Part shown: positions 1 to 64,000 of the stretch, in pieces
How positions within the stretch are numbered: position 1 is the first letter of the stretch
How the letters are laid out: every line of letters begins with the position of its first letter
Program-made: the position numbers and the translations under genes
The notes under the pieces: model-generated
Seen by the model: the letters and a program-made list of their open reading frames with translations, nothing else
Database searches by the model: none
What the model was told of the DNA's origin: nothing
NCBI RefSeq assembly: GCF_025947225.1
Contig: NZ_CP110005.1
Location: 2,170,001-2,234,000, forward strand
Source: Flavobacterium sp. N2270
Lineage (GTDB): Bacteria; Bacteroidota; Bacteroidia; Flavobacteriales; Flavobacteriaceae
DNA: 64,000 nucleotides
Direction of reading: 5' to 3'

Positions 1-396
1 TGGCTTTAAAATCAATCCAAAAGTATATTTTAGATAAAAATCGGTTTGATTTACCCAACTTTCATGATAATTTTCTACAATGTATGCACCAACATATGAA
101 GTGAACAAAAACTGAAATACTTGAGTAATGATATAAAGAATAATAAAAAACTTTATCCATTTTAAATAATCAACATTCGGTTTAATTATCTTTAGGAAGA
201 AATAAAAAGATAAAATATTTGAAATATTGAAAAGTATATCGGTAAACCAAAACTTAAATTTATTATCAAAATTTGTTAGAATAAGTAGATTTTCAAACAA
301 AATTTCAACAGAATATGCAAAACCAGAAATAGCTAACCAAGCAGATAATCCAAATGCAACTAAGAGATAATCTTTTTTAAGATAATTATTTTCCAT
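1..396 (-). CDS. Membrane protein, partial (3' end outside window)
   Basis: An open frame of 132 codons runs from an ATG at 396 off the left edge of the window, so only the N-terminal part is visible. The protein begins MENNYLKKDYLLVAFGLSAW and has at least three hydrophobic segments separated by short loops, so it is a polytopic inner-membrane protein. Its start overlaps the last codons of the upstream lipoprotein gene by 11 bases, which suggests translational coupling. I recognise no family; function unknown. Confidence 0.6.
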   Translation of the reverse strand, partial: MENNYLKKDYLLVAFGLSAWLAISGFAYSVEILFENLLILTNFDNKFKFWFTDILFNISNILSFYFFLKIIKPNVDYLKWIKFFIILYIITQVFQFLFTSYVGAYIVENYHESWVNQTDFYLKYTFGLILKP

Positions 397-1021
397 AATA
401 ATTTTTTTCTAAACTTTTCATCGATTTCACTCTTTTACTATACAATCTATTTTTCTTAATTTTCCATTTTTCGTTTACAAAATAATAGTAATATCCTTGC
501 TTTTCTAACATTTCAAATTCAAAGAAATTAAGGTTTGATGATTTAAAATAATAAATTATATCACTATAGCCAACAAATGAAATTTGAAGTTTTTCAAATT
601 TATTTTTTGAAAATTTTACTACTCCTAAAGAATTTGTAGTTTTTCCTTCGATAAAATCATTTCCAATAAATGTTACACAATTGGCGCCTTGAATTGGACC
701 ATATCTATCAACTATTTTGAATTCAATAGAATCATTAGGCTTTTCGAGTTCTTTTAATAAAATATATTCTGGTTTTTCATTTGGTTGAATATCACTATTC
801 AGTATTAAATATTTCCCTTCTTTTATCCATTTACCTTTTGTTTGTCCATTTCCAGCTAATCCGGCATACCAATCAAATATAAAAGTACTATCAGGTTTAA
901 TTGTAATTGATTCAAAAACATCATAACCACCATCCCAAGAATATTTTCCATAAATATTATTTCTTTTTAAAGAGCAATTTAAAAATAGTAATGAACTTAA
1001 AAATAGTGCAATTGTTTTCAT
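386..1021 (-). CDS. Lipoprotein with carboxypeptidase-regulatory-like domain
   Basis: The 211-residue product starts with a lipoprotein signal (hydrophobic stretch followed by LNC at about residue 16), so it is probably lipidated and anchored in an envelope membrane. Around residues 105-155 the pattern PIQGANCV...TTNSLGVVKF...ISFVGY resembles the small beta-sandwich found in carboxypeptidase-regulatory-like (CarboxypepD_reg) domains of Bacteroidota surface proteins. The first half looks like a small beta-rich domain. It is followed by a coupled membrane protein gene. Specific function unknown. Confidence 0.55.
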   Translation of the reverse strand: MKTIALFLSSLLFLNCSLKRNNIYGKYSWDGGYDVFESITIKPDSTFIFDWYAGLAGNGQTKGKWIKEGKYLILNSDIQPNEKPEYILLKELEKPNDSIEFKIVDRYGPIQGANCVTFIGNDFIEGKTTNSLGVVKFSKNKFEKLQISFVGYSDIIYYFKSSNLNFFEFEMLEKQGYYYYFVNEKWKIKKNRLYSKRVKSMKSLEKNYYGK

Positions 1022-1049
1022 TTTTTATTAACATAATTATTTTTTAAAC

Positions 1050-1775
1050 TTAAACCATTTTCCTAGCCTTCTCTAAATCTTCTGGAGTATCAATTCCTAT
1101 ACTTCCGTGTGCTGTTTCAACCATTTTTATGCGCTTTCCATATTCTAAATAACGAAGTTGTTCTAGTTTTTCAGAAGCTTCTAAAGAAAGCATAGGTAAA
1201 CTGTAAAAATCCAATAAAGCTTGTTTTCTAAACGCATAAATTCCAATATGTTTCATGTAACGAACACCTACATTTTCTTCTCTTGGAAAAGGAATTACCG
1301 AGCGCGAAAAATATAAGGCAAAATTTTGTTGGTCTACTATAACTTTTACGTTATTCGGACTGTTAATTTCTTCTTTATCAGTAATTTGAAACATTAATGA
1401 AGCTAAGTCTACTTTTTTATCGCTATCTTTTTTGAAAACCTCAATTAATTCTTCCAATGGTTTTTTATCGATAAAAGGTTCATCGCCTTGTACATTTACC
1501 ACAACATCAACGTCAATATTTTCAACTGCTTCCGCTATTCTATCGCTTCCACTTTCATGTTCTTTTATACTCATTATTGCTTTTCCGTTATGGGCAATAA
1601 TTTCTTTATATATTAAGGTAGAATCTGTAACTACAAAAACATCGTCAAATAAATTTGTAGCAATTGCAGCTTCATACGTTCTCACAATTACAGATTTTCC
1701 ACCTAAATCTTGCATTAATTTAGCAGGAAAACGTGTAGATGCATAACGAGCTGGAATAACGGCGATGATTTTCAT
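1050..1775 (-). CDS. kdsB: 3-deoxy-manno-octulosonate cytidylyltransferase
   Basis: KdsB activates KDO with CTP to make CMP-KDO for lipopolysaccharide inner core assembly in the cytoplasm. The 241-residue length is normal for the family. Visible signatures are the nucleotide-binding N terminus [15 protein letters not shown] (about residues 7-21), HESGSDRI (73-80) and VNVQGDEPF (93-101), which contributes metal and sugar contacts. It stands alone on the minus strand downstream of the RecD-like helicase. Its presence indicates a KDO-containing LPS, as expected for a Gram-negative flavobacterium. Confidence 0.95.
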
Positions 1776-1821
1776 GTGACTTTGTCTGTTTTAAAATGCT
1801 AAGATAAAATGTTTTTGTTTT

Positions 1822-3243
1822 TTATTGTTCAAAATATTCATCTTTAAATCCTATTAAGTATAATTTTTCTTTAGCACGAGTAATTGCAGTGTATAACCAA
1901 CGAATATAATCTTTATCAATACCATTTGGTAAATATGGTTGTTCGACAAAAACAGTGTGCCATTGTCCTCCTTGGGATTTATGACAGGTCATAGCATACG
2001 AAAACTTTACTTGTAACGCATTAAATTGAGGATTATTTTTAACGTTTAAGAACTTTTTATACTGACTTTCGCCTTCATAATCTTTCATTACTTCATTATA
2101 TAAAGTATTGGATTCATCATACGTTAATGATGGGGATTCGCTTGTAATAGTGTCTAATAAAAGTTCCACTTCAAACGGAATTTGGTTGGGATAATCAATC
2201 ATTCTGATTTTTACAGAAGCAAATCGGAAACCATACAATTCTCTAATTTTGAAGATTTCTAAAACCTCAATAATATCTCCATTTGCAATGAAATCGGTAT
2301 CTTTTGAATCTTTTAACCAAAAATAATTGTTTTTTACCACCATTAATAAATCGCCCGCAGACAATTCTGATTCTCTTGATAAAATGGTAGTTCGAATTTG
2401 GTGATTGTATTGATTGGCTCTTTTATTAGAACGAACAATAAAAGCAGTTTCTTCTGGTCCATTTTTATCAAATGAATCATAAATTGCATCTTGAATATCG
2501 TAACCATCTTGTAAGCGAACAATATCTTTAAAATCTTTTAATGAAAATTTAAAAGCATCATAAAAATGAGACTTTAATAATTCTCGAAGTTCTGTAGCAT
2601 TATACAAAATACCGGAAAACTCTTCTTGACGCATTACTTCGTCTAGTTCAATTCCATAAACTTCTTTATCAAAATGCATTGATAATGTTTCGTTATTCAA
2701 TGCTGGACTAACTTCCATATTTACCGGCGGAAGTTGCGCCGTATCACCTATAAAAATAATTTTACAATTTTGACCTGCATCGACATAAAACATTAAATCA
2801 TCTAAAAGCGAACCGTTTTCATAGAGTTTAGTTTCCTGATAAGAGTCAGAAATCATTGAAGATTCATCTACAATAAAAATAGTGTTTTTAAACTTATTAG
2901 GTTGTAATGTAAAAGAAACACCACCCGACTTACTTTTCTTCGGAAAATAAATACGCTTGTGTATTGTAAAAGCAGGTTTTTGCGAATAATTACTAATTAC
3001 TTTTGCGGCTCGACCTGTTGGAGCTAAAAGCACATATTTTTTATCGGCTTTTTGAAGATAATTGACCAAAGTAGAAATGATCGTGGTTTTACCTGTTCCA
3101 GCATAACCTTTGAGTACAAATAGTTCATCTTTGTTATTACTAATGACAAATTCTGCAATTTTTTGAAAAAAAATATCCTGTTTTAATGTAGGATTAAAAG
3201 GAAATTTATCTCGTAACGTTTTGTAAAACAATGCAGAAGTCAT
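1822..3243 (-). CDS. RecD-like ATP-dependent DNA helicase
   Basis: The 473-residue protein is a superfamily 1B helicase similar to the motor part of RecD2. It has Walker A GYAGTGKTT (residues 46-54), a Walker B VDESSM near residue 125, GDTAQLPPV (motif III) near residue 167, and the C-terminal UvrD_C_2-type motifs AMTCHKSQGGQW and YTAITRAKEKLYLIG. It lacks the long N-terminal helix-hairpin-helix region of RecD2, so it is a compact version. A role in DNA repair or recombination is inferred. No recB or recC partner is in the window. Confidence 0.85.
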   Translation of the reverse strand: MTSALFYKTLRDKFPFNPTLKQDIFFQKIAEFVISNNKDELFVLKGYAGTGKTTIISTLVNYLQKADKKYVLLAPTGRAAKVISNYSQKPAFTIHKRIYFPKKSKSGGVSFTLQPNKFKNTIFIVDESSMISDSYQETKLYENGSLLDDLMFYVDAGQNCKIIFIGDTAQLPPVNMEVSPALNNETLSMHFDKEVYGIELDEVMRQEEFSGILYNATELRELLKSHFYDAFKFSLKDFKDIVRLQDGYDIQDAIYDSFDKNGPEETAFIVRSNKRANQYNHQIRTTILSRESELSAGDLLMVVKNNYFWLKDSKDTDFIANGDIIEVLEIFKIRELYGFRFASVKIRMIDYPNQIPFEVELLLDTITSESPSLTYDESNTLYNEVMKDYEGESQYKKFLNVKNNPQFNALQVKFSYAMTCHKSQGGQWHTVFVEQPYLPNGIDKDYIRWLYTAITRAKEKLYLIGFKDEYFEQ

Positions 3244-3366
3244 TTTAAGATGTTTAGGCTTATAGATTTTTTCAAATATACAGATGATTTTTAGAAGAAT
3301 TTCTTTTAAGAAGAAAAAAAAATTGTAGATTTGCGTACCTATTAAACTAAAAAATATATACTATTT

Positions 3367-4128
3367 ATGTTAGAACTTGCTATTTATTTAGTCGTTTTGA
3401 TTGTATTAGTCTTCGGATTAGTAAAATTGATTGATAAATTTGTCTCTCCAAAAGGAAGAACTATTGTTTCTGTTGTATTGTGGATTGTTTCATTATTCTT
3501 AGGATATTTAATTTATTCTTCTGTAATGAAGCCTATCGAATTTGAAAAAGCAAAAGCTGATCGTTATGAAATGGCTGTTAATAAATTGCTTGACATCAAA
3601 AAAGCACAATCTGGTTATAAAACTGTTTATGGTAAATATGCAGATACTTTTGAAGAGTTGATTCGTTTTATTGAAAACGAAAAATTCTCAATTGTTTCTC
3701 GTAAAGATACTATCGTAATTGATGCTGTAAAAAATGCTGCTTTTGGTATAACTACAGACGGAACCGGTGAAGGAGGTTTCTTTAAAGATATTGTAAAAAT
3801 TGATACTTTAGGAACTGTTAGTGTAAAAGATTCGTTATTTAAAAATACTAATCGCTACAAAAACATGAAAGAAGTTAAAATTGGTGATTTAGTAGTTCCT
3901 ATTTCTTTGAAAACGTCTAGTATTATTAGAAATGAAACTAAAGTTTCTACTTTTCAATGTATTATTGACAAAAACTTATTATTATCTGATTTAGATCAAG
4001 ATTTAGTAGCAAGTGAAAATAAAGTAGAAGGAATTGATAAAATTAACGGTGACCAAATTATTTTAGGTTCTTTAGAAGAAGCTTCAGTAACAGGTAACTG
4101 GCCTAAAAAATATGGTAGTAACGAATAA
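3367..4128 (+). CDS. Membrane-anchored protein of unknown function
   Basis: The 253-residue product has two N-terminal transmembrane helices (about residues 4-24 and 33-51) followed by a soluble domain with a helical segment rich in Lys and Glu and then beta-rich sequence. I do not recognise a named family. It overlaps the DUF3822 gene by 17 bases, and that gene overlaps rsmD, so the three are probably co-transcribed. A TAGATTTG element at 3326-3333 resembles a Bacteroidota -7 box upstream, but no clear -33 TTG was found. Confidence 0.7.
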   Translation: MLELAIYLVVLIVLVFGLVKLIDKFVSPKGRTIVSVVLWIVSLFLGYLIYSSVMKPIEFEKAKADRYEMAVNKLLDIKKAQSGYKTVYGKYADTFEELIRFIENEKFSIVSRKDTIVIDAVKNAAFGITTDGTGEGGFFKDIVKIDTLGTVSVKDSLFKNTNRYKNMKEVKIGDLVVPISLKTSSIIRNETKVSTFQCIIDKNLLLSDLDQDLVASENKVEGIDKINGDQIILGSLEEASVTGNWPKKYGSNE

Positions 4129-4924
4129 CGATATTACACAAAAGAATTATAAAAAGTTGTCCATTCAAATTTCTTTGAGTGGACTTTCTTTTTGTGTCTT
4201 TGACCTTCTTACAAATACAGTTTTATCTGTTCAGTCTGTTGTATTTACTAAAAATAGTATTATTGAAGAAGCTCTTTGGAAAGTATTTATTGATTACCCT
4301 ATTCTTACTCAAAATTATGATGAAGTTATTGTTTTACATGATAACAACTTAAATACATTTGTTCCAAAATCATTATTTGACGAAAAATATTTAGGAAGTT
4401 ATTTACAATATAATGTTAAGGTTTTTGAAACTGATTTATTTAATTTTGATACAATTTCATCAAATGAAATGAATAACGTTTATGTTCCATATGTAAACAT
4501 CAACAACTTCTTATTAGACCAATACAGTTCATTTAATTACAAGCATAAAAATTCTATTTTAGTAGAACGTTTATTAAATTTGAACAATTCTTTACACGAA
4601 AAAGAAGTTTATATTCATTTTCAGTCTAATTATTTTGAAATTATTGTGCTAAAAGGAAATAAATTAATCTTTTTTAACTCATTTGAATACAGTTCGCCTG
4701 AAGATTTTATTTATTACATTTTATTTACTTTTGAACAACTTCAATTGAATCCAGAATCTATTTCAGTAAAAATTTTAGGAACAATTTCTAAAGATTCTGA
4801 CTATTTTATAATAGCATATAAATACATTAGAAATTGTAATTTATTTGACACTTTTATTTTACCATCTACATTTGGTAAATCAGAAGATGAAATAAGAAAT
4901 CATTTTATCCTTTTTCACGCATGA
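4112..4924 (+). CDS. DUF3822 family protein
   Basis: The 270-residue protein matches what I know of the DUF3822 family of Bacteroidota, which is thought to have an actin/Hsp70-like ATPase fold; the molecular role is not established. Motif-like stretches include IQISLSGLSFCVFD near the N terminus (phosphate-loop-like) and the central VHFQ/ILKGNKLIFFNSF region. Genomic linkage to rsmD, here by an ATGA stop-start overlap, is typical in this phylum and hints at a shared expression unit rather than a proven functional link. Confidence 0.75.
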   Translation: MVVTNNDITQKNYKKLSIQISLSGLSFCVFDLLTNTVLSVQSVVFTKNSIIEEALWKVFIDYPILTQNYDEVIVLHDNNLNTFVPKSLFDEKYLGSYLQYNVKVFETDLFNFDTISSNEMNNVYVPYVNINNFLLDQYSSFNYKHKNSILVERLLNLNNSLHEKEVYIHFQSNYFEIIVLKGNKLIFFNSFEYSSPEDFIYYILFTFEQLQLNPESISVKILGTISKDSDYFIIAYKYIRNCNLFDTFILPSTFGKSEDEIRNHFILFHA

Positions 4925-5478
4925 GAATAATATCTGGAAAATACAAAGGCAGACGTTTAACTGCTCCAAAAAAATTACCCGTTCGCCCTACAACTGACAT
5001 GGCAAAAGAAGCTTTGTTTAATATTTTAAACAATCATTTTAATTTTACCGAATTAAAAATTCTTGAGCTTTTTGCAGGAACTGGAAACATTAGTTATGAA
5101 TTTGCATCTAGAGGAAGCGCTCCTATTACTTGTGTTGATGGTGATTTTGGTTGTGTAAGTTATATAAAAAAGATATCAACAGAATTTGACTTTGATATTA
5201 CAGCTATAAAAAGTGATGCTTTTAAGTTTTTAGAGCGTTGTAAAAGTTCATTCGATATCGTTTTTGCTGATCCACCTTATGGGTTAACACAACAGCAATT
5301 TGAAAATATTTCTACTTTAGTTTTTGAGAACAATTTGTTAGATGAAGAAGGAATGTTAATTATTGAACATTCAAAAGATACAAAACTTGAAAAAATGCCG
5401 TACTTTTCATTTGCAAAAAGTTATGGTGGAACCACTTTTTCGTTTTTTGAGTTTGAAGTTTCAGATGAAGAAGAGTAA
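4921..5478 (+). CDS. rsmD: 16S rRNA (guanine966-N2)-methyltransferase
   Basis: RsmD methylates G966 of 16S rRNA using S-adenosylmethionine. The 185-residue protein carries the SAM-binding LELFAGTGNIS (residues 48-58) and the N-methyltransferase catalytic DPPY (117-120), with the family N terminus MRIISGKYKGRRL. Its ATG overlaps the TGA of the preceding DUF3822 gene by four bases. It converges directly with the flavin reductase gene with no spacer, so both probably terminate inside each other or through weak signals. Confidence 0.93.
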   Translation: MRIISGKYKGRRLTAPKKLPVRPTTDMAKEALFNILNNHFNFTELKILELFAGTGNISYEFASRGSAPITCVDGDFGCVSYIKKISTEFDFDITAIKSDAFKFLERCKSSFDIVFADPPYGLTQQQFENISTLVFENNLLDEEGMLIIEHSKDTKLEKMPYFSFAKSYGGTTFSFFEFEVSDEEE

Positions 5479-6147
5479 TTAACTTTCAAAAATTAAACTG
5501 TCAGAACTAGCTCCTAAATCTTTTAGAATTCTTAATATATCTTGAACAAAATCAGTTGGGCCACAAACATAAAAATGTTGACTAAAATCCGCTATGTTTT
5601 CAATAAGAAAATTTCTGTCAATTCGTTTTCCTTTAAAACCCACAACACCTTCTCTGGTTAAAACATGAAGAATATCTTGCTTAAACATTCTGTTTAATTC
5701 ATTAAAAGCAATAATATCTAAAGACGTTTTATTTACAAAAATAAGCTTATTTCCTCTAAGTTTATTTCTCTTATATAAATCCCTAAAAATGGCTAAAAAT
5801 GGAGTAATTCCAGTTCCTGCAGCGATAAAAATACCTGGCTTTTCAAAGTGAATAGCGCCAAAAATATCATGCAAAATTAATTCGTCGCCTTTGTTTATTC
5901 CGGCTAATTTATTGGTAACTCCTTTATGTTCATTGTATATTTTTACAATAAATTCAAGATCTTTTGTTTCTTTTTGATTAGTAAAAGTAAAAGGACGTAA
6001 TTCATTTTTCCATTCAGGTTCGTTAATAGAAATATTTACTGCTTGTCCAGGAATAAAATCAAAATCTTTAGGTTTTTCAACTACAAAACGTTTTACATCA
6101 TGGTTAATGAAGTTAGATTCAATTACTTTAACGATATGATTACTCAT
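5479..6147 (-). CDS. Ferredoxin-NADP reductase-like flavin oxidoreductase
   Basis: The 222-residue protein has the FNR-type layout: an N-terminal FAD-binding barrel with ELRPFTFTN (about residues 49-57, like the RxYS flavin motif) and a C-terminal nucleotide-binding half with GIFIAAGTGITPF (about 104-116) and FYVCGPTDFV (about 190-199). It would move electrons between NAD(P)H and an unidentified acceptor. It has no fused 2Fe-2S domain, so the partner must be encoded elsewhere. Substrate unknown. Confidence 0.8.
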   Translation of the reverse strand: MSNHIVKVIESNFINHDVKRFVVEKPKDFDFIPGQAVNISINEPEWKNELRPFTFTNQKETKDLEFIVKIYNEHKGVTNKLAGINKGDELILHDIFGAIHFEKPGIFIAAGTGITPFLAIFRDLYKRNKLRGNKLIFVNKTSLDIIAFNELNRMFKQDILHVLTREGVVGFKGKRIDRNFLIENIADFSQHFYVCGPTDFVQDILRILKDLGASSDSLIFES

Positions 6148-6167
6148 AAAAAAGATTTAAAATTAAA

Positions 6168-6495
6168 AAAAGCAGACCTATAAGCCGGATTCTGTATTCC
6201 AATAAATTGAAACCCTTATCATTTATCTAGATTTTACATTACTGTAAAACTCAAGCTGCCTACCCTTCAGCATCGAACGAGTCGCCCTTATTTTAGCGAA
6301 CTAAAAATTGCTGATATACTTGACATTTCACCGCATAGAGTTTACCTGGTTTCACTACAGCATTACCTGTACATACTTTCTGTTGCACTTGTCCTCACCT
6401 CTCGGCGGATGGGCGTTACCCATTATGCTACTCTTTGGTGTCCGGACTTTCCTCCCTTTCGATGAATCGAAACGACGATAAGGCGGTCTGCTTTG
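6168..6495 (-). ncRNA. rnpB: RNase P RNA, bacterial class A
   Basis: Read on the minus strand this is the catalytic RNA of RNase P. The 5' end AGCAGACC (about 6492-6485) pairs with the 3' end GGTCTGCT (6178-6171) to form P1. The universal GAGGAAAGTCC lies at 6454-6444 and is followed by ACC, and further on ACAGAAAGTATGTACAGGTAATGC-type sequence (conserved core) and GGTAAACTCTATGCGGTGAAATG are present. The end is followed by a T-run on the minus strand (about 6170-6165). Exact ends are uncertain by several bases. It fills most of the 479-base gap between the flavin reductase and dnaX. Confidence 0.95.
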
Positions 6496-6602
6496 CAAAT
6501 TTAAAATTTAGAATTCACATTAATGCTATTTCTCTCATATTATTTGTGAATAACTTTTAGTAATCTTTTAATTCTACTATTTTACAATCTTTAAATTAAA
6601 TC

Positions 6603-6610
6603 TATATTTG
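6603..6610 (+). promoter_or_regulatory. Possible -7 element of the dnaX promoter
   Basis: TATATTTG matches the Bacteroidota TAnnTTTG element and lies 17 bases before the dnaX ATG, implying a very short 5' leader. No clear TTG is seen about 20 bases upstream, so the call is tentative. Confidence 0.4.
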
Positions 6611-6626
6611 TAGAACAATAGAAATA

Positions 6627-7712
6627 ATGGAACAGTTTATAGTATCAGCCAGAAAATATCGTCCGCAAACATTTAAAGATGTTGTGGGGCAACGTGCTAT
6701 AACAAATACTCTATTAAATGCTATTGAAACCAATCATTTAGCACAAGCACTTTTATTTACAGGACCAAGAGGTGTTGGTAAAACAACTTGTGCGCGTATT
6801 CTAGCTCGTAAAATTAACCAAGAAGGTTATGATGATCCTTTAGAAGATTTTTCATTTAATGTTTTTGAATTAGATGCAGCTTCAAATAATGGTGTTGATG
6901 ATATTAGAAGTATTATTGACCAAGTGAGAATACCTCCTCAAACTGGAAAATACAAAGTTTATATTATTGACGAGGTTCATATGCTTTCATCAGCAGCTTT
7001 TAATGCTTTTCTTAAAACATTAGAAGAGCCACCAAAACATGCTATTTTTATTTTAGCGACTACTGAAAAACATAAGATTATACCAACGATACTTTCGAGA
7101 TGTCAAATATTTGATTTTAAGAGAATTACGGTTAATGACGCTAAAGAACATTTAGCCGAAATAGCAAATGAACAAGGTGTAACTTTTGAAGATGATGCTT
7201 TGCATATTATTGCTCAAAAAGCAGATGGTGCAATGCGTGATGCTTTATCTATTTTTGATAGAGTGGTTTCTTATTGCGGAAATAACCTTACTAGGCAAGC
7301 AGTTACTGAAAATTTAAATGTTTTAGATTTTGAATATTATATCAAAATAACAGATTTGTTATTAGAAAATAAAATTCCAGAATTGCTTATTTCTTATAAT
7401 GATATCTTAGCCAAAGGTTTTGATGGACATCATTTTATTGCTGGTTTAGCCTCGCATTTTAGAGATTTATTGGTATGCCAAAATCCTGCAACATTAGTGC
7501 TTTTAGAATCTGGTGAGCAAGCAAGATTATTGTATCAACAACAATCTGTTAAAGCTTCTCAATCATTTTTACTTCAAGGAATTGAATTGGCTAATGATTG
7601 TGACTTGAAATTCAAACAAAGTCAAAATCAACGCTTATTAGTTGAATTATGCTTAATGCAAATTGCCTCTATCAACTTTGATGGAGAAAAAAAAAAGCTA
7701 AATCCTATATAA
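6627..7712 (+). CDS. dnaX: DNA polymerase III gamma subunit (zero-frame product of dnaX)
   Basis: The zero-frame 361-residue product is the clamp-loader ATPase part of DnaX. It shows Walker A GPRGVGKTT (46-54), Walker B with DEVH (115-118), sensor 1 region FILATTEKHK, and the SRC arginine-finger motif (157-159), followed by domain III ending near residue 350. It lacks the zinc-binding cysteines that E. coli DnaX has between the two Walker motifs. The frame ends abruptly at TAA 7710-7712, just after an A10 tract, leaving out the C-terminal tau region that lies directly downstream in the -1 frame. This is therefore either a gamma-like short product or one half of a frameshifted gene. Confidence 0.9.
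   Translation: MEQFIVSARKYRPQTFKDVVGQRAITNTLLNAIETNHLAQALLFTGPRGVGKTTCARILARKINQEGYDDPLEDFSFNVFELDAASNNGVDDIRSIIDQVRIPPQTGKYKVYIIDEVHMLSSAAFNAFLKTLEEPPKHAIFILATTEKHKIIPTILSRCQIFDFKRITVNDAKEHLAEIANEQGVTFEDDALHIIAQKADGAMRDALSIFDRVVSYCGNNLTRQAVTENLNVLDFEYYIKITDLLLENKIPELLISYNDILAKGFDGHHFIAGLASHFRDLLVCQNPATLVLLESGEQARLLYQQQSVKASQSFLLQGIELANDCDLKFKQSQNQRLLVELCLMQIASINFDGEKKKLNPI
7686..7712 (+). other. dnaX: Slippery A10 tract in dnaX with stops in two frames
   Basis: Ten A residues (7687-7696) precede G7697, giving A AAA AAG in the phase needed for -1 ribosomal slippage, the same heptamer used by E. coli dnaX. The zero frame stops at 7710-7712, and the frame reached by losing one A stops at 7699-7701. 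Only the frame reached by a -1 shift (or one added A in the mRNA) continues, to 8347. No strong stimulatory stem-loop follows (only 5-bp candidates), so RNA polymerase slippage is as likely as ribosomal shifting. A homopolymer sequencing error is the alternative. Confidence 0.6.
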
Positions 7713-8347
7713 TTCCTGCTACATATTTTAGAAATAGTTCTTATTCTATTGTAGAACAGACTTCTAAAGTTGTGAAAAATGAAGAAATCCCTATTCAACC
7801 AATTATTGTATCTAATATAGTTGAAGAAGTTAAACAACCTATTTTAGATAAAACTAATATCACTCCTGAAAATAAAAATAAGTCTGAAACAAAAATTTCG
7901 GCTTTATCTTTATCAAGTATTAAAGCTAAAAAGGAGTTAGAAGCAAAACAACTTATTCATACTAAACACGATGGAGAATTACCTACAGAAACTTTCTCTG
8001 AAACTAACATGTTATTATTGTGGAATAAATTTGCTGCACGTTTAGCTGACCAAAACAAAAGGCTAATGGCAACTTATATGCTAATGAGTAAACCAACTCT
8101 AAATTGTCCTATAATAACGATTGAACTTCCAAATGAAAGTACAAAAATAGAATTTGAAGCCGGAAATAATGAACTTTTAGGCTATTTAAGAGGAAAGCTT
8201 CATAACCATGACATTACAATTGAAGTAATAGTAAATGAGACGGTAGAAACAAAATATGCTTTTACTCCAGATGATAAGTATGAGAAGCTCAAAAGTATAA
8301 ACCCTACAATGGAATTACTAAGGAAAGTTTTTGATTTAGATGTATAA
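7697..8347 (+). CDS. dnaX: DnaX tau-specific C-terminal region (reached by -1 frameshift)
   Basis: This frame is open from within the A10 tract to the TAA at 8347 and reads AKSYIIPATYFRNSS onward, the sequence expected to continue DnaX after the GEKKK junction. Joined by a -1 shift it gives a tau protein of 573 residues, a normal length for the phylum. It holds a charged linker and a C-terminal domain (LWNKFAARLADQNKRL...ELLRKVFDLDV) that in tau contacts polymerase alpha and helicase. An internal GTG at 7772 could be called as a start but has no supporting evidence as an independent gene. Confidence 0.8.
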   Translation, partial: AKSYIIPATYFRNSSYSIVEQTSKVVKNEEIPIQPIIVSNIVEEVKQPILDKTNITPENKNKSETKISALSLSSIKAKKELEAKQLIHTKHDGELPTETFSETNMLLLWNKFAARLADQNKRLMATYMLMSKPTLNCPIITIELPNESTKIEFEAGNNELLGYLRGKLHNHDITIEVIVNETVETKYAFTPDDKYEKLKSINPTMELLRKVFDLDV

Positions 8348-8349
8348 TA

Positions 8350-8385
8350 AATAATAGAGCTCTGAATTATCAGAGCTCTATTATT
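8350..8385. terminator. Bidirectional hairpin between dnaX and CAP lipoprotein
   Basis: A perfect 16-bp inverted repeat (AATAATAGAGCTCTGA, loop ATTA, TCAGAGCTCTATTATT) sits between two convergent genes and should terminate both. Confidence 0.8.
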
Positions 8386-8406
8386 ACAACTAACTTTAAA
8401 AATATA

Positions 8407-8916
8407 CTATTTTTTTATAAACATATTCGTATAATATTTTCTTCCTTCTTGATCCATTCGAATAGAAATACCATAATGTGTATAATCTCCTTCTAAATTT
8501 GCTTTATGACCAGTACTCGCAATCCATGCATTAAGAGCAGCTTGTGGTGTAGAAAACCCAAATGCTACATTTTCTCCAACTCTATAAGCACCTAAAACTT
8601 GTTGTAAATTTGTTTTTCTTTCTGTAAAACCATCGTGATTTACAGAATTTGTTGCAATCATATAAGAATTATGTTCTTCTGATTTATACGAAATATGTTC
8701 GATAATTTCTAAAGGACTTAAATTATTATCAACTCTATATGTGTTGACTAAATCTAATAATTCTAATTCAATTGAATCGTGAGAATACGATTTCTGAGTT
8801 TCTGTTACAGTAGGTGTTGAAACAGATTCTGAATCAGAAGAACAAGAAGTTAAGGTAAATGTTGAAAAAATTAGGGCAAAAAGGATAAATTTTGTGTTTT
8901 TCATAATCGTCATCAT
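8407..8916 (-). CDS. CAP/SCP-domain lipoprotein
   Basis: The 169-residue protein has a lipoprotein signal ending in LTSC (about residue 25) and a CAP (cysteine-rich secretory/antigen 5/PR-1) domain. Conserved CAP positions are visible: LDLVNTYRVDNNLSPL, SEEHNSYM with VNHDGF, GENVAFG and W...TGHKANLEGDYTHYGI, the last like the usual WxxSxxHxxNL motif. Bacterial CAP proteins are extracytoplasmic and their biochemical role is mostly unknown. A second ATG (MK at residue 5) is a possible start and leaves the signal intact. Confidence 0.88.
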   Translation of the reverse strand: MMTIMKNTKFILFALIFSTFTLTSCSSDSESVSTPTVTETQKSYSHDSIELELLDLVNTYRVDNNLSPLEIIEHISYKSEEHNSYMIATNSVNHDGFTERKTNLQQVLGAYRVGENVAFGFSTPQAALNAWIASTGHKANLEGDYTHYGISIRMDQEGRKYYTNMFIKK

Positions 8917-9057
8917 TTAATGTCTTTTTGTAATTTCAGTAATCAATAAATCGATTAACTGTTTGATTTTCAAGACAAATGTACAACAACTACGATAACA
9001 TGCAAATATATTCGATGAAATGCATAAAATTTTAACACTTATTTAAAAAACTGACTA

Positions 9058-9702
9058 TCAAGGAGATAACCTAAAGATATTCCAATCGTAATTTTCTGAC
9101 AATTTATAAACTATTCTATCATGAAGTCTATTTGGACGACCTTGCCAAAATTCAACTTCTATAGGTTTTATAATAAATCCACCCCAATGATTAGGTCTTG
9201 GTATAGGTTTTCCTTCAAATTTTTGTTCTAATTCTTTTAATTCATTTTCAAGAAAGTCTCTATTTGGAATAACTTCACTTTGTGAGGATGCTAAGGCGCC
9301 GAGTTTACTTCCATCTGGTCTAGAATCGAAATAATTATCTGATATAATTTCTGAAGTTTTTTCAGCAATTCCTTTAATAATAACTTGTCGTTCTAAGGAT
9401 GTCCAGAAAAAAGACAAACAAACATTTGGATTGTTTAAAATAGCCTTCCCTTTTTGAGAATTATAATTTGTATAGAATATGAAGCCTTCTTCATTATATT
9501 TTTTCAATAGCACTACTCTACTTTTTGGAAATCCATCTAAACCTATTGTAGAAACAGTCATTGCATTAACTTCATCAACTCCTCCAAAATCTTCTACTTC
9601 ATGAAACCATTTATGGAATAAATTAATTGGATCTTCAGGAATTGAAGTCTCAACTAATTCACTTTTTTCGTATGATTTTCTATATTTTCCTAAATCTTTC
9701 AT
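9058..9702 (-). CDS. pdxH: Pyridoxamine 5'-phosphate oxidase
   Basis: PdxH is an FMN-dependent enzyme that oxidises pyridoxamine or pyridoxine phosphate to pyridoxal phosphate. The 214-residue length is normal. Signatures include the N-terminal DPINLFHKWFHE, the FMN-binding GFPKSRVVLLKKYNEEGFIFYTNYNSQKG region, FFWTSLERQVIIKG, and the C-terminal WGGF and FWQGRPNRLHDRI...W.. RLSP that bind the substrate phosphate and FMN. It begins a minus-strand run of housekeeping genes. Confidence 0.95.
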   Translation of the reverse strand: MKDLGKYRKSYEKSELVETSIPEDPINLFHKWFHEVEDFGGVDEVNAMTVSTIGLDGFPKSRVVLLKKYNEEGFIFYTNYNSQKGKAILNNPNVCLSFFWTSLERQVIIKGIAEKTSEIISDNYFDSRPDGSKLGALASSQSEVIPNRDFLENELKELEQKFEGKPIPRPNHWGGFIIKPIEVEFWQGRPNRLHDRIVYKLSENYDWNIFRLSP

Positions 9703-9726
9703 GATTAATTATGTTTTGATTTTTAA

Positions 9727-10635
9727 TTAACTAAAATTAAATTGCTTTCCATCATTAGCTAAAAGGATTGGTTTAAAAATACTTTCTCCTTCTTTTTTAA
9801 ATAAAGAAATATCTCCATAACGTGTAGAATAATGTCCCATTAGCAAAGTACCAACATTGGCTTTTTTAGCAATTAATGCAGCTTCTTTTGCTGTTGAATG
9901 CATTGTTTTAGATGCCAAATGATTTTCAGATTCTAAAAATGTTGATTCGTGATATAAAACATCTACATTTTTAATTATTGGAATAATTGATTCATTATAA
10001 AGTGTATCGCTACAAAAAGCATAACTTTTTTCTTTTTCTGGGCTAAAAGTAAGTTCTTCGTTTTTTATTTCTTTACCATTTTCTAAAGTAATATTTCCTC
10101 CGTTTTTAATTTTTGCAAAATAACATTTTTCAATATTATATTCTTCAACTGCTTCAATATTTAACTTGCGATGTGTATTTTTTTCTTTAAAAAGATAACC
10201 ATTTGTATAAACTCTATGTTTTAAAGGAATTGTTTTAACTGTTACATTATCATCTTCAAAAACTAAAACACTTTCGTTACTTTCTAATTCATGAAAATAT
10301 AAATTATATCCTGTGTAAGAATTTGATAATTTTAATTGTAGTAAAATGATTTCTTTAATTCCTTTTGGACCATAAACATGCAGGTCGTTTTCTCTATTTA
10401 ACAAAGTAAAAGTTGAGATTAAACCTATTAATCCGTAAAAATGATCGCCGTGTAAATGAGAAATGAAAATTCTATTTATGCGCGAAAATTTAATTTTATG
10501 TTTTCTAAGTTGTACTTGAGTTCCTTCTCCACAATCTATTAAAAACATTTGATTTTTAATTTCAAGTACTTGAGAAGTGGGATTGGTAATTGTTCTTGGA
10601 GTAGCTGCATAACAGCCTAATATAGTAAGTTTCAT
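9727..10635 (-). CDS. rnz: Ribonuclease Z
   Basis: RNase Z is a zinc-dependent metallo-beta-lactamase-fold endonuclease that trims tRNA 3' ends. With the start at 10635 (MKLTILGCYAATP) the protein has 302 residues, the usual size; a 10-codon upstream extension is open but not conserved-looking. The zinc motif HLHGDH is at residues 60-65, GHYSTRYGD lies near the C terminus, and FCSDTLYNE and YHEST supply further metal ligands. A 10-bp inverted repeat (TTGATAATTG/CAATTATCAA, about 10646-10671) lies between it and the STAS-like gene upstream. Confidence 0.93.
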   Translation of the reverse strand: MKLTILGCYAATPRTITNPTSQVLEIKNQMFLIDCGEGTQVQLRKHKIKFSRINRIFISHLHGDHFYGLIGLISTFTLLNRENDLHVYGPKGIKEIILLQLKLSNSYTGYNLYFHELESNESVLVFEDDNVTVKTIPLKHRVYTNGYLFKEKNTHRKLNIEAVEEYNIEKCYFAKIKNGGNITLENGKEIKNEELTFSPEKEKSYAFCSDTLYNESIIPIIKNVDVLYHESTFLESENHLASKTMHSTAKEAALIAKKANVGTLLMGHYSTRYGDISLFKKEGESIFKPILLANDGKQFNFS

Positions 10636-10674
10636 TTTTTTTAATTGATAATTGATAATTGACAATTATCAATT

Positions 10675-11007
10675 TTAAAATCCTAAATCACGCTCAATTT
10701 CATCCATTTCAATCATATCATGTGCTTCAAGTACTGAAGGAACAACAATAATTGAACTTGTAACTTTATTAAAATCGATATTATCTGCAACAATAACTAA
10801 AGATTTTTTTGCTTTAATATGCTTTTTTGAAAGTTCTTTAAATATATCTAAATCTTTTTCTTTAATAGAACTATCATGACTAATATCTAAAATAAGGTTT
10901 TGAGAAGCATAAGTAGAATATTGACTTGAAATATTTTCTACAAAAGCTTTAACATCTCCTTTAGTTTCTTTTATAATCGTTGTATGACCTTTTTGCTCTA
11001 CTTTCAT
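10675..11007 (-). CDS. Small STAS-like protein upstream of rnz
   Basis: The 110-residue product alternates beta strands and helices (TTIIKETKGDVKAF...NLILDISHDSSIKEKDLDIFKEL...KSLVIVADNIDF...VVPSVLEAHDMIEMDEIE) in the order expected of a STAS/anti-anti-sigma-like domain. I do not see the conserved Ser/Thr phosphorylation context clearly. It lies between pyrB and rnz on the same strand with short spacers, so it is probably co-transcribed with them. Function unknown; some homologues may carry an rnz-derived name only by linkage. Confidence 0.6.
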   Translation of the reverse strand: MKVEQKGHTTIIKETKGDVKAFVENISSQYSTYASQNLILDISHDSSIKEKDLDIFKELSKKHIKAKKSLVIVADNIDFNKVTSSIIVVPSVLEAHDMIEMDEIERDLGF

Positions 11008-11041
11008 AATATTTAATCTATTGAAGCTAATTTATGAATAA

Positions 11042-11968
11042 TTATTTAATTTTTGATGCCAATAAGTAAATAACTGCCATTCGTATAGCAACACCATTTT
11101 CAACTTGGTTTAAAATTACCGATTGTGAAGAATCTGCAACGTCTGAAGTAATTTCAACACCTCTATTTATTGGACCAGGATGCATAATAACCACTTCCTT
11201 ATTTAAGGAATCTAATAATTCTTTTGTAACCCCATATTGTTGCGCATATTCTCTTGTAGAAGGAAAATAATTAACATCTAATCGCTCGTTTTGAACGCGA
11301 AGCATATTTGCCACATCTGCCCATTCAAGCGCTTTTCTTAAGTTTGGTTCAACTTTAACACCTAAAGACTCTATATGTTTAGGTAAAAGTGTTTTTGGTC
11401 CGCAGACTTTAACCTCTGCTCCTTGCATTTGAAGTGCAAATATATTAGATAAAGCAACTCTTGAATGCAAAATATCACCTACAATTACCACTTTTTTTCC
11501 TGCTACTTCTCCCAAACTTTCTCTAATTGTATAACTATCTAGTAAAGCTTGTGTAGGATGTTCATGAGCACCATCTCCAGCGTTAATAATACTTGCGTTA
11601 ACATTTTGAGATAAAAAATGAGCTGCTCCCGGATTGCTATGTCGCATAACAACCATATCTACTTTCATAGAAAGTATGTTATTTACAGTATCTATTAAAG
11701 TTTCCCCTTTTTTAACTGAAGATTGTGCTGCCGAAAAACTAATGACGTCTGCAGAAAGTCTTTTTTGAGCTAATTCAAATGATAATTTAGTTCTTGTACT
11801 GTTTTCGAAAAAAATATTAGCAATTGTAATATCTCTTAGCGAAGGAACTTTTTTAATAGGTCTGTTGATTACTTCTTTAAAATGATCGGCAGTTTCAAAA
11901 ATTAAATCAATATCATCTTTTGTGATGTATTTTATTCCTATTAAATGATTTACAGATAAAGTTTTCAT
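11042..11968 (-). CDS. pyrB: Aspartate carbamoyltransferase catalytic subunit
   Basis: PyrB makes carbamoyl-aspartate from carbamoyl phosphate and aspartate, the committed step of pyrimidine synthesis. The 308-residue protein carries the carbamoyl-phosphate loop FENSTRTK (about 54-61), HPTQALLD (137-144), MRVQNER and the C-terminal HPGPINRGVEI. It follows pyrR by 22 bases on the same strand, so both form a pyrR-pyrB unit. No pyrI regulatory subunit is adjacent. Confidence 0.96.
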   Translation of the reverse strand: MKTLSVNHLIGIKYITKDDIDLIFETADHFKEVINRPIKKVPSLRDITIANIFFENSTRTKLSFELAQKRLSADVISFSAAQSSVKKGETLIDTVNNILSMKVDMVVMRHSNPGAAHFLSQNVNASIINAGDGAHEHPTQALLDSYTIRESLGEVAGKKVVIVGDILHSRVALSNIFALQMQGAEVKVCGPKTLLPKHIESLGVKVEPNLRKALEWADVANMLRVQNERLDVNYFPSTREYAQQYGVTKELLDSLNKEVVIMHPGPINRGVEITSDVADSSQSVILNQVENGVAIRMAVIYLLASKIK

Positions 11969-11990
11969 TTATGTTGTGTGTTGTTGTGTC

Positions 11991-12533
11991 TTATTTTATT
12001 ACTTCGATTAAAACCAAATCTTCTCCTTCATTTTCTTTCCATTTTACAATAACTCTTTCGTTGTTAATTGCATCGACTTGTCTTCCTCTATAATCGGGTT
12101 GTATGGGTAAATGACGACTAAATCGTCTATCAATCAAAGTTAAAAGCTCAATTTCAGAAGGCCTTCCAAAAGATTGAATTGCTGTTAATGCTGCTCTAAT
12201 ACTTCTTCCTGTATAAAGTACATCATCGATAAACACTACTTTTTTATCTTCCACTACAAAATCAATTTCAGTTTTATTAGCTTCTAATGTTTTATCGCCT
12301 CTTCTAAAATCATCCCTAAAAAAGGTAATATCCAAATAGCCAACTTGGATAGATTTTATACCATACTCCTCTTTTAATAATGAAGATAAGCGTTGCGCTA
12401 AATATTTTCCTCTTGGTTGAATTCCTATTAAAATAGTATTTGAAAAGTCTAAATGATTTTCTATTAATTGGCAAGCCAAACGATGTAGAATGATATTGAC
12501 TTCTTTTGCAGTTAGCAATACTTTTTGACTCAT
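11991..12533 (-). CDS. pyrR: Pyr operon regulator / uracil phosphoribosyltransferase
   Basis: The 180-residue protein is a type I phosphoribosyltransferase-fold PyrR. The PRPP-binding motif VVFIDDVLYTGRS is at residues 99-111 and a QPRGK loop lies at 39-43. In Gram-positive bacteria PyrR binds pyr mRNA to control attenuation; in this phylum it may act only as a uracil phosphoribosyltransferase or as an RNA-binding regulator. I saw no obvious PyrR-binding loop or attenuator in the short leader upstream, so regulation of pyrB by it is an inference. Confidence 0.93.
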   Translation of the reverse strand: MSQKVLLTAKEVNIILHRLACQLIENHLDFSNTILIGIQPRGKYLAQRLSSLLKEEYGIKSIQVGYLDITFFRDDFRRGDKTLEANKTEIDFVVEDKKVVFIDDVLYTGRSIRAALTAIQSFGRPSEIELLTLIDRRFSRHLPIQPDYRGRQVDAINNERVIVKWKENEGEDLVLIEVIK

Positions 12534-12600
12534 TTGTAGTTGTGTTGGTTCAGCAAATTTAAAAATTTATTTCGCTATAATGGATATTTACTAAAAAAAT

Positions 12601-12630
12601 AAAGCCGATTCTATTTAAAGAATCGGCTTT
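12601..12630. terminator. Terminator hairpin of the DUF2911 gene
   Basis: A 12-bp perfect stem (AAAGCCGATTCT, loop ATTTAA, AGAATCGGCTTT) lies just beyond the minus-strand DUF2911 stop codon and separates it from pyrR. It is flanked on the plus-strand left by an A-run, giving a T-run on the minus transcript. Confidence 0.8.
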
Positions 12631-12655
12631 ACTTAATATTAATAAAAGAAAAGGA

Positions 12656-13504
12656 TTATTTAGACCATTCTTTAATACTGTCGTTATTCATTTTTTCATA
12701 ATCTTTATTTCCGGCTTTAATTGCTCCTTCTAAAGAATATTTTGCAGTTTGAATTGCTCCTTTTTTATCACCTAATTTTGCTTGAATTAGAGATTTTAAT
12801 CTTAAATACCAAAATGGTACTTCTTTATCTGAAGGAGTTAATGAAATGGCATTATTTACCCATAATAAAGCTTTTGTCATTTCTTTATCTGACTCATAAT
12901 AATATTTTGCAGCTGAAAAATAATCTCCAACTGAAGGACCAGCTAGTGCTTTTTCAATACTATTCATCGCAATTTCTTGAGTAGGAACTGTAAATGGAAC
13001 AGATACTAATGTTCGTTCCCAAGAAATTTCTAATGCACCAGAATCATTCGTTAAGTTGTTTAATGAAATAGTAAACGACTCAACAGGTTTATTCAAAGTT
13101 TCTGGCTTTACATTAACTTTTAATGCAACTTTTTTATCATCCCATTCTTGAGGTAATCCCCAATTGTTAGTATCTGTATAAAAAATTACATCCCAACTAT
13201 CTGCTTTAGGAAGTGTAAATAAAGCATATGTTCCTTTTTTTAATTCACTTTTACCAAACATAACATTTTCACTAAAAGTTACTGTTGTGTTTTCATTTGC
13301 ACCTGTTCTCCAATATTTTCCATAAGGAACTAGTTCTCCATAAACAGTTCTCCCTTTTGCACTTGGACGTGAATAATTAACTTCAACTGTAGTTAATCCA
13401 ACAACTTGTTCAATTTTTGATGACGGACTCGCTTGTGGTGTTTTTACTTGTGCTGTAATTGAAATCCCTGCCATTAATAATGATGCTAATACTATCTTTT
13501 TCAT
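12656..13504 (-). CDS. DUF2911 secreted protein with C-terminal TPR-like region
   Basis: The 282-residue protein has an N-terminal signal peptide (KKIVLASLLMAGISITAQ). Residues about 25-170 match the DUF2911 family of Bacteroidota (VNYSRPSAKGRTVYGELVPYGKYWRTGANE and the following beta-rich sequence). The C-terminal 100 residues are helical with a TPR-like spacing (AKYYYESDKEMTKALLWVNNAI, WYLRLKSLIQAKLGDKKGAIQTAKYSLE). Probably periplasmic; function unknown. Confidence 0.85.
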   Translation of the reverse strand: MKKIVLASLLMAGISITAQVKTPQASPSSKIEQVVGLTTVEVNYSRPSAKGRTVYGELVPYGKYWRTGANENTTVTFSENVMFGKSELKKGTYALFTLPKADSWDVIFYTDTNNWGLPQEWDDKKVALKVNVKPETLNKPVESFTISLNNLTNDSGALEISWERTLVSVPFTVPTQEIAMNSIEKALAGPSVGDYFSAAKYYYESDKEMTKALLWVNNAISLTPSDKEVPFWYLRLKSLIQAKLGDKKGAIQTAKYSLEGAIKAGNKDYEKMNNDSIKEWSK

Positions 13505-13633
13505 TTTTATTGTTTTTTAATTCAACGAAATTAATAATTTCTTACTTGTTAAATGTTAATAAAATCTAAAACAATATTTTTGTTTAACTTTTTTTTTATT
13601 TAATTAAACAAAATTGTATATTTACCAAAAAAA

Positions 13634-14098
13634 ATGAAAATTTACACTTTAAGCTCCAAACAAAACTTACCAATCTCTTTAGATGAGGCTTGGGTTTTTT
13701 TATCCAATCCTAGAAATCTAAAAACAATAACTCCAGATTATATGGGTTTTGAAATACTTTCTGGGGCAGATAGGCCAATGTATCCAGGACAACTTATTCA
13801 ATATATTGTAACTCCTGTTCTAGGAATTAAAACTAAATGGGTTACTGAAATTACTCACGTTGTAGATAAAAAATTTTTTGTAGATGAACAACGTTTTGGA
13901 CCATATGCATTATGGCATCATAAACATTTTTTAAAAGAAATCGATGGTGGTGTTGAAATGGAAGATATTGTAGATTATAAAGTTCCAATGGGAATTTTAG
14001 GCCAAATAGTGCATCCATTTATCGTTCAACCTAAACTAAATGAAATCTTCGAATACAGAAGAAAAAAACTAATTGAATTATTTGGAGAATTTAAATAA
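13634..14098 (+). CDS. SRPBCC-fold ligand-binding protein
   Basis: The 154-residue protein has the START/SRPBCC layout: an N-terminal strand and helix (LPISLDEAWVFLSNPRNLKTITPDYMGFEI), central strands with GIKTKWVTEITHV and FVDEQRFGPYALWHHKHFL, and a long C-terminal helix. It resembles the polyketide cyclase-like proteins that accompany photolyase genes in flavobacteria. The SDR gene follows nine bases downstream. Ligand unknown; a link to light stress is inferred from the neighbours only. Confidence 0.8.
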   Translation: MKIYTLSSKQNLPISLDEAWVFLSNPRNLKTITPDYMGFEILSGADRPMYPGQLIQYIVTPVLGIKTKWVTEITHVVDKKFFVDEQRFGPYALWHHKHFLKEIDGGVEMEDIVDYKVPMGILGQIVHPFIVQPKLNEIFEYRRKKLIELFGEFK

Positions 14099-14106
14099 TT
14101 TACATT

Positions 14107-14805
14107 ATGAAAAACATACTATTAATTGGAGGTTCATACGGAATTGGTTTAGCGTTAGCCAAAGAACTTCAAGAAAAAAATAACGTATTTATTGCTAGTA
14201 GAACAAATGAAGAATTGGTTAATTTAAAAGTTACACATATACCTTTTGATGTTTCTACAGATTCGTTAGATACTTCAAAGTTACCAGAAGTAATAGATGG
14301 TTTAGTCTATTTACCAGGAAGCATTAATCTAAGACCTTTTAAAGGATTAAAAATTGAAGCCTTTGAAAGTGATTTACAAATTAATTTTATCGGAATGGTG
14401 AAGGTTATTCAAGCTCTTTTACCTAATTTAATAGCTTCAAACCAATCTAGCATTGTTTTGTTTAGTAGTGTTGCTGCAAGTATGGGAATGCCTTTTCATA
14501 CAAGTGTTGCGGCTTCAAAAGGTGCTATTGAAGGTTTTGCTAAAGCTTTAGCTGCTGAATATGCTCCGAAAATTAGAGTGAACGTAATTGCTCCATCTTT
14601 AACAGATACTCCTTTAGCGGATAAATTTTTAAATAATGATGTAAAAAAAGAAAAATCATCAGAACGTCATCCGTTAAAACGATTTGGACAACCTGAAGAT
14701 ATTGCTCAAATGGCTATTTTTTTATTGAGCGATAATAGCAGTTGGATGAGTGGTCAAATTTTACACGTTGATGGTGGAATGTCTACGCTATTGGTTAATG
14801 GATAA
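14107..14805 (+). CDS. Short-chain dehydrogenase/reductase
   Basis: A classical SDR of 232 residues. It has a glycine-rich nucleotide-binding start (IGGSYGIGLAL, residues 6-16), NFIGM in the middle, a catalytic Ser in VLFSSVAA, and a C-terminal VDGGMS motif. The usual YxxxK active-site tyrosine appears replaced: the expected position reads HTSVAASKGA, so the lysine is kept but Tyr is not visible. Such SDRs are found beside photolyase and SRPBCC genes; substrate unknown, and catalysis may be weakened or altered. Confidence 0.82.
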   Translation: MKNILLIGGSYGIGLALAKELQEKNNVFIASRTNEELVNLKVTHIPFDVSTDSLDTSKLPEVIDGLVYLPGSINLRPFKGLKIEAFESDLQINFIGMVKVIQALLPNLIASNQSSIVLFSSVAASMGMPFHTSVAASKGAIEGFAKALAAEYAPKIRVNVIAPSLTDTPLADKFLNNDVKKEKSSERHPLKRFGQPEDIAQMAIFLLSDNSSWMSGQILHVDGGMSTLLVNG

Positions 14806-14808
14806 TTA

Positions 14809-14856
14809 GATTTTTGTAATTGAACTTGATTTTTGTAATTGAAATTGTAATTGAAT
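14809..14856. repeat. Short tandem repeat in the SDR-photolyase spacer
   Basis: GATTTTTGTAATTGAA occurs at 14809-14824 and again at 14828-14843, followed by a partial copy GTAATTGAA. A similar word recurs as an exact 20-base tandem at 43421-43460. Confidence 0.7.
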
Positions 14857-16143
14857 ATGAATATATTTTGGTTTAGAAGAGATTTAAGAATAGAAGATAA
14901 TCTAGGCCTTTTTCATGCTTTGAATGATGAGGAAGAAGTATTACCTATATTTATTTTTGACGAAAAAATTTTATCTGAATTACCAAAAGATGATGCTCGT
15001 GTATCTTTTATACATGAATTATTATCTAAAATTCAAATCAAACTTCAAGAAAACGGAAAATCTCTAGCTGTTTTTCATGGTGAACCAAAAGCGATTTTCG
15101 AGAAGTTAATTCAAGAAAATAAGATAAAAACGGTTTATACCAATCACGATTATGAGCCTTATGCTAGAAAACGTGATAAGGAAATAAATCAATTATTTAA
15201 AGATAATAATGTAGAATTCAAAACTAGTAAAGATCAAGTCATTTTTGAAAAAAGTGAAGTTGTAAAAGATGATGGTGACCCTTATGTAGTGTACACTCCT
15301 TATTCAAAAAAATGGAAAGAAGCTCTTTCTAAAATCAAATTAAAGCATTACAATTCTGAAGATAAGTTAGATAAAATAACCAATCACTCCTACCCTTTTT
15401 TAAGTTTAAGAGAAATAGGTTTTGAAATTTCTGAAATTAAAGTAACTCCTTTTGATATCAGCGATAAAGTGATTTTAAACTATGAAGAAACTCGAAATTT
15501 TCCGGCTCAAAACGGAACTTCAATGTTAGGAACTCATTTACGTTTTGGAGCTGTTTCAATTCGAAAAATGGTAAATCATGCAGCAACTTTTCAAAATGAA
15601 ACGTTTTTAAAAGAATTAATTTGGAGAGAGTTTTTCATGCAAATTTTATGGCATTTTCCTTATACTGTAAATTCGAGTTTTAGACCAAAATACGATGCCA
15701 TTCAATGGAAAAATAATGAAGAATTATTTGAAAAATGGTGTCAAGGAAAAACGGGTTACCCAATGGTAGACGCTGGAATGAGAGAACTAAATAAAACAGG
15801 TCACATGCACAATCGCGTACGAATGGTTGTAGCCAGTTTTCTATGTAAACATTTATTAATCGATTGGAAATGGGGAGAAACTTATTTCGCTCAAAAACTA
15901 TTAGATTATGAACAATCGAGTAATGTTGGGAATTGGCAATGGGCAGCAGGTTCAGGTGTTGATGCAGCTCCTTATTTCAGAATATTTAATCCAACGGAAC
16001 AAATAAAAAAGTTTGATAAAGAGTTGAAATACATTAAAAAATGGATTCCAGAACTGGAAAATTCATCTTATCCTAAACCAATAGTTGACCATAAAGAAGC
16101 AAGAGAGCTTTGCTTAAATGTGTATAAAGAAGCTGTTGGTTAA
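14857..16143 (+). CDS. phrB: Deoxyribodipyrimidine photolyase (class I CPD type)
   Basis: This flavoprotein repairs UV-induced pyrimidine dimers using blue light. The ATG at 14857 (MNIFWFRRDLRIEDN) gives 428 residues. The N-terminal half is the antenna-binding Rossmann domain. The C-terminal FAD domain has LIWREFFMQILWHFP, the conserved TGYPMVDAGMREL, MHNRVRMVVASFL, and WQWAAGSGVDAAPYFRIFNP, including the Asp and Asn that position the flavin. All motifs are intact, so it should be active. It is third in a four-gene light-repair cluster. Confidence 0.94.
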   Translation: MNIFWFRRDLRIEDNLGLFHALNDEEEVLPIFIFDEKILSELPKDDARVSFIHELLSKIQIKLQENGKSLAVFHGEPKAIFEKLIQENKIKTVYTNHDYEPYARKRDKEINQLFKDNNVEFKTSKDQVIFEKSEVVKDDGDPYVVYTPYSKKWKEALSKIKLKHYNSEDKLDKITNHSYPFLSLREIGFEISEIKVTPFDISDKVILNYEETRNFPAQNGTSMLGTHLRFGAVSIRKMVNHAATFQNETFLKELIWREFFMQILWHFPYTVNSSFRPKYDAIQWKNNEELFEKWCQGKTGYPMVDAGMRELNKTGHMHNRVRMVVASFLCKHLLIDWKWGETYFAQKLLDYEQSSNVGNWQWAAGSGVDAAPYFRIFNPTEQIKKFDKELKYIKKWIPELENSSYPKPIVDHKEARELCLNVYKEAVG

Positions 16144-16171
16144 AGTGTTAAAAATGCTATAAAAGAGAAGA

Positions 16172-17620
16172 ATGAATATTGTTTGGTTTAAAAGAGATTT
16201 ACGATTAACAGATAATGAGGCTCTTTATAACGCCATTTCGTCTGGGCGAAAAGTGCTTTTACTTTACATTTTTGAGCCTTCCCTTTTAAAAGATATTCAT
16301 TACAGTCAAAGGCATTTTGATTTTATAAAACAATCATTAGAAAGTTTACAAAAAGATCTTATTCAATATCATACTCAAATTTTAATTGTAGAAGGCGAAG
16401 CAAATACAATTTTCAAAAAACTTAAAGAAGTTATTTCAATTCACGCAATTTATTCTCATCAAGAAACTGGAATAAAAGTTACTTATGATAGGGATGTTCA
16501 AATGAAGTTGTTTTTTGATAAACATAAAATTCCATGGTATGAATCTATAAATAATGGAGTAATTAGAGGCATAAAAAACAGAAAAAAATGGAAAGAGGAT
16601 TGGTATGATTATATGGATAAAGATTGCCTTCCGCTAAACGCAAATGGTAGAACTTTCATGAAATACAAGGATATTGAAGAAATCGAAAATCAATTCAATA
16701 AACCGTCATTAAAAACAGATAAGAATTCTCCATTTCAAAAAGGGGGAACTCCAACAGGTCTGCGTTATATAAATTCTTTTTTCAATGAAAGAATTACGAA
16801 TTATTCCAAATACATTTCAAAACCCGAAAAAGCACGAATGAGTTGTAGTCGATTGTCTCCTTACATTGCATGGGGAAATTTATCAATACGTCAAGTTTGT
16901 AATGAAGCTAGGAAATATTCACAAAAAGGAATTAACAAAAGACAAATTTCTAATTTTGTATCTCGTTTACGTTGGCAAGCACATTTCATTCAGAAATTTG
17001 AAATGGAAAGTGAAATGGAATTTATTTCTGTAAATAAAGGATATCGTAATCTAGATCAACCTGTTAATCCTTTTTATCATAATTCTTGGACAGAAGGAAA
17101 AACAGGAATTCCTATTGTAGATGCATGTATGCGGTGTTTAAATACTACTGGATATTTGAACTTCAGAATGAGGGCGTTGGTTGTTTCATTTTACACTCAC
17201 AATTTGTGGCAACCTTGGCAGAATTGTTCTCCACATTTAGCGCAACAATTTTTAGATTTTGAGCCAGGAATACATTACCCTCAAATACAAATGCAAGCTG
17301 GAGTAACTGGAGTGAATACTTTAAGAGTTTATAACCCGGTTAAAAACTCCATTGAACACGATGAAGAAGGTGTTTTTATAAAAAAATGGGTTCCAGAACT
17401 AGCTGAAATTCCATTAGCATTTATTCATGAACCTTGGAAATTAACTCAAATGGAGCAAGAATTATATAGTTTTAAATTGGGTATACACTACCCTTATCCA
17501 ATAGTAGATTTAGAAAAAAGCAGAAAATATTCTAGTGATATTTTATGGGGATTGCGAAAAAAATCAGTTGTAAAAAAAGACAGTAAACGAATTTTAGATA
17601 AACACACAAACCCTAATTAA
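16172..17620 (+). CDS. Second photolyase/cryptochrome family protein
   Basis: The 482-residue protein has the same two-domain plan as the neighbouring photolyase: [15 protein letters not shown] at the N terminus and an FAD domain with [42 protein letters not shown] and [16 protein letters not shown]. The flavin-site segment that reads GVDAAPYFRIFNP in the first photolyase reads [13 protein letters not shown] here, so a normally conserved Asp is not in its usual place. This points to another subfamily, possibly a cryptochrome or a photolyase with different substrate. The photoproduct repaired, if any, cannot be assigned from sequence alone. Confidence 0.85.
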
Positions 17621-17623
17621 TTT

Positions 17624-18280
17624 TTATTTCAAATTCCTTATGATTTCAGCGCTCAATTCATTAAAGTCTCTAACAATTGTATTTGCTTTTGATAAATCTT
17701 GAAATTTTGAATGTAAACTATCGTAACCTACACAATAAATGTTAGCTCCTACTGCAGCTTCAATTCCGTTGGTACTGTCTTCAATAACAATACAATTTTC
17801 TATTGGAGCTACCGACAAACTAGCTGCATGTTCAAAAATAGCAGGATGTGGTTTAGATTTCGGAAAATCTTCACCAGAAACTTTATGCGTAAAATATTGA
17901 TTTAAATTAAACCGATTAAAAACTCGATCAATAGTAAGTTTTGATGCAGATGAGGCCAGAATTAATTGAAAATTATTAGCATGTAAATCTTTTATTAAAT
18001 CCTCTACTCCATCAATTAAAAATAAATCTTCTTTAGTGTCAAAAGCATCATTAAAAATACTTCTTTTTCTTTGAATTAAATCTTCAACATCTTTTGCTAA
18101 ATTAAACTGACTCTTTAATTTTTGAAAAACATTTCTTGTGGAATTCCCAGTTAAAGTATGATAAAGAGTATCTGTAACAACAATATTTAGTTCTTCAAAG
18201 TGTTTAAAATAAGCATATTTATGAACGGGTTCAGTATCAACTATTACACCATCCATATCGAAAATTACAGTTTTAATCAT
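17624..18280 (-). CDS. HAD-superfamily phosphatase, beta-phosphoglucomutase-like
   Basis: A 218-residue HAD hydrolase. The nucleophile motif FDMDGVIVDTEP is at residues 7-18, motif II is LILASSAS, the motif III lysine is in SGEDFPKSKPHP, and motif IV is VIEDSTNGIEAA. The helical cap between residues about 20 and 90 is type C1, as in phosphoglucomutase and sugar-phosphate phosphatases. The substrate is not predictable. It converges with the photolyase gene with three bases between stops and no clear terminator. Confidence 0.87.
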   Translation of the reverse strand: MIKTVIFDMDGVIVDTEPVHKYAYFKHFEELNIVVTDTLYHTLTGNSTRNVFQKLKSQFNLAKDVEDLIQRKRSIFNDAFDTKEDLFLIDGVEDLIKDLHANNFQLILASSASKLTIDRVFNRFNLNQYFTHKVSGEDFPKSKPHPAIFEHAASLSVAPIENCIVIEDSTNGIEAAVGANIYCVGYDSLHSKFQDLSKANTIVRDFNELSAEIIRNLK

Positions 18281-18393
18281 GAGTATTTCAGAGTTTTTTC
18301 AAAGGTAGAATTTGAATATGTATTAATCAATTAAAAAAAGAGAAAATCTAATTAAACCTTTTTCTATATCTTTAGTCTTAAATAAAAAACAAG

Positions 18394-18936
18394 TTGCAAG
18401 ACGATAAAGATTTAATTGAATTACTACTAAATTCTAAAACCCAAAATGAAGGGTTTAAAAAACTTGTACAATTATATCAAAAACCTTTATATTATCATAT
18501 TAGAAATATTGTCTTGAATCATGATGATACTGATGATGTTTTGCAAAATACTTTTATAAAAGTATTTACTAATATTTCAAAATTTAAAGGTGAAAGTAAA
18601 CTTTATTCTTGGATTTATAGAATTGCTACAAATGAATCGCTTACTTTTCTTCAACAAAAAGCTAAAAAAAGTGGGATTTCAAATGAAGAAGTACAACAAA
18701 GAGAGTTAATGAAACTGGAAAGTGATGTGTATTTTGAAGGAAGCGAAATTGAACTGAAACTTCAAAAAGCAATAGCTATATTACCAGAAAAACAGCAACT
18801 TGTATTTAAAATGAAATATTTTGAAGAAATGAAATATGAAGAAATGTCTGAAGTTTTAGACACATCTGTGGGAGCTTTAAAATCAAGTTATCATATAGCT
18901 GTCAAGAAAATTGAAGAAATTTTAAAAACCAATTAA
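18394..18936 (+). CDS. ECF-type RNA polymerase sigma factor
   Basis: A 180-residue sigma-70 family factor with region 2 (YYHIRNIVLNHDDTDDVLQNTFIKVFTNISKFKG...WIYRIATNESL, about 30-85) and region 4 (LPEKQQLVFKMKYFEEMKYEEMSEVLDTSVGALKSSYHIAVKKIE, about 130-175). The only start that gives full region 2 is a TTG at 18394; no ATG lies further upstream in frame. It is followed by a membrane protein and a secreted protein, a typical sigma/anti-sigma/sensor cassette of this phylum. Confidence 0.9.
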   Translation: MQDDKDLIELLLNSKTQNEGFKKLVQLYQKPLYYHIRNIVLNHDDTDDVLQNTFIKVFTNISKFKGESKLYSWIYRIATNESLTFLQQKAKKSGISNEEVQQRELMKLESDVYFEGSEIELKLQKAIAILPEKQQLVFKMKYFEEMKYEEMSEVLDTSVGALKSSYHIAVKKIEEILKTN

Positions 18937-18966
18937 ACCTTTTAATAAAAAAACTGTCTTATTAAT

Positions 18967-19380
18967 ATGAAAAACATTGATTTAAATACAACTAAAATAA
19001 AATCGGGATTTAAAGCTCCAGATGATTATTTTGAAAAATTTGAAGCAAGAATTTTAGATAAAATTCCGGTTCAAGAAACTAAAGTTGTTTCTTTATTTCA
19101 TAGAAAACAACTTTGGATAAGTAGCATAGCAGCAGTTTTATTATTAGCTATTGCAATTCCATCTTATTTCAATTCTATACAAACTACTACTTCATTAGAT
19201 AGTTCAAATATTGAAAATTATTTATCTTATCAATCCAACTTTACCAATTTTGATATTATTGAAAATTTAGATGATAACGATATAAAAGAATTAGAAAATT
19301 CGCTTTCAATTAATTCTCAAGAAGATGTTGAAGCTTATTTATTAGATACTCAAAATTTAGATTTCTACTTAAACGAATAA
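18967..19380 (+). CDS. Probable membrane anti-sigma factor
   Basis: The 137-residue protein has a cytoplasmic N terminus of about 48 residues (APDDYFEKFEARILDKIP), one transmembrane helix (LWISSIAAVLLLAIAIPSYF, about 50-69) and an acidic periplasmic tail. Its position directly after an ECF sigma gene and this topology suggest an anti-sigma factor, although no zinc-type HxxxCxxC motif is present. Family membership is not clear from sequence. Confidence 0.65.
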   Translation: MKNIDLNTTKIKSGFKAPDDYFEKFEARILDKIPVQETKVVSLFHRKQLWISSIAAVLLLAIAIPSYFNSIQTTTSLDSSNIENYLSYQSNFTNFDIIENLDDNDIKELENSLSINSQEDVEAYLLDTQNLDFYLNE

Positions 19381-19383
19381 ACT

Positions 19384-19824
19384 ATGAAAAAAATAATAAT
19401 ACTATCGGTACTTCTTTTATTTACTGTTCTTAGTTTTGGACAGGATTATAAAGAAAAAAGAGAAAAAATAAAAGCTCTTAAAATAGCATATATTACAGAA
19501 CAATTAGATTTAACTACTGATGAAGCTCAAAAATTTTGGCCTATATATAATGCAAATGATGAAAAACAATTTGAATTGCGTCATAAAAAAATGCGTTCAA
19601 TAATTAATAAATTTGAAAATGGTAGTTTAGAGAAATTATCTGAAAAAGAAGCTGCTTCTTTAATTGATCAAGTTGAAAACATTGAAGATGAACTTCATGA
19701 CTATAAAAAGAAGTACATAAAAGATTTAAAAACGGTTATTTCAGCTAAGAAAATAATAAAACTTAAAAAAGCTGAAGATGAATTTAACCGAAAATTAATG
19801 AAACAATATAAAGGAAAAAAATAA
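19384..19824 (+). CDS. Secreted helical protein, ECF cassette sensor-like
   Basis: A 146-residue protein with a signal peptide (IIILSVLLLFTVLSFGQ) followed by an all-helical, strongly charged region. The stretch AYITEQLDLTTDEAQKFWPIYNANDEKQFELR resembles the LTxxQ-like motif of Spy/CpxP-type periplasmic proteins. It starts three bases after the putative anti-sigma gene. A role as envelope stress sensor or chaperone controlling the sigma factor is inferred from the cassette order. Confidence 0.65.
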   Translation: MKKIIILSVLLLFTVLSFGQDYKEKREKIKALKIAYITEQLDLTTDEAQKFWPIYNANDEKQFELRHKKMRSIINKFENGSLEKLSEKEAASLIDQVENIEDELHDYKKKYIKDLKTVISAKKIIKLKKAEDEFNRKLMKQYKGKK

Positions 19825-19856
19825 AAAAAGAGCGACAATTATTGTCGCTCTTTTTT
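19824..19856. terminator. Bidirectional terminator
   Basis: GAGCGACAA (19830-19838), loop TTA, TTGTCGCTC (19842-19850), extended by an A-run on the left and T-run on the right. It lies between convergent genes and overlaps the stop codon of the BNR lipoprotein gene. Confidence 0.85.
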
Positions 19857-20901
19857 ATTGGAAGTCTAATCTTATTATTCTGTTTTTACCTGTTGCAATT
19901 GCTGATTTTTGATTAATAAACCTAAGAGTCAATAGATCATTATCTTCTAGCATTTTTACCCACGTTTTTCCTTTATCGTAAGAATAGTGTAATCCTGTTC
20001 CACCTACGCAAACTATTTCATTTCCTTTTTTACCCGGAACAAATTGTATACATGAAGCGTATCCAAAACCTTCATTTTGAGCAATTAAGTTCCAAGATTT
20101 TCCACCATCAATAGTTATGGCTTTGTTAGATGAATTATCCTTTTGATTTTCATAATCTCCACCTGCAATAACTCCTATCTTTTCATCATAAAAATCGGCT
20201 GTAAAAATACCCGTCATAGCTTTACCTTGAATAATTGGTGTTTCATAAACATTCCAAGAAATGCCTTTATCTTTACTAACAAAAACTCTTGATTTTATTC
20301 CTCCAGAAACCATAAAAATAGTATTTCCTCTTAAAATTAAATTAGTATTACTTGCGGCAAAAGCCGCTTCACCTTCAATTACTTTTGGAAGTTTGTCGCA
20401 AGGAATTTTTTGCCAAGAATTTCCACCATCATTTGTAATAATTACGTTTAAACAATTATCAATTGGATCTCCCATTGCAATTCCAAAGTTATCATCTAAA
20501 AATTGCATACTATCATAAAATACATTTTCGTGTTTCTCTTCGTAAACTAACTTAATTGCTTTATTTTTCTTATTTATTTTATAAAGTAAAGCCGGATTTG
20601 CAACACTTAAAATAAAAACATTTTCAGTTGTATGAGCAATACTTCTAAACTCAGGTCTTAAAGAATCTATTTCAACAAAACCATTATTTCTTACTTGATT
20701 TATTAAATCAATTGAAGCATATATTCCATTATTTCCAGTATACCAAAGTGTATTATTATCTATTAAAATTGCTCTACTACTCAAAGGCTCTTCATGTATT
20801 ACTTTTACGTTTACTTTTTGAAAAAAAGAGGGGAAATCATTTTTTTTCGAACAAGAAAACAAGAATAAAAAACAAAATCCCAAAATAAATTTAACCTTCA
20901 T
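19855..20901 (-). CDS. BNR/YCF48-like beta-propeller lipoprotein
   Basis: A 348-residue protein with a lipobox FSCS near residue 17. The sequence has repeated sialidase/BNR-type turns (TNDGGNSWQKI, SKDKGISWNVY, TIDGGKSWNLI, SYDKGKTWVKM), each with the SxDxGxxW pattern, so it folds as a beta-propeller like YCF48/Hcf136-type and sortilin proteins. The ATG at 20901 is preferred over a TTG two codons upstream. Function unknown; homologues are often called oxidoreductases without evidence. Confidence 0.8.
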   Translation of the reverse strand: MKVKFILGFCFLFLFSCSKKNDFPSFFQKVNVKVIHEEPLSSRAILIDNNTLWYTGNNGIYASIDLINQVRNNGFVEIDSLRPEFRSIAHTTENVFILSVANPALLYKINKKNKAIKLVYEEKHENVFYDSMQFLDDNFGIAMGDPIDNCLNVIITNDGGNSWQKIPCDKLPKVIEGEAAFAASNTNLILRGNTIFMVSGGIKSRVFVSKDKGISWNVYETPIIQGKAMTGIFTADFYDEKIGVIAGGDYENQKDNSSNKAITIDGGKSWNLIAQNEGFGYASCIQFVPGKKGNEIVCVGGTGLHYSYDKGKTWVKMLEDNDLLTLRFINQKSAIATGKNRIIRLDFQ

Positions 20902-21025
20902 AACCAATAGTATTTACTGCTAAAATACAATTTATCTTTAATTTTCATATGGATATAAAAATAAAGTTGGCACAGTAATTGGTTATTTATTATCAAATAG
21001 AATGTTTAACTTAAAACATACAATT

Positions 21026-22243
21026 ATGAAAACGAAAATACTACTTAGCCTTTTATTGGCATTTATATTACCAATGAGTAATTATGCACAAGATAAAACT
21101 ACAGTTAGAGCAAATAGTTCTGATATTAGTGATAATTTAGATTTAAGAGCAATTGCATCAGTTTTTGGTGAAGCAAAAGATTTAGAAGATTTTGAAAATA
21201 GAATAAATGATCCTAAAACTCAGTTATCTAATTTAGATTTAAACAATGATAATTATGTAGATTATTTAAGAGTTATAGAATCTGTTGAAGGAGATGCGCA
21301 TTTAATCATTATTCAATCTGTATTAGATAAAGATACTTACCAAGATGTTGCAACTATTGAAGTGGAAAGAGATAATAAAAATAATGTTCAAGTTCAAGTA
21401 GTTGGAAATGTATATATGTATGGAGAAAATTATATTTATGAACCCGTTTATGTAAATAGACCAATTATTTATAATGTTTTTTGGGTAAGAAATTACCGTC
21501 CATATTCTTCAATTTGGTATTGGAACTATTATCCAAGTTATTACTATAACTGGAACCCGTTTCCTATATTTAGATACAGAAATCATATTAGCTTACATAT
21601 TAACTTTGGCCATACCTATCATTATGTTAACTATAGAAGTTGTCATAGAGCTTACGGAATGTATTCAACAAGAAGAAGTTATGCTTATGAAACAAGACAT
21701 CCTAATAGATCTTTTTCTCATAGAAATAATGGATATTCAAACCGACATGAGTTAGACAACAACAGACCTATTAGAAACGTTAGACCAAGAAGTGAAATGG
21801 CTTCAAATGAACCAAGAAATAGTTCTCCAAGAGCAAACACATCTACTCCTAGGACTAATACACCAAGAGGAAATGTAGAGCCTAGAACAAGTAGTCCAAG
21901 AAATAGTTCACCTAGAGAAACAACATCGCCAAGAGGAACTAACTCACCTAGAGGAACAACTTCTCAGATAAATTCTACACCTAGAGGAAATGTAGAGCCT
22001 AGAAGTAATTCACCAAAAGCGACTTCTTCACCTAGAACGAATAATTCAAATGGATATAATGCTCCAAGAAGTCAGTCTCAACCTAAAAGTGTAAGTAATC
22101 CAAGAAGTACTTCACAACCTAGAGCAACTTCACCAAGGTCAAGTAATACTAAAAATAGTACACGTTCTTCAAGTTCATCTTCAAATAGAAATTCAAGTGG
22201 AACAAGATCTAGTAGTTCTAGAAGTAACGGAAGAAACAACTAA
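21026..22243 (+). CDS. Secreted protein with Pro-Arg-Ser low-complexity tail
   Basis: The ATG at 21026 gives a signal peptide (KTKILLSLLLAFILPMSNYAQ). Residues to about 125 form a folded acidic region (ASVFGEAKDLEDFENRINDP...), then comes a Tyr/Trp-rich stretch (SIWYWNYYPSYYYNWNPFP), a His-rich segment, and from about residue 245 a disordered tail of irregular SPR(x)N/T repeats up to the C terminus. The tail is strongly basic and Ser/Arg-rich. Probably an extracytoplasmic protein of unknown role. An eight-codon N-terminal extension from 21002 is unlikely. Confidence 0.75.
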   Translation: MKTKILLSLLLAFILPMSNYAQDKTTVRANSSDISDNLDLRAIASVFGEAKDLEDFENRINDPKTQLSNLDLNNDNYVDYLRVIESVEGDAHLIIIQSVLDKDTYQDVATIEVERDNKNNVQVQVVGNVYMYGENYIYEPVYVNRPIIYNVFWVRNYRPYSSIWYWNYYPSYYYNWNPFPIFRYRNHISLHINFGHTYHYVNYRSCHRAYGMYSTRRSYAYETRHPNRSFSHRNNGYSNRHELDNNRPIRNVRPRSEMASNEPRNSSPRANTSTPRTNTPRGNVEPRTSSPRNSSPRETTSPRGTNSPRGTTSQINSTPRGNVEPRSNSPKATSSPRTNNSNGYNAPRSQSQPKSVSNPRSTSQPRATSPRSSNTKNSTRSSSSSSNRNSSGTRSSSSRSNGRNN

Positions 22244-22247
22244 TATA

Positions 22248-22270
22248 AAGTCCTGCTAAATGCAGGACTT
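22248..22270 (+). terminator. Terminator hairpin
   Basis: AAGTCCTGC, loop TAAAT, GCAGGACTT followed by TTT; nine base pairs just after the SPR-repeat protein gene. Confidence 0.8.
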
Positions 22271-22312
22271 TTTGATTTTATTTATATCTTTGCAGGCTGA
22301 TTAAAAGAAAAA

Positions 22313-23527
22313 ATGAGATTACACAGAAATTTAGTTTTTACAGTTATTGATTCATTATTAGCCATTTTTAACGATGGAGAATATGCAGATAAAGTGGTAT
22401 CAAGAGCTTTAAAAAAAGACAAACGTTGGGGAAGCAACGATAGAAAATTTGTTGCAGAAACAATTTATGAAATTGTTAGATGGAGAAGACTATATGCTGA
22501 AATTGCAGAAGTCAAAGAGCCTTATGATAGAGACAATATTTGGAGAATATTTGCCGTTTGGGCAGTTTTAAGAGGAATTAAACTTCCAGATTGGAAATAT
22601 TTTGAAAATACTCCTGAAAGAAAAATAAAAGGTCGTTTTGATGAATTATCTAAAACAAGAAAATTTAAAGAGTCTATCCCTGATTGGATGGACGAATTAG
22701 GTATTAAAGAACTTGGAGAAGAAATTTGGACCAAAGAATTATCTGCTCAAAACCAACAAGCAGAAGTTATTTTAAGAGTAAATACTCTAAAAACAACTAG
22801 AGATGTTGTTCATTCTATTTTAATGGATTTAGATATTGAAACTCATGCGGTAGAAGGTTATGATGATGCATTAGTACTTAATGAAAGAGCTAATGTTTTC
22901 ATGACTCAAGCTTTTAAAGACGGTATGTTTGAAGTTCAAGATGCCTCATCTCAATTAGTTGCTTACTTTTTAGATGTTAAACCAGGAATGAGAGTTGTAG
23001 ACACTTGTGCTGGTGCTGGTGGAAAAACATTACATTTAGCTTCTTTAATGGAAAATAAAGGGCAATTAATTGCAATGGATTTATATGAAAGTAAATTAAA
23101 GCAATTAAAATTAAGAGCAAAAAGAAACGGTGCTTTTAATATAGAGCCCAGAGTTATTGAAGGTTCAAAATCGATAAAAAAATTACACGGAACTGCTGAC
23201 AGAGTATTAATTGACGCTCCTTGTAGTGGACTAGGTGTAATGAAAAGAAACCCAGATAGCAAATGGAAGTTACAACCCGAGTTTATAGATAATATTAGAA
23301 AAGTACAAGCTGAAGTATTAGAAAACTATTCTAAAATTGTAAAACCAGGTGGTAAAATGGTATATGCAACATGTTCAATTTTACCTTCTGAAAATGAAGA
23401 GCAAGTTAAACATTTCTTAACTACAGAATCAGGGAAAAACTTTACTTTCGTTAAAGACAAGAAAGTTTTAGCTTATGAAAGCGGTTTTGATGGATTTTAT
23501 ATGGCATTATTAGAACGTAAAAAATAA
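22313..23527 (+). CDS. RsmB/NOL1/NOP2-type RNA (cytosine-C5) methyltransferase
   Basis: The 404-residue protein has an N-terminal NusB-like helical RNA-binding region and a C-terminal SAM-dependent methyltransferase domain. The SAM motif DTCAGAGGKTLHLA is at about residues 228-241. Two conserved cysteines are in DAPCSGLGVMKRNPDSKW (motif IV, catalysis support) and YATCSILPSENEEQV (motif VI, nucleophile). It modifies rRNA or tRNA cytosine; whether it is the RsmB or an F-type enzyme cannot be settled by eye. A TATCTTTG element at 22285-22292 lies just upstream. Confidence 0.9.
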   Translation: MRLHRNLVFTVIDSLLAIFNDGEYADKVVSRALKKDKRWGSNDRKFVAETIYEIVRWRRLYAEIAEVKEPYDRDNIWRIFAVWAVLRGIKLPDWKYFENTPERKIKGRFDELSKTRKFKESIPDWMDELGIKELGEEIWTKELSAQNQQAEVILRVNTLKTTRDVVHSILMDLDIETHAVEGYDDALVLNERANVFMTQAFKDGMFEVQDASSQLVAYFLDVKPGMRVVDTCAGAGGKTLHLASLMENKGQLIAMDLYESKLKQLKLRAKRNGAFNIEPRVIEGSKSIKKLHGTADRVLIDAPCSGLGVMKRNPDSKWKLQPEFIDNIRKVQAEVLENYSKIVKPGGKMVYATCSILPSENEEQVKHFLTTESGKNFTFVKDKKVLAYESGFDGFYMALLERKK

Positions 23528-23531
23528 AATT

Positions 23532-24626
23532 ATGAATAAGAAAATTACATTGTTATTTTTATTGAGTATTTCAATAAGTTTTGCACAAATTCCTGCTGGT
23601 TATTATGATACTGCAACAGGAAGTGGTTATACTTTAAAAACACAGTTAAGTACAATTATATCTAACGGATATATAAATAATGAATATGCAGGATTATATG
23701 TTACTTATTTAACTTCAGATACAGATTTATATTACGAAAATGATGGTTCGTTATTAGATATGTATACTGAAAACCCTACAGGAACAGAATGTTATTTTAC
23801 ATATGGAACTAATCAAGATGATGGTTCTGGCGGAACTTCTGAATGTCAAAAATACAATAGAGAGCATATTATTCCTCAATCTGTTTTTGGTTCTGTAGAT
23901 CCAATGAAATCAGATGCTCATTTCGTTGTTCCTTCTGATAAATATGTAAATGCTCAAAGAGATAACTTTCCTTTTGGTAAAGTTCAAACTGCTTCAAATA
24001 CCTATTCAAATGGATCTAAAAAAGGGAATAATTTAAATTCAGGCTATTCTGCAGGTTACTCAGGTACTGTTTTTGAACCAATTGATGAGTTTAAAGGAGA
24101 TATCGCAAGAATGTACTTTTATTTTATTACTCGCTACGAAAGTCAAGTAGCAGGTTGGTCATATGATATGTTTAATAACACTTCAAATCAAGTTTTAAAT
24201 AATACTTTTTTAAATATATTATTAACTTGGCATTTAAATGATCCTGTTAGCGCAAGAGAAATAGGTAGAAACAATGCAATATATGCTAGACAAGGTAACA
24301 GAAATCCATTTATTGATCATCCAGAATATGTTTGTGAAATATACACAACTCAATGTGCAACTTTAAGTTCAGAAAGTTTTGCAACCACAAATAATATTTC
24401 TATTTATCCAAACCCAACTTCAAATGGATCTTTTTCTATTTCAAGTTCTATAGAATTAAATTCAATTACTATTTATAATGTAAACGGACAAATTATTCAA
24501 GAAATTAAAAACCCGTCTACAATAAGTAACGAAACTTATAATGTAAACAACCTTTCAACAGGTTTTTATTTAGTGCAGTTAGGTTCTGAAAATGGAACTG
24601 TTACTAAAAAGGTTATTGTAAACTAA
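23532..24626 (+). CDS. Secreted endonuclease I with type IX sorting domain
   Basis: The 364-residue protein has a signal peptide (KKITLLFLLSISISFAQ), an endonuclease I (EndA/NucM-type, HNH-like) domain with YNREHIIPQSVFG as the catalytic His-containing motif followed by DAHFVVPSDKYVN and RMYFYF, and a C-terminal Por secretion domain of about 75 residues (ISIYPNPTSNGSF...STGFYLVQL...VIVN). It is expected to be exported by Sec, then released or surface-anchored by the type IX secretion system, where it degrades extracellular nucleic acid. Confidence 0.92.
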   Translation: MNKKITLLFLLSISISFAQIPAGYYDTATGSGYTLKTQLSTIISNGYINNEYAGLYVTYLTSDTDLYYENDGSLLDMYTENPTGTECYFTYGTNQDDGSGGTSECQKYNREHIIPQSVFGSVDPMKSDAHFVVPSDKYVNAQRDNFPFGKVQTASNTYSNGSKKGNNLNSGYSAGYSGTVFEPIDEFKGDIARMYFYFITRYESQVAGWSYDMFNNTSNQVLNNTFLNILLTWHLNDPVSAREIGRNNAIYARQGNRNPFIDHPEYVCEIYTTQCATLSSESFATTNNISIYPNPTSNGSFSISSSIELNSITIYNVNGQIIQEIKNPSTISNETYNVNNLSTGFYLVQLGSENGTVTKKVIVN

Positions 24627-24645
24627 ATTTATACTTTTAGTAAAT

Positions 24646-24683
24646 AAAAAAGCATCAAAACTTTCGGTTTTTGATGCTTTTTT
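24646..24683. terminator. Terminator hairpin between convergent genes
   Basis: AAAAAAGCATCAAAA (24646-24660), loop of about 8, TTTTGATGCTTTTTT (24669-24683). Works in both directions, for the endonuclease gene and the cco operon end. Confidence 0.85.
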
Positions 24684-24708
24684 TTATCAATAAACTAATT
24701 AAAAATTC

Positions 24709-25410
24709 TTAATGACAATTTGCTTCACTTTGTACAAATAAACTCATAGTACTTGGAGAAATATATGGAATATTAAGACCTAAACCTCTAATTATAAATA
24801 AAACACCAATACATACTGCTAAAAAAGGAATTATTTTTTGTATTTTATTTCGAATAGGTGTAGAAACAAAATTTGTTATTAAAACAACCATACTCATCAT
24901 TGGTACCGTTCCTAGTCCGAATAAAATCATATAAAAAATACTATATTCTATACTTGGCATTGCTAACGCGCCAAACAGTGCAACATATACCATTCCACAA
25001 GGTAAATATCCATTTAATAAACCAATAGTAAAAAACGATTTATATGAACGATTTTTAAATTGGCTTCCTAAACTTGATTTTACTTTTGAAATAACTTTAT
25101 AAATTGGTTTAGAAAAATTATAACTTGCTAATACTCTTTCAGGAACTACTGAAAAAACAATCATTAGTATTCCAACAATTATTGATAATTGTTGTTGTAA
25201 ACCAGCAAGAAAAAAACCTTTTCCAAGTAAACCAAATAATAACCCTAATGATCCATAAGCTGTTAATCTACCAATATTATAAAGTAACAGTTGTGTTATT
25301 TTTTTTGCTTCATTATTTCTGTCAACTGGAAGCATCATGGCAATAGGTCCGCACATACCAATACAATGAAAGCTACTAATTAAACCAAATATGACTGCTG
25401 TGTATAACAT
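24709..25410 (-). CDS. Sulfite exporter TauE/SafE-type membrane protein of the cco cluster
   Basis: The 233-residue polytopic protein has about six transmembrane helices and the metal-ligand-like motif FHCIGMCGPIAMML (residues about 14-27), with GYLPCGMVYVALFGAL later. This subgroup of TauE/SafE/UreH-like proteins regularly ends cbb3 oxidase operons and is thought to move copper or help assembly, by linkage. It ends with a His-Cys-rich tail (ANCH). It is the last gene of the minus-strand cco operon, seven bases after ccoH. Confidence 0.82.
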   Translation of the reverse strand: MLYTAVIFGLISSFHCIGMCGPIAMMLPVDRNNEAKKITQLLLYNIGRLTAYGSLGLLFGLLGKGFFLAGLQQQLSIIVGILMIVFSVVPERVLASYNFSKPIYKVISKVKSSLGSQFKNRSYKSFFTIGLLNGYLPCGMVYVALFGALAMPSIEYSIFYMILFGLGTVPMMSMVVLITNFVSTPIRNKIQKIIPFLAVCIGVLFIIRGLGLNIPYISPSTMSLFVQSEANCH

Positions 25411-25416
25411 CTAAAA

Positions 25417-25863
25417 TTAATAATAAATAGATTCTTTATTTAAGTAACTAAAATTATCATATTCCCAATCTATAGAAATGTCCCAAAGACCGCTTACCAA
25501 GTTACTTTTAGGTATGAGCAAATTTGAAGAAGATAATGAAATTGGCATCTCAAAATCTAACTTTTGGCTAGACGGTCTATATAAGGACACTTTACCTTTA
25601 ATATTTTTAAAATCAAATTCTTTAGGAAAACTAACAATCAATCCTTCTTGAGTTTTAGTAACAACAACTTTATGCTCTAATTTATTAGCAGATTGTTGCT
25701 TTTCAATATCACCTTGAACTTGTTGCTCTTTTTTATAATAATCTTCAGTTACCAATTCATTATCATACTTTGAATCTGATTGTACTTTAAAAACAAAATA
25801 TAGTATGAATGTTATGAATAACCCAAAAGCAATTACGATACCTGTTCCCCAATTTATTTTCAT
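25417..25863 (-). CDS. ccoH: FixH/CcoH family cbb3 oxidase assembly protein
   Basis: The 148-residue protein has one N-terminal transmembrane helix (INWGTGIVIAFGLFITFILYFVFKV) and a periplasmic beta-rich domain (SLYRPSSQKLDF...SGLWDISIDWEYD), the FixH layout. FixH helps assemble or stabilise the cbb3 cytochrome c oxidase. It sits between ccoG and the TauE-like gene, as is usual. Confidence 0.87.
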   Translation of the reverse strand: MKINWGTGIVIAFGLFITFILYFVFKVQSDSKYDNELVTEDYYKKEQQVQGDIEKQQSANKLEHKVVVTKTQEGLIVSFPKEFDFKNIKGKVSLYRPSSQKLDFEMPISLSSSNLLIPKSNLVSGLWDISIDWEYDNFSYLNKESIYY

Positions 25864-25875
25864 TTTTTTATTTTA

Positions 25876-27294
25876 TTAATTAAAGCTTCTTGGGCTTAAA
25901 AAATTAGATTTAGTTGTTTCAAGAAGTTCGTTTCTATTATAAACTTCAATTTTAACTTTAGTTTTATCACTTTCAAGGAATGAAGGATTTATTTCTATAA
26001 ACAATGTTCCTTGAGACATTTCTCCCTTAAGGACTTTAATTGTTGAAGAACCGACAGTTTTGATAGTTCCTTTAGGTGAAGTTAATTTAAAATAAACACT
26101 GTCAAAGTCTTTAACAGTTTTATTTACAATTTTATAAGTATATATATTACTAATATTTTCACCTTTGTGTTCAAACAATTGACCTGGTAATCGTAAAACT
26201 GTTGCTTCTACATCACTTCTTAAAAACAATAAGCTAATTAGAATTCCGACTAAAATAGTTAAAACACCAATATAGCCTTTCATTCTAGTTGTTAATTTAA
26301 ATTTCTCTTTATTAACAATTTCATCTTCACTTGCATAACGAATTAAACCTTTAGGCAAACCAACTTTTTCCATAATTGTATCGCACTCATCAATACAAGC
26401 TGTACAATTTATACATTCAAGTTGTGTACCATTACGAATATCAATACCAGTAGGACAAACTACTACACACTGATTACAATCTATACAATCCCCTTTTCCG
26501 GTTTCTGCTCTATTTTCTCTTTTATCCCATTTTGCTCTCCCTATTTCACCTTCGCCTCTTACATGATCATAAGTAACATTAATTGACTTATTATCTAATA
26601 GTACTCCTTGCATTCTACCATAAGGACATGCAATAATACAAACCTGTTCTCTAAACCATGCAAAAACAAAATAAAAAACACTTGTAAATACTAATAAAGC
26701 AATAAGTGTACTTAGATTTTCTAACGGTCCTTCAAAAATATATTCTAATAATTGGTCGCTACCTATTAAATAAGCTAAAAATACATTTGCAATTATAAAA
26801 GAAAAAAGAAAAAATATTAACCATTTACTAACTCTTTTTCTAATCTTATCAGCATTCCATTCTTGTTTTTCTAAACGCATTTGAGCACCTCTATCTCCAT
26901 CAATCCAAAATTCAATACGTCTAAATACCATTTCTAAGAAGATAGTTTGAGGACAAAACCATCCACAAAAAATTCTTCCAAATGCAACTGTAAAAAGAGT
27001 CAAACCAACAACTCCAACAATCATTGATAATACAAATAAGTAAAAATCTTGCGGCCAAAAAGGAAAACCAAATATATTAAACCTTCGTTCTAATACATTA
27101 AACATTAAAAACTGATTTCCATTTATTTTAATAAAAGGAGCAGATATTAAAAATGCTAATAAAATATAACTTAATAGTTTTCTTTTATCATAAAATTTTC
27201 CTGAAGGCTTTTTAGGAAAAATAAAATTTCTTTTACCTTCTTCATTTATTGTTGCAATTGAGTCTCTAAAACTCTCATCTACCATCTTTGACAT
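25876..27294 (-). CDS. ccoG: CcoG/FixG cytochrome c oxidase accessory protein
   Basis: CcoG is a membrane-bound 4Fe-4S protein thought to reduce copper for cbb3 oxidase. It shows four to five transmembrane helices, CPQTIF in a periplasmic-side loop, the ferredoxin-type clusters CIDCNQCVVVCPTG and CINCTACIDECD, and the C-terminal IG-like domain. The starting ATG is taken at 27294 (MSKMVDESFRD); a TTG at 27333 would place the first codons inside a terminator-like hairpin and is disfavoured. 472 residues. Confidence 0.92.
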   Translation of the reverse strand: MSKMVDESFRDSIATINEEGKRNFIFPKKPSGKFYDKRKLLSYILLAFLISAPFIKINGNQFLMFNVLERRFNIFGFPFWPQDFYLFVLSMIVGVVGLTLFTVAFGRIFCGWFCPQTIFLEMVFRRIEFWIDGDRGAQMRLEKQEWNADKIRKRVSKWLIFFLFSFIIANVFLAYLIGSDQLLEYIFEGPLENLSTLIALLVFTSVFYFVFAWFREQVCIIACPYGRMQGVLLDNKSINVTYDHVRGEGEIGRAKWDKRENRAETGKGDCIDCNQCVVVCPTGIDIRNGTQLECINCTACIDECDTIMEKVGLPKGLIRYASEDEIVNKEKFKLTTRMKGYIGVLTILVGILISLLFLRSDVEATVLRLPGQLFEHKGENISNIYTYKIVNKTVKDFDSVYFKLTSPKGTIKTVGSSTIKVLKGEMSQGTLFIEINPSFLESDKTKVKIEVYNRNELLETTKSNFLSPRSFN

Positions 27295-27312
27295 AATCTT
27301 GCTATTTATATT

Positions 27313-27348
27313 AAAAAAGGTTTTAAGCAGCAACTTAAAACCTTTTTT
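27313..27348 (-). terminator. Terminator-like hairpin between ccoP and ccoG
   Basis: AAAAAAGGTTTTAAG (27313-27327), loop of six, CTTAAAACCTTTTTT (27334-27348): 15 base pairs. On the minus transcript it ends in a T-run, so it could partly terminate transcription after ccoP and lower expression of the assembly genes, or stabilise the upstream message. Confidence 0.7.
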
Positions 27349-27350
27349 TT

Positions 27351-28295
27351 TTAATTTGTTACTGTAGAATCAACAACAGTTACATTTGCTGCTTCATCAT
27401 TTGTTGCACCACCATCTTCTTTATAAATAACTGCCTCAGGTTCAGTCGGTTTTGGATCTTTAGGATTTGTACCTTGAAGAGAAAGAACATAGCTAGCTAC
27501 TTTTTGCATCTCAGTAGGTTTTAATTGATCTTTCCAAGATATCATACCTTTTCCAGAACGTCCTCCCTCTGAAAGAGTATTAAATACATTTTTAATTCCT
27601 CCACCTAATATCCAATATTCATCTGTTAAATTTGGACCAATTGCTCCACCTCCATCAGCTCTATGGCATGCAACACAATTTGTTGTAAATAAAGCCTTAC
27701 CTTCAGCTAACGATGGTTCATCTGTTAATAAAGTAACACTTTCTTTATCCATTAAATCAGGTGCCGTTTTAAGATATTCTTGAATTTCTTTTTCTGCTAA
27801 AGCAACTTCAGTTTCATACTCTTCTGCTTGAGAATAATCTCCGTAAATTTCAAAACGAACAAAATAAACTATTGCAAAAACAATACAAGAATAGAATAAA
27901 TATACCCACCAAGGTGGCAATACATTATCTAACTCTTTAATACCGTCATAGTCATGGTCTAACATTACATCTGCTTCTTGTTCAATAGCTTTAGATCGTG
28001 TTAGTTTTTTAACTAATTTTTGATAGAAATCACTTTCTGTAAAAGGTAAAGTTTGAGCCTCTTTAAGTTTTTGTTTTTGTTCTTCAGTTAATAATTGATA
28101 AGTAACTTTATCAACTGCACTTATAACAATTTCTATGGCTACTAATAGGAATAAAAAAACACCTAAAAATAATGAAACCATTGGATATTCTATAAAAGCT
28201 GGTTTTTCTCCTGAATCAATAAAGTACTCCATTCCTGCAAAAACTGCAGCAAATATTAATGGAACCCTAACGTATGAAGGAATTATGTTTTTCAT
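27351..28295 (-). CDS. ccoP: cbb3 cytochrome c oxidase subunit CcoP, single heme
   Basis: CcoP is the membrane-anchored cytochrome c subunit of cbb3 oxidase. The ATG at 28295 (MKNIIPSYVRVP) gives 314 residues; a TTG three codons upstream is less likely. It has two N-terminal membrane helices, a third near residue 135 (LPPWWVYLFYSCIVFAIVYFV), and a cytochrome c domain with one CxxCH motif (CVACH) and a later Met (KGMISW) as axial ligand. The classical proteobacterial CcoP has two hemes, this one has one. Confidence 0.92.
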   Translation of the reverse strand: MKNIIPSYVRVPLIFAAVFAGMEYFIDSGEKPAFIEYPMVSLFLGVFLFLLVAIEIVISAVDKVTYQLLTEEQKQKLKEAQTLPFTESDFYQKLVKKLTRSKAIEQEADVMLDHDYDGIKELDNVLPPWWVYLFYSCIVFAIVYFVRFEIYGDYSQAEEYETEVALAEKEIQEYLKTAPDLMDKESVTLLTDEPSLAEGKALFTTNCVACHRADGGGAIGPNLTDEYWILGGGIKNVFNTLSEGGRSGKGMISWKDQLKPTEMQKVASYVLSLQGTNPKDPKPTEPEAVIYKEDGGATNDEAANVTVVDSTVTN

Positions 28296-28334
28296 TTTAA
28301 TCAATTTTAATGTTGTATATAACTTTTCCTTATC

Positions 28335-28371
28335 AAAACAACCTCTTCTCTTGTTTATAAGAGGTTGTTTT
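28335..28371 (-). terminator. Hairpin between ccoQ and ccoP
   Basis: AAAACAACCTCTT (28335-28347), loop of eleven, AAGAGGTTGTTTT (28359-28371): a 13-bp perfect stem inside the operon. It lacks an extra T-run, so it may be a message-stabilising element rather than a strong terminator. Confidence 0.55.
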
Positions 28372-28375
28372 ACTT

Positions 28376-28546
28376 TTAATCTTCTTTAAATGGTAATTCA
28401 CTTAATTCTTTAATCTTATCCTTACTATAGGTCATGGCCCAAATAAAGAAAGATATAAATACGATAAAGAAAAGAACTAATGATATTATAGGATAGATAT
28501 CAATTCCCATAATAGTTTCCATATTGTGTTTTACAAATTTTAACAT
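28376..28546 (-). CDS. ccoQ: CcoQ-type small subunit
   Basis: A 56-residue protein starts at the ATG at 28546 and ends at TAA 28376. It reads MLKFVKHNMETIMGIDIYP, then one membrane helix (IISLVLFFIVFISFFIWAM), then a charged tail ending ELPFKED. Size, single helix and position between ccoNO and ccoP are those of CcoQ, which stabilises the cbb3 complex. It follows ccoNO by 15 bases. Confidence 0.85.
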   Translation of the reverse strand: MLKFVKHNMETIMGIDIYPIISLVLFFIVFISFFIWAMTYSKDKIKELSELPFKED

Positions 28547-28561
28547 AGTTATGAGTTTTAA

Positions 28562-30745
28562 TTATTCTGTTTTTTTAACTTTAATATCAGTCCCTAAACG
28601 TTGTAAGTACGAAATTAAAGCAACAATTTCTCTATCTTTCATTGGAACAAATTCCTCTCCTCTAGCGGCTGCCGCTTTTTTACTTGCTTCATATGATTTT
28701 ACAAAATCTGGATCATTACTCAAGTTTTTCTCAATTTGAGCAGATTGGGCATCCATATTTTTTCGAGCATTTGCAATGTCTTCTTTAGTATATGGAACTC
28801 CTAATGTCACCATTACTTCCATTTTTTTCTCAATATGTTCATGATCCATTGCTTTATTATCATACATCCATTTATACCCAGGCATAATTGAGTTTGTAGA
28901 TGTACTTTGAGGATCCCACATATGATTAAAGTGCCAATTATCATTATACTTACCTCCAACTCTCATTAAATCTGGCCCTGTTCTTTTAGAACCCCATAAG
29001 AACGGATGATCATATACATATTCGCCAGATTTTGAGTATTCCCCATATCTCTTAACTTCTGAACGGAATGGTCTAATCATTTGAGAGTGACAATTATTAC
29101 AACCTTCTCTTATATATAAATCTCTTCCTTCTAACTCTAATGGAGTATATGGTTTAACACTTGTAATTGTTGGAATATTAGATTTCACAACTAACATTGG
29201 TACAATTTGAACAATACCCCCAACAGCAACAGCTAACGTAGTTAATAATGTAAACTGAACAGGTCTTCTTTCTAACCATGAATGCCATGATTCTCCTTTT
29301 AGTTGTCTATTTGAAATTTTAGCTAATGCAGGAGCTTCTGCTAATTCATCTTCTACTGGAGATCCAGCCATTACAGTTCTAGCAATGTTATAAACTAATA
29401 CTAAAATACCAACAAAATATAATGTTCCTCCAATTGCTCTCATAGCATACATTGGCATAATTTCAGTCACAGTTTCAAGGAAATTTCCATAAACTAATGA
29501 ACCATCTGGGTTAAATTGTTTCCACATAGAAGCTTGAGTAAACCCAGCAACATACATAGGAAGTGTATATAAAATGATACCTAAAGTACCAATCCAAAAG
29601 TGGAAATTTGCTAATCCTGTTGAAAATAATTTAGTTTTAGTCATTCGAGGTATTAACCAATAAATCATACCGAATGCCATAAAACCATTCCACGCTAAAG
29701 TACCAACGTGAACGTGTGCAACGATCCAATCTGTAAAGTGAGCAATGGCATTTACATTTTTAAGAGATAACATTGGTCCTTCAAAAGTTGACATACCATA
29801 ACCAGTAATTGCAACTACGTAGAATTTTAAAACAGGATCCGTTCTTACTTTATCCCAAGCACCTCTTAATGTTAATAATCCATTAATCATACCTCCCCAA
29901 GATGGAGCTATCAACATAATTGAGAATATAACACCTAAATTTTGTGCCCAATCTGGTAATGCTGAATATAATAAATGGTGTGGTCCTGCCCAAATATAAA
30001 TGAAGATTAATGACCAAAAGTGAATAATTGATAATCTGTAAGAATATACTGGTCTATTTGCTGCTTTAGGTACAAAATAATACATCAATCCAAGAATTGG
30101 TGTTGTAAGGAAGAAAGCTACAGCATTATGCCCATACCACCATTGAACTAAAGCATCTTGAACACCTGCATAAACTGAATATGATTTAAACGCAGAAACT
30201 GGAATTTCAATATTATTAAAAATATGAAGCAAAGCTACCGCAATAAAAGTTGCTAGATAGAACCAAATAGCTACGTAAATATGTCTTTCTCTTCTTTTAA
30301 TAATTGTACCAATCATGTTAACACCAAAAGCAACCCAGATAAGTGCAATTGCAATATCAAAAGGCCATTCTAATTCGGCATACTCTTTTGATGAAGTATA
30401 ACCTAAAGGCAAGGTAATTGCTGCTCCAAGAATTATAAGTTGCCAACCCCAAAAATTTAGTTGGCTTAAGAAGTTACTGTACATTCTTGTTTTTAATAAC
30501 CTTTGCATAGAATAATAAGCTCCTGCAAATACAGAATTTCCTACAAAGGCAAAAATTACTGCATTAGTATGCAATGGTCGTAATCTACCATAACTTAACC
30601 ATGGAATACCATCGGTCATGTTTGGAAACAAATAAAAGAAAGCTACTATGAGCCCTACAAGCATTCCTATTACACCAAATGCTATTGATGCGTATAGAAA
30701 GTTTCTGACAATTTTGTTATCGTAATAAAATTGTTCTTTCTCCAT
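28562..30745 (-). CDS. ccoNO: Fused cbb3 cytochrome c oxidase subunits I and II (CcoN-CcoO)
   Basis: The 727-residue protein joins the catalytic CcoN subunit (about 1-460, some twelve membrane helices, heme-copper His ligands in RPLHTNAVIFAF, WWYGHNAVAF, GPHHLLYS and IVAHVHVGTLAWNGF) to CcoO, a membrane-anchored cytochrome c part carrying CNNCH near residue 570 and the following QMIRPFRSEVKRYGEYS. This fusion is known in Bacteroidota. Together with CcoQ and CcoP it forms the high-affinity terminal oxidase used at low oxygen. Confidence 0.95.
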   Translation of the reverse strand: MEKEQFYYDNKIVRNFLYASIAFGVIGMLVGLIVAFFYLFPNMTDGIPWLSYGRLRPLHTNAVIFAFVGNSVFAGAYYSMQRLLKTRMYSNFLSQLNFWGWQLIILGAAITLPLGYTSSKEYAELEWPFDIAIALIWVAFGVNMIGTIIKRRERHIYVAIWFYLATFIAVALLHIFNNIEIPVSAFKSYSVYAGVQDALVQWWYGHNAVAFFLTTPILGLMYYFVPKAANRPVYSYRLSIIHFWSLIFIYIWAGPHHLLYSALPDWAQNLGVIFSIMLIAPSWGGMINGLLTLRGAWDKVRTDPVLKFYVVAITGYGMSTFEGPMLSLKNVNAIAHFTDWIVAHVHVGTLAWNGFMAFGMIYWLIPRMTKTKLFSTGLANFHFWIGTLGIILYTLPMYVAGFTQASMWKQFNPDGSLVYGNFLETVTEIMPMYAMRAIGGTLYFVGILVLVYNIARTVMAGSPVEDELAEAPALAKISNRQLKGESWHSWLERRPVQFTLLTTLAVAVGGIVQIVPMLVVKSNIPTITSVKPYTPLELEGRDLYIREGCNNCHSQMIRPFRSEVKRYGEYSKSGEYVYDHPFLWGSKRTGPDLMRVGGKYNDNWHFNHMWDPQSTSTNSIMPGYKWMYDNKAMDHEHIEKKMEVMVTLGVPYTKEDIANARKNMDAQSAQIEKNLSNDPDFVKSYEASKKAAAARGEEFVPMKDREIVALISYLQRLGTDIKVKKTE

Positions 30746-30747
30746 AA

Positions 30748-30933
30748 TTAATTAGTTTTATTTTTATCGGACTTTTTTAAATTATTCTTTACTAACTCGT
30801 CATCAAATAACATTCTGACTGATGGCGTATAATCGTCGTCATACTGACCTGACCTAACTGCTTTTATAAAAGCAAACAGAAAAACGACTGCAACTACTAT
30901 ACTTACTGTGATTAATATATAAATAACACTCAT
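30748..30933 (-). CDS. ccoS: CcoS cbb3 oxidase assembly protein
   Basis: A 61-residue protein with one N-terminal helix (SVIYILITVSIVVAVVFLFAFIKAVRSGQYDD) and the CcoS hallmark GQYDDDYTPSVRMLFDDE. It is needed for cofactor insertion into the oxidase. It is the first gene of the operon and ends two bases before the ccoNO start. Confidence 0.92.
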   Translation of the reverse strand: MSVIYILITVSIVVAVVFLFAFIKAVRSGQYDDDYTPSVRMLFDDELVKNNLKKSDKNKTN

Positions 30934-30951
30934 ACCTTAAATTTATGTTAA

Positions 30952-30997
30952 CAAAGTTACTCTTAGCTGAATTGAAATAATATGACAAATATCATAT
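30952..30997 (-). promoter_or_regulatory. Fnr-type operator and -7 box upstream of ccoS
   Basis: TATGACAAATATCATA (30981-30996) is a near-palindrome of the Crp/Fnr class (ATGA-N6-TCAT). On the minus strand TAACTTTG (30959-30952) is a Bacteroidota -7 element; the operator centre would then lie near -41.5 relative to a start site at about 30947, the spacing of an activator. No -33 TTG is properly placed, as expected for activation. The same 16-mer, reverse complemented, occurs at 33442-33457. Confidence 0.65.
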
Positions 30998-31008
30998 CTA
31001 TAAAAATA

Positions 31009-33390
31009 TTAATTATTTTCTTTTATTGCATAATAATTACTCATAATTGTTACAAAACTAACTACAGTTATTGAACTTAATGGCATTATAATAGCTGCAA
31101 CAAGTGGTGATAGCTGACCAGTAATGGCAAATGTTAATCCTATGATATTATAAAGTAATGATAATCCAAAACTCATGTAAATTGTTTTCATTGCGTTTTT
31201 AGAATATTCTAAATAATATTCTAGTTTTGAAAACTGAGAAGCATCCATTATTCCATCGCAAGCTGGAGAGAATACATTTACATTTTCAGAAAGCGAAATA
31301 CCTACATTACTTTGCGCTAAAGCTCCGGCGTCATTTAATCCATCACCAATCATCATAACATTCTTTCCTTTTTCTTGAAGATTTTTAATAAACTCTAGTT
31401 TTTGCTCTGGCTTTTGATTAAAGATAAGTTCTGTTCCATTAGGTAGTAATTCTTCAAGATTCTCTTTTTCTCCTTCATTATCTCCTGAAAGAATTTTTAG
31501 TTCATAATTAGCGCTTAATTTTTCAAATAATTCTACAATCCCGTTTCTATATTGGTTATCAAAAACAAAATATCCTTTATATTCATTTTCTATTTTAATG
31601 TGTACTTTAGTTTGTTTAGAATCTTTTTCTTCTAAAGTATTTACTAAACTTGACGAACCTATACTTATTTTAACTCCGTTAATTATTGAAATAATTCCTT
31701 TGCCGGTAATTTCTTCAAAAGCATCTAAATTAATTTTTTGAATTTCAGGTAGAAAATCATAAATCTTTCTACTCAAAGGATGATTAGAACCACGAATTGT
31801 ATTTTTAATATATGTAATTTCAGTTTCAGACAATTCTATACCTAAATATTGAATTGCTGATTTAGAGTTTGATGTAATCGTTCCTGTTTTATCAAAAACT
31901 ATAGTATCTACTTTAGCTAATTGTTCTATAACCATAGCATTTTTTAAATACATTTTTTGTTTTCCCATGATGCGTAAAACATTACCTAAGGTAAAAGGTG
32001 CTGTTAAAGCTAATGCACAAGGACAAGCAACAATTAAAACTGCTGTTAACACATTAAAAGCTGTTGAAACGTCAATAAATAACCAAAATACAAATACGAC
32101 AATAGCTAATATTAATAATAATGGTGTAAAATAACGGCTCACTTTATCGGTAATACTTTTATGTTTTTGATCTATTTTTTTCTGAAAAACATCATTACTC
32201 CATAATTGCGTTAAATAACTTTGAGAAACCGAAAATAAAACTTCAAGCTCTACTACTTTTCCTATGATTTTTCCTCCAGCATATACTTTATCACCCGATT
32301 TTTTTTCAATTGGAATAGCTTCCCCAGTAACAAAACTATAATCAATTGAAGCATTTTCAGAAATTAAAATTCCATCAACCGGAATTAGCTCTTGATTACG
32401 AATCAGCAACCTATCTCCTTTTTCAATATCATAAACTTGTACTGGAATTTCTTTCCCATCATTAGTTAACTTAGTAATTGCAATAGGGAAATACGATTTA
32501 TAGTCGCGTTCAAACGAAAGAAAACTATAGGTTTTTTGTTGAAATAATTTTCCAAGCAACATAAAGAAAACTAAGCCTGTTAAACTATCAAAGAAACCTT
32601 GCCCGTAATCAAAAATAATATCAACCGTACTTCTTACAAACATTACTATAATTCCTAAAGCAATAGGAATATCTATATTTAATACCTTAGATTTTATACT
32701 TTTATAAGCAGATACATAATAATCGCTTGCTGCATATAAAAATGAAGGTAGCGATAATGTAAAAATTAGCCAACGAAAGAAACCTCTGTATTGATTGATC
32801 CAAAATTCTTCAACTTCAAAATATTCTGGAAAAGATAAAAGCATGATATTTCCAAAACAGAAAAAAGCTACTCCTAATTTATAAATTAAACTACGATCTA
32901 CATTTTTCTTTCCTGTTTCATAATTATCTAAACTAATATAAGGCTCATAACCTATTGAACTTAATAGATAAACAATATCTTTTAAGGAGGTTTTTGTTGG
33001 ATTATAAGTGATTCTGACTTTCTTTTCAGGAAAATTTACCTGAGAAGTTATTATACCTTCTTGAAGCTTTTGTAAATTTTCCAAAATCCAAATACACGAA
33101 CTACAGTGTATATGAGGAATGAAAAGTGAAACAATATTTGTTGTTTCTTCTTGAAATTCAAGAAGTTTTGAAATAATTTTTTCATCATCTAAAAAATCAT
33201 ATTTTCCATTAATCTCTTGTGGAGTTGCACCGGGTGCATTCTCAAAATCATAATAACAAGACAAATCATTTTGACTAAAAATTTCGTAAACAGTTTTACA
33301 ACCATTACAACAAAAACTTTTATCATCAAAAATAATTTCTTCTTTTTTACTAAATTCTAATCCACAATGGAAACAATTTTTTGCATCCAT
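31009..33390 (-). CDS. ccoI: Copper-transporting P1B-type ATPase of cbb3 assembly
   Basis: A 793-residue P-type ATPase. The N terminus has a metal-binding cluster (NCFHCGLEFSKKE...FCCNGCKTVYEIF) and a second heavy-metal domain with HCSSCIWIL. The core has CPCALALTAPF in a membrane helix, the phosphorylated Asp in DKTGTIT, SGDNEGE and GDGLNDAGAL. It supplies copper for the oxidase. It lies between the ccoS promoter and the divergent regulator, on the same strand as the oxidase operon. Confidence 0.93.
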   Translation of the reverse strand: MDAKNCFHCGLEFSKKEEIIFDDKSFCCNGCKTVYEIFSQNDLSCYYDFENAPGATPQEINGKYDFLDDEKIISKLLEFQEETTNIVSLFIPHIHCSSCIWILENLQKLQEGIITSQVNFPEKKVRITYNPTKTSLKDIVYLLSSIGYEPYISLDNYETGKKNVDRSLIYKLGVAFFCFGNIMLLSFPEYFEVEEFWINQYRGFFRWLIFTLSLPSFLYAASDYYVSAYKSIKSKVLNIDIPIALGIIVMFVRSTVDIIFDYGQGFFDSLTGLVFFMLLGKLFQQKTYSFLSFERDYKSYFPIAITKLTNDGKEIPVQVYDIEKGDRLLIRNQELIPVDGILISENASIDYSFVTGEAIPIEKKSGDKVYAGGKIIGKVVELEVLFSVSQSYLTQLWSNDVFQKKIDQKHKSITDKVSRYFTPLLLILAIVVFVFWLFIDVSTAFNVLTAVLIVACPCALALTAPFTLGNVLRIMGKQKMYLKNAMVIEQLAKVDTIVFDKTGTITSNSKSAIQYLGIELSETEITYIKNTIRGSNHPLSRKIYDFLPEIQKINLDAFEEITGKGIISIINGVKISIGSSSLVNTLEEKDSKQTKVHIKIENEYKGYFVFDNQYRNGIVELFEKLSANYELKILSGDNEGEKENLEELLPNGTELIFNQKPEQKLEFIKNLQEKGKNVMMIGDGLNDAGALAQSNVGISLSENVNVFSPACDGIMDASQFSKLEYYLEYSKNAMKTIYMSFGLSLLYNIIGLTFAITGQLSPLVAAIIMPLSSITVVSFVTIMSNYYAIKENN

Positions 33391-33412
33391 AATTTGCTCA
33401 TTTTACCTGTAA

Positions 33413-33472
33413 CAAAGGTTACAATTGTTAATAATTAATAATATGATATTTGTCATACTTTAATTATCTTTG
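33413..33472. promoter_or_regulatory. Shared Fnr-type operator between ccoI and the regulator gene
   Basis: TATGATATTTGTCATA (33442-33457) is the same palindrome as before ccoS. For ccoI on the minus strand, a near-consensus -7 element (TAACCTTTG, 33421-33413, one base longer than ideal) lies about 29 bases from the operator centre, as in the ccoS promoter. For the regulator on the plus strand TATCTTTG (33465-33472) lies much closer, so the operator would overlap its core promoter, which suggests autorepression. Confidence 0.6.
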
Positions 33473-33499
33473 AAAAATAGTAAAAAATAAACTCTTTTT

Positions 33500-34180
33500 A
33501 TGAGTAATTGTGATCAATGTATCGTTAGAAAAGTTAGCGCTTTAAAAGCACTTAATAAAGAACAATTAGTTAAAATGGCTAATTGTAAAACTTCTTACAC
33601 TATTAAAAAAGGAGAGCCTATATTTCAAGAAGGTGAAACTTTAAATGGTGTTTTTTGTATAAAAGATGGAGTTTGTAAATTATCTAAGTTAAGTTCTAAC
33701 GGTAAAGAGCAAATTTTAAAATTAGTTAAACCAGGAGAATTACTCGGTCAACGATCAATGATTAGTGAAGAATCAGCTAACCTTTCAGCTGTTGCATTAG
33801 AAGATATGCAAGTTTGTTTTGTTCCTAGAAATGAAATAATTGGTTTTTTTAATGAAAATAACCAGTTTTCTATGAATATAATGCAATCAATATGTGGTGA
33901 TTTAAAAGACGCCGATGATCATATGGTGAATATGGCTCAAAAAACAGTAAAACAAAGATTGGCCGAAACCTTATTATATTTGGAAGAAACTTTTGGTACA
34001 AACGATGATAAAACTCTAAAAATTCAACTTTCTAGAGAAGAACTTGCCGGAATGATTGGTACAGCTACGGAAAGTTGTATTAGACTTTTATCTGAACTAA
34101 ATAAAAACCAATATATTGAGATAATTGGTAAAAAAATAGCCATTAAAGATAAAAGTAAGCTTAAAAGATTAGCAGAATAA
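33500..34180 (+). CDS. Crp/Fnr family transcriptional regulator
   Basis: The 226-residue protein has a cyclic-nucleotide-binding-like domain (about 25-140, with KKGEPIFQEGE and GELLGQRSMI) and a C-terminal winged helix-turn-helix (LSREELAGMIGTATESCIRLLSEL, about 172-195). It carries cysteines at residues 4, 7 and 29, plus others, which could bind an iron-sulfur cluster as in Fnr. It is divergent from ccoI and likely senses oxygen or redox state; that is inferred from motif and position. Confidence 0.88.
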   Translation: MSNCDQCIVRKVSALKALNKEQLVKMANCKTSYTIKKGEPIFQEGETLNGVFCIKDGVCKLSKLSSNGKEQILKLVKPGELLGQRSMISEESANLSAVALEDMQVCFVPRNEIIGFFNENNQFSMNIMQSICGDLKDADDHMVNMAQKTVKQRLAETLLYLEETFGTNDDKTLKIQLSREELAGMIGTATESCIRLLSELNKNQYIEIIGKKIAIKDKSKLKRLAE

Positions 34181-34212
34181 AAAAAAGAGGTTTTATATAA
34201 AACCTCTTTTTT
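34181..34212. terminator. Bidirectional terminator
   Basis: AAAAAAGAGGTTTT, loop ATAT, AAAACCTCTTTTTT: a 14-bp stem between the Crp/Fnr gene and the rhodanese gene. Confidence 0.85.
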
Positions 34213-34517
34213 TATTCTATTGGACCAATCCATTGAGAAAATCCACCAACTAAGTTAAATGTATTTTCAAAACCTAATTGTTGCATTATACCACAAGCAT
34301 TTGCACTTCTTGCACCTGCAGCACAATATACATAATAGTTTTTTGTTTTATCTAACTCATCAACTAAGTAAACAAATCCTTGGCCTTTATAAATATCAAA
34401 ATTTAAAGAACCTGGAATTTTTCCATGATTAACTTCATCTTCAGTTCTTACATCAATAATAACTCCTTTTTCATCTGTTAAATATTGATTCCACCACTCT
34501 TGCTGTTGTAAATTCAT
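34212..34517 (-). CDS. Single-domain rhodanese-like protein
   Basis: A 101-residue rhodanese domain with the active-site loop CAAGARS (about residues 65-71), the nucleophile being Cys in YVYCAAG. It begins with the family start sequence VIIDVRTEDEVNHGKIPGSLNFD. It could act as a sulfurtransferase or thiol carrier; the partner is unknown. It ends at the terminator shared with the Crp/Fnr gene. Confidence 0.88.
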   Translation of the reverse strand: MNLQQQEWWNQYLTDEKGVIIDVRTEDEVNHGKIPGSLNFDIYKGQGFVYLVDELDKTKNYYVYCAAGARSANACGIMQQLGFENTFNLVGGFSQWIGPIE

Positions 34518-34587
34518 TTAATTATTTTTTTTTCAAATGTATAACCAAAATAATAATTTAAAAAATTTAATATTTTTTTAACACACA

Positions 34588-34633
34588 TTTGTATATACAA
34601 TAAAAAGATTTATATACATTTGTATCTACAAAT
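34588..34633 (+). promoter_or_regulatory. MarR-type double operator overlapping a promoter
   Basis: TTGTATATACAA (34589-34600, perfect palindrome) and ATTTGTATCTACAAAT (34618-34633, one central mismatch) have centres 31 bp apart, about three helical turns. The first covers a TTG -33 element and the second covers TACATTTG (34615-34622), a -7 element, with a 23-base spacer. Binding would block the promoter, so the MarR gene downstream is probably self-repressed together with its operon. Confidence 0.65.
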
Positions 34634-34642
34634 AATGTAGTG

Positions 34643-35095
34643 ATGAATATTGAAGAAGAAATAAAAAGTACAATTAAATTAAGTATTTCAAAAAAAGTAA
34701 TTCTTAACTTAACAGTAACAAAAAATTTTATAGGAGATCGATTCAATGAATTATTAAAACCTTATGGTATTTCTAGTGAGCAATATAATGTATTACGAAT
34801 TTTAAGAGGCCAAAGAGGAAATCCTTTGAATATGCAAGATATTCAAGAGCGAATGGTAACTAAAAACAGTAACACTACTCGTTTAATTGATAAACTTTTG
34901 CTAAAAGAAATGGTCATTAGAAATACTTGTCCAGAAAATAGACGAAAAATAGAAATCCAAATTACAGAAAACGGTTTAAATATACTTTCAGAATTGGATG
35001 AAATCATCGAAAAATATGAATTGTTAATTACTAAAAAACTAACAAACGAAGAACTAGAAACATTAAATATATTATTAGAAAAAATCAGAAATTAA
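34643..35095 (+). CDS. MarR family transcriptional regulator
   Basis: A 150-residue MarR winged helix protein, started at the ATG at 34643 (a GTG lies one codon upstream). It has the helix-turn-helix stretch EQYNVLRILRGQRGNPLNMQDIQERMVTKNSNTTRLIDKLLLKEMVIRNTCPENRRKIEIQITENG, with the usual DxRxxx wing (here ENRRK). It heads an operon with a nitroreductase and a YceI protein, a common oxidative or electrophile-response arrangement in flavobacteria. Confidence 0.9.
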   Translation: MNIEEEIKSTIKLSISKKVILNLTVTKNFIGDRFNELLKPYGISSEQYNVLRILRGQRGNPLNMQDIQERMVTKNSNTTRLIDKLLLKEMVIRNTCPENRRKIEIQITENGLNILSELDEIIEKYELLITKKLTNEELETLNILLEKIRN

Positions 35096-35099
35096 TTAT

Positions 35100-35735
35100 A
35101 TGAACACATTTATAGAAAATCAAAATTGGCGCTATGCTACTAAAAAATTTGATGTAACAAAAAAAATATCAAATGAAAATTTAGAAATCTTAAAAGAAGC
35201 TATTCGACTAAGCACTTCTTCATACGGACTTCAACCATATAAAGTCTTAATTGTTGAAAATCCAGAAATAAGAGCGCAATTACAACCCGTTTCATGGGGA
35301 CAAGCACAAATTACAGAAGCCTCTCACTTATTTGTTTTTGCCAATATTATTGATGTTCAAGATATTCACATAGATGAATATATTTCTAATATTGCAAACA
35401 CAAGAGATTTAAATATTGAAGATTTAAAAGGTTATGCCGATTTTATGAAATCTAAAATAACACCTTTAGAAACCAATAAAAAAGCAATTTGGACATCTAA
35501 GCAAACGTATTTGGCTTTAGCTAATTTAATGAATGCTGCTGCTGAATTAAAAATTGATGTTACTCCAATGGAAGGCTTTGAACCTGAAAAATACAATGAA
35601 ATTCTAGGACTAAATGAATTAGGATTAAACGCTTCTTTAGTGGCAACTATTGGTTATAGACATGAAGAAGATCAAACACAATATTTTACAAAAGTTAGAA
35701 AATCAAATACCGAATTATTCACAATTATTAAATAA
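35100..35735 (+). CDS. NAD(P)H-dependent nitroreductase family oxidoreductase
   Basis: A 211-residue FMN-dependent nitroreductase-fold protein: NWRYATKKFDVTKKI at the N terminus (FMN-phosphate contact RxxxKxF), SSYGLQPYKVLIV (about 40-52), and QTYLALANLMNAAAELKIDVTPMEGF and the C-terminal ATIGYRHEEDQ. It follows the MarR gene by four bases. It probably reduces quinones or nitro compounds. Confidence 0.9.
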   Translation: MNTFIENQNWRYATKKFDVTKKISNENLEILKEAIRLSTSSYGLQPYKVLIVENPEIRAQLQPVSWGQAQITEASHLFVFANIIDVQDIHIDEYISNIANTRDLNIEDLKGYADFMKSKITPLETNKKAIWTSKQTYLALANLMNAAAELKIDVTPMEGFEPEKYNEILGLNELGLNASLVATIGYRHEEDQTQYFTKVRKSNTELFTIIK

Positions 35736-35754
35736 TTAATTAAAAATTAAAAAA

Positions 35755-36318
35755 ATGAACAACTTAAAAACAATTGCATTATCGCTAGTAGCATTGGTTT
35801 CTTTTACTGTAAATGCACAAACTAAAAAAATTGACACTAAGAAAAGTAATATTCACTGGATTGGGAAAAAAGTTACTGGTCAACATGATGGAACTATCGC
35901 TTTAAAAGCTGGAGCTCTAGTATTTAAAGGAAATAAATTAGCTGGTGGAAACTTTATTGTAGATATGACTACAATTAATACTACTGATTTAGATGGTGGA
36001 ATGAAAGAAAAATTAGATGGACATTTAAAATCTGATGATTTCTTTGGAACAGAAAAATTTAAAACAGCTAATCTAGTTTTTAAAACTATTGCAGATAAAG
36101 GAAATAACAATTATACAGTAACTGCAGATTTAACAATTAAAGGAATTACAAATCCAATTTCTTTTGATATGAATGTTAACGGTAAAGTTGCAACAACTAA
36201 GTTAATAGTAGACAGAACAAAATATGATATCAAATATAAATCTGGAAACTTCTTTGAAAATTTAGGAGACAAAACTATTTATGATGATTTCGAATTAGAA
36301 GTGACTTTAAACTTCTAA
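35755..36318 (+). CDS. YceI family periplasmic protein
   Basis: A 187-residue protein with a signal peptide (LKTIALSLVALVSFTVNAQ) and a YceI lipocalin-like barrel: SNIHWIGKKVTG...IALKAGALVFKGNKLAGGNFIVDMTTINTTDL, KLDGHLKSDDFFGTEKF, and the C-terminal KYDIKYKSGNFFENLGDKTIYDDFELEV. YceI proteins bind isoprenoid lipids such as quinones. Third gene of the MarR operon. Confidence 0.92.
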   Translation: MNNLKTIALSLVALVSFTVNAQTKKIDTKKSNIHWIGKKVTGQHDGTIALKAGALVFKGNKLAGGNFIVDMTTINTTDLDGGMKEKLDGHLKSDDFFGTEKFKTANLVFKTIADKGNNNYTVTADLTIKGITNPISFDMNVNGKVATTKLIVDRTKYDIKYKSGNFFENLGDKTIYDDFELEVTLNF

Positions 36319-36344
36319 TACTTTTCATTTGCTATGAAATAAAG

Positions 36345-36376
36345 AAAGTTCAAAATTAATTTTTTGGACTTTTTTT
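36345..36376 (+). terminator. Terminator hairpin after the YceI gene
   Basis: AAAGTTCAAAA (36345-36355), loop of six, TTTTGGACTTT (36362-36372) with one G-U pair, then a T-run. Confidence 0.7.
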
Positions 36377-36385
36377 ATATAAAGT

Positions 36386-36417
36386 TTGTTTTTAAAAATA
36401 AAGTTTACATATATTTG
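36386..36417 (+). promoter_or_regulatory. Promoter of the trp operon
   Basis: TTG (36386-36388), 21 bases, then TATATTTG (36410-36417), matching the Bacteroidota -33/-7 promoter pattern. The leader ATG follows 17 bases after the -7 element. Confidence 0.65.
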
Positions 36418-36434
36418 CATATCAATTTATCAAT

Positions 36435-36491
36435 ATGAACACATTTTTAAATAACACTTGGTGGTGGAATAACTTACGTCAAACGTCGTGA
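36435..36491 (+). CDS. trpL: trp operon leader peptide
   Basis: An 18-codon frame reads MNTFLNNTWWWNNLRQTS then TGA. Three consecutive Trp codons (36459-36467) in so short a peptide directly before trpE, followed by a terminator, are the hallmark of Trp attenuation by ribosome stalling. Its stop codon region is part of the predicted antiterminator. Confidence 0.85.
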   Translation: MNTFLNNTWWWNNLRQTS

Positions 36492-36563
36492 GCAAATCCT
36501 GCTATAGTATAATTTAATTCAAATACATAGAAAAGGCTTGTCAATCACGACAAGCCTTTTTTT
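36485..36563 (+). promoter_or_regulatory. trp attenuator
   Basis: The terminator is AAAAGGCTTGTC (36531-36542), loop AATCAC, GACAAGCCTTTT (36549-36560) plus T's. GTCGTGA (36485-36491), which includes the leader stop codon, is complementary to TCACGAC (36545-36551) in the terminator loop and right arm. With Trp scarce the ribosome stalls at the Trp codons and leaves GTCGTGA free to disrupt the terminator; with Trp plentiful it reaches the stop, covers GTCGTGA and the terminator forms. Confidence 0.75.
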
Positions 36564-36589
36564 ATTGCCAAATTTTAAAAATTCAATTA

Positions 36590-37990
36590 ATGAAAACCTA
36601 TAAATTAAATACAAAATTCAAACAAATTCTAGCAGATACAATTACTCCTGTTAGTGTATATTTGAAAATACGCGATAAATTTCCAAACAGCATTTTATTA
36701 GAAAGTTCAGATTATCATGGAAATGAAAATAGCTTTTCTTACATCTGTTTCAATCCAATTGCTTCTATAAAAGTAGAAAATAATAAAATTGAAACTAATT
36801 TTCCTGATGGATTTTCTGAAATAATTCCAATAGATAAAAATGTTAATGTCGCGAATGAAATTGAACTGTTTTCAAAACAATTCATTACTGATGAAAATAA
36901 TTTTAAATTCATCAATCAAGGTCTTTTTGGTTATATAGCTTATGATGCAATTCAACATTTTGAAAAAATAGAAATTGATCAAAAGTCATCTGAAAATAAA
37001 ATTCCTGAAATTTATTATGCAGTTTATCAAAATATAATTGCGATAAACCATTTCAAAAATGAAGCTTATATTTTTTGTCATTCGTATGAAAACCAAAACA
37101 ACATAGCTGAAATCCAACAATTATTACAAGCAAAGAACTTTGCTTCTTTTAACTTTACGAAAAAGGGTGAAGTAGTTTCAAACTTAACAGATGCTGATTT
37201 TAATAATTATGTGACTTTAGCAAAAAAACACTGCCAACGTGGAGATGTATTCCAATTGGTTTTATCTAGACGTTTTTCACAAAATTTTAAAGGTGATGAG
37301 TTTAATGTGTATCGTGCTTTAAGAAGTATAAATCCTTCTCCTTACCTGTTCTATTTTGATTATGGAAATTTCAAAATATTTGGGTCTTCGCCCGAAGCGC
37401 AACTGGTTATTAAAGATAATCATGCCGAAATTCACCCAATCGCTGGAACTTTTAAACGAACAGGAAATGATGAAGATGACGCTATTTTAGCTAAGAAATT
37501 AAACGAAGATAAAAAAGAAAACAGCGAACACGTTATGTTGGTCGATTTAGCCAGAAACGATTTAAGCAGAAGTTGTAACGAAGTGAAAGTCGAAAAATAT
37601 AAAGAAGTCCAGTTTTTCTCTCACGTAATTCATTTAGTTTCTAAAGTAACCGGAAAATTAAAACCTAATCATCCTTTTATGGAATTGGTTGCTAAAACGT
37701 TTCCAGCTGGAACTTTATCTGGTGCTCCAAAACACAAAGCCATGCAATTAATCGAATCAATCGAAAAAACAAATCGTAGTTTTTATGGTGGAGCGATTGG
37801 ATTTATGGATTTTGAAGGTAATTTCAATCACGCAATTATGATTAGAAGCTTTTTAAGTAAAAATCATACCTTACACTTTCAAGCTGGTGCTGGAATTGTA
37901 GCTGATTCATCAGAAGAAAACGAAACACAAGAAGTTTATAATAAATTAGGAGCTTTGCAAAAAGCCTTGGATTTAGCAGAAAATATTTAA
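36590..37990 (+). CDS. trpE: Anthranilate synthase component I
   Basis: TrpE converts chorismate and ammonia to anthranilate. The 466-residue protein has the chorismate-binding domain with RCGD-like QRGDVFQLVLSRRF, PSPYLFYFDYGNFKIFGSSPE, HPIAGTFKRTG, and the C-terminal FPAGTLSGAPK and GAIGFMDFEGNFNHAIMIRSF. The N-terminal feedback site (LLESSDYHG, resembling the LLES motif) is present, so feedback by tryptophan is plausible. First structural gene after the attenuator. Confidence 0.95.
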   Translation: MKTYKLNTKFKQILADTITPVSVYLKIRDKFPNSILLESSDYHGNENSFSYICFNPIASIKVENNKIETNFPDGFSEIIPIDKNVNVANEIELFSKQFITDENNFKFINQGLFGYIAYDAIQHFEKIEIDQKSSENKIPEIYYAVYQNIIAINHFKNEAYIFCHSYENQNNIAEIQQLLQAKNFASFNFTKKGEVVSNLTDADFNNYVTLAKKHCQRGDVFQLVLSRRFSQNFKGDEFNVYRALRSINPSPYLFYFDYGNFKIFGSSPEAQLVIKDNHAEIHPIAGTFKRTGNDEDDAILAKKLNEDKKENSEHVMLVDLARNDLSRSCNEVKVEKYKEVQFFSHVIHLVSKVTGKLKPNHPFMELVAKTFPAGTLSGAPKHKAMQLIESIEKTNRSFYGGAIGFMDFEGNFNHAIMIRSFLSKNHTLHFQAGAGIVADSSEENETQEVYNKLGALQKALDLAENI

Positions 37991-38068
37991 TAATTAAAAA
38001 ATTTAATGATTTAAAGATTAGCTAATTTTTCAATCTTTTAATCCTTCAATCTTACAATAAAACAAAAT

Positions 38069-38632
38069 ATGAAAATAGTAGTCATAGACAATTACGATAG
38101 TTTTACTTATAATTTAGTCCATTATTTAGAAGATTTGAATGCAGAAGTTACTGTTTTCCGTAACGATGAATTTGAATTAGATGAATTAGAAAAATTCGAT
38201 AAAATATTACTATCTCCAGGTCCAGGAATTCCTAGTGAAGCAGGTTTATTGAAAGATGTAATTAAAAAGTTTGCACCCACAAAAAGCATCTTTGGGGTTT
38301 GTTTAGGTTTACAAGCCATTGGTGAAGTCTTTGGTGGGACTTTAACCAACTTAGAAAAAGTCTATCATGGTGTAGCTACAAAAGTCACGCAAACTGAAGA
38401 CGATTTTATTTTCAATGATTTACCAAAAGAAACCGAAGTAGGTCGTTATCATTCTTGGGTGGTTTCAACTGAAAACCTTCCAGAAGATTTAATCATAACT
38501 AGTGTCGATGAAAACGGTCAAATTATGTCGATGAAACATAAAACTTATGATGTTCGTGGTGTGCAATATCATCCTGAAAGTGTCTTAACTCCAAATGGCA
38601 AAAAAATATTAGAAAATTGGCTTAAGAATTAG
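38069..38632 (+). CDS. trpG: Anthranilate synthase component II (glutamine amidotransferase)
   Basis: The 187-residue class I amidotransferase supplies ammonia to TrpE. The catalytic Cys is in FGVCLGLQAIGEVFGG (about residues 75-90) and the His-Glu pair in VQYHPESVLTPNG near the C terminus. LLSPGPGIPSEAG is the oxyanion-loop motif. It is unfused from trpD, unlike in E. coli. A 78-base AT-rich spacer separates it from trpE. Confidence 0.95.
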   Translation: MKIVVIDNYDSFTYNLVHYLEDLNAEVTVFRNDEFELDELEKFDKILLSPGPGIPSEAGLLKDVIKKFAPTKSIFGVCLGLQAIGEVFGGTLTNLEKVYHGVATKVTQTEDDFIFNDLPKETEVGRYHSWVVSTENLPEDLIITSVDENGQIMSMKHKTYDVRGVQYHPESVLTPNGKKILENWLKN

Positions 38633-38639
38633 TGCTCAG

Positions 38640-38712
38640 TGTTCAGTAGTTAGTGTCCAGTCAATAAAAAATAAAATTAGCATCGAGAGATGCTGAAATA
38701 AATTCAGCATAA
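38640..38712. repeat. Repeat-like hairpin element between trpG and trpD
   Basis: The spacer holds AGCATC-GAGA-GATGCT (38679-38694) and the overlapping ATGCTGAA-ATAAA-TTCAGCAT (38690-38710), two mutually exclusive hairpins ending three bases before the trpD start. The wording resembles intergenic repeats I have seen in flavobacterial genomes. Confidence 0.5.
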
Positions 38713-39705
38713 ATGAAAACCATATTAAATAGATTAATCAATCACGAAATACTTTCTAAAGCAGAAGCCAAAGAGGTATTAGTCAACATATCAGAAGGAA
38801 ATTACAATCCAAGTCAAATATCAGCATTCTTAACTGTTTACATGATGCGAAGCATTACCATCGAAGAACTTTCGGGTTTTCGTGAAGCTTTGTTGGAATT
38901 GTGTATTCCGGTAGATTTCTCTGCATACAACACTATTGATTTATGCGGAACAGGTGGTGATGGAAAAGATACTTTCAACATCTCCACTTTAGCTTCATTC
39001 ATAGTTGCTGGAGCAGGAATAAAAGTCGCAAAACATGGAAATTACGGAGTTTCCTCTATTTCGGGTTCCAGTAATGTAATGGAAAAAATGGGCGTTAAAT
39101 TCACAAATAACATTGACTTTTTAACCAAATCTATCGAAGAAACGAACATCGCAATTCTTCATGCCCCTTTATTTCACCCAGCTATGAAAAATGTTGGACC
39201 AATTCGAAAAGAATTAGGAGTTAAAACCTTTTTTAACATGTTAGGTCCAATGGTAAATCCATCGTTTCCAAAGAATCAAATGGTCGGTGTTTTTAGCTTA
39301 GAGTTAGCTCGAATGTATGCTTATTTATACCAAAACACTTCAACTAATTATAGCATTTTACATGGATTAAGTGGTTTTGACGAAGTTTCCTTAACGGATG
39401 ATGTAAAGATAATTTCAAACCATTCAGAGCAAATTTTAAAACCTGTAGATTTTAACTTTCAACCTATAAAATTAGAAAGTATAAAAGGTGGAACTACAAT
39501 TGATGAAGCAGCCAAAATTTTCCATAATGTAATTTCAGGAAAAGGTTCTGTAGAACAAAACAATGTGGTTTGTGCCAATGCTGCTGTAGCGATACAGACT
39601 ATAGAAAAATCAAATTATGAAGATGCTTTAGCCAAAGCACAAGAGAGTCTAATAAGTGGGAAAGCATTTGGAAAATTAAGCCAATTAATCGCAATAAGTC
39701 AATAA
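38713..39705 (+). CDS. trpD: Anthranilate phosphoribosyltransferase
   Basis: TrpD transfers the ribosyl-phosphate of PRPP to anthranilate. The 330-residue protein shows the PRPP motif DLCGTGGDGKDTFNIST (about 76-92), KHGNYGVSSISGSSNVMEKMGV, HPAMKNVGPIRKELGVKTFFNMLGPMVNP and HGLSGFDEVS. It ends one base before trpC begins. Confidence 0.95.
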   Translation: MKTILNRLINHEILSKAEAKEVLVNISEGNYNPSQISAFLTVYMMRSITIEELSGFREALLELCIPVDFSAYNTIDLCGTGGDGKDTFNISTLASFIVAGAGIKVAKHGNYGVSSISGSSNVMEKMGVKFTNNIDFLTKSIEETNIAILHAPLFHPAMKNVGPIRKELGVKTFFNMLGPMVNPSFPKNQMVGVFSLELARMYAYLYQNTSTNYSILHGLSGFDEVSLTDDVKIISNHSEQILKPVDFNFQPIKLESIKGGTTIDEAAKIFHNVISGKGSVEQNNVVCANAAVAIQTIEKSNYEDALAKAQESLISGKAFGKLSQLIAISQ

Positions 39706-39706
39706 A

Positions 39707-40492
39707 ATGAATATTTTAGATAAAATCATAACCGACAAAAAAAGAGAAGTTGATCTAAAGAAAAGCATCATTCCTGTTTCCCAATTGGAAGCTTCTGTTT
39801 TATTTAATGGTAGAACAAATTCAATGGCCAAATTGCTAAAAAACAGTTTGTCAGGAATTATAACAGAACACAAACGTCGATCTCCTTCAAAATCAGTGAT
39901 TAACAACAATCATTCTGTGGAAGATGTAGTTTTGGGCTATCAAAATGCTGGTGCTTGTGGAATTTCAGTTTTAACAGATGGAAAATATTTTGGTGGAAGT
40001 TTAGATGATTTATTGTTAGCCAAAGCTTCTGTAAGCATTCCATTATTGCGAAAAGAATTTGTGATTGATGAATATCAAATACTTGAAGCCAAAGCCAATG
40101 GTGCTGATGTAATCTTATTAATTGCAGCTGTTTTAACTCGTAAAGAAATTAAAAAATTATCTGAATTCGCACAAAGTTTAGCTTTAGAAGTTTTATTAGA
40201 AGTGCATAATCATGAAGAATTAGAAAAGTCTATTATGCCCAGTTTAGACATGATTGGTGTCAACAATAGAAATCTAAAAACCTTTGAAGTAAGTTTGGAT
40301 TATAGTAAAGAATTAGCCAATCAAATTCCAGATGATTTTGTAAAAGTTTCAGAAAGTGGCATAAGTTCTGTTGAAGCAGTAAAAGATTTGCAAAAATTTG
40401 GCTATCAAGGTTTTTTAATGGGAGAACATTTTATGAAAACCGATAATCCGGGCGTTGAAGCAAAAAAATTTATTCATCAACTAACTCGTTAA
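39707..40492 (+). CDS. trpC: Indole-3-glycerol phosphate synthase
   Basis: TrpC closes the indole ring. The 261-residue (beta/alpha)8 barrel carries EHKRRSPSKSVI (the conserved SPSKG-like motif with catalytic Lys), ISVLTDGKYFGGSLDDL, LRKEFVIDEYQI, LLEVHNHEEL, GVNNRNLKTFEV and SESGISS. It is a stand-alone gene, not fused to trpF. Confidence 0.95.
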   Translation: MNILDKIITDKKREVDLKKSIIPVSQLEASVLFNGRTNSMAKLLKNSLSGIITEHKRRSPSKSVINNNHSVEDVVLGYQNAGACGISVLTDGKYFGGSLDDLLLAKASVSIPLLRKEFVIDEYQILEAKANGADVILLIAAVLTRKEIKKLSEFAQSLALEVLLEVHNHEELEKSIMPSLDMIGVNNRNLKTFEVSLDYSKELANQIPDDFVKVSESGISSVEAVKDLQKFGYQGFLMGEHFMKTDNPGVEAKKFIHQLTR

Positions 40493-40497
40493 ATATT

Positions 40498-40640
40498 TTA
40501 ACCACATAGAAACATAGAACAAACTGAATAAGACTTTTTTAAGTCCAAAAATAGAATCACATAGTACTATGTAAACTTTGAAAAGTGTAACAACTTATCA
40601 ACGGAATTAAAATCTATGTGCCTATGTGTTTTAAAAAAAT
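40498..40640. repeat. REP-like element between trpC and trpF
   Basis: The spacer is flanked by an imperfect inverted repeat: AACCACATAGAAACATAGA (40499-40518) and ATCTATGTGCCTATGTGTTT (about 40612-40631). Inside are a 14-bp perfect palindrome ACATAGTACTATGT (40559-40572) and GACTT-TTTT-AAGTC. The arms look like a dispersed flavobacterial repeat family; its function is unknown. Confidence 0.6.
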
Positions 40641-40644
40641 AAGT

Positions 40645-41286
40645 ATGAAAAACGTTAAACTAAAAATATGCGGCATGAAATATCCTGAAAACATTCAGGA
40701 AATTGCTGCTTTGAAACCTGATTATTTAGGGTTTATTTTTTGGGATCAATCTATACGAAAAATGGATTTTGAGACTTTACCTAAAATCCCTTTAAATATA
40801 AAAAAAGTAGGTGTTTTTGTCGATGAATCAATTCATGAAATTTTCTCAAAAATAAACCAGTTTAAACTTGATGCAGTTCAACTTCATGGAAATGAAAATA
40901 TTATATTTTGTAAAAATGTAAAAAAAATTGGTATTGAAGTTATTAAATCTTTTTCAGTTGATAATGATTTCGACTTCAATTCAATTAAAGAATACGAACC
41001 TTTTGTTGATTACTTTCTTTTTGATACCAAAGGAAAATTACCTGGAGGAAACGGAATTTCTTTCGATTGGAAAGTCTTAGAAAATTACTCTTTTGAAAAG
41101 CCTTACTTTTTGAGTGGTGGAATTGGAATAACTGAAGTTGATGCAGTAAAAGACTTTTTAAAAACAGAAGCTTCAAAAAAATGTATTGCAATTGATGTAA
41201 ACAGTCGATTTGAAACTAAACCAGGATATAAAAGTAAAATTAAACTCAAAAAATTTAAAAAATCACTTTATGAAATTGAAATATAA
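40645..41286 (+). CDS. trpF: Phosphoribosylanthranilate isomerase
   Basis: A 213-residue barrel enzyme starting at the ATG at 40645 ([17 protein letters not shown]); the catalytic Cys is in KICGM. Other motifs are [34 protein letters not shown]...[10 protein letters not shown] and LSGGIG. An upstream GTG at 40618 would start inside the repeat element and is disfavoured. Its end overlaps trpB by 17 bases. Confidence 0.93.
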
Positions 41287-42457
41287 CGTAGACGAAAACG
41301 GATTTTACGGAAAATTTGGTGGTGCTTTCATTCCTGAAATGCTCTTTCCAAATGTTGAAGAATTAAAAGAAAATTACCTAAAAATAATGACTGAACCTTC
41401 TTTTCAAGAAGAGTTTAATTCATTATTACAACAATATGTGGGTCGACCTACTCCACTCTATTTTGCAAAACGTTTATCTGAAAAATACAACACTAAAATT
41501 TATTTAAAACGAGAAGATTTATGCCATACAGGCGCTCATAAAGTAAACAACACAATTGGGCAAATTTTAATGGCAAAACGTTTAGGAAAAACTAGAATCA
41601 TTGCCGAAACTGGTGCAGGTCAACATGGTGTAGCTACAGCAACCGTTTGTGCATTAATGGGTTTAGAGTGTATCGTTTACATGGGTGAAGTTGACATCAA
41701 ACGTCAAGCTCCCAATGTGGCTCGAATGAAAATGTTGGGAGCAGAAGTTCGACCTGCAACTTCGGGGTCGAAAACATTAAAAGATGCTACAAACGAAGCC
41801 ATTCGTGATTGGATTAACAATCCTGTAGACACTTTTTATATCATTGGCTCTGTTGTTGGTCCACATCCTTATCCTGATATGGTTGCGAAGTTTCAAAGTG
41901 TAATTTCTAAAGAGATTAAAATGCAATTACAAGAACAAGAAGGAAAAGAAAATCCAGATTATGTAATTGCTTGTGTAGGTGGCGGAAGTAACGCTGCTGG
42001 AGCTTTTTACGAATTTTTAGAAGACGAATCGGTAAAATTAATCGCTGTGGAAGCTGCTGGTCATGGAGTAGATTCAGGTGAAAGTGCAGCGACTTCTGTA
42101 TTAGGAAAAATCGGAATTATTCACGGAAGTAAAACCTTGTTGATGCAAACCGAAGACGGACAAATCACGGAACCTTATTCTATTTCTGCAGGTTTAGATT
42201 ATCCAGGTGTTGGTCCGTTACATGCGCATTTACATGATGTTAATCGCGCTGAATTTATTGCTATTACCGACAAAGAAGCGATGCAATCAGGTTTAGAGAT
42301 TTCTAAAATGGAAGGAATTATTCCAGCAATTGAAACAGCGCATGCTTTTGCAGTTTTAGATAAAAAACAATTCAAACCAAACGATATTGTAGTCATCAAC
42401 TTATCAGGTAGAGGCGATAAAGATTTGAATACTTATATAGATTATTTTAATTTTTAA
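41270..42457 (+). CDS. trpB: Tryptophan synthase beta subunit
   Basis: TrpB condenses indole and serine with pyridoxal phosphate. The ATG at 41270 ([18 protein letters not shown]) gives 395 residues, the normal length. The PLP lysine is in [33 protein letters not shown] and [10 protein letters not shown] follow, with [12 protein letters not shown] and [10 protein letters not shown] near the C terminus. It overlaps trpF, so translation is likely coupled. Confidence 0.96.
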
Positions 42458-42583
42458 TTTGCTTATTACGTCAGTTCGAGTGTTTTTTGTTTCGCTTCTC
42501 GATACATCAACCAAAGGCTTCAACTCGAACTAACGAAACAAAAAATATATCGAGAACAAATAAATTATTGTAAGAACTCAAAA
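42458..42583. repeat. Compound inverted-repeat element between trpB and trpA
   Basis: Three blocks occur in the order A (AGTTCGAGT, 42473), B (TTTTTTGTTTCG, 42483), C (TTCTCGATA, 42496), and their reverse complements A' (42523), B' (42534), C' (42548) follow in the same, not reversed, order. The words resemble flavobacterial dispersed repeats; the arrangement suggests one unit nested in an oppositely oriented one. Confidence 0.6.
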
Positions 42584-43348
42584 ATGAACAGAATAAATAC
42601 AACACTACAACAAAACAACAAACTGCTTTCAATTTATTTTACAGCAGGTTATCCCAAAATAAATGATACAGTTTCCATCATTCAAGAATTGGAGAAAAAT
42701 GGTGTGGATATGATTGAAATTGGATTGCCTTTTTCTGATCCTTTAGCCGATGGACCAACCATTCAGGAAAGTTCGACTATTGCTATTGAAAACGGAATGA
42801 CGACTTCTCTCCTATTTGAACAATTGAAAGACATTCGAAAAACAGTTCAAATTCCCTTAATTATTATGGGCTATTTTAATCCGATGATGCAATTTGGAAT
42901 GGAACAATTTTGTAAAAAATGTGCAGAAGTTGGCATTGATGGTTTAATCATTCCTGATTTACCTTTACATGTTTATGAAAATGAACACAAATCTATTTTT
43001 GAAAAATATGACCTAAAAAATGTTTTTCTTATCACTCCACAAACTTCAAACGAACGCATTACTCAAATTGATGCTATTTCAGATAGTTTTATTTATATGG
43101 TGAGTTCAGCTGCAGTTACTGGAAGTCAATCTGGTTTTGGTGACGAACAAATGGATTATTTTAAACGAATTGCTGATTTAAATCTAAAAAATTCCCAAAT
43201 TGTTGGTTTCGGAATTAAAGATAAAGAAACCTTTACGCAAGCCACAAAACATCAAAAAGGTGCCATTATTGGGAGTACTTTTATTAAATTTCTCAAAACA
43301 AATAAGATAACTGCAATTAATAATTTTGTAAAAGGGCTTAAAATTTAA
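42584..43348 (+). CDS. trpA: Tryptophan synthase alpha subunit
   Basis: TrpA cleaves indole-glycerol phosphate and channels indole to TrpB. The 254-residue barrel has the catalytic Glu in IEIGLPFSDPLADGPTIQ (about residues 44-61), Asp in GLIIPDLP, and GFGIKDKETF and GAIIGSTFIK. Last gene of the trp operon; no strong terminator was found downstream, only repeats. Confidence 0.95.
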   Translation: MNRINTTLQQNNKLLSIYFTAGYPKINDTVSIIQELEKNGVDMIEIGLPFSDPLADGPTIQESSTIAIENGMTTSLLFEQLKDIRKTVQIPLIIMGYFNPMMQFGMEQFCKKCAEVGIDGLIIPDLPLHVYENEHKSIFEKYDLKNVFLITPQTSNERITQIDAISDSFIYMVSSAAVTGSQSGFGDEQMDYFKRIADLNLKNSQIVGFGIKDKETFTQATKHQKGAIIGSTFIKFLKTNKITAINNFVKGLKI

Positions 43349-43373
43349 ATACATTAAGTCCTTAATAACTTTT

Positions 43374-43464
43374 AAAATTGAAATTGTAGTTGAATTTGAT
43401 TCTTAAAATTGTAGTTGTTTTTTGAAATTGCAATTGATTTTTTGAAATTGCAATTGATTTTTTT
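43374..43464. repeat. Tandem 20-base repeat downstream of trpA
   Basis: TTTGAAATTGCAATTGATTT occurs exactly twice in tandem (43421-43440, 43441-43460), preceded by related degenerate words (ATTGAAATTGTAGTTG, AAATTGTAGTTG). It resembles the repeat at 14809-14856. Confidence 0.75.
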
Positions 43465-43522
43465 AAACATTTGTAACTTTTTATAAAATTAGTCGTATAA
43501 TTACTACAACTAACTTACAACT

Positions 43523-44089
43523 ATGGATTTTTTAGAAAATTATGAGCCATTACTTAAGGCTTTTTGGTACATCGCATTACCTGTGAGTATTTTCTTTGGA
43601 CTTCAAACTATTATGACCTTTATTGGACTAAGTGGCGGCGAAACTGACGTTGATATGGATGCTGATGGAAATGATACGGGAGATATGCCATTTGAAATTT
43701 TTACACTTCGTAATTTGATCAACTTTTTGTTAGGATTCAGTTGGACGGGAATTTCTTTGTACAACAAATTCGAAAACAAAACCGTTTTAATTATCATTTC
43801 AGTACTAGTAGGAGTTGCATTTGTTGCAGTGTTCTTCTTTTTAATTAAGCAAATTCTTAAATTGTCTGAAGATAATAGCTTTAAAATTGAAAACACCATT
43901 AACAAAACAGCCGATGTGTATTTAACCATTCCAGAAAGTAAATCAGGAAAAGGAAAAGTACAAATTAGTGTCAACGGAAGTTTCCACGAGCTTGATGCTA
44001 TGACATTAAGTACAGAAAAAATTTCGTCAGGAGCTGTAATTAAAGTAATTGCTGTAGAAAACAACATCCTTATTGTAGAAAAACTTTAA
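43523..44089 (+). CDS. NfeD-like membrane protein paired with flotillin
   Basis: A 188-residue protein with three membrane helices (about 14-33, 63-80 and 92-112), an acidic loop (GGETDVDMDADGND) and a C-terminal OB-fold-like beta domain (TADVYLTIPESKSGKGKVQISVNGSFHELDA...GAVIKVIAVENNILIVEKL). This is the NfeD plan, whose members are encoded next to flotillins and are believed to act with them in membrane microdomains. The flotillin gene starts 19 bases downstream. Confidence 0.8.
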   Translation: MDFLENYEPLLKAFWYIALPVSIFFGLQTIMTFIGLSGGETDVDMDADGNDTGDMPFEIFTLRNLINFLLGFSWTGISLYNKFENKTVLIIISVLVGVAFVAVFFFLIKQILKLSEDNSFKIENTINKTADVYLTIPESKSGKGKVQISVNGSFHELDAMTLSTEKISSGAVIKVIAVENNILIVEKL

Positions 44090-44108
44090 TCCTTTTATTA
44101 TAACAACT

Positions 44109-45647
44109 ATGTCTGAATTAATTATTATTGTCGTAGCCGCATTTGTGCTATTCGTTACTTTTTTGACTTTAATTTCGCGTTACAAAAGATGTCCTTCGGA
44201 TAAGATCTTAGTAATTTATGGTCGTACTGGTGGTACTTCTGCGAAATGTGTACACGGTGGTGGTGCCTTTATTTGGCCAGTTATTCAAGATTATCAATAC
44301 TTGGATTTAAAGCCAATTTCAATTGAAGCAAACTTAACCAATGCACTTTCTCGTCAAAACATTCGTGTAGATGTTCCGTGTCGTTTTACGATTGCTATTT
44401 CAACTGAAAGCGATAGTATGAATACCGCTGCTGAACGTTTATTAGGACTTTCTCCAGATCAAATTCAGGAATTGGCAAAAGATATTCTTTTCGGACAATT
44501 GCGTTTGGTTATTGCAACGATGACTATTGAAGAAATCAACTCGGATAGAGATAAATTTCTAGATAATATTTCTAAAAATGTAGATTCTGAATTAAAGAAA
44601 ATTGGTTTAAAGTTAATCAACGTTAACGTTACCGACATTAAAGACGAATCAGGATATATTGAAGCGCTTGGTAAAGAAGCTGCTGCAAAAGCAATCAACG
44701 AAGCTAAAATTTCGGTTGCTGAGCAAGAAAAAATTGGAGAAACAGGTAAAGCAATGGCCGATCGTGAAAAAGATGTTCAAATTGCTGAAACTCATAGAGA
44801 TCGCGACGTTAAAATTGCGATTACCAATAAAGACAGAGAAGTTAGTATTGCTGCAGCTTTTAAAGATGAAAGTATTGGTAAAGCGGAAGCCCAAAGAGAT
44901 ACTCGTGTAAAAACATCTGAAGCAAATGCAATTGCTATTCAAGGAGAAAATGAGGCGAAAATTGCTATTGCAAAATCGGAAGCAACAAGAAGAGAACGTG
45001 AAGCAGAAGCATTGCGTATTGCCTTAGCTTCTGAAAAAGTACAAAGTGCAAAAGCGTTAGAGGAATCATACGTTGCAGAAAAATTAGCAGAAAATGCTCG
45101 TGCCGAAAGAGAACGTTCTACTCAAAATGCAAACGTGGTAATTCCTGCTGAAATTGCAAAACAAAAAGCAATTATTGATGCTCAAGCGGAAGCAGAACGT
45201 ATTCGTGTGCAAGCAAAAGGTGAAGCTGATGCAATTTTTGCAAAAATGGAAGCTGAAGCAAAAGGTTTATATGAAATATTAACCAAACAAGCAGAAGGTT
45301 ACCGCGAAGTAGTTGGTGCTGCTGGTGGCGATCCAACAAAAGCATTCCAATTATTGTTAATTGAAAAATTACCCGAATTGGTTAAAACACAAGTGGAAGC
45401 GGTTAAAAATATTAAAATTGATAAAATTACCGTTTGGGATTCTGGAAACAACCAAGATGGAAACGGTTCAACCGCTAATTTTGTTAGCGGAATGATGAAA
45501 ACAGTTCCTCCATTAAACGACTTGTTTAATATGGCTGGTTTAAATTTACCAACCTATTTAAAAGGCGATGACAAAACTGAAGATGCAAAACCAACTAAGG
45601 TTGTTGATGCTTCAGATGACATTACGCCAACTGAAGAAGTGAAGTAG
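44109..45647 (+). CDS. Flotillin family protein
   Basis: A 512-residue membrane scaffold protein. One N-terminal helix (LIIIVVAAFVLFVTFLTLI) is followed by an SPFH/band 7 domain (ILVIYGRTGGTSAKCVHGGGAFIWPVIQDYQYLDL...IGLKLINVNVTDIKDESGYIEALG) and a long Ala/Glu/Lys coiled-coil with repeated EA(K/E)A-like motifs up to about residue 400, and a variable tail. Flotillins organise membrane microdomains; the specific process here is unknown. Confidence 0.92.
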   Translation: MSELIIIVVAAFVLFVTFLTLISRYKRCPSDKILVIYGRTGGTSAKCVHGGGAFIWPVIQDYQYLDLKPISIEANLTNALSRQNIRVDVPCRFTIAISTESDSMNTAAERLLGLSPDQIQELAKDILFGQLRLVIATMTIEEINSDRDKFLDNISKNVDSELKKIGLKLINVNVTDIKDESGYIEALGKEAAAKAINEAKISVAEQEKIGETGKAMADREKDVQIAETHRDRDVKIAITNKDREVSIAAAFKDESIGKAEAQRDTRVKTSEANAIAIQGENEAKIAIAKSEATRREREAEALRIALASEKVQSAKALEESYVAEKLAENARAERERSTQNANVVIPAEIAKQKAIIDAQAEAERIRVQAKGEADAIFAKMEAEAKGLYEILTKQAEGYREVVGAAGGDPTKAFQLLLIEKLPELVKTQVEAVKNIKIDKITVWDSGNNQDGNGSTANFVSGMMKTVPPLNDLFNMAGLNLPTYLKGDDKTEDAKPTKVVDASDDITPTEEVK

Positions 45648-45668
45648 TTTCATTAAAATAAATTAATT

Positions 45669-45700
45669 AAAAAATCCCGAGTGAAAGCTTGGGATTTTTT
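45669..45700 (+). terminator. Terminator after the flotillin gene
   Basis: AAAAAATCCCGAG (45669-45681), loop TGAAAG, CTTGGGATTTTTT (45688-45700), 13 pairs with one G-U. Confidence 0.8.
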
Positions 45701-45782
45701 ATACTTAAACACTGTATAAAAGCCTGTTAAATTCTTTTCAATGAAAAAAAATTGGTTTAAATTTAAATGAAATTAGAATATT

Positions 45783-46307
45783 ATGAATTTAGCCCTACTT
45801 CTACTCTTTACATTTATGAACAGTACAATAATTTACGACTTTAACAAAGATTGTTCTAGAAGTGACTGGAGAATAATTGACGACGGCGTAATGGGTGGTG
45901 AATCTCAAGGAAAGTTTTCCATTGATGCAGATGGAAATGGCATTTTTAGTGGAACCGTTTCTTTAGAAAATAATGGTGGGTTTTCATCGGTTCGTCATCA
46001 ATTTGATAAAGTTAATTGTACGAAAGATAGTAAAGTACTCATTCGTTTAAAAGGTGATGGTAAAGAATATCAATTCAGAATTAAAGATAAATCAAACTCA
46101 TATTATTCCTATATTTTCACTTTTAAAACTTCTGGCAATTGGGAAACCATAGAAATAAAACTAAGTGATTTATATCCTTCGTTTAGAGGAAGAAAACTAA
46201 ATTTACCTAATTTCAACAGTGATTCTTTTGAAGAGATAGTATTTTTAATAGCCAACAAAAAAAACGAATCTTTTAAACTTACTTTAGATAAAATTGAGCT
46301 AAAATAA
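45783..46307 (+). CDS. CIA30-domain protein
   Basis: A 174-residue protein with the CIA30 (complex I intermediate-associated protein 30) beta-sandwich: DWRIIDDGVMGGESQGKFSI, GIFSGTVSLENNGGFSSVRHQF, VLIRLKGDGKEYQFRIKD and FKTSGNWETIEIKLSDLYPSFRGRKL. The N terminus is hydrophobic and could be a signal or membrane segment. It precedes an SDR gene by 14 bases. Role in bacteria unclear; no direct tie to complex I here. Confidence 0.85.
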   Translation: MNLALLLLFTFMNSTIIYDFNKDCSRSDWRIIDDGVMGGESQGKFSIDADGNGIFSGTVSLENNGGFSSVRHQFDKVNCTKDSKVLIRLKGDGKEYQFRIKDKSNSYYSYIFTFKTSGNWETIEIKLSDLYPSFRGRKLNLPNFNSDSFEEIVFLIANKKNESFKLTLDKIELK

Positions 46308-46321
46308 ATCAACCGCTTTAG

Positions 46322-47743
46322 ATGAAAATATTACTTACAGGAGCAACAGGATATATTGGAAAACGACTTCTCCCCGTTTTAGTAGAATTAGGTCATGAAG
46401 TTATTTGTTGTGTAAGAGATGTAAAACGATTTAATCCGCCTGAATCTCTAAAGCAAAACATAAGCATATTAAAACTTGACTTATTAGACGAAAAGTCTTT
46501 AGAAAATATTCCATCCGATATTGATGCTGCTTACTATTTGGTTCACTCGATGTCTTCTTCAGATGACTACGATTCTTTAGAAGCATTATCTGCAATAAAC
46601 TTTAGAAACGCTTTAAAGAAAACTAATGTAAAACAGGTTATTTATTTAAGTGGAATTGTAAACGAAGTAAACCTTTCTAAACACTTAACTTCCAGAAAAA
46701 ATGTAGAAACTGAATTGGGTAAAGCTTCTTACAACTTAACGGTATTTAGAGCCGGAATTATTATTGGCTCTGGTAGTGCTTCTTTTGAAATTATAAGAGA
46801 TTTAGTGGAAAAATTGCCTATAATGGTAACCCCAAAATGGTTACATACAAAATGCCAACCTATAGGAATTACTGATGTTATTACATTTCTAACCAAATCA
46901 TTAGGCAATCCTCAAACATACAATGAAAATTTTGACATAGGCGGACCAGATATTTTGTCTTATAAAAATATGCTTTTAGAATTTGGAAGAGTACGAAATT
47001 TAAAAAGAAAAATATACATTATTCCCATTATGACACCTAAGCTTTCATCATACTGGCTTTATTTTGTAACTTCTACATCATATAAATTAGCAACTTCTTT
47101 AGTGCACAGCATGAAAATTGAAGTTGTTTGTAGAGACAATAGAATTAACGAAATTTTAAACTTTACACCTATAAGTTATAGAGAAGCATTAAAAAAAGCT
47201 TTTCATAAAATTGAAAATAACGAAATCATTTCAAGTTGGAAAGATGCCTATAGCAGTAGTGGTTTAAATTTTAACATCTCCGACTTTATTCAAGTGCCAA
47301 CTTTTGGTTGTTTTAAAGACCACAAAACCATAACCATAGAAAACAAAGCAGTTTGCATTGATAGAATATGGAGTATTGGTGGAAAAACCGGTTGGTACTA
47401 CGGTAACTTTTTATGGAAAACAAGAGGTTTTATAGATAAAATATTTGGAGGAGTTGGCTTAAGGCGAGGTAGAACAAATACAACGACTATAAATGTTGGA
47501 GATACAATTGACTTCTGGCGTGTTTTATATGCAAATAAAGAAGAAGGGCGTTTGCTTTTATTTGCAGAAATGAAATTACCGGGTGAAGCTTGGCTAGAGT
47601 TTAAAATAGTAAACAACCAACTTATACAAACAGCTACCTTTAGACCCTTAGGCTTAGCAGGAAGATTATATTGGTACTCTGTTTTACCTTTTCATGGCTT
47701 CATTTTTAAAGGTATGATAAAGCAACTCGCTAAAACATCATAA
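46322..47743 (+). CDS. NAD(P)-binding SDR with C-terminal DUF2867-like domain
   Basis: The 473-residue protein has an extended-SDR Rossmann domain (LLTGATGYIGKRLLPVLVELGHEV, residues 4-27; RAGIIIGSGSASFEIIRDLVEKLPIM) and a C-terminal domain of about 150 residues (WSIGGKTGWYYGNFLWKTRGFIDKIFGGVGLRRGR...DTIDFWRV...LAEMKLPGEAWLEF...TFRPLGLAGRLYWYSVLPFH) that fits DUF2867. Substrate unknown. Its stop TAA overlaps an ATG at 47743 (TAATG), relevant to the next gene. Confidence 0.88.
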   Translation: MKILLTGATGYIGKRLLPVLVELGHEVICCVRDVKRFNPPESLKQNISILKLDLLDEKSLENIPSDIDAAYYLVHSMSSSDDYDSLEALSAINFRNALKKTNVKQVIYLSGIVNEVNLSKHLTSRKNVETELGKASYNLTVFRAGIIIGSGSASFEIIRDLVEKLPIMVTPKWLHTKCQPIGITDVITFLTKSLGNPQTYNENFDIGGPDILSYKNMLLEFGRVRNLKRKIYIIPIMTPKLSSYWLYFVTSTSYKLATSLVHSMKIEVVCRDNRINEILNFTPISYREALKKAFHKIENNEIISSWKDAYSSSGLNFNISDFIQVPTFGCFKDHKTITIENKAVCIDRIWSIGGKTGWYYGNFLWKTRGFIDKIFGGVGLRRGRTNTTTINVGDTIDFWRVLYANKEEGRLLLFAEMKLPGEAWLEFKIVNNQLIQTATFRPLGLAGRLYWYSVLPFHGFIFKGMIKQLAKTS

Positions 47744-47861
47744 TGAAAAACGCCTCTTTTTAAGAAATAGAAATAAAAACATTATTAAATCAATTGAAAC
47801 CCATATCGTTCCAACGCTAATTGCTCCTGTTCGCTTACAAGAATATGGAGTTGGAATTTTC

Positions 47862-48659
47862 ATGTTGGCATTAACCAAGTCGGCTTTAAAAAAAGCACTT
47901 AAGAAAAACTATATTACTGTAAACGGCAACATTGCCACAACCGCAACCTTAATCAAAGGCGGAGAAACTATAATCTTAACTATTCCGGAAGAAGCAAGTA
48001 AGCAAAGAAAGTTGGTATTTCCGCTTACTGTGTTGTATGAAGATGCATTTTTAGCCATTATTCATAAACCTGCAGGAATTTTAGTAAGCGGTAACGGTTT
48101 TAAAACCATTGCAAATGCATTGCCACAAAACCTAAAACAAAGTCCACTTGCAGATGCTACCAAACCACAGCCTGTACATCGATTAGATTATGCCACAACT
48201 GGCGTATTATTAGTAGGTAAAACAAGTACTAGTATTCGTATTTTAAATGAACTATTTGAAGAAAAAAAGATTCAAAAAACATATTATGCCGTTACCATTG
48301 GTGAAATGCAAACTCATGGTATTATTAAAGATGAAGTCGACGGTAAAGAATCTAAATCGAGTTATAAAGTACTTGCAACACTAAATTCAGAACGTTTTGG
48401 TAAGCTTAATTTAGTACAATTGAATCCGTGTACAGGCAGAAGACATCAATTGCGCATTCATTTGGCCAGTATAGGAAATCCTATTTTAGGAGATAAAACC
48501 TATGGAACAGAACCCTTAATTTTAAATGGAAAAGGTTTGTATTTACATGCCTATTCTTTACAGTTTACCCATCCTTTTACCTACGAAAATATTCATATAA
48601 AAGATGAATTTCCAGAACGTTTTCAAAAACTATTTGCTGTACAATTAGCAACACTTTAG
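47862..48659 (+). CDS. RluA-type pseudouridine synthase, start region disturbed
   Basis: The 265-residue frame from the ATG at 47862 contains the catalytic Asp region PVHRLDYATTGVLLVGKT and the C-terminal LNPCTGRRHQLRIHLASIGNPILGDKTYG of RluA-family synthases. Upstream in the same frame THIVPTLIAPVRLQEYGVGIF reads like the start of the N-terminal S4-like domain, but no ATG, GTG or TTG lies in frame back to the stop at 47718. Either an ATT start (47781 or 47784), or a one-base shift in the T5 run 47757-47761 joining the ATG at 47743, could give the full protein. Target rRNA or tRNA site unknown. Confidence 0.75.
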   Translation: MLALTKSALKKALKKNYITVNGNIATTATLIKGGETIILTIPEEASKQRKLVFPLTVLYEDAFLAIIHKPAGILVSGNGFKTIANALPQNLKQSPLADATKPQPVHRLDYATTGVLLVGKTSTSIRILNELFEEKKIQKTYYAVTIGEMQTHGIIKDEVDGKESKSSYKVLATLNSERFGKLNLVQLNPCTGRRHQLRIHLASIGNPILGDKTYGTEPLILNGKGLYLHAYSLQFTHPFTYENIHIKDEFPERFQKLFAVQLATL

Positions 48660-48664
48660 CTTAT

Positions 48665-49423
48665 CTATCTCGTAAAAACCAACTTATTTCCTTTAGATAA
48701 ATTGGCATCAAACGCATAACCATCGTAATTAAATTGTTTTAAATCATCAATGGTTTCTGCATTGGTATCAATAATATAACGTACCATTAATCCCCTAGCC
48801 TTTTTAGCGAAGAAACTAATCATTTTTAATTTTCCTTCTTTATAATCTTTAAATTCTGGCGTAATGACAGCTACTTTTAACGCTTTGGTATCAATGGCGC
48901 TAAAATATTCGTTACTCGCTAAATTAATAAACAATTCATCTTTAGAAAGTTCTTTGTTTAAAGCATCAGTAATTGTTTTTTTCCAAAATTCATATAAATT
49001 CTTCTTTGCACCAATTTCAATTTTTGTTCCCATTTCTAAACGATATGGTTGCATTAAATCAAGTGGCTTAAGCATACCATACAATCCTGATAAAATTCTC
49101 AATTTATCTTGTAAAATAGTTAATTTTTCTTCTGGAATTGTATATGAATCTAAACCTGTATATACATCGCCATTAAAAGCAAAAATTGCCGGTCGTGCAT
49201 TTTCAGAAGTAAAAGGAATTGCCCAATCTTGGTTACGTTGCCAATTTAAATCGGCCAACTTATCTGAAATTGACATTAATTCCATCAATTGCTTTGGTTT
49301 TTTCTTTTTCAAAACCTTTTGTACGGTTTCTGATTTCTTTAAAAATTCAGATTCCGTAAATAATTTAGTAGGTAATTTAGCTTCAAAATCCAATGACTTT
49401 GCTGGAGATATAACAATTTTCAT
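48665..49423 (-). CDS. yaaA: Peroxide stress protein YaaA (UPF0246)
   Basis: A 252-residue YaaA-family protein (MKIVISPAKSLDFE at the N terminus; AIFAFNGDVYTGLDSYTI, LRILSGLYGMLKPLDLMQPYRLEMGTK, INLASNEYFSAID and ISFFAKKARGLMVRYII). In E. coli YaaA lowers free iron during peroxide stress and has a DNA-binding fold. It converges with the pseudouridine synthase gene with five bases between stops. Confidence 0.93.
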   Translation of the reverse strand: MKIVISPAKSLDFEAKLPTKLFTESEFLKKSETVQKVLKKKKPKQLMELMSISDKLADLNWQRNQDWAIPFTSENARPAIFAFNGDVYTGLDSYTIPEEKLTILQDKLRILSGLYGMLKPLDLMQPYRLEMGTKIEIGAKKNLYEFWKKTITDALNKELSKDELFINLASNEYFSAIDTKALKVAVITPEFKDYKEGKLKMISFFAKKARGLMVRYIIDTNAETIDDLKQFNYDGYAFDANLSKGNKLVFTR

Positions 49424-49518
49424 TTTTTTTATTTATTTCAAAAGTACAAATAAACGAATTAAAATCATATACGTTGAAATTGCAATTTTCGATTTCAAAA
49501 TAGTTTTTTCTTATAAAA

Positions 49519-49540
49519 AAAGCTCCAAAATTGGAGCTTT
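49519..49540. terminator. Short terminator hairpin
   Basis: AAAGCTCCA, loop AAAT, TGGAGCTTT downstream of the minus-strand gene at 49546, with A- and T-rich flanks. Confidence 0.65.
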
Positions 49541-49545
49541 AAATA

Positions 49546-50040
49546 TTATTTCATTGATTGTTTTTCATACATAATGGTTTCTACCGTTTCAAAATCGGTT
49601 GGTTTATCATCATTATGAAAATATTTTATTAAAACTTGCCCCCATAAACTAGAATTAGAATATTCGGCAATAATCCATCTATGGTTTAACATTTTTGCTT
49701 TATTAATAATAAATGGCTTTCCGTCAATTGGTTCATAAGGAACTAATTTATTACCTTCTTTATTTGTATTTAATGTAACTAAATCTTCATTAATTTTAGC
49801 CATTACTTTTGGGTAATCTAAATTTTTATTGTAAAAATAATCTTGTGCGTCTTGATCTGTTTCAATAGAAAAATAATCGCTTGCTTTTAATGAATCGATA
49901 GAAACATTAGCCGCTTTTAAGCTTTCCTTCATTCTAATAACGTCAGCATCTTTAGCTTTTAAAATTTTGTTTGAATTAACGTATAAAAAAACATTTATCA
50001 ATAACGAAAAGATAAATAAATACATGAATGTGTTTTTCAT
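49546..50040 (-). CDS. Membrane-anchored protein of unknown function
   Basis: A 164-residue protein with one N-terminal membrane helix (MYLFIFSLLINVFLYVN), a helical charged linker, and a C-terminal domain (VPYEPIDGKPFIINKAKMLNHRWIIAEYSNSSLWGQVLIKYFHNDDKPTDFETVETIMY). I recognise no family. It lies 11 bases downstream of the MBL hydrolase gene on the same strand, suggesting an operon. Confidence 0.7.
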   Translation of the reverse strand: MKNTFMYLFIFSLLINVFLYVNSNKILKAKDADVIRMKESLKAANVSIDSLKASDYFSIETDQDAQDYFYNKNLDYPKVMAKINEDLVTLNTNKEGNKLVPYEPIDGKPFIINKAKMLNHRWIIAEYSNSSLWGQVLIKYFHNDDKPTDFETVETIMYEKQSMK

Positions 50041-50051
50041 AAAAAATGAGT

Positions 50052-50816
50052 TTAAATTGAAATTTCTAAATTATCATATGCTACATAAACGTTATTTGGG
50101 AGTTTTTGTTGTATATCTTCATGAAATCCAAATAAGTGACTTATGTGTGTTAAATAGGCCTTTTGGGGCTGAACCAAAGATATAAAATCTAAAGCTTCTT
50201 GTAAATTAAAATGTGTATTATGATGCTCTTCACGTAAGCAATTAATTACCAATATTTTACAATTAATAATTTTATTTATTTCATCTTGAGAAATGGTTTT
50301 AACATCGGTTAAATACACAAAATCTTCTATTTTATATCCAAAAACCTGTAAACTTCCATGAAAAGCATTGATTGGAACAACTCGTATATTGTTTACACTA
50401 AATGGAACGTTTTCTTTTACTTCATGTGTTTGTACAGAAGGAGCTCCAGGATATTTATTTTCCGTTTCAAAAATATAATCAAAACGCTTTTCTAAATTTT
50501 GAATTACTCTTTGATGAGCATATACAGAAAGAGCACCTTGTTTAAAGTTAAAAGGACGAATATCGTCTAAACCGGCAGTATGATCTGAATGTTCATGAGT
50601 AAATAAAATGGCATCAATTTTTGAACATTTAGAAGCTAACATTTGTTGTCTAAAATCTGGCCCACAATCAATTACAAAAGAAAAACTATTAGAATAAACC
50701 CAAACAGAAACCCTTAATCTTTTGTCTTTTAAATCTTCACTTAAACAAACGGGGTGATTGCTTCCAATGACGGGAATCCCCTGTGATGTACCTGTTCCTA
50801 AGAAATAAACCTTCAA
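50052..50816 (-). CDS. Metallo-beta-lactamase fold hydrolase (PhnP-like)
   Basis: A 254-residue MBL-fold enzyme that begins with a TTG at 50816 (reading MKVYFLGTGTSQGIPVIGS); no ATG is available nearby, and a TTG six codons earlier is the alternative. The zinc motif HEHSDHTAGLDDIRPF lies about residues 72-87, and the HGSLQVFGYKI and YLTHISH motifs follow. PhnP-like enzymes are phosphodiesterases; the substrate here is unknown. Confidence 0.82.
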   Translation of the reverse strand: MKVYFLGTGTSQGIPVIGSNHPVCLSEDLKDKRLRVSVWVYSNSFSFVIDCGPDFRQQMLASKCSKIDAILFTHEHSDHTAGLDDIRPFNFKQGALSVYAHQRVIQNLEKRFDYIFETENKYPGAPSVQTHEVKENVPFSVNNIRVVPINAFHGSLQVFGYKIEDFVYLTDVKTISQDEINKIINCKILVINCLREEHHNTHFNLQEALDFISLVQPQKAYLTHISHLFGFHEDIQQKLPNNVYVAYDNLEISI

Positions 50817-50924
50817 TGTTATATTTTTACACAAAAATAAGAATAATTACCTAAATTTTTAACAAAATGATTAACTTTGCAGTAAATAAGATTACTTAAA
50901 ATTGACCCAAAATTACTGTTATAT

Positions 50925-52397
50925 ATGAAAAGTATTGTAACCGACATAAAATTAAGTGGAGATAAAATAATAGAGCAAATTCCTTCTCTTAAGGATAAAG
51001 CACTAAGAATTAATCTTAATGAGTATATATATGGTACTTTTTCTGAGATTGGTGCAGGTCAAGAAACTGTTCGTCACTTTTTTAGAGCTGGAGCATCTTC
51101 TGGAACAATTGCAAAAGCAATGTCTGCTTATGATAAAGATTTTAGTGATGCTATTTATGGTGTAGAAGATGATGGACGATATGTAACCGAAAGTAGGTTG
51201 CGAAAAATGCTTTCACATGAATCTAACTTAATGGAAGAGCGTTTATTAAGAGATAAACATCCTAATAAATTATTCTTTACTTACGCAAATACAGTTGCTA
51301 CAATAGATTTTGCAAAACAATATAAAGGGCACGGTTGGGTAGGAATACGCTATCAAGTAGAACCAAATGAAGAGTATAATGAAATTTTATTACATATCCG
51401 TTTTAAGGAAACAGATGCTAAACTACAACAAGAAACTCTTGGTATTTTAGGTGTAAATTTAATTTATGGTGCATTTTATAAATACAACGATCCAAAAAAA
51501 TTATTACGCTATTTATACGATCATTTAGATAAAGATCAGTTAGAAATTGATACCATTAATTTCTCTGGACCTCGTTTTGCCGAAGTTGATAATCGCTTAA
51601 TGAGTTTGCAATTGGTTAAAAATGGTATGACCGATGCTGTAATGTTTGGTCCAGACGGGAACAACATTCTACCAGCTGCTGTTTTATACAAAAAAAATAT
51701 TTTAGCTTTAAGAGGAAGTTTTAGGCCTGTTACTAAGGTAAATATGAACATGTTTAAGAAGTCATATAACATGTTTATTGAAGAGAAAAAAGTTGATAAA
51801 GAAAATACATTTGTGATTTTTGAAATTACCCTATCTAACTTAAAAGCGGAAGGTGAAATTGATGAGAGAGACTTTTTAGATAGAGCAGAATTACTTTGTT
51901 CTCTAGGACAAACAGTAATGATTTCTAATTTCCAAGAATACTTTAAAGTAGTAGAATATTTTTCTAATTATACAAAAGCTCGCATGGGGCTTGCAATGGG
52001 AGTTAATAATCTTGTAGATATATTTGACGAAAAATATTACCGCCATTTATCTGGAGGTATTCTGGAAGCTTTTGGTAAATTATTCTACAGAGATTTAAAA
52101 GTATACTTGTATCCTATGAAAGATGAGGATGGATCAATTATCAATTCAGATAATTTAAAAGTACATCCAAGAATGAAAGAGTTGTATAAGTTCTTTAAAT
52201 TTAATGGTAAAGTAGTTGATATTGAAGATTTTGAAGAAAAAAATCTAGAAATATTTTCTAGAAAAGTACTAAAAATGATTACCAATAACGAAGAAGGTTG
52301 GGAAGAAATGCTTCCTGAAGGTATTTCTGAAATTATAAAAACGCACAATTTGTTTGGTTATGATCCTACAAAACAAATAGCAGAAAAAACAAACTAA
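50925..52397 (+). CDS. Large conserved-looking protein of unknown function
   Basis: A 490-residue soluble protein without signal peptide or membrane helix. Notable stretches are EIGAGQETVRHFFRAGASSGTIAKAMSAYDK (about 38-68), TYANTVATIDF, GVNLIYGAFY, FSGPRFAEVDNRLMSLQLVKNGMTDAVMFGPDG (about 215-247) and MGLAMGVNNLVDIFDEKYY. These look strongly conserved, with glycine-rich and acidic segments typical of an enzyme, but I cannot name a family and assign no activity. TAACTTTG at 50872-50879 is a possible -7 element. Confidence 0.8.
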   Translation: MKSIVTDIKLSGDKIIEQIPSLKDKALRINLNEYIYGTFSEIGAGQETVRHFFRAGASSGTIAKAMSAYDKDFSDAIYGVEDDGRYVTESRLRKMLSHESNLMEERLLRDKHPNKLFFTYANTVATIDFAKQYKGHGWVGIRYQVEPNEEYNEILLHIRFKETDAKLQQETLGILGVNLIYGAFYKYNDPKKLLRYLYDHLDKDQLEIDTINFSGPRFAEVDNRLMSLQLVKNGMTDAVMFGPDGNNILPAAVLYKKNILALRGSFRPVTKVNMNMFKKSYNMFIEEKKVDKENTFVIFEITLSNLKAEGEIDERDFLDRAELLCSLGQTVMISNFQEYFKVVEYFSNYTKARMGLAMGVNNLVDIFDEKYYRHLSGGILEAFGKLFYRDLKVYLYPMKDEDGSIINSDNLKVHPRMKELYKFFKFNGKVVDIEDFEEKNLEIFSRKVLKMITNNEEGWEEMLPEGISEIIKTHNLFGYDPTKQIAEKTN

Positions 52398-52424
52398 AAA
52401 AATCCCGCAATTGCGGGATTTTTT
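52397..52424. terminator. Bidirectional terminator
   Basis: AAAAAATCCCGCAA and TTGCGGGATTTTTT, a perfect 14+14 inverted repeat between convergent genes. Confidence 0.85.
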
Positions 52425-52425
52425 A

Positions 52426-52878
52426 TTAATCTAGTATTTGCTCTGCGTGGGCTTTTGTTTTTACTTTCTCAATAACATCAGTTAAAATACCATTTTCATC
52501 AATTACAAAAGTAGTTCTATGAATTCCATCATACTCTTTACCCATAAATTTTTTTGGTCCCCAAACACCAAATGCCTCAATAACCGATTTTTCTTCGTCA
52601 GCTAAAAGCGGAAAAGGTAATTTATTTTTCTCAATAAAATTTGCTTGGCGTTTAGCACTATCAGCACTAACTCCAAGAATTTCATAATTATTTGCTTTAA
52701 AGCGTTCAAAATTATCTCTTAAATCACATGCTTCAGCCGTACAACCAGGCGTACTTGCTTTTGGATAAAAGAAAACTACTAATTTTTTTCCTTTATAATC
52801 AGATAAAGAATGTTGTTTTCCATTTTGATCTAATCCTGAAAAATTTGGAGCCTTATCTCCTATTTTTAAAGTTGTCAT
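52426..52878 (-). CDS. bcp: Thioredoxin-dependent thiol peroxidase (BCP/PrxQ)
   Basis: A 150-residue atypical 2-Cys peroxiredoxin that reduces peroxides with thioredoxin. The peroxidatic Cys46 is in TPGCTAEACD and the resolving Cys51 is five residues later, the PrxQ arrangement. FFYPKAST, LLADEEKSVIEAFGVWGPKKFMGKEYDGIHRTTFVID complete the fold. Confidence 0.94.
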   Translation of the reverse strand: MTTLKIGDKAPNFSGLDQNGKQHSLSDYKGKKLVVFFYPKASTPGCTAEACDLRDNFERFKANNYEILGVSADSAKRQANFIEKNKLPFPLLADEEKSVIEAFGVWGPKKFMGKEYDGIHRTTFVIDENGILTDVIEKVKTKAHAEQILD

Positions 52879-52886
52879 TTTATATT

Positions 52887-52915
52887 TTGTTTAATTTGTA
52901 TTAAGTGTAACTTTG
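52887..52915 (+). promoter_or_regulatory. Promoter upstream of nth
   Basis: TTG (52887-52889), 18 bases, TAACTTTG (52908-52915), matching the Bacteroidota -33/-7 pattern, 33 bases before the nth ATG. A start at the TTG at 52913 would overlap the promoter and is therefore rejected. Confidence 0.65.
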
Positions 52916-52948
52916 TTAAAAGTTGTAATAAACTATAAAAGTACAAAA

Positions 52949-53605
52949 ATGACAAAGAACGAAAAAGTAACATTTGTTATAAATACGTTAAACGAATTAT
53001 ATCCAGAGATTCCAATTCCTTTAGATCATAAAGATCCATACACCTTATTGATTGCCGTTTTACTTTCAGCACAATGTACAGATGTAAGGGTAAATCAAAT
53101 TACACCACTTTTGTTTGCAAAGGCTGATAATCCGTATGATATGATAAAAATGAGTGTGGAAGAAATTAAGGAAATTATAAAACCTTGCGGACTTTCTCCT
53201 ATGAAATCAAAAGGAATTCACGGATTATCACATATATTAATTGACAAACATAATGGAGAAGTTCCTCAAAGCTTTGAAGCTTTAGAAGAATTACCAGCCG
53301 TTGGACATAAAACAGCAAGTGTTGTTATGAGTCAAGCTTTTGGGGTTCCTGCATTTCCAGTTGATACTCATATTCATCGTTTAATGTACCGTTGGAACTT
53401 AACCAATGGAAAAAATGTTCAGCAAACTGAAAAAGATGCAAAGCGTATTTTCCCAAAAGAACTTTGGAACGATTTACACTTACAAATTATTTGGTACGGA
53501 AGAGAATATTCTCCAGCACGTGGTTGGGATTTAGAGAAAGATATTATCACTAAAACTATTGGTAGAAAATCGATTTTAGATGAGTACAACAAAAAAGCCT
53601 CGTAA
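52949..53605 (+). CDS. nth: Endonuclease III lacking the iron-sulfur cluster cysteines
   Basis: A 218-residue DNA glycosylase/AP lyase of base excision repair. The helix-hairpin-helix with catalytic Lys reads LPAVGHKTASVVM, and the catalytic Asp is in VDTHIHRL. In E. coli Nth the C-terminal tail has four Cys (CX6CX2CX5C) holding a 4Fe-4S cluster; here the tail YGREYSPARGWDLEKDIITK... contains none, so the cluster is absent. The active-site residues are intact. Confidence 0.9.
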   Translation: MTKNEKVTFVINTLNELYPEIPIPLDHKDPYTLLIAVLLSAQCTDVRVNQITPLLFAKADNPYDMIKMSVEEIKEIIKPCGLSPMKSKGIHGLSHILIDKHNGEVPQSFEALEELPAVGHKTASVVMSQAFGVPAFPVDTHIHRLMYRWNLTNGKNVQQTEKDAKRIFPKELWNDLHLQIIWYGREYSPARGWDLEKDIITKTIGRKSILDEYNKKAS

Positions 53606-53625
53606 TCTGTTTACGAGGCTTTTTT
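53591..53625. terminator. Bidirectional terminator overlapping the nth stop
   Basis: AAAAAAGCCTCGTAA (53591-53605), loop TCTGT, TTACGAGGCTTTTTT (53611-53625); the left arm includes the nth stop codon TAA. Confidence 0.85.
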
Positions 53626-53769
53626 TTAATTAGCAATAATTTCAAAGGTTAGTTTGCCTACTTTTTCAATTCTCAACGCTTTAGAATAGTTAAGAATAAA
53701 CGAAATCGTTTCTTTTTTAGGTAACATTTTATTGGTTGCTAATTTCTTTTTAGAGTAAAGTTTTGCCAT
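53626..53769 (-). CDS. Small 47-residue basic protein after the ECF sigma gene
   Basis: A complete small frame runs from ATG 53769 to TAA 53626: MAKLYSKKKLATNKMLPKKE, then a helix and strands (TISFILNYSKALRIEKVGKLTFEIIAN). It is basic, has no membrane segment, and starts 39 bases after the sigma factor stop on the same strand, with a terminator immediately after its end. That position supports a real gene in the sigma factor transcript. Function unknown. Confidence 0.6.
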   Translation of the reverse strand: MAKLYSKKKLATNKMLPKKETISFILNYSKALRIEKVGKLTFEIIAN

Positions 53770-53807
53770 AGAATTTATTGTGTTTTCATCTATAACGCAA
53801 ACCAATA

Positions 53808-54404
53808 TTATATTATTGTTAAATTCGTTAAAATAATTTGATTTTTTTCTATCACTTTTCTTAAGTTCATAATTGCATAACGCATTCTACCTAAGGCAGT
53901 ATTAATACTAACACCAGTAGTTTCTGCTATTTCTTTAAAACTTAAATCTTGGTAAATACGCATTTTTAAAACTTCTTTCTGGTCTTCTGGAAGTTCTTCA
54001 ATAAGTTTAGTTAAATCTAATTCAACTTGTTCTAAAATAATTTGATTCTCAACATTTAAACTAGTATCTGATAAAAGTGAGAAAATAGAATATTCATCAG
54101 TATCTCTCTGAAAACGCATTCTTTTAGATTTTCTAAAATGATCAATTACTAAATTATGTGCAATACGCATAACCCAAGGTAAAAACTTACCTTCTTCATT
54201 GTATGATTTTGCTTTAAGTGTTTTAATTACCTTAATAAAAGTATCTTGAAAGATATCTTCACATAAATCTTTATCATTAATTTTAGAATAAATGAATCCA
54301 TAAATTTTAGATTGATGTCTTTCTATTAAAATTGATAATGATTGTTCATCACCTTCAATATAGTTTTTAACCAAAATACTGTCAGAAAGTTTGTGATTAG
54401 CCAT
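53808..54404 (-). CDS. ECF RNA polymerase sigma factor
   Basis: A 198-residue sigma factor with region 2 (ERHQSKIYGFIYSKINDKDLCEDIFQDTFIKVIKTL...FLPWVMRIAHNLVIDHFRKSKR, about 28-95) and region 4 (LPEDQKEVLKMRIYQDLSFKEIAETTGVSINTALGRMRYAIMNLRK, about 138-183). No anti-sigma gene is adjacent; instead a 47-residue basic protein follows. Regulon unknown. Confidence 0.9.
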   Translation of the reverse strand: MANHKLSDSILVKNYIEGDEQSLSILIERHQSKIYGFIYSKINDKDLCEDIFQDTFIKVIKTLKAKSYNEEGKFLPWVMRIAHNLVIDHFRKSKRMRFQRDTDEYSIFSLLSDTSLNVENQIILEQVELDLTKLIEELPEDQKEVLKMRIYQDLSFKEIAETTGVSINTALGRMRYAIMNLRKVIEKNQIILTNLTII

Positions 54405-54728
54405 AAGATTACCTTTTAATTTATTGGAATTGTAAATTTTATAAAAGTAATTTTTAAGTATAGGCTATCTTTTTAGATTGTTAATAAGGTCAAATTTAAA
54501 GCAAATAAAATATAAAAACCAAATATTCGTTAACATTTTTATTTAAAAAGTTAAAATTTACCAAAAAAAGAGAAAAAACAACTAATTATTAGCAAGTTAA
54601 TGATAAAAATATTGATTTTTTGTTGATTACTACTTAAAATTTTAAACCCAATTGATTTCTTTCTAAGACTGTATTATATTGGCTTATGATTTTAATTTAT
54701 GTAAATTTGCAAATCTTTACTTTTTGCC
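54405..54728. other. Intergenic region between divergent sigma factor and uvrA genes
   Basis: 324 bases of AT-rich sequence between two divergent starts. Apart from the uvrA promoter elements I see no open frame above 40 codons, RNA or strong hairpin. Confidence 0.7.
54679..54709 (+). promoter_or_regulatory. uvrA promoter
   Basis: TTG (54679-54681), 20 bases, TAAATTTG (54702-54709), 19 bases before the uvrA ATG. No LexA-like box is obvious. Confidence 0.65.
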
Positions 54729-57518
54729 ATGATAAAAACCGACTTTTCGAAGCTAGAACCAAAAAAAAACATCTTAATAAAAGGTGCTCAACTCCATAAT
54801 TTAAAAAATATAGATGTTGCTATACCTAGAAACAAACTAGTTGTGGTAACTGGTCTTTCTGGTTCAGGAAAATCAAGTTTAGCATTTGATACTTTATATG
54901 CAGAAGGTCAAAGACGTTATGTAGAAAGTTTATCTTCTTATGCACGTCAATTTTTAGGCCGTTTAGACAAGCCTAAAGTAGAATACATTAAAGGAATTGC
55001 TCCTGCAATTGCTATTGAACAAAAAGTAAACACTACAAATGCACGTTCTACCGTAGGAACTTCAACTGAAATTTACGATTATTTTAAATTACTATTTGCT
55101 CGTATTGGTAAAACCTACTCTCCTATTTCGGGTCAAGAAGTAAAAAAAGATACCATTTCAGACGTAATTTCTAAAATTGAAACTTTAGAAGAAAACAGCA
55201 AATGGTTATTACTTTCACCAATTCATTTAGAGGAAGGAAGACCCTTAGAAGATAAATTAAAAGTATTATTACAACAAGGTTTTGCTCGTGTTTTAGTTAA
55301 AAACGAAATGGTTCGTTTAGACGAAATTGAAGCTGATAAATTAAATGTAAAAGACGTTTTATTAATTATTGATAGAATTGTAGTTAAAAAAGAAGAAGAG
55401 TTTTTCAACAGATTAGCCGATTCTGTACAAGTCGCTTTCTATGAAGGAAAAGGTGAATGTTATTTACAAGAATTAAATACTGAAAATAAGTTTTCTTTCA
55501 GTTCAAATTTTGATCTTGACGGAATGACTTTTTTAGAACCTAATATTCATTTATTCAGCTTTAACAATCCATATGGAGCTTGTCCAAAATGTGAAGGTTA
55601 CGGAAGCGTTATTGGTATCGATGAAGAATTGGTTTTTCCAAATACAGCACTTTCTGTATACGAAAACGGAATTTATCCTTGGCGCGGTGAAAGCATGAGT
55701 TGGTTTAGAGATGAATTGGTAAACAATGCTTATAAGTTCGATTTTCCTATTCACAAACCTATTTTTGAGCTAACGGAAGAACAAAAGCAGTTGATTTGGA
55801 CTGGAAATAAGTATTTTACAGGTCTAGATGCATTCTTCGCTGAACTTGAAGAAAAGAATTATAAAATTCAAAATCGTGTAATGTTATCTCGTTATAGAGG
55901 AAAAACAAAATGTACGGCTTGTAAAGGAAAAAGATTAAGACCTGAGGCGAATTATATCAAAATTGCAAATAAAACCATTTCAGAACTTGTTGATTTACCA
56001 ATTGTTAAACTAATTGAATTCTTTAAAACATTAGAATTAAACGATTACGATGCAAAAGTTGCAAAACGACTTTTAATTGAAATCAATAACCGATTAGGTT
56101 TTCTGTATAATGTTGGATTAAGTTATTTAACTTTAAATAGAAATTCTGCTACTTTATCTGGTGGAGAATCTCAACGAATTAATCTTGCCACTTCACTTGG
56201 AAGTAGTTTAGTGGGTTCAATGTATATTTTAGATGAACCAAGCATTGGATTACACCCAAAAGACACCGAACGATTAATTGAAGTATTAAAAGAACTTCGC
56301 GATTTAGGAAATACTGTTATTGTTGTTGAACATGACGAAGACATCATGAAGGCCGCCGATATGATAATTGATATTGGTCCGGAAGCAGGAACAAATGGCG
56401 GGTACTTAGTTGCACAAGGAACGTATGATGAAATTTTAAAAGCCGATTCTTTAACTGCCAAATACTTAAACGGACAAGAAGAAATTGCCGTTCCAAAAAA
56501 GCGTAGAAAATTTAAAAATCACGTTGATATTATTGGAGCAAGAGAAAATAATTTACAAAATCAAGATTTTACGTTTCCATTAGATTGCTTAACGGTTATA
56601 ACAGGAGTTTCTGGTAGTGGAAAAAGTACATTGGTTAAAAAAATATTGTTTCCTGCCATTCAAAAGAAATTAGAAGGCGTTGGTGAAAAACCGGGGCAGT
56701 TTACAGAACTTGCAGGGAATTTCTCAAACATAAAACATATTGAATACGTTGACCAAAACCCAATTGGTAGAAGTTCACGTTCCAATCCGGTTACGTATAT
56801 AAAAGCATATGACGATATTAGAGAATTGTTTTCTAAACAAAATGTTTCAAAATTAAGAGGTTATTTACCAAAGCATTTCTCATTTAATGTCGATGGCGGA
56901 AGATGTGAAACCTGTAAAGGTGATGGTGAAGTAACTATTGAAATGCAATTCATGGCCGATGTGCATTTAGAATGTGAAACGTGTAATGGAAAACGATTTA
57001 AAAAAGAAGTGTTAGAAGCTACTTTTGAAGGTAAAAACATTGATGATGTTTTAAAACTTACTATTGATGATGCTTTAGCTTTTTTTACCGAACACAAGCA
57101 AACAAAAATTACTCAGAAGTTACAATGTTTACAAGATGTTGGTTTAGGCTATGTACAACTTGGACAATCTTCTTCTACACTTTCTGGTGGAGAAGCACAA
57201 CGTATTAAATTGGCTTCGTTTTTAGTAAAGGGAACAATTAAAGACAAAGCGCTATTTGTTTTTGACGAACCAACAACTGGTTTGCATTTTCACGACATTA
57301 AAAAACTTCTAAAATCATTTGATGCTTTAATTGACAAAGGACATTCTATTATTGTAATTGAGCATAATTTAGATTTAATTAAGTGTGCCGATTATATTAT
57401 TGATATTGGTCCAGAAGGCGGAGAATATGGCGGAAAACTAATGGCTTTTGGAACACCTGAAGAAGTAGCAAAAGATAAGAATTCGGTTACTGGAAAGTAT
57501 TTAGCGGAGAAGCTTTAA
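54729..57518 (+). CDS. uvrA: Excinuclease ABC subunit A
   Basis: UvrA recognises bulky DNA lesions and loads UvrB in nucleotide excision repair. The 929-residue protein has two ABC ATPase modules: Walker [10 protein letters not shown] (about 42-50) and GVSGSGKST (about 624), signature LSGGESQR and LSGGEAQR, Walker [10 protein letters not shown] and FDEPTTGLH. The C-terminal zinc finger (CETCKGDGE...CETCNGKRF) is intact. The N-terminal zinc module keeps only one Cys pair (CPKCEGYG); the expected preceding CxxC is replaced by FSSN. Confidence 0.95.
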
Positions 57519-57528
57519 ATGTGGATTT

Positions 57529-58360
57529 GTTGATTTGGTTAATTGTTTATTTGTTTATTTGGAAAAACTAAACACAAACTTGTCATTTCGACTTTAGGAG
57601 AAATCTAAAAGTAAATAATTTGAAAAATGAAGAAAGAATTTCTACTTGATTATTTAAAAAATGAATATTCATTTGATTGTAATTTGAATTTTTTATTTGA
57701 AGAAATTACAATTTCAGAATTAGTATCAGAAATAATTGATTGGATAGTAAATTCCAAACATGATTACGTTGAAATACTAACATTTGCTAGAGATTTTTAT
57801 TTAGGTTCAGATTTATCAAAAAACACAAAAAAAGAATATTACGAAGAATTAAAAAAACAACACTTCTTTAAAGTCTTAGAAAATAATTTACATTGTACTG
57901 ATTTAGAAAAAATAAGTTATACTATATATACTATTGGAAAATTTTCGGATAATAAAAATTCCTTTATTCTAGAAAATGCTTATGAAAATAATTTTAAAGA
58001 TAAGAACCTAATTTTATCTTATAGATGTTTAAGTGAATTAGATTGGTTAGAATCAAAAAAAAACCTTTTATATATTGAAGATTTGAAAATTGAAAATTCA
58101 ATTTATTCAAACTTTATTCTTCTTTATCTATTTGAAATGTATAATAAAGAAAAAGAAATAAACAAGATTCTTTTAAAAAGTGAATTTAAACATATTTTTC
58201 AGTCAAATCAATTTACTGAAAATGAACTTTATTTAAATTTAATGGATTTAGAAACTAAATACAATAAAGCTTATAGTTTTAGTTGGTCAAAAAAAGATAT
58301 TGAAAATTTCATATTATTTTTTTATAAGTAATTCCCAAATCCACAAATAACCAAATCAAC
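57529..58360. repeat. Inverted repeat flanking the orphan gene
   Basis: GTTGATTTGGTTA (57529-57541) and its exact reverse complement TAACCAAATCAAC (58348-58360) bracket the 57627-58331 gene. The left spacer also contains GTCATTTCGACTTTAGGAGA (from 57581), like a fragment of a dispersed flavobacterial repeat. Confidence 0.55.
57627..58331 (+). CDS. Orphan helical protein of unknown function
   Basis: A 234-residue, very AT-rich gene between uvrA and rlmH. The protein is rich in Asn, Lys, Ile and Phe and looks all-helical, with repeat-like helices (YYEELKKQHFFKVLENNL, KISYTIYTIGKF, NLILSYRCLSELDWLESKKNLL), perhaps a HEAT-like solenoid. No family recognised. It sits between inverted repeats, with codon use more AT-biased than its neighbours, which may mean recent acquisition. 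Confidence 0.7.
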   Translation: MKKEFLLDYLKNEYSFDCNLNFLFEEITISELVSEIIDWIVNSKHDYVEILTFARDFYLGSDLSKNTKKEYYEELKKQHFFKVLENNLHCTDLEKISYTIYTIGKFSDNKNSFILENAYENNFKDKNLILSYRCLSELDWLESKKNLLYIEDLKIENSIYSNFILLYLFEMYNKEKEINKILLKSEFKHIFQSNQFTENELYLNLMDLETKYNKAYSFSWSKKDIENFILFFYK

Positions 58361-58376
58361 GAATAAACAATAATCA

Positions 58377-58850
58377 ATGAACATCAAACTCATAACCATA
58401 GGAAAAACAGACAATAAAAACTTACAATCGCTGATTGATGAGTACACCAAGCGTTTGTCTTTTTATGTAAAGTTTGATTTAGAAATTATTCCTGATATTA
58501 AAAACGTAAAGAATTTAAGCGAAGCCCAACAAAAAGAAAAAGAAGGCGAATTAATCTTGTCTAAAATTACGCCAACAGACCATTTAATTTTGTTAGACGA
58601 AAACGGCAAAACATTTTCGAGTGTCGGTTTTTCTAATTTTCTACAAAAGAAAATGAATGCTGGAATAAAAACGTTAGTTTTTGTAATTGGTGGCCCTTAT
58701 GGATTTAGCGACACCGTTTATAAACAAGCTGTTGGTAAAGTTTCTTTATCAGAAATGACTTTTTCTCACCAAATGGTTCGCTTGTTTGTAATTGAACAAA
58801 TTTATCGTGGATTCACCATTTTAAGAAACGAACCTTATCATCATCAATAG
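58377..58850 (+). CDS. rlmH: 23S rRNA (pseudouridine1915-N3)-methyltransferase
   Basis: A 157-residue SPOUT-class methyltransferase that modifies pseudouridine 1915 in 23S rRNA helix 69. Signatures are MNIKLITIGKTDNKNLQSLIDEYTKRLSFY, LDENGKTFSS, FVIGGPYGFSD (trefoil-knot SAM site) and the C-terminal LSEMTFSHQMVRLFVIEQIYRGFTILRNEPYHH. Confidence 0.96.
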   Translation: MNIKLITIGKTDNKNLQSLIDEYTKRLSFYVKFDLEIIPDIKNVKNLSEAQQKEKEGELILSKITPTDHLILLDENGKTFSSVGFSNFLQKKMNAGIKTLVFVIGGPYGFSDTVYKQAVGKVSLSEMTFSHQMVRLFVIEQIYRGFTILRNEPYHHQ

Positions 58851-58955
58851 TTTTTAAAAAAAATCATTTTATAAATTGATAATTTTTTGATATATATATA
58901 TTTTGATATATATTTAGCAAAAAATAAACTTAACCGATTAATTAATAACTACCAC

Positions 58956-59438
58956 ATGAAAAAAATTATTCTTGCTTGTGCACTTTTCTTAACTTTTTTT
59001 TCTAATGCGCAAATTAAAGTAATTGAAACTACTCCTATAATTAGATTAGGTTCAATTGGGCAAAATGACATATTTATTTTAACAGAAGGAAATAAATATA
59101 CTTTCTTTTATAAAAATATTGAAAATGAAGAATCAATCAATTCTAAGTCTTTTTACTTTAAAGATTTAAATAATGATTATGAAGCTCTAAATAAAATTAT
59201 CGTTGATGGTTTTAACTCAGATCCTTTAGTAGATATTAAATTAGAATTACCAGAAGATTTCGTTTGGTTACATTATTCAAAAAACTTAGGACAAACTTAT
59301 GTTCAGTTTATGGCTAAAAACAAAAAGAATGAAACTACAGGTGTTACTAAAGCATTTAATTTAGATCAAATCAATAAATTATTTGAAAAGAAACTTGAGA
59401 AAAAAGAAAATAAAGACGAAATGTCGGAATTCAAATAG
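58956..59438 (+). CDS. Small secreted protein of unknown function
   Basis: The ATG at 58956 gives a 160-residue protein with a signal peptide (KKIILACALFLTFFSNAQ) and a beta-rich mature part (IKVIETTPIIRLGSIGQNDIFILTEGNKYTFFYKN...) ending in a charged KKLEKKENKDEMSEFK tail. An upstream extension to 58887 covers an AT-rich leader and is unlikely. Function unknown. Confidence 0.7.
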   Translation: MKKIILACALFLTFFSNAQIKVIETTPIIRLGSIGQNDIFILTEGNKYTFFYKNIENEESINSKSFYFKDLNNDYEALNKIIVDGFNSDPLVDIKLELPEDFVWLHYSKNLGQTYVQFMAKNKKNETTGVTKAFNLDQINKLFEKKLEKKENKDEMSEFK

Positions 59439-59444
59439 AAACAT

Positions 59445-59476
59445 AAAAAAAGCCTTGCAATTGCAAGGCTTTTTTT
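59445..59476. terminator. Bidirectional terminator
   Basis: A perfect inverted repeat AAAAAAAGCCTTGCAA and TTGCAAGGCTTTTTTT between convergent genes. Confidence 0.88.
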
Positions 59477-59480
59477 ATTC

Positions 59481-60191
59481 TTATAATTTACAATTACAAT
59501 CAGGTAATTCGTTTACATCATAAATAAATTCAAAAGAAGAAATTTGAATTTTATCCGAATTTAATTTCCATATTAATATTTTATTTTGAATATATTCGCC
59601 AAAAGTCAAACGCTTATCAAAGTTTAAATGCAATATTGTAGTTTTTCCATCGTTTGTAAAATCAGCAAAATCTTTAATAAAGTCTACTAATTCTTCACGC
59701 TCAATATCATTACCATCAACTGTAATTTTATTTTCATTATTAAAATTGACAGTAAAGTTATGATACGGCATATAAGCTTCAGCATTTTTCTTAATAAAAA
59801 ACTTAGAAAAGTCTTTATCTATTTTATATTGAACGTCTGTAAAAGGTAAAAAAGCTAAATTTTTCCCAATACTATCTGCGTAAGAAAACACATTAATTGC
59901 TCCTTCTTTTTTATGAGATGAATTTGCTTTTTTATACTGAAGCTTCATTATTTCAGGAATAACAATTCCTAATGGAAGTCTTTTGTCAATATTAAAAACC
60001 CAATTTGTAGTACTTATAGAATTGTTTTTATTTACATCTACAACACTATCGTTTTCATAAAACATATAAATTGGCGAGTGATCTGTAATATCTTTCATTA
60101 CAGAAATATCTGCTTTTGGTAATTGAACGTCTTCTTTTTTACAAGAAACAATTAATAAAAATGCGACTAAGGTTATGCTTATTTTTTTCAT
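59481..60191 (-). CDS. Lipoprotein of unknown function coupled to folP
   Basis: The ATG at 60191 (MKKISITLVAFLLIVSCKKED) gives 236 residues with a lipobox IVSC near residue 17, so it is probably membrane-anchored by lipid. The rest is a mixed alpha/beta domain ending DVNELPDCNCKL. Its ATG overlaps the folP stop TGA by four bases (ATGA), so translation is coupled. No family recognised. Confidence 0.72.
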   Translation of the reverse strand: MKKISITLVAFLLIVSCKKEDVQLPKADISVMKDITDHSPIYMFYENDSVVDVNKNNSISTTNWVFNIDKRLPLGIVIPEIMKLQYKKANSSHKKEGAINVFSYADSIGKNLAFLPFTDVQYKIDKDFSKFFIKKNAEAYMPYHNFTVNFNNENKITVDGNDIEREELVDFIKDFADFTNDGKTTILHLNFDKRLTFGEYIQNKILIWKLNSDKIQISSFEFIYDVNELPDCNCKL

Positions 60192-61009
60192 TTTAGTTGG
60201 GTATATATTTTGATACATTCTTGAGCTTCTTTAACATCGTGAACTCTTAAAATTTGAGCTCCTTTTTGTAATGCAATTGTGTTTAAAACTGTGGTTCCAT
60301 TTAACGCATCTTGTGGTTCATTTTCTAATAATTTATAAATCATTGATTTTCTTGAAATTCCAACTAAAATTGGTAATTCTAAAATAGAGAAAAATTCCAA
60401 TTTTTGCATGATTTCATAATTATCTTCTAATGTTTTAGCAAAACCAAATCCAGGGTCAACAATAAGATCATTAATTCCTAATTTTCTTGCGGCATTAATT
60501 CTTTCCGAAAAGTAGAACATAACTTCTTTCACAACATCATCATAAATTGCTAATGATTGCATAGTTTGTGGTGTTCCTTTCATGTGCATCATTATATAAG
60601 GAACTTGCAATTGAGCAACAGTTTCTAACATTTTTTCACCTAACAAACCTGCAGAAATATCATTAATTAAAGCTGCACCTTTATATATAGCTTGCTTTGC
60701 AACTTCACTTCTAAATGTATCAATAGACAATAAAACATCTGGAAACTTATTTAAAAGTAAATCTATCACAGGTAAAATTCTATTCAATTCTTCATCTTCC
60801 GAAACAAATTCGGCTCCTGGTTTACTCGAATAAGCACCAACATCAATAAAAGTAGCGCCTTCGGCAATCATTTTCTCAACCTGTGCTACTATTTCAATTT
60901 CGTTTTTATAAGAACCACCATCATAAAATGAATCGGGAGTTACATTTAAAATCCCCATTATTTTAGGAGTAGATAAATCAATAAGGTTTCCTTTACAGTT
61001 AATAGTCAT
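60188..61009 (-). CDS. folP: Dihydropteroate synthase
   Basis: FolP joins p-aminobenzoate to hydroxymethyl-dihydropterin diphosphate in folate synthesis and is the sulfonamide target. The 273-residue barrel carries GILNVTPDSFYDGG (about 19-32), ATFIDVGAYSSKPGAE, SIDTFRSEVA, INDISAG, IMMHMKGTPQ and DPGFGFAKTLEDNY, with SRKSM and RVHDVKEA at the C terminus. Confidence 0.96.
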   Translation of the reverse strand: MTINCKGNLIDLSTPKIMGILNVTPDSFYDGGSYKNEIEIVAQVEKMIAEGATFIDVGAYSSKPGAEFVSEDEELNRILPVIDLLLNKFPDVLLSIDTFRSEVAKQAIYKGAALINDISAGLLGEKMLETVAQLQVPYIMMHMKGTPQTMQSLAIYDDVVKEVMFYFSERINAARKLGINDLIVDPGFGFAKTLEDNYEIMQKLEFFSILELPILVGISRKSMIYKLLENEPQDALNGTTVLNTIALQKGAQILRVHDVKEAQECIKIYTQLK

Positions 61010-61099
61010 ACTTTAAAATCAAAATTCGTTAATCTTCATTATTCATTCCAAAAAAATAATGTTACTTTTGAAGAAACTTACTACAAAGATACCGAAATA

Positions 61100-61642
61100 A
61101 TGAAGAATACGTCACAAGAATACGATGCAGTGATAGCAATTTGTCGCGATTTGTTTACCAAAAAAACAAAAGACTACGGAACAGCCTGGAGAATATTACG
61201 TTTACCATCGTTAACTGACCAAATTTTTATTAAAGCACAACGCATAAGAAGCCTTCAGGAAAATGAAGTGCGTAAAGTTGATGAAGGTGAAGCATCTGAA
61301 TTTATAGGAATCATTAACTATTGCATTATGGCCTTGATTCAAATTGAAAAAGGTATTGCTACGCAACCTGATTTAAAATATGACGATGCTGTAAAACTAT
61401 ATGATGAAAAAATTGCCTTAACAAAGCAATTAATGGAAGATAAAAATCATGATTATGGTGAAGCTTGGCGCGAAATGCGTGTAAGCAGTTTAACCGATTT
61501 AATTTTACAAAAGTTACTTCGTGTAAAACAAATTGAAGACAATAAAGGACAAACATTAGTTTCTGAAGGAATTGATGCCAATTACCAAGATATGATTAAC
61601 TATTCTGTATTTGCATTAATACACATGAATATTGCTAAATAA
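61100..61642 (+). CDS. DUF1599 domain protein
   Basis: A 180-residue protein made of two similar halves: KKTKDYGTAWRILRLPSLTDQIFIKAQRIRSLQ (about 17-49) and EDKNHDYGEAWREMRVSSLTDLILQKLLRVKQIE (about 113-146), each followed by a helix with FIGIINYCIMALI or YQDMINYSVFALI. This internal duplication is the DUF1599 pattern and resembles a helical dNTPase-like (MazG-type) arrangement, but the function is not established. TACTTTTG at 61063-61070 is a possible -7 element. Confidence 0.82.
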   Translation: MKNTSQEYDAVIAICRDLFTKKTKDYGTAWRILRLPSLTDQIFIKAQRIRSLQENEVRKVDEGEASEFIGIINYCIMALIQIEKGIATQPDLKYDDAVKLYDEKIALTKQLMEDKNHDYGEAWREMRVSSLTDLILQKLLRVKQIEDNKGQTLVSEGIDANYQDMINYSVFALIHMNIAK

Positions 61643-61666
61643 TTTTTCAATTTAAAATAAATAAAA

Positions 61667-62782
61667 ATGAATATTAGAAATATAATTACACAATTTTCAA
61701 GAATATTTGTCGGCGTATTATTTATAATTTCGGGCTTAATTAAATTAAACGACCCAATAGGTTTTTCCTATAAACTTGAAGAATATTTTAATGCAGATGT
61801 TTTAAATGTTGAATTTTTAATTCCATTTGCACTAGTAATTGCTTGTTTTGTTGTCATTTTTGAAGTTGTTTTAGGGGTAATGCTATTAATTGGTTTTAAA
61901 ACCAAATTTACCATTTGGAGTTTATTAGCAATGATTGTATTTTTCACGTTCCTTACCTTTTACTCTGCTTATTTTAATAAAGTAACCGATTGTGGTTGTT
62001 TTGGTGATGCTCTAAAGTTAACGCCTTGGGAATCGTTTACTAAAGATATTGTATTGTTATTCTTTATTCTAATACTTTTCTTTAATCAAAAATTCATAAA
62101 TCCAATATTAGATAAAACTCCTATCAACTTAACCGTTTTTGCTACTTATTCTTTATGTTTATTCATGGCTTTTTATGTTTTACAGCATTTGCCTTTAATC
62201 GATTTTAGAGCGTATAAAGTGGGCACAAATATTCAAAAAGGAATGGAAATCCCCGAAGGAGCTGAAAAAAGCGAATATGAAATGGTGTTCATTTATAAAA
62301 TAAATGGTGTGGATACCGAAATTAGTTATGCTGATGTTATGGCTAATAAAATTCCTGAAGGAGCTGAATTTGTTGACAGAAAAGACAAACTAATCAAGCA
62401 AGGTTATGTTCCGCCAATTCATGATTTCTCTATTGAAAAAGACGGAACAGATTATACTGATAGTGTTTTACAAGAACCAAAAGTTATGTTATTTATTTCG
62501 TATGACTTAGATAAATCAAAAGATAAAGGAATGGAAGCTTTAGAAGAACTACATCAAAAAGCAATTGCAAAAGGATACTTGGTAATTGGTATGACTTCTT
62601 CTAATCTTGAAACAATTGCTGCTTATAAAACTAAATTCAAACACACATTTGATTATTACTTTTGCGATGCAACAACTTTAAAAACAGTAGAAAGAGCAAA
62701 TCCTAGTATTGTACTTTTAGAAAAAGGAACAATTGTTCAAAAAGTACACTTTAATGATATTGACAAATTAGACTTAAAATAA
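61667..62782 (+). CDS. DoxX/MauE-like membrane protein (BT_3928-like)
   Basis: A 371-residue protein with an N-terminal membrane domain (four helices to about residue 155, RNIITQFSRIFVGVLFIISGLIKLNDPIGFSYKLEEYF and DCGCFGDALKLTPWESFTKDIVLL, the CGCF motif typical of DoxX/MauE-like proteins) and a C-terminal soluble domain (LFISYDLDKSKDKGMEALEELHQKA...) like a thioredoxin-fold. It may handle redox or disulfide partners. It is followed by a thioredoxin-like lipoprotein gene. Confidence 0.82.
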   Translation: MNIRNIITQFSRIFVGVLFIISGLIKLNDPIGFSYKLEEYFNADVLNVEFLIPFALVIACFVVIFEVVLGVMLLIGFKTKFTIWSLLAMIVFFTFLTFYSAYFNKVTDCGCFGDALKLTPWESFTKDIVLLFFILILFFNQKFINPILDKTPINLTVFATYSLCLFMAFYVLQHLPLIDFRAYKVGTNIQKGMEIPEGAEKSEYEMVFIYKINGVDTEISYADVMANKIPEGAEFVDRKDKLIKQGYVPPIHDFSIEKDGTDYTDSVLQEPKVMLFISYDLDKSKDKGMEALEELHQKAIAKGYLVIGMTSSNLETIAAYKTKFKHTFDYYFCDATTLKTVERANPSIVLLEKGTIVQKVHFNDIDKLDLK

Positions 62783-62881
62783 AAAGTTAGTTAGCTAACA
62801 ATAGCTAAACAATTGAGGTTTTATTAAGAAAATCTGATTTTACTAATTGTAATTTTATAAAAAATTTAAAACAATATTATT

Positions 62882-63379
62882 ATGAAAAAGATTATTTCAC
62901 TATTTACAATAGCATTATTTACACTTTCTTGTTCGCAAGCACAACAAACAAAGTTTAAGCAAGAAGCCTTAGAAAATGTAATGGTAGATACTAATAATGA
63001 ATCTATTGCATTTAAAGATATTTTAAAAAAATACGAAGGAAAAACCATTGTTATTGATGTTTGGGCTTCGTGGTGTTCAGATTGTATCAAAGGAATGCCT
63101 AAACTAAAAGCATTACAAGCAAAATTTCCCGATGCAACTTACTTATTCATTTCTATGGATAAAAATTATGAATCATGGATAAAAGGAATTGCTAAATATG
63201 ATGTACAAGGAGAACACTATTTAACTTCAGACGGAATGAAAGGCGTTTTTGGAAAATCAGTGAAACTAAATTGGATTCCACGTTATATGATTGTTGATAA
63301 AACAGGTAAAATTGCATTATTTAAAGCTATTGAAGCTGATGATGAAAAAATTACAGAAACATTAAATGCATTAAAATAA
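62882..63379 (+). CDS. Thioredoxin-like TlpA-family lipoprotein
   Basis: A 165-residue protein with a lipoprotein signal ending LSCSQ (about residue 17) and a TlpA/AhpC-type thioredoxin domain with the redox motif WASWCSDCIKGMPKL (CxxC). WIPRYMIVDKTGKI is the cis-Pro region. Probably periplasmic, a thiol-disulfide reductase working with the preceding DoxX-like protein, by linkage. Its stop overlaps the tpiA start by one base. Confidence 0.85.
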   Translation: MKKIISLFTIALFTLSCSQAQQTKFKQEALENVMVDTNNESIAFKDILKKYEGKTIVIDVWASWCSDCIKGMPKLKALQAKFPDATYLFISMDKNYESWIKGIAKYDVQGEHYLTSDGMKGVFGKSVKLNWIPRYMIVDKTGKIALFKAIEADDEKITETLNALK

Positions 63380-64000
63380 TGAGAAAAAATATAGTTGCAG
63401 GAAACTGGAAAATGCACAAAACGCATTCAGAAACAATTGCTTTAATTGAAGAAATTGTATTAAAAAAACAAAATACATCAACAGAAATTATTGTAGCACC
63501 AACGTTTGTTAACTTACAAACAGCAGTTACTATTTCTGAAGGAAATAATATAACTGTTGCGGCACAAAATATGCATCAAGCTGAAGGTGGCGCTTTTACA
63601 GGAGAAATTTCAGCATCAATGTTAACTAATATTGGTGTAAATACTGTAATTCTTGGTCATAGTGAAAGAAGAGCATATTTTCATGAAACAGATGCACTAT
63701 TAGCAAATAAAGTCGATACAGCTTTAAAACACAACATGCGTGTTATTTTTTGTTTTGGCGAAGAGTTAAAAGACCGTCAAATAAACAATCATTTTAATGT
63801 GGTGGAATACCAATTAAGAGATGCTTTATTTCATTTACAAAAAAGCGATTGGTCAAATATCATTTTAGCTTACGAACCTGTTTGGGCTATTGGAACAGGT
63901 GAAACTGCTTCTCCAGAACAAGCTCAAGAAATGCATGCGTTCATTCGTAGCTTAATTGAAAAAGTCTACGGAAACGATGTTGCTGAAAACGTTTCTATAC
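63379..64000 (+). CDS. tpiA: Triosephosphate isomerase, partial
   Basis: The frame from the ATG at 63379 runs off the right edge (about 207 of roughly 250 codons). It reads MRKNIVAGNWKMHKTHSE, with the catalytic Lys in GNWKM, His in LGHSERR and Glu in AYEPVWAIGTG. TpiA interconverts dihydroxyacetone phosphate and glyceraldehyde 3-phosphate. No anomaly in the visible part. Confidence 0.96.
   Translation, partial: MRKNIVAGNWKMHKTHSETIALIEEIVLKKQNTSTEIIVAPTFVNLQTAVTISEGNNITVAAQNMHQAEGGAFTGEISASMLTNIGVNTVILGHSERRAYFHETDALLANKVDTALKHNMRVIFCFGEELKDRQINNHFNVVEYQLRDALFHLQKSDWSNIILAYEPVWAIGTGETASPEQAQEMHAFIRSLIEKVYGNDVAENVSI

Follow-up and report, generated by a model that had tools for sequence, protein, structure and literature searches.

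Probable RNA polymerase slippage at a conserved A10 run in dnaX of Flavobacterium

The clamp-loader gene dnaX of Flavobacterium sp. N2270 can be read in one frame as far as a run of ten adenines and in a different frame beyond it. This raises the question of whether the gene is decayed, wrongly sequenced or programmed to deliver two proteins, and, in the last case, whether it is RNA polymerase or the ribosome that slips. We examined the locus in a 64,000-nucleotide stretch (positions 2170001–2234000) of the complete 2.79 Mb genome (the window; coordinates refer to it unless stated otherwise, and all dnaX features lie on its plus strand) and compared it with relatives up to phylum level. Judged from sequence comparison, the conserved programmed slippage site is real and transcriptional slippage is its most likely basis. 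Programmed slippage at the A10 run, mostly by RNA polymerase and with the aid of a hairpin, probably lets Flavobacterium dnaX make two clamp-loader subunits.

Results

Reading frames of dnaX at the A10 run

The gene starts at 6627 and its A10 run occupies 7687–7696, between G7686 and G7697. Across the run the zero frame reads GAA AAA AAA AAG CTA AAT CCT ATA TAA, with its stop at 7710–7712. The predicted gamma-type product of an unslipped mRNA (6627–7712) is therefore a protein of 361 amino acids that comprises domains I–III followed by EKKKLNPI (ORF list, Pfam and NCBIfam). With one A gained the −1 frame (...AAA GCT AAA TCC TAT ATA ATT CCT...) is open to 8347, and a full tau of about 573 amino acids is predicted either from such a gain or from a −1 ribosomal shift. 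The third frame, entered when one A is lost or two are gained, meets a prompt TAA at 7699–7701. The sequence thus agrees with the original prediction that only the −1 frame continues to 8347.

Consistent with a genuine dnaX gene, an AAA+ N-terminal region and a tau C-terminal region follow each other in consecutive order, and the match to TIGR02397 scored 379.7 bits (cut-off 250). When the two pieces were searched separately against NCBIfam model NF011531 (614 positions), the zero-frame piece covered positions 1–369 (E 7.7e-186, 619.5 bits) and the −1-frame piece positions 435–613 (E 1.2e-20, 74 bits), each scoring below the model's cut-off of 685 bits. A Pfam search of the tau-specific C-terminal piece (7697–8347) returned no match. 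A protein search with this part found 1,105 homologues at E ≤1e-5; it admitted only proteins of 0.55–1.75 times the query length, among which full-length tau proteins cannot appear. Both elements of the predicted split, domains I–III upstream of A10 and a conserved tau region in the −1 frame, were borne out by these matches. The 120 homologues listed of the 1,105 (P0001–P0120) are stand-alone proteins of 136–323 amino acids; those that bear a name are mostly DNA polymerase III gamma/tau or hypothetical, with one 'trehalose utilization protein'. Such stand-alone records are a sign of gene callers splitting dnaX.

Upstream of dnaX, on the minus strand at 6300–6494, lies a bacterial RNase P RNA of class A (RF00010, 105 bits, with the match truncated at the edge of the region searched). 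It was the sole Rfam match above the gathering score in 6300–8400.

Conservation of the run

We collected 384 dnaX loci at genus to phylum level, the best 30 per search plus hand-picked stretches, and dropped seven identical ones to retain 377 distinct loci. Eleven genus loci with long open frames and twelve family loci with short ones were added deliberately, so that proportions of layouts in this set are not frequencies. The genus-level set was assigned by similarity; it takes in 79 of the 80 named-scan loci, and some of its members are metagenome-assembled genomes under other names. Related dnaX sequences are not independent of each other.

At the end of domain III, 350 of the 377 loci carry a run of at least nine A, and in 287 it is exactly A10. 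Such a run is present in 127/127 loci at genus, 88/88 at family, 38/42 at order, 69/77 at class and 28/43 at phylum level, and it is exactly A10 in 119 of the 127 genus-level loci. In the 27 loci lacking nine consecutive A, the longest run is 8 (four order loci), 4–7 (eight class loci) or 2–7 (fifteen phylum loci). The N-terminal part of dnaX before the site has a longest A run of 5 or 6 in 301 of 377 loci, and never one longer than 9.

All 40 distinct A/T runs of at least ten in the genome were examined, and dnaX was the sole gene in which such a run separates two different frames, each open for more than 100 codons. Three further runs are likewise flanked by open stretches of more than 100 codons: in two (loci L472 and L475) the frame continues unchanged, and one lies between genes. 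The A10 of L472 (positions 1490–1499 of that locus) lies in frame inside a 392-amino-acid ORF, which by resemblance we take to encode a glycosyltransferase joined to a membrane part; it is possibly another slippage site with a short product. By a crude measure another A10 of the window (27343–27352) resembled the site of a further split gene, but this candidate was rejected, as the run marks the gap between two genes. On the minus strand, this A10 overlaps the stop of the upstream gene and is followed by a terminator-like inverted repeat and the next gene; the flanking genes are presumably ccoP-like, with A10 at its end, and ccoG-like.

Stops in the non-tau frames are under selection

Both non-tau frames are closed within 10 codons of the run in 96% of 346 loci, against 32–36% elsewhere in the same genes, and within 5 codons in 83% against 12–14%. 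Prompt closure is weakest in the 14 loci with tau in the +1 frame (79% against 40–48%). The alignment of close relatives proposed as a check of the original prediction therefore spoke in its favour, both in the presence of at least nine A in every genus-level locus and in this closure.

The stop at 7710–7712 is made by a particular codon choice. The tau frame encodes Ile-Ile-Pro after the run, and the first Ile is written ATA, which makes a TAA one base on. The motif is missing in 1 of the 110 −1-frame loci at genus level and in 18 of the 72 frame-0 loci of the family. Among the genus-level −1 loci the first Ile is ATA in 97/97 without an earlier stop in that frame and in 4/12 with one (Fisher p 1.3e-9, a value that ignores kinship, the 12 probably being one close-kin group). 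Of the same 97 loci, just 3 use ATA for the adjacent second Ile, and ATA accounts for 16% of Ile codons. Where tau is in frame 0, the ATA creates a stop in the +1 frame only, and it is nevertheless kept: among loci without an earlier stop the first Ile is ATA in 14/14 at genus level and 51/52 in the family, and of two further frame-0 family loci with an earlier stop one has ATA and one ATT. Since a −1 ribosomal shift never enters the +1 frame, retention of ATA in these loci favours slippage by RNA polymerase. Synonymous codon choice is also narrow around the run: when 285 conserved degenerate sites are ordered by their preference for a single synonymous codon, codons 352–356, which comprise the pair preceding the run and the initial three that hold it, all fall within the top seven.

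The tau frame has switched repeatedly

Among 346 loci the tau part lies in frame 0 in 158, in −1 in 174 and in +1 in 14. At genus level it is in −1 in 110 of 127, in 0 in 14, in +1 in 2 and unresolved in 1; in the 110 the gene has the reversed two-ORF form, with the zero frame ending just past the run and tau elsewhere. In the family sample tau is in frame 0 in 72 of 88 loci, despite the exceptions added purposely. These frame-0 members often have A10 followed by a TAG in the −1 frame, which makes tau the unslipped product, as in Thermus.

We reconstructed changes of layout by parsimony on FastTree trees built from the N-terminal protein, which excludes the run. At least 36 changes are required for the 285 A10 loci whose layout is known, where 50 label shuffles gave 88–107, and 52 among the 346 loci of any run length. 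Some of these changes may be assembly errors, a contribution that restriction to A10 reduces. Depending on the locus, the run begins in any of the three codon phases, and the base after it is G, T or C. The long homopolymer is thus positioned independently of codon phase, as is characteristic of programmed transcriptional slippage, with at least nine A in 350 of 377 loci. Tau also occurs in 0, −1 and +1, the mixed direction among orthologues that Antonov 2013 (PMC3711429, section 10) takes to point to transcription, although only 4 of the 14 '+1' loci have A10 and the other ten have run lengths that are possible assembly errors.

Unusual lengths were seen in a few genomes. In L051 (Flavobacterium davisii), L086 and L023 the runs are A9, A9 and A12 and the frame after the run is +1; L051 has an apparent further frame break downstream, and its anomaly is likely an assembly error. 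Three very reduced genomes of about 0.6 Mb from the same order (L268, L269 and L270) have A11 near the same place with the longer frame in +1, and two others of this reduced-genome group (L271 and L272) have only A8. Some of the odd lengths (A9, A11 and A12) may be assembly errors.

A hairpin abuts the run in genus and family

The original prediction correctly stated that no strong stem lies downstream of the run (own site z −0.26), but it missed a strong hairpin upstream. This 8-bp hairpin (7667–7686) has the form CTCTATCA-ACTT-TGATGGAG, with the 5′ arm CTCTATCA at 7667–7674, the loop at 7675–7678 and the 3′ arm TGATGGAG at 7679–7686, ending flush on the base before A10. Folding of the 60 bases that end at the run gave z = −4.8 at this site. 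For the last 40 bases before the run the mean z was −2.6 in the genus (91 of 127 loci below −2) and −1.95 in the family (47 of 88). Folding of the 60-base flanks of the run in relatives used random samples of 40/127 genus, 40/88 family and 38/107 order-and-class loci.

An abutting stem with a score of at least 6 is found in 123/127 genus-level and 70/88 family loci (controls 10% and 9%). Beyond the family it occurs in 11/38 order, 13/69 class and 2/28 phylum loci (controls 11%, 9% and 6%). The excess is modest at order and class level (binomial p 0.002 and 0.006 on the assumption of independent loci), and there is none at phylum level. We therefore rejected the hairpin as a phylum-wide feature: a stem flush with the 5′ edge of the run, as in Roseiflexus, is clear in genus and family and not general outside. 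Its weakness outside the family indicates that it is not needed for the run's retention.

Covariation was assessed on 59 distinct genus and family sequences. Paired cells made up 80.3%, against 77.2% in shuffles, and doubly changed cells numbered 17, against 6.3 in shuffles and 4–10 in slid versions of the stem; for both measures 0 of 500 shuffles were as high. Four pairs changed on both sides, a number reached by 60 of 500 shuffles and hence not exceptional. The signal originates in the family sequences. Within the genus alone there was no covariation: a single cell was doubly changed, where shuffles had 0.7, and paired cells were no more frequent than after shuffling. Paired substitutions included GTC with GAC and CTC with GAG, replacing ATC with GAT. 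In L145 and L223, where the register of the run is shifted, the stem remains at most two bases from it. Four codons that fall partly or wholly within the arms (347, 349, 352 and 353) are among the 21 of 285 sites that keep most strongly to a single synonymous codon. No such bias is seen at codon 348 (0.79), another arm position, where T and C both pair with G. By analogy, it is plausible that this hairpin stimulates slippage.

RNA polymerase or ribosome

The best-surviving alternative is a programmed −1 ribosomal frameshift, in which tRNA-Lys slips on A AAA AAG and the long product results from the shift. The heptamer is indeed present in zero-frame phase, as in E. coli and as the original prediction had stated, with G7697 as its last base; tau is in the −1 frame in 110/127 genus-level loci, and G follows the run in 126/127. 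tRNA-Lys(UUU) was present, and CUU was absent, among the tRNA genes at 47 matches. With the heptamer in phase and no tRNA-Lys(CUU) found, −1 shifting is feasible in the genus and would also give tau, and some ribosomal shifting may occur there too.

Ribosomal shifting as the main mechanism is nonetheless unlikely. The 60 nt downstream of the run had a mean z of 0.36 in the 40 of 127 genus-level loci sampled, and no Rfam frameshift element matched up to E 10 in 6300–8400; a downstream stem as stimulator was accordingly rejected, there being none in the sampled loci. In E. coli dnaX a Shine–Dalgarno stimulator lies about 10 nt upstream. Here GGAG adjoins the run. A paper on F. johnsoniae translation states that the phylum's members have no Shine–Dalgarno sequences, which we also counted against the ribosome. 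Runs in other codon phases, and runs with T or C as the next base, are retained as well, and the frame-0 loci conserve a stop that can be reached from +1 only.

RNA polymerase slippage is favoured by the same comparisons. The run keeps its length but neither its codon phase nor its next base; the 14 of 346 loci with tau in +1 are unreachable by a −1 shift; and both non-tau frames, rather than one, are promptly closed. Of the original view that ribosomal and RNA polymerase slippage fit equally, the feasibility of a ribosomal share in the genus survives, and the comparative evidence now favours RNA polymerase.

Phase variation, in which DNA replication slippage toggles short and long forms within a population, is very improbable: runs of such length can be unstable in DNA and the layout does differ between species, but dnaX is a replication gene and its run is exactly A10 in 119/127 genus-level loci instead of showing a spread of lengths. 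A homopolymer sequencing or assembly error, the trivial alternative raised at the outset, or a decayed gene can be dismissed, barring an error common to the relatives. Of 127 genus-level loci, 119 have A10 and 110 the same split; the tau part, with its 1,105 homologues, aligns with the DnaX model; and the stop is under codon-level selection. Long A runs are error-prone, and a few relatives do differ in length (A9 in L051 and L086, A12 in L023).

Discussion

Our comparisons strongly support the original prediction that programmed slippage gives gamma and tau with the roles reversed relative to E. coli, as run, prompt non-tau stops and tau frame are conserved, and in genus and family the hairpin also; the two products are predicted ones. 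We infer slippage in the cell, RNA polymerase as its main agent, stimulation by the hairpin and the ratio of products as follows. RNA polymerase would copy the run until it fills the RNA:DNA hybrid, and the nascent hairpin (7667–7686) at the hybrid's upstream edge would loosen it, permitting the transcript to realign with A's gained or lost. An mRNA with ten A's would end translation at 7712 and give the short gamma-type protein of 361 amino acids. One extra A would open the frame to 8347 and give tau of about 573 amino acids, and one A fewer would lead to the stop at 7699–7701 and again to a gamma-type protein.

Extending this to the phylum, we lean towards a reading in which dnaX across the Bacteroidota has a transcriptional slippage site whose length (A10) fits the hybrid of RNA polymerase, with a covarying nascent hairpin adding to its strength in Flavobacteriaceae. 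Because RNA polymerase would feed all three frames, the 'default' product would be nearly free to drift, and the layout would have flipped dozens of times with the two-product output kept. The prompt stops could reflect damage limitation and are not proof that gamma works.

If correct, this would be a cellular case, neither viral nor from a transposon, in which an RNA hairpin and an A run of hybrid length set the ratio of two replication proteins, the run being retained over much of a phylum. The old question of whether gamma is necessary would become testable in a group rich in cultured strains, and the frequent switches of layout would constitute a natural experiment on frame evolution under frame-blind expression. 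For F. johnsoniae, PMC6847099 names a public sequencing data set with ribosome profiling (BioProject PRJNA564991). The reading would also account for records in which a tau part stands as an ORF of its own, labelled 'gamma/tau' or hypothetical, and it would counsel caution, as a real signal may be split or 'mended' when genes are called and genomes polished.

Reversed A10 dnaX genes are already known as a kind. The passages of Antonov 2013 (PMC3711429) that treat dnaX report a reversed two-ORF form in 17 genes from 12 genera, 9 of the 17 with ten A's, and predict transcriptional realignment for dnaX with 10 A. As here, the gene is split at poly-A and recoding is needed for tau; those passages contain no hairpin, codon-selection test or layout switching. 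A text search for 'Flavobacteri' found no occurrence in the main text, the gene sequences being in the supplement. In the main texts of the open literature searched, the breadth of the dnaX run, the repeated layout switches, the selected stops and the hairpin are undescribed.

The passages on Thermus thermophilus dnaX (PMC1088944 and PMC5009743) describe transcriptional slippage at A9, and share with our case an A run, close stops in both non-tau frames, and a single gene for gamma and tau. In Thermus it is tau that arises without slippage, and here it is gamma; those passages mention no upstream hairpin, which is present in Flavobacterium. The −1 frameshift of E. coli dnaX, as far as its description extends, resembles the present site in having A AAA AAG in zero-frame phase and two products (predicted here). 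It differs in that the roles are reversed in Flavobacterium, where the downstream stem, a spaced Shine–Dalgarno stimulator and a match to the Rfam frameshift element are absent. The part of the Atkins review on this subject notes that frameshift-derived tau is the less common arrangement among bacteria, and that a single nucleotide is enough to exchange the roles.

The closest parallel for the hairpin is the Roseiflexus IS630 element (Penno 2015, as described in passages of PMC5009743), where slippage is stimulated by an RNA stem-loop directly 5′ of the run; the same passages give the RNA:DNA hybrid as 9–10 bp. In both systems a run as long as the hybrid is bordered on its upstream side by a hairpin, and it is from this likeness that we infer its role in dnaX. 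In Roseiflexus, however, the run is T5C5, one base is removed and the gene encodes a transposase, whereas the Flavobacterium run is A10 and lies in a replication gene.
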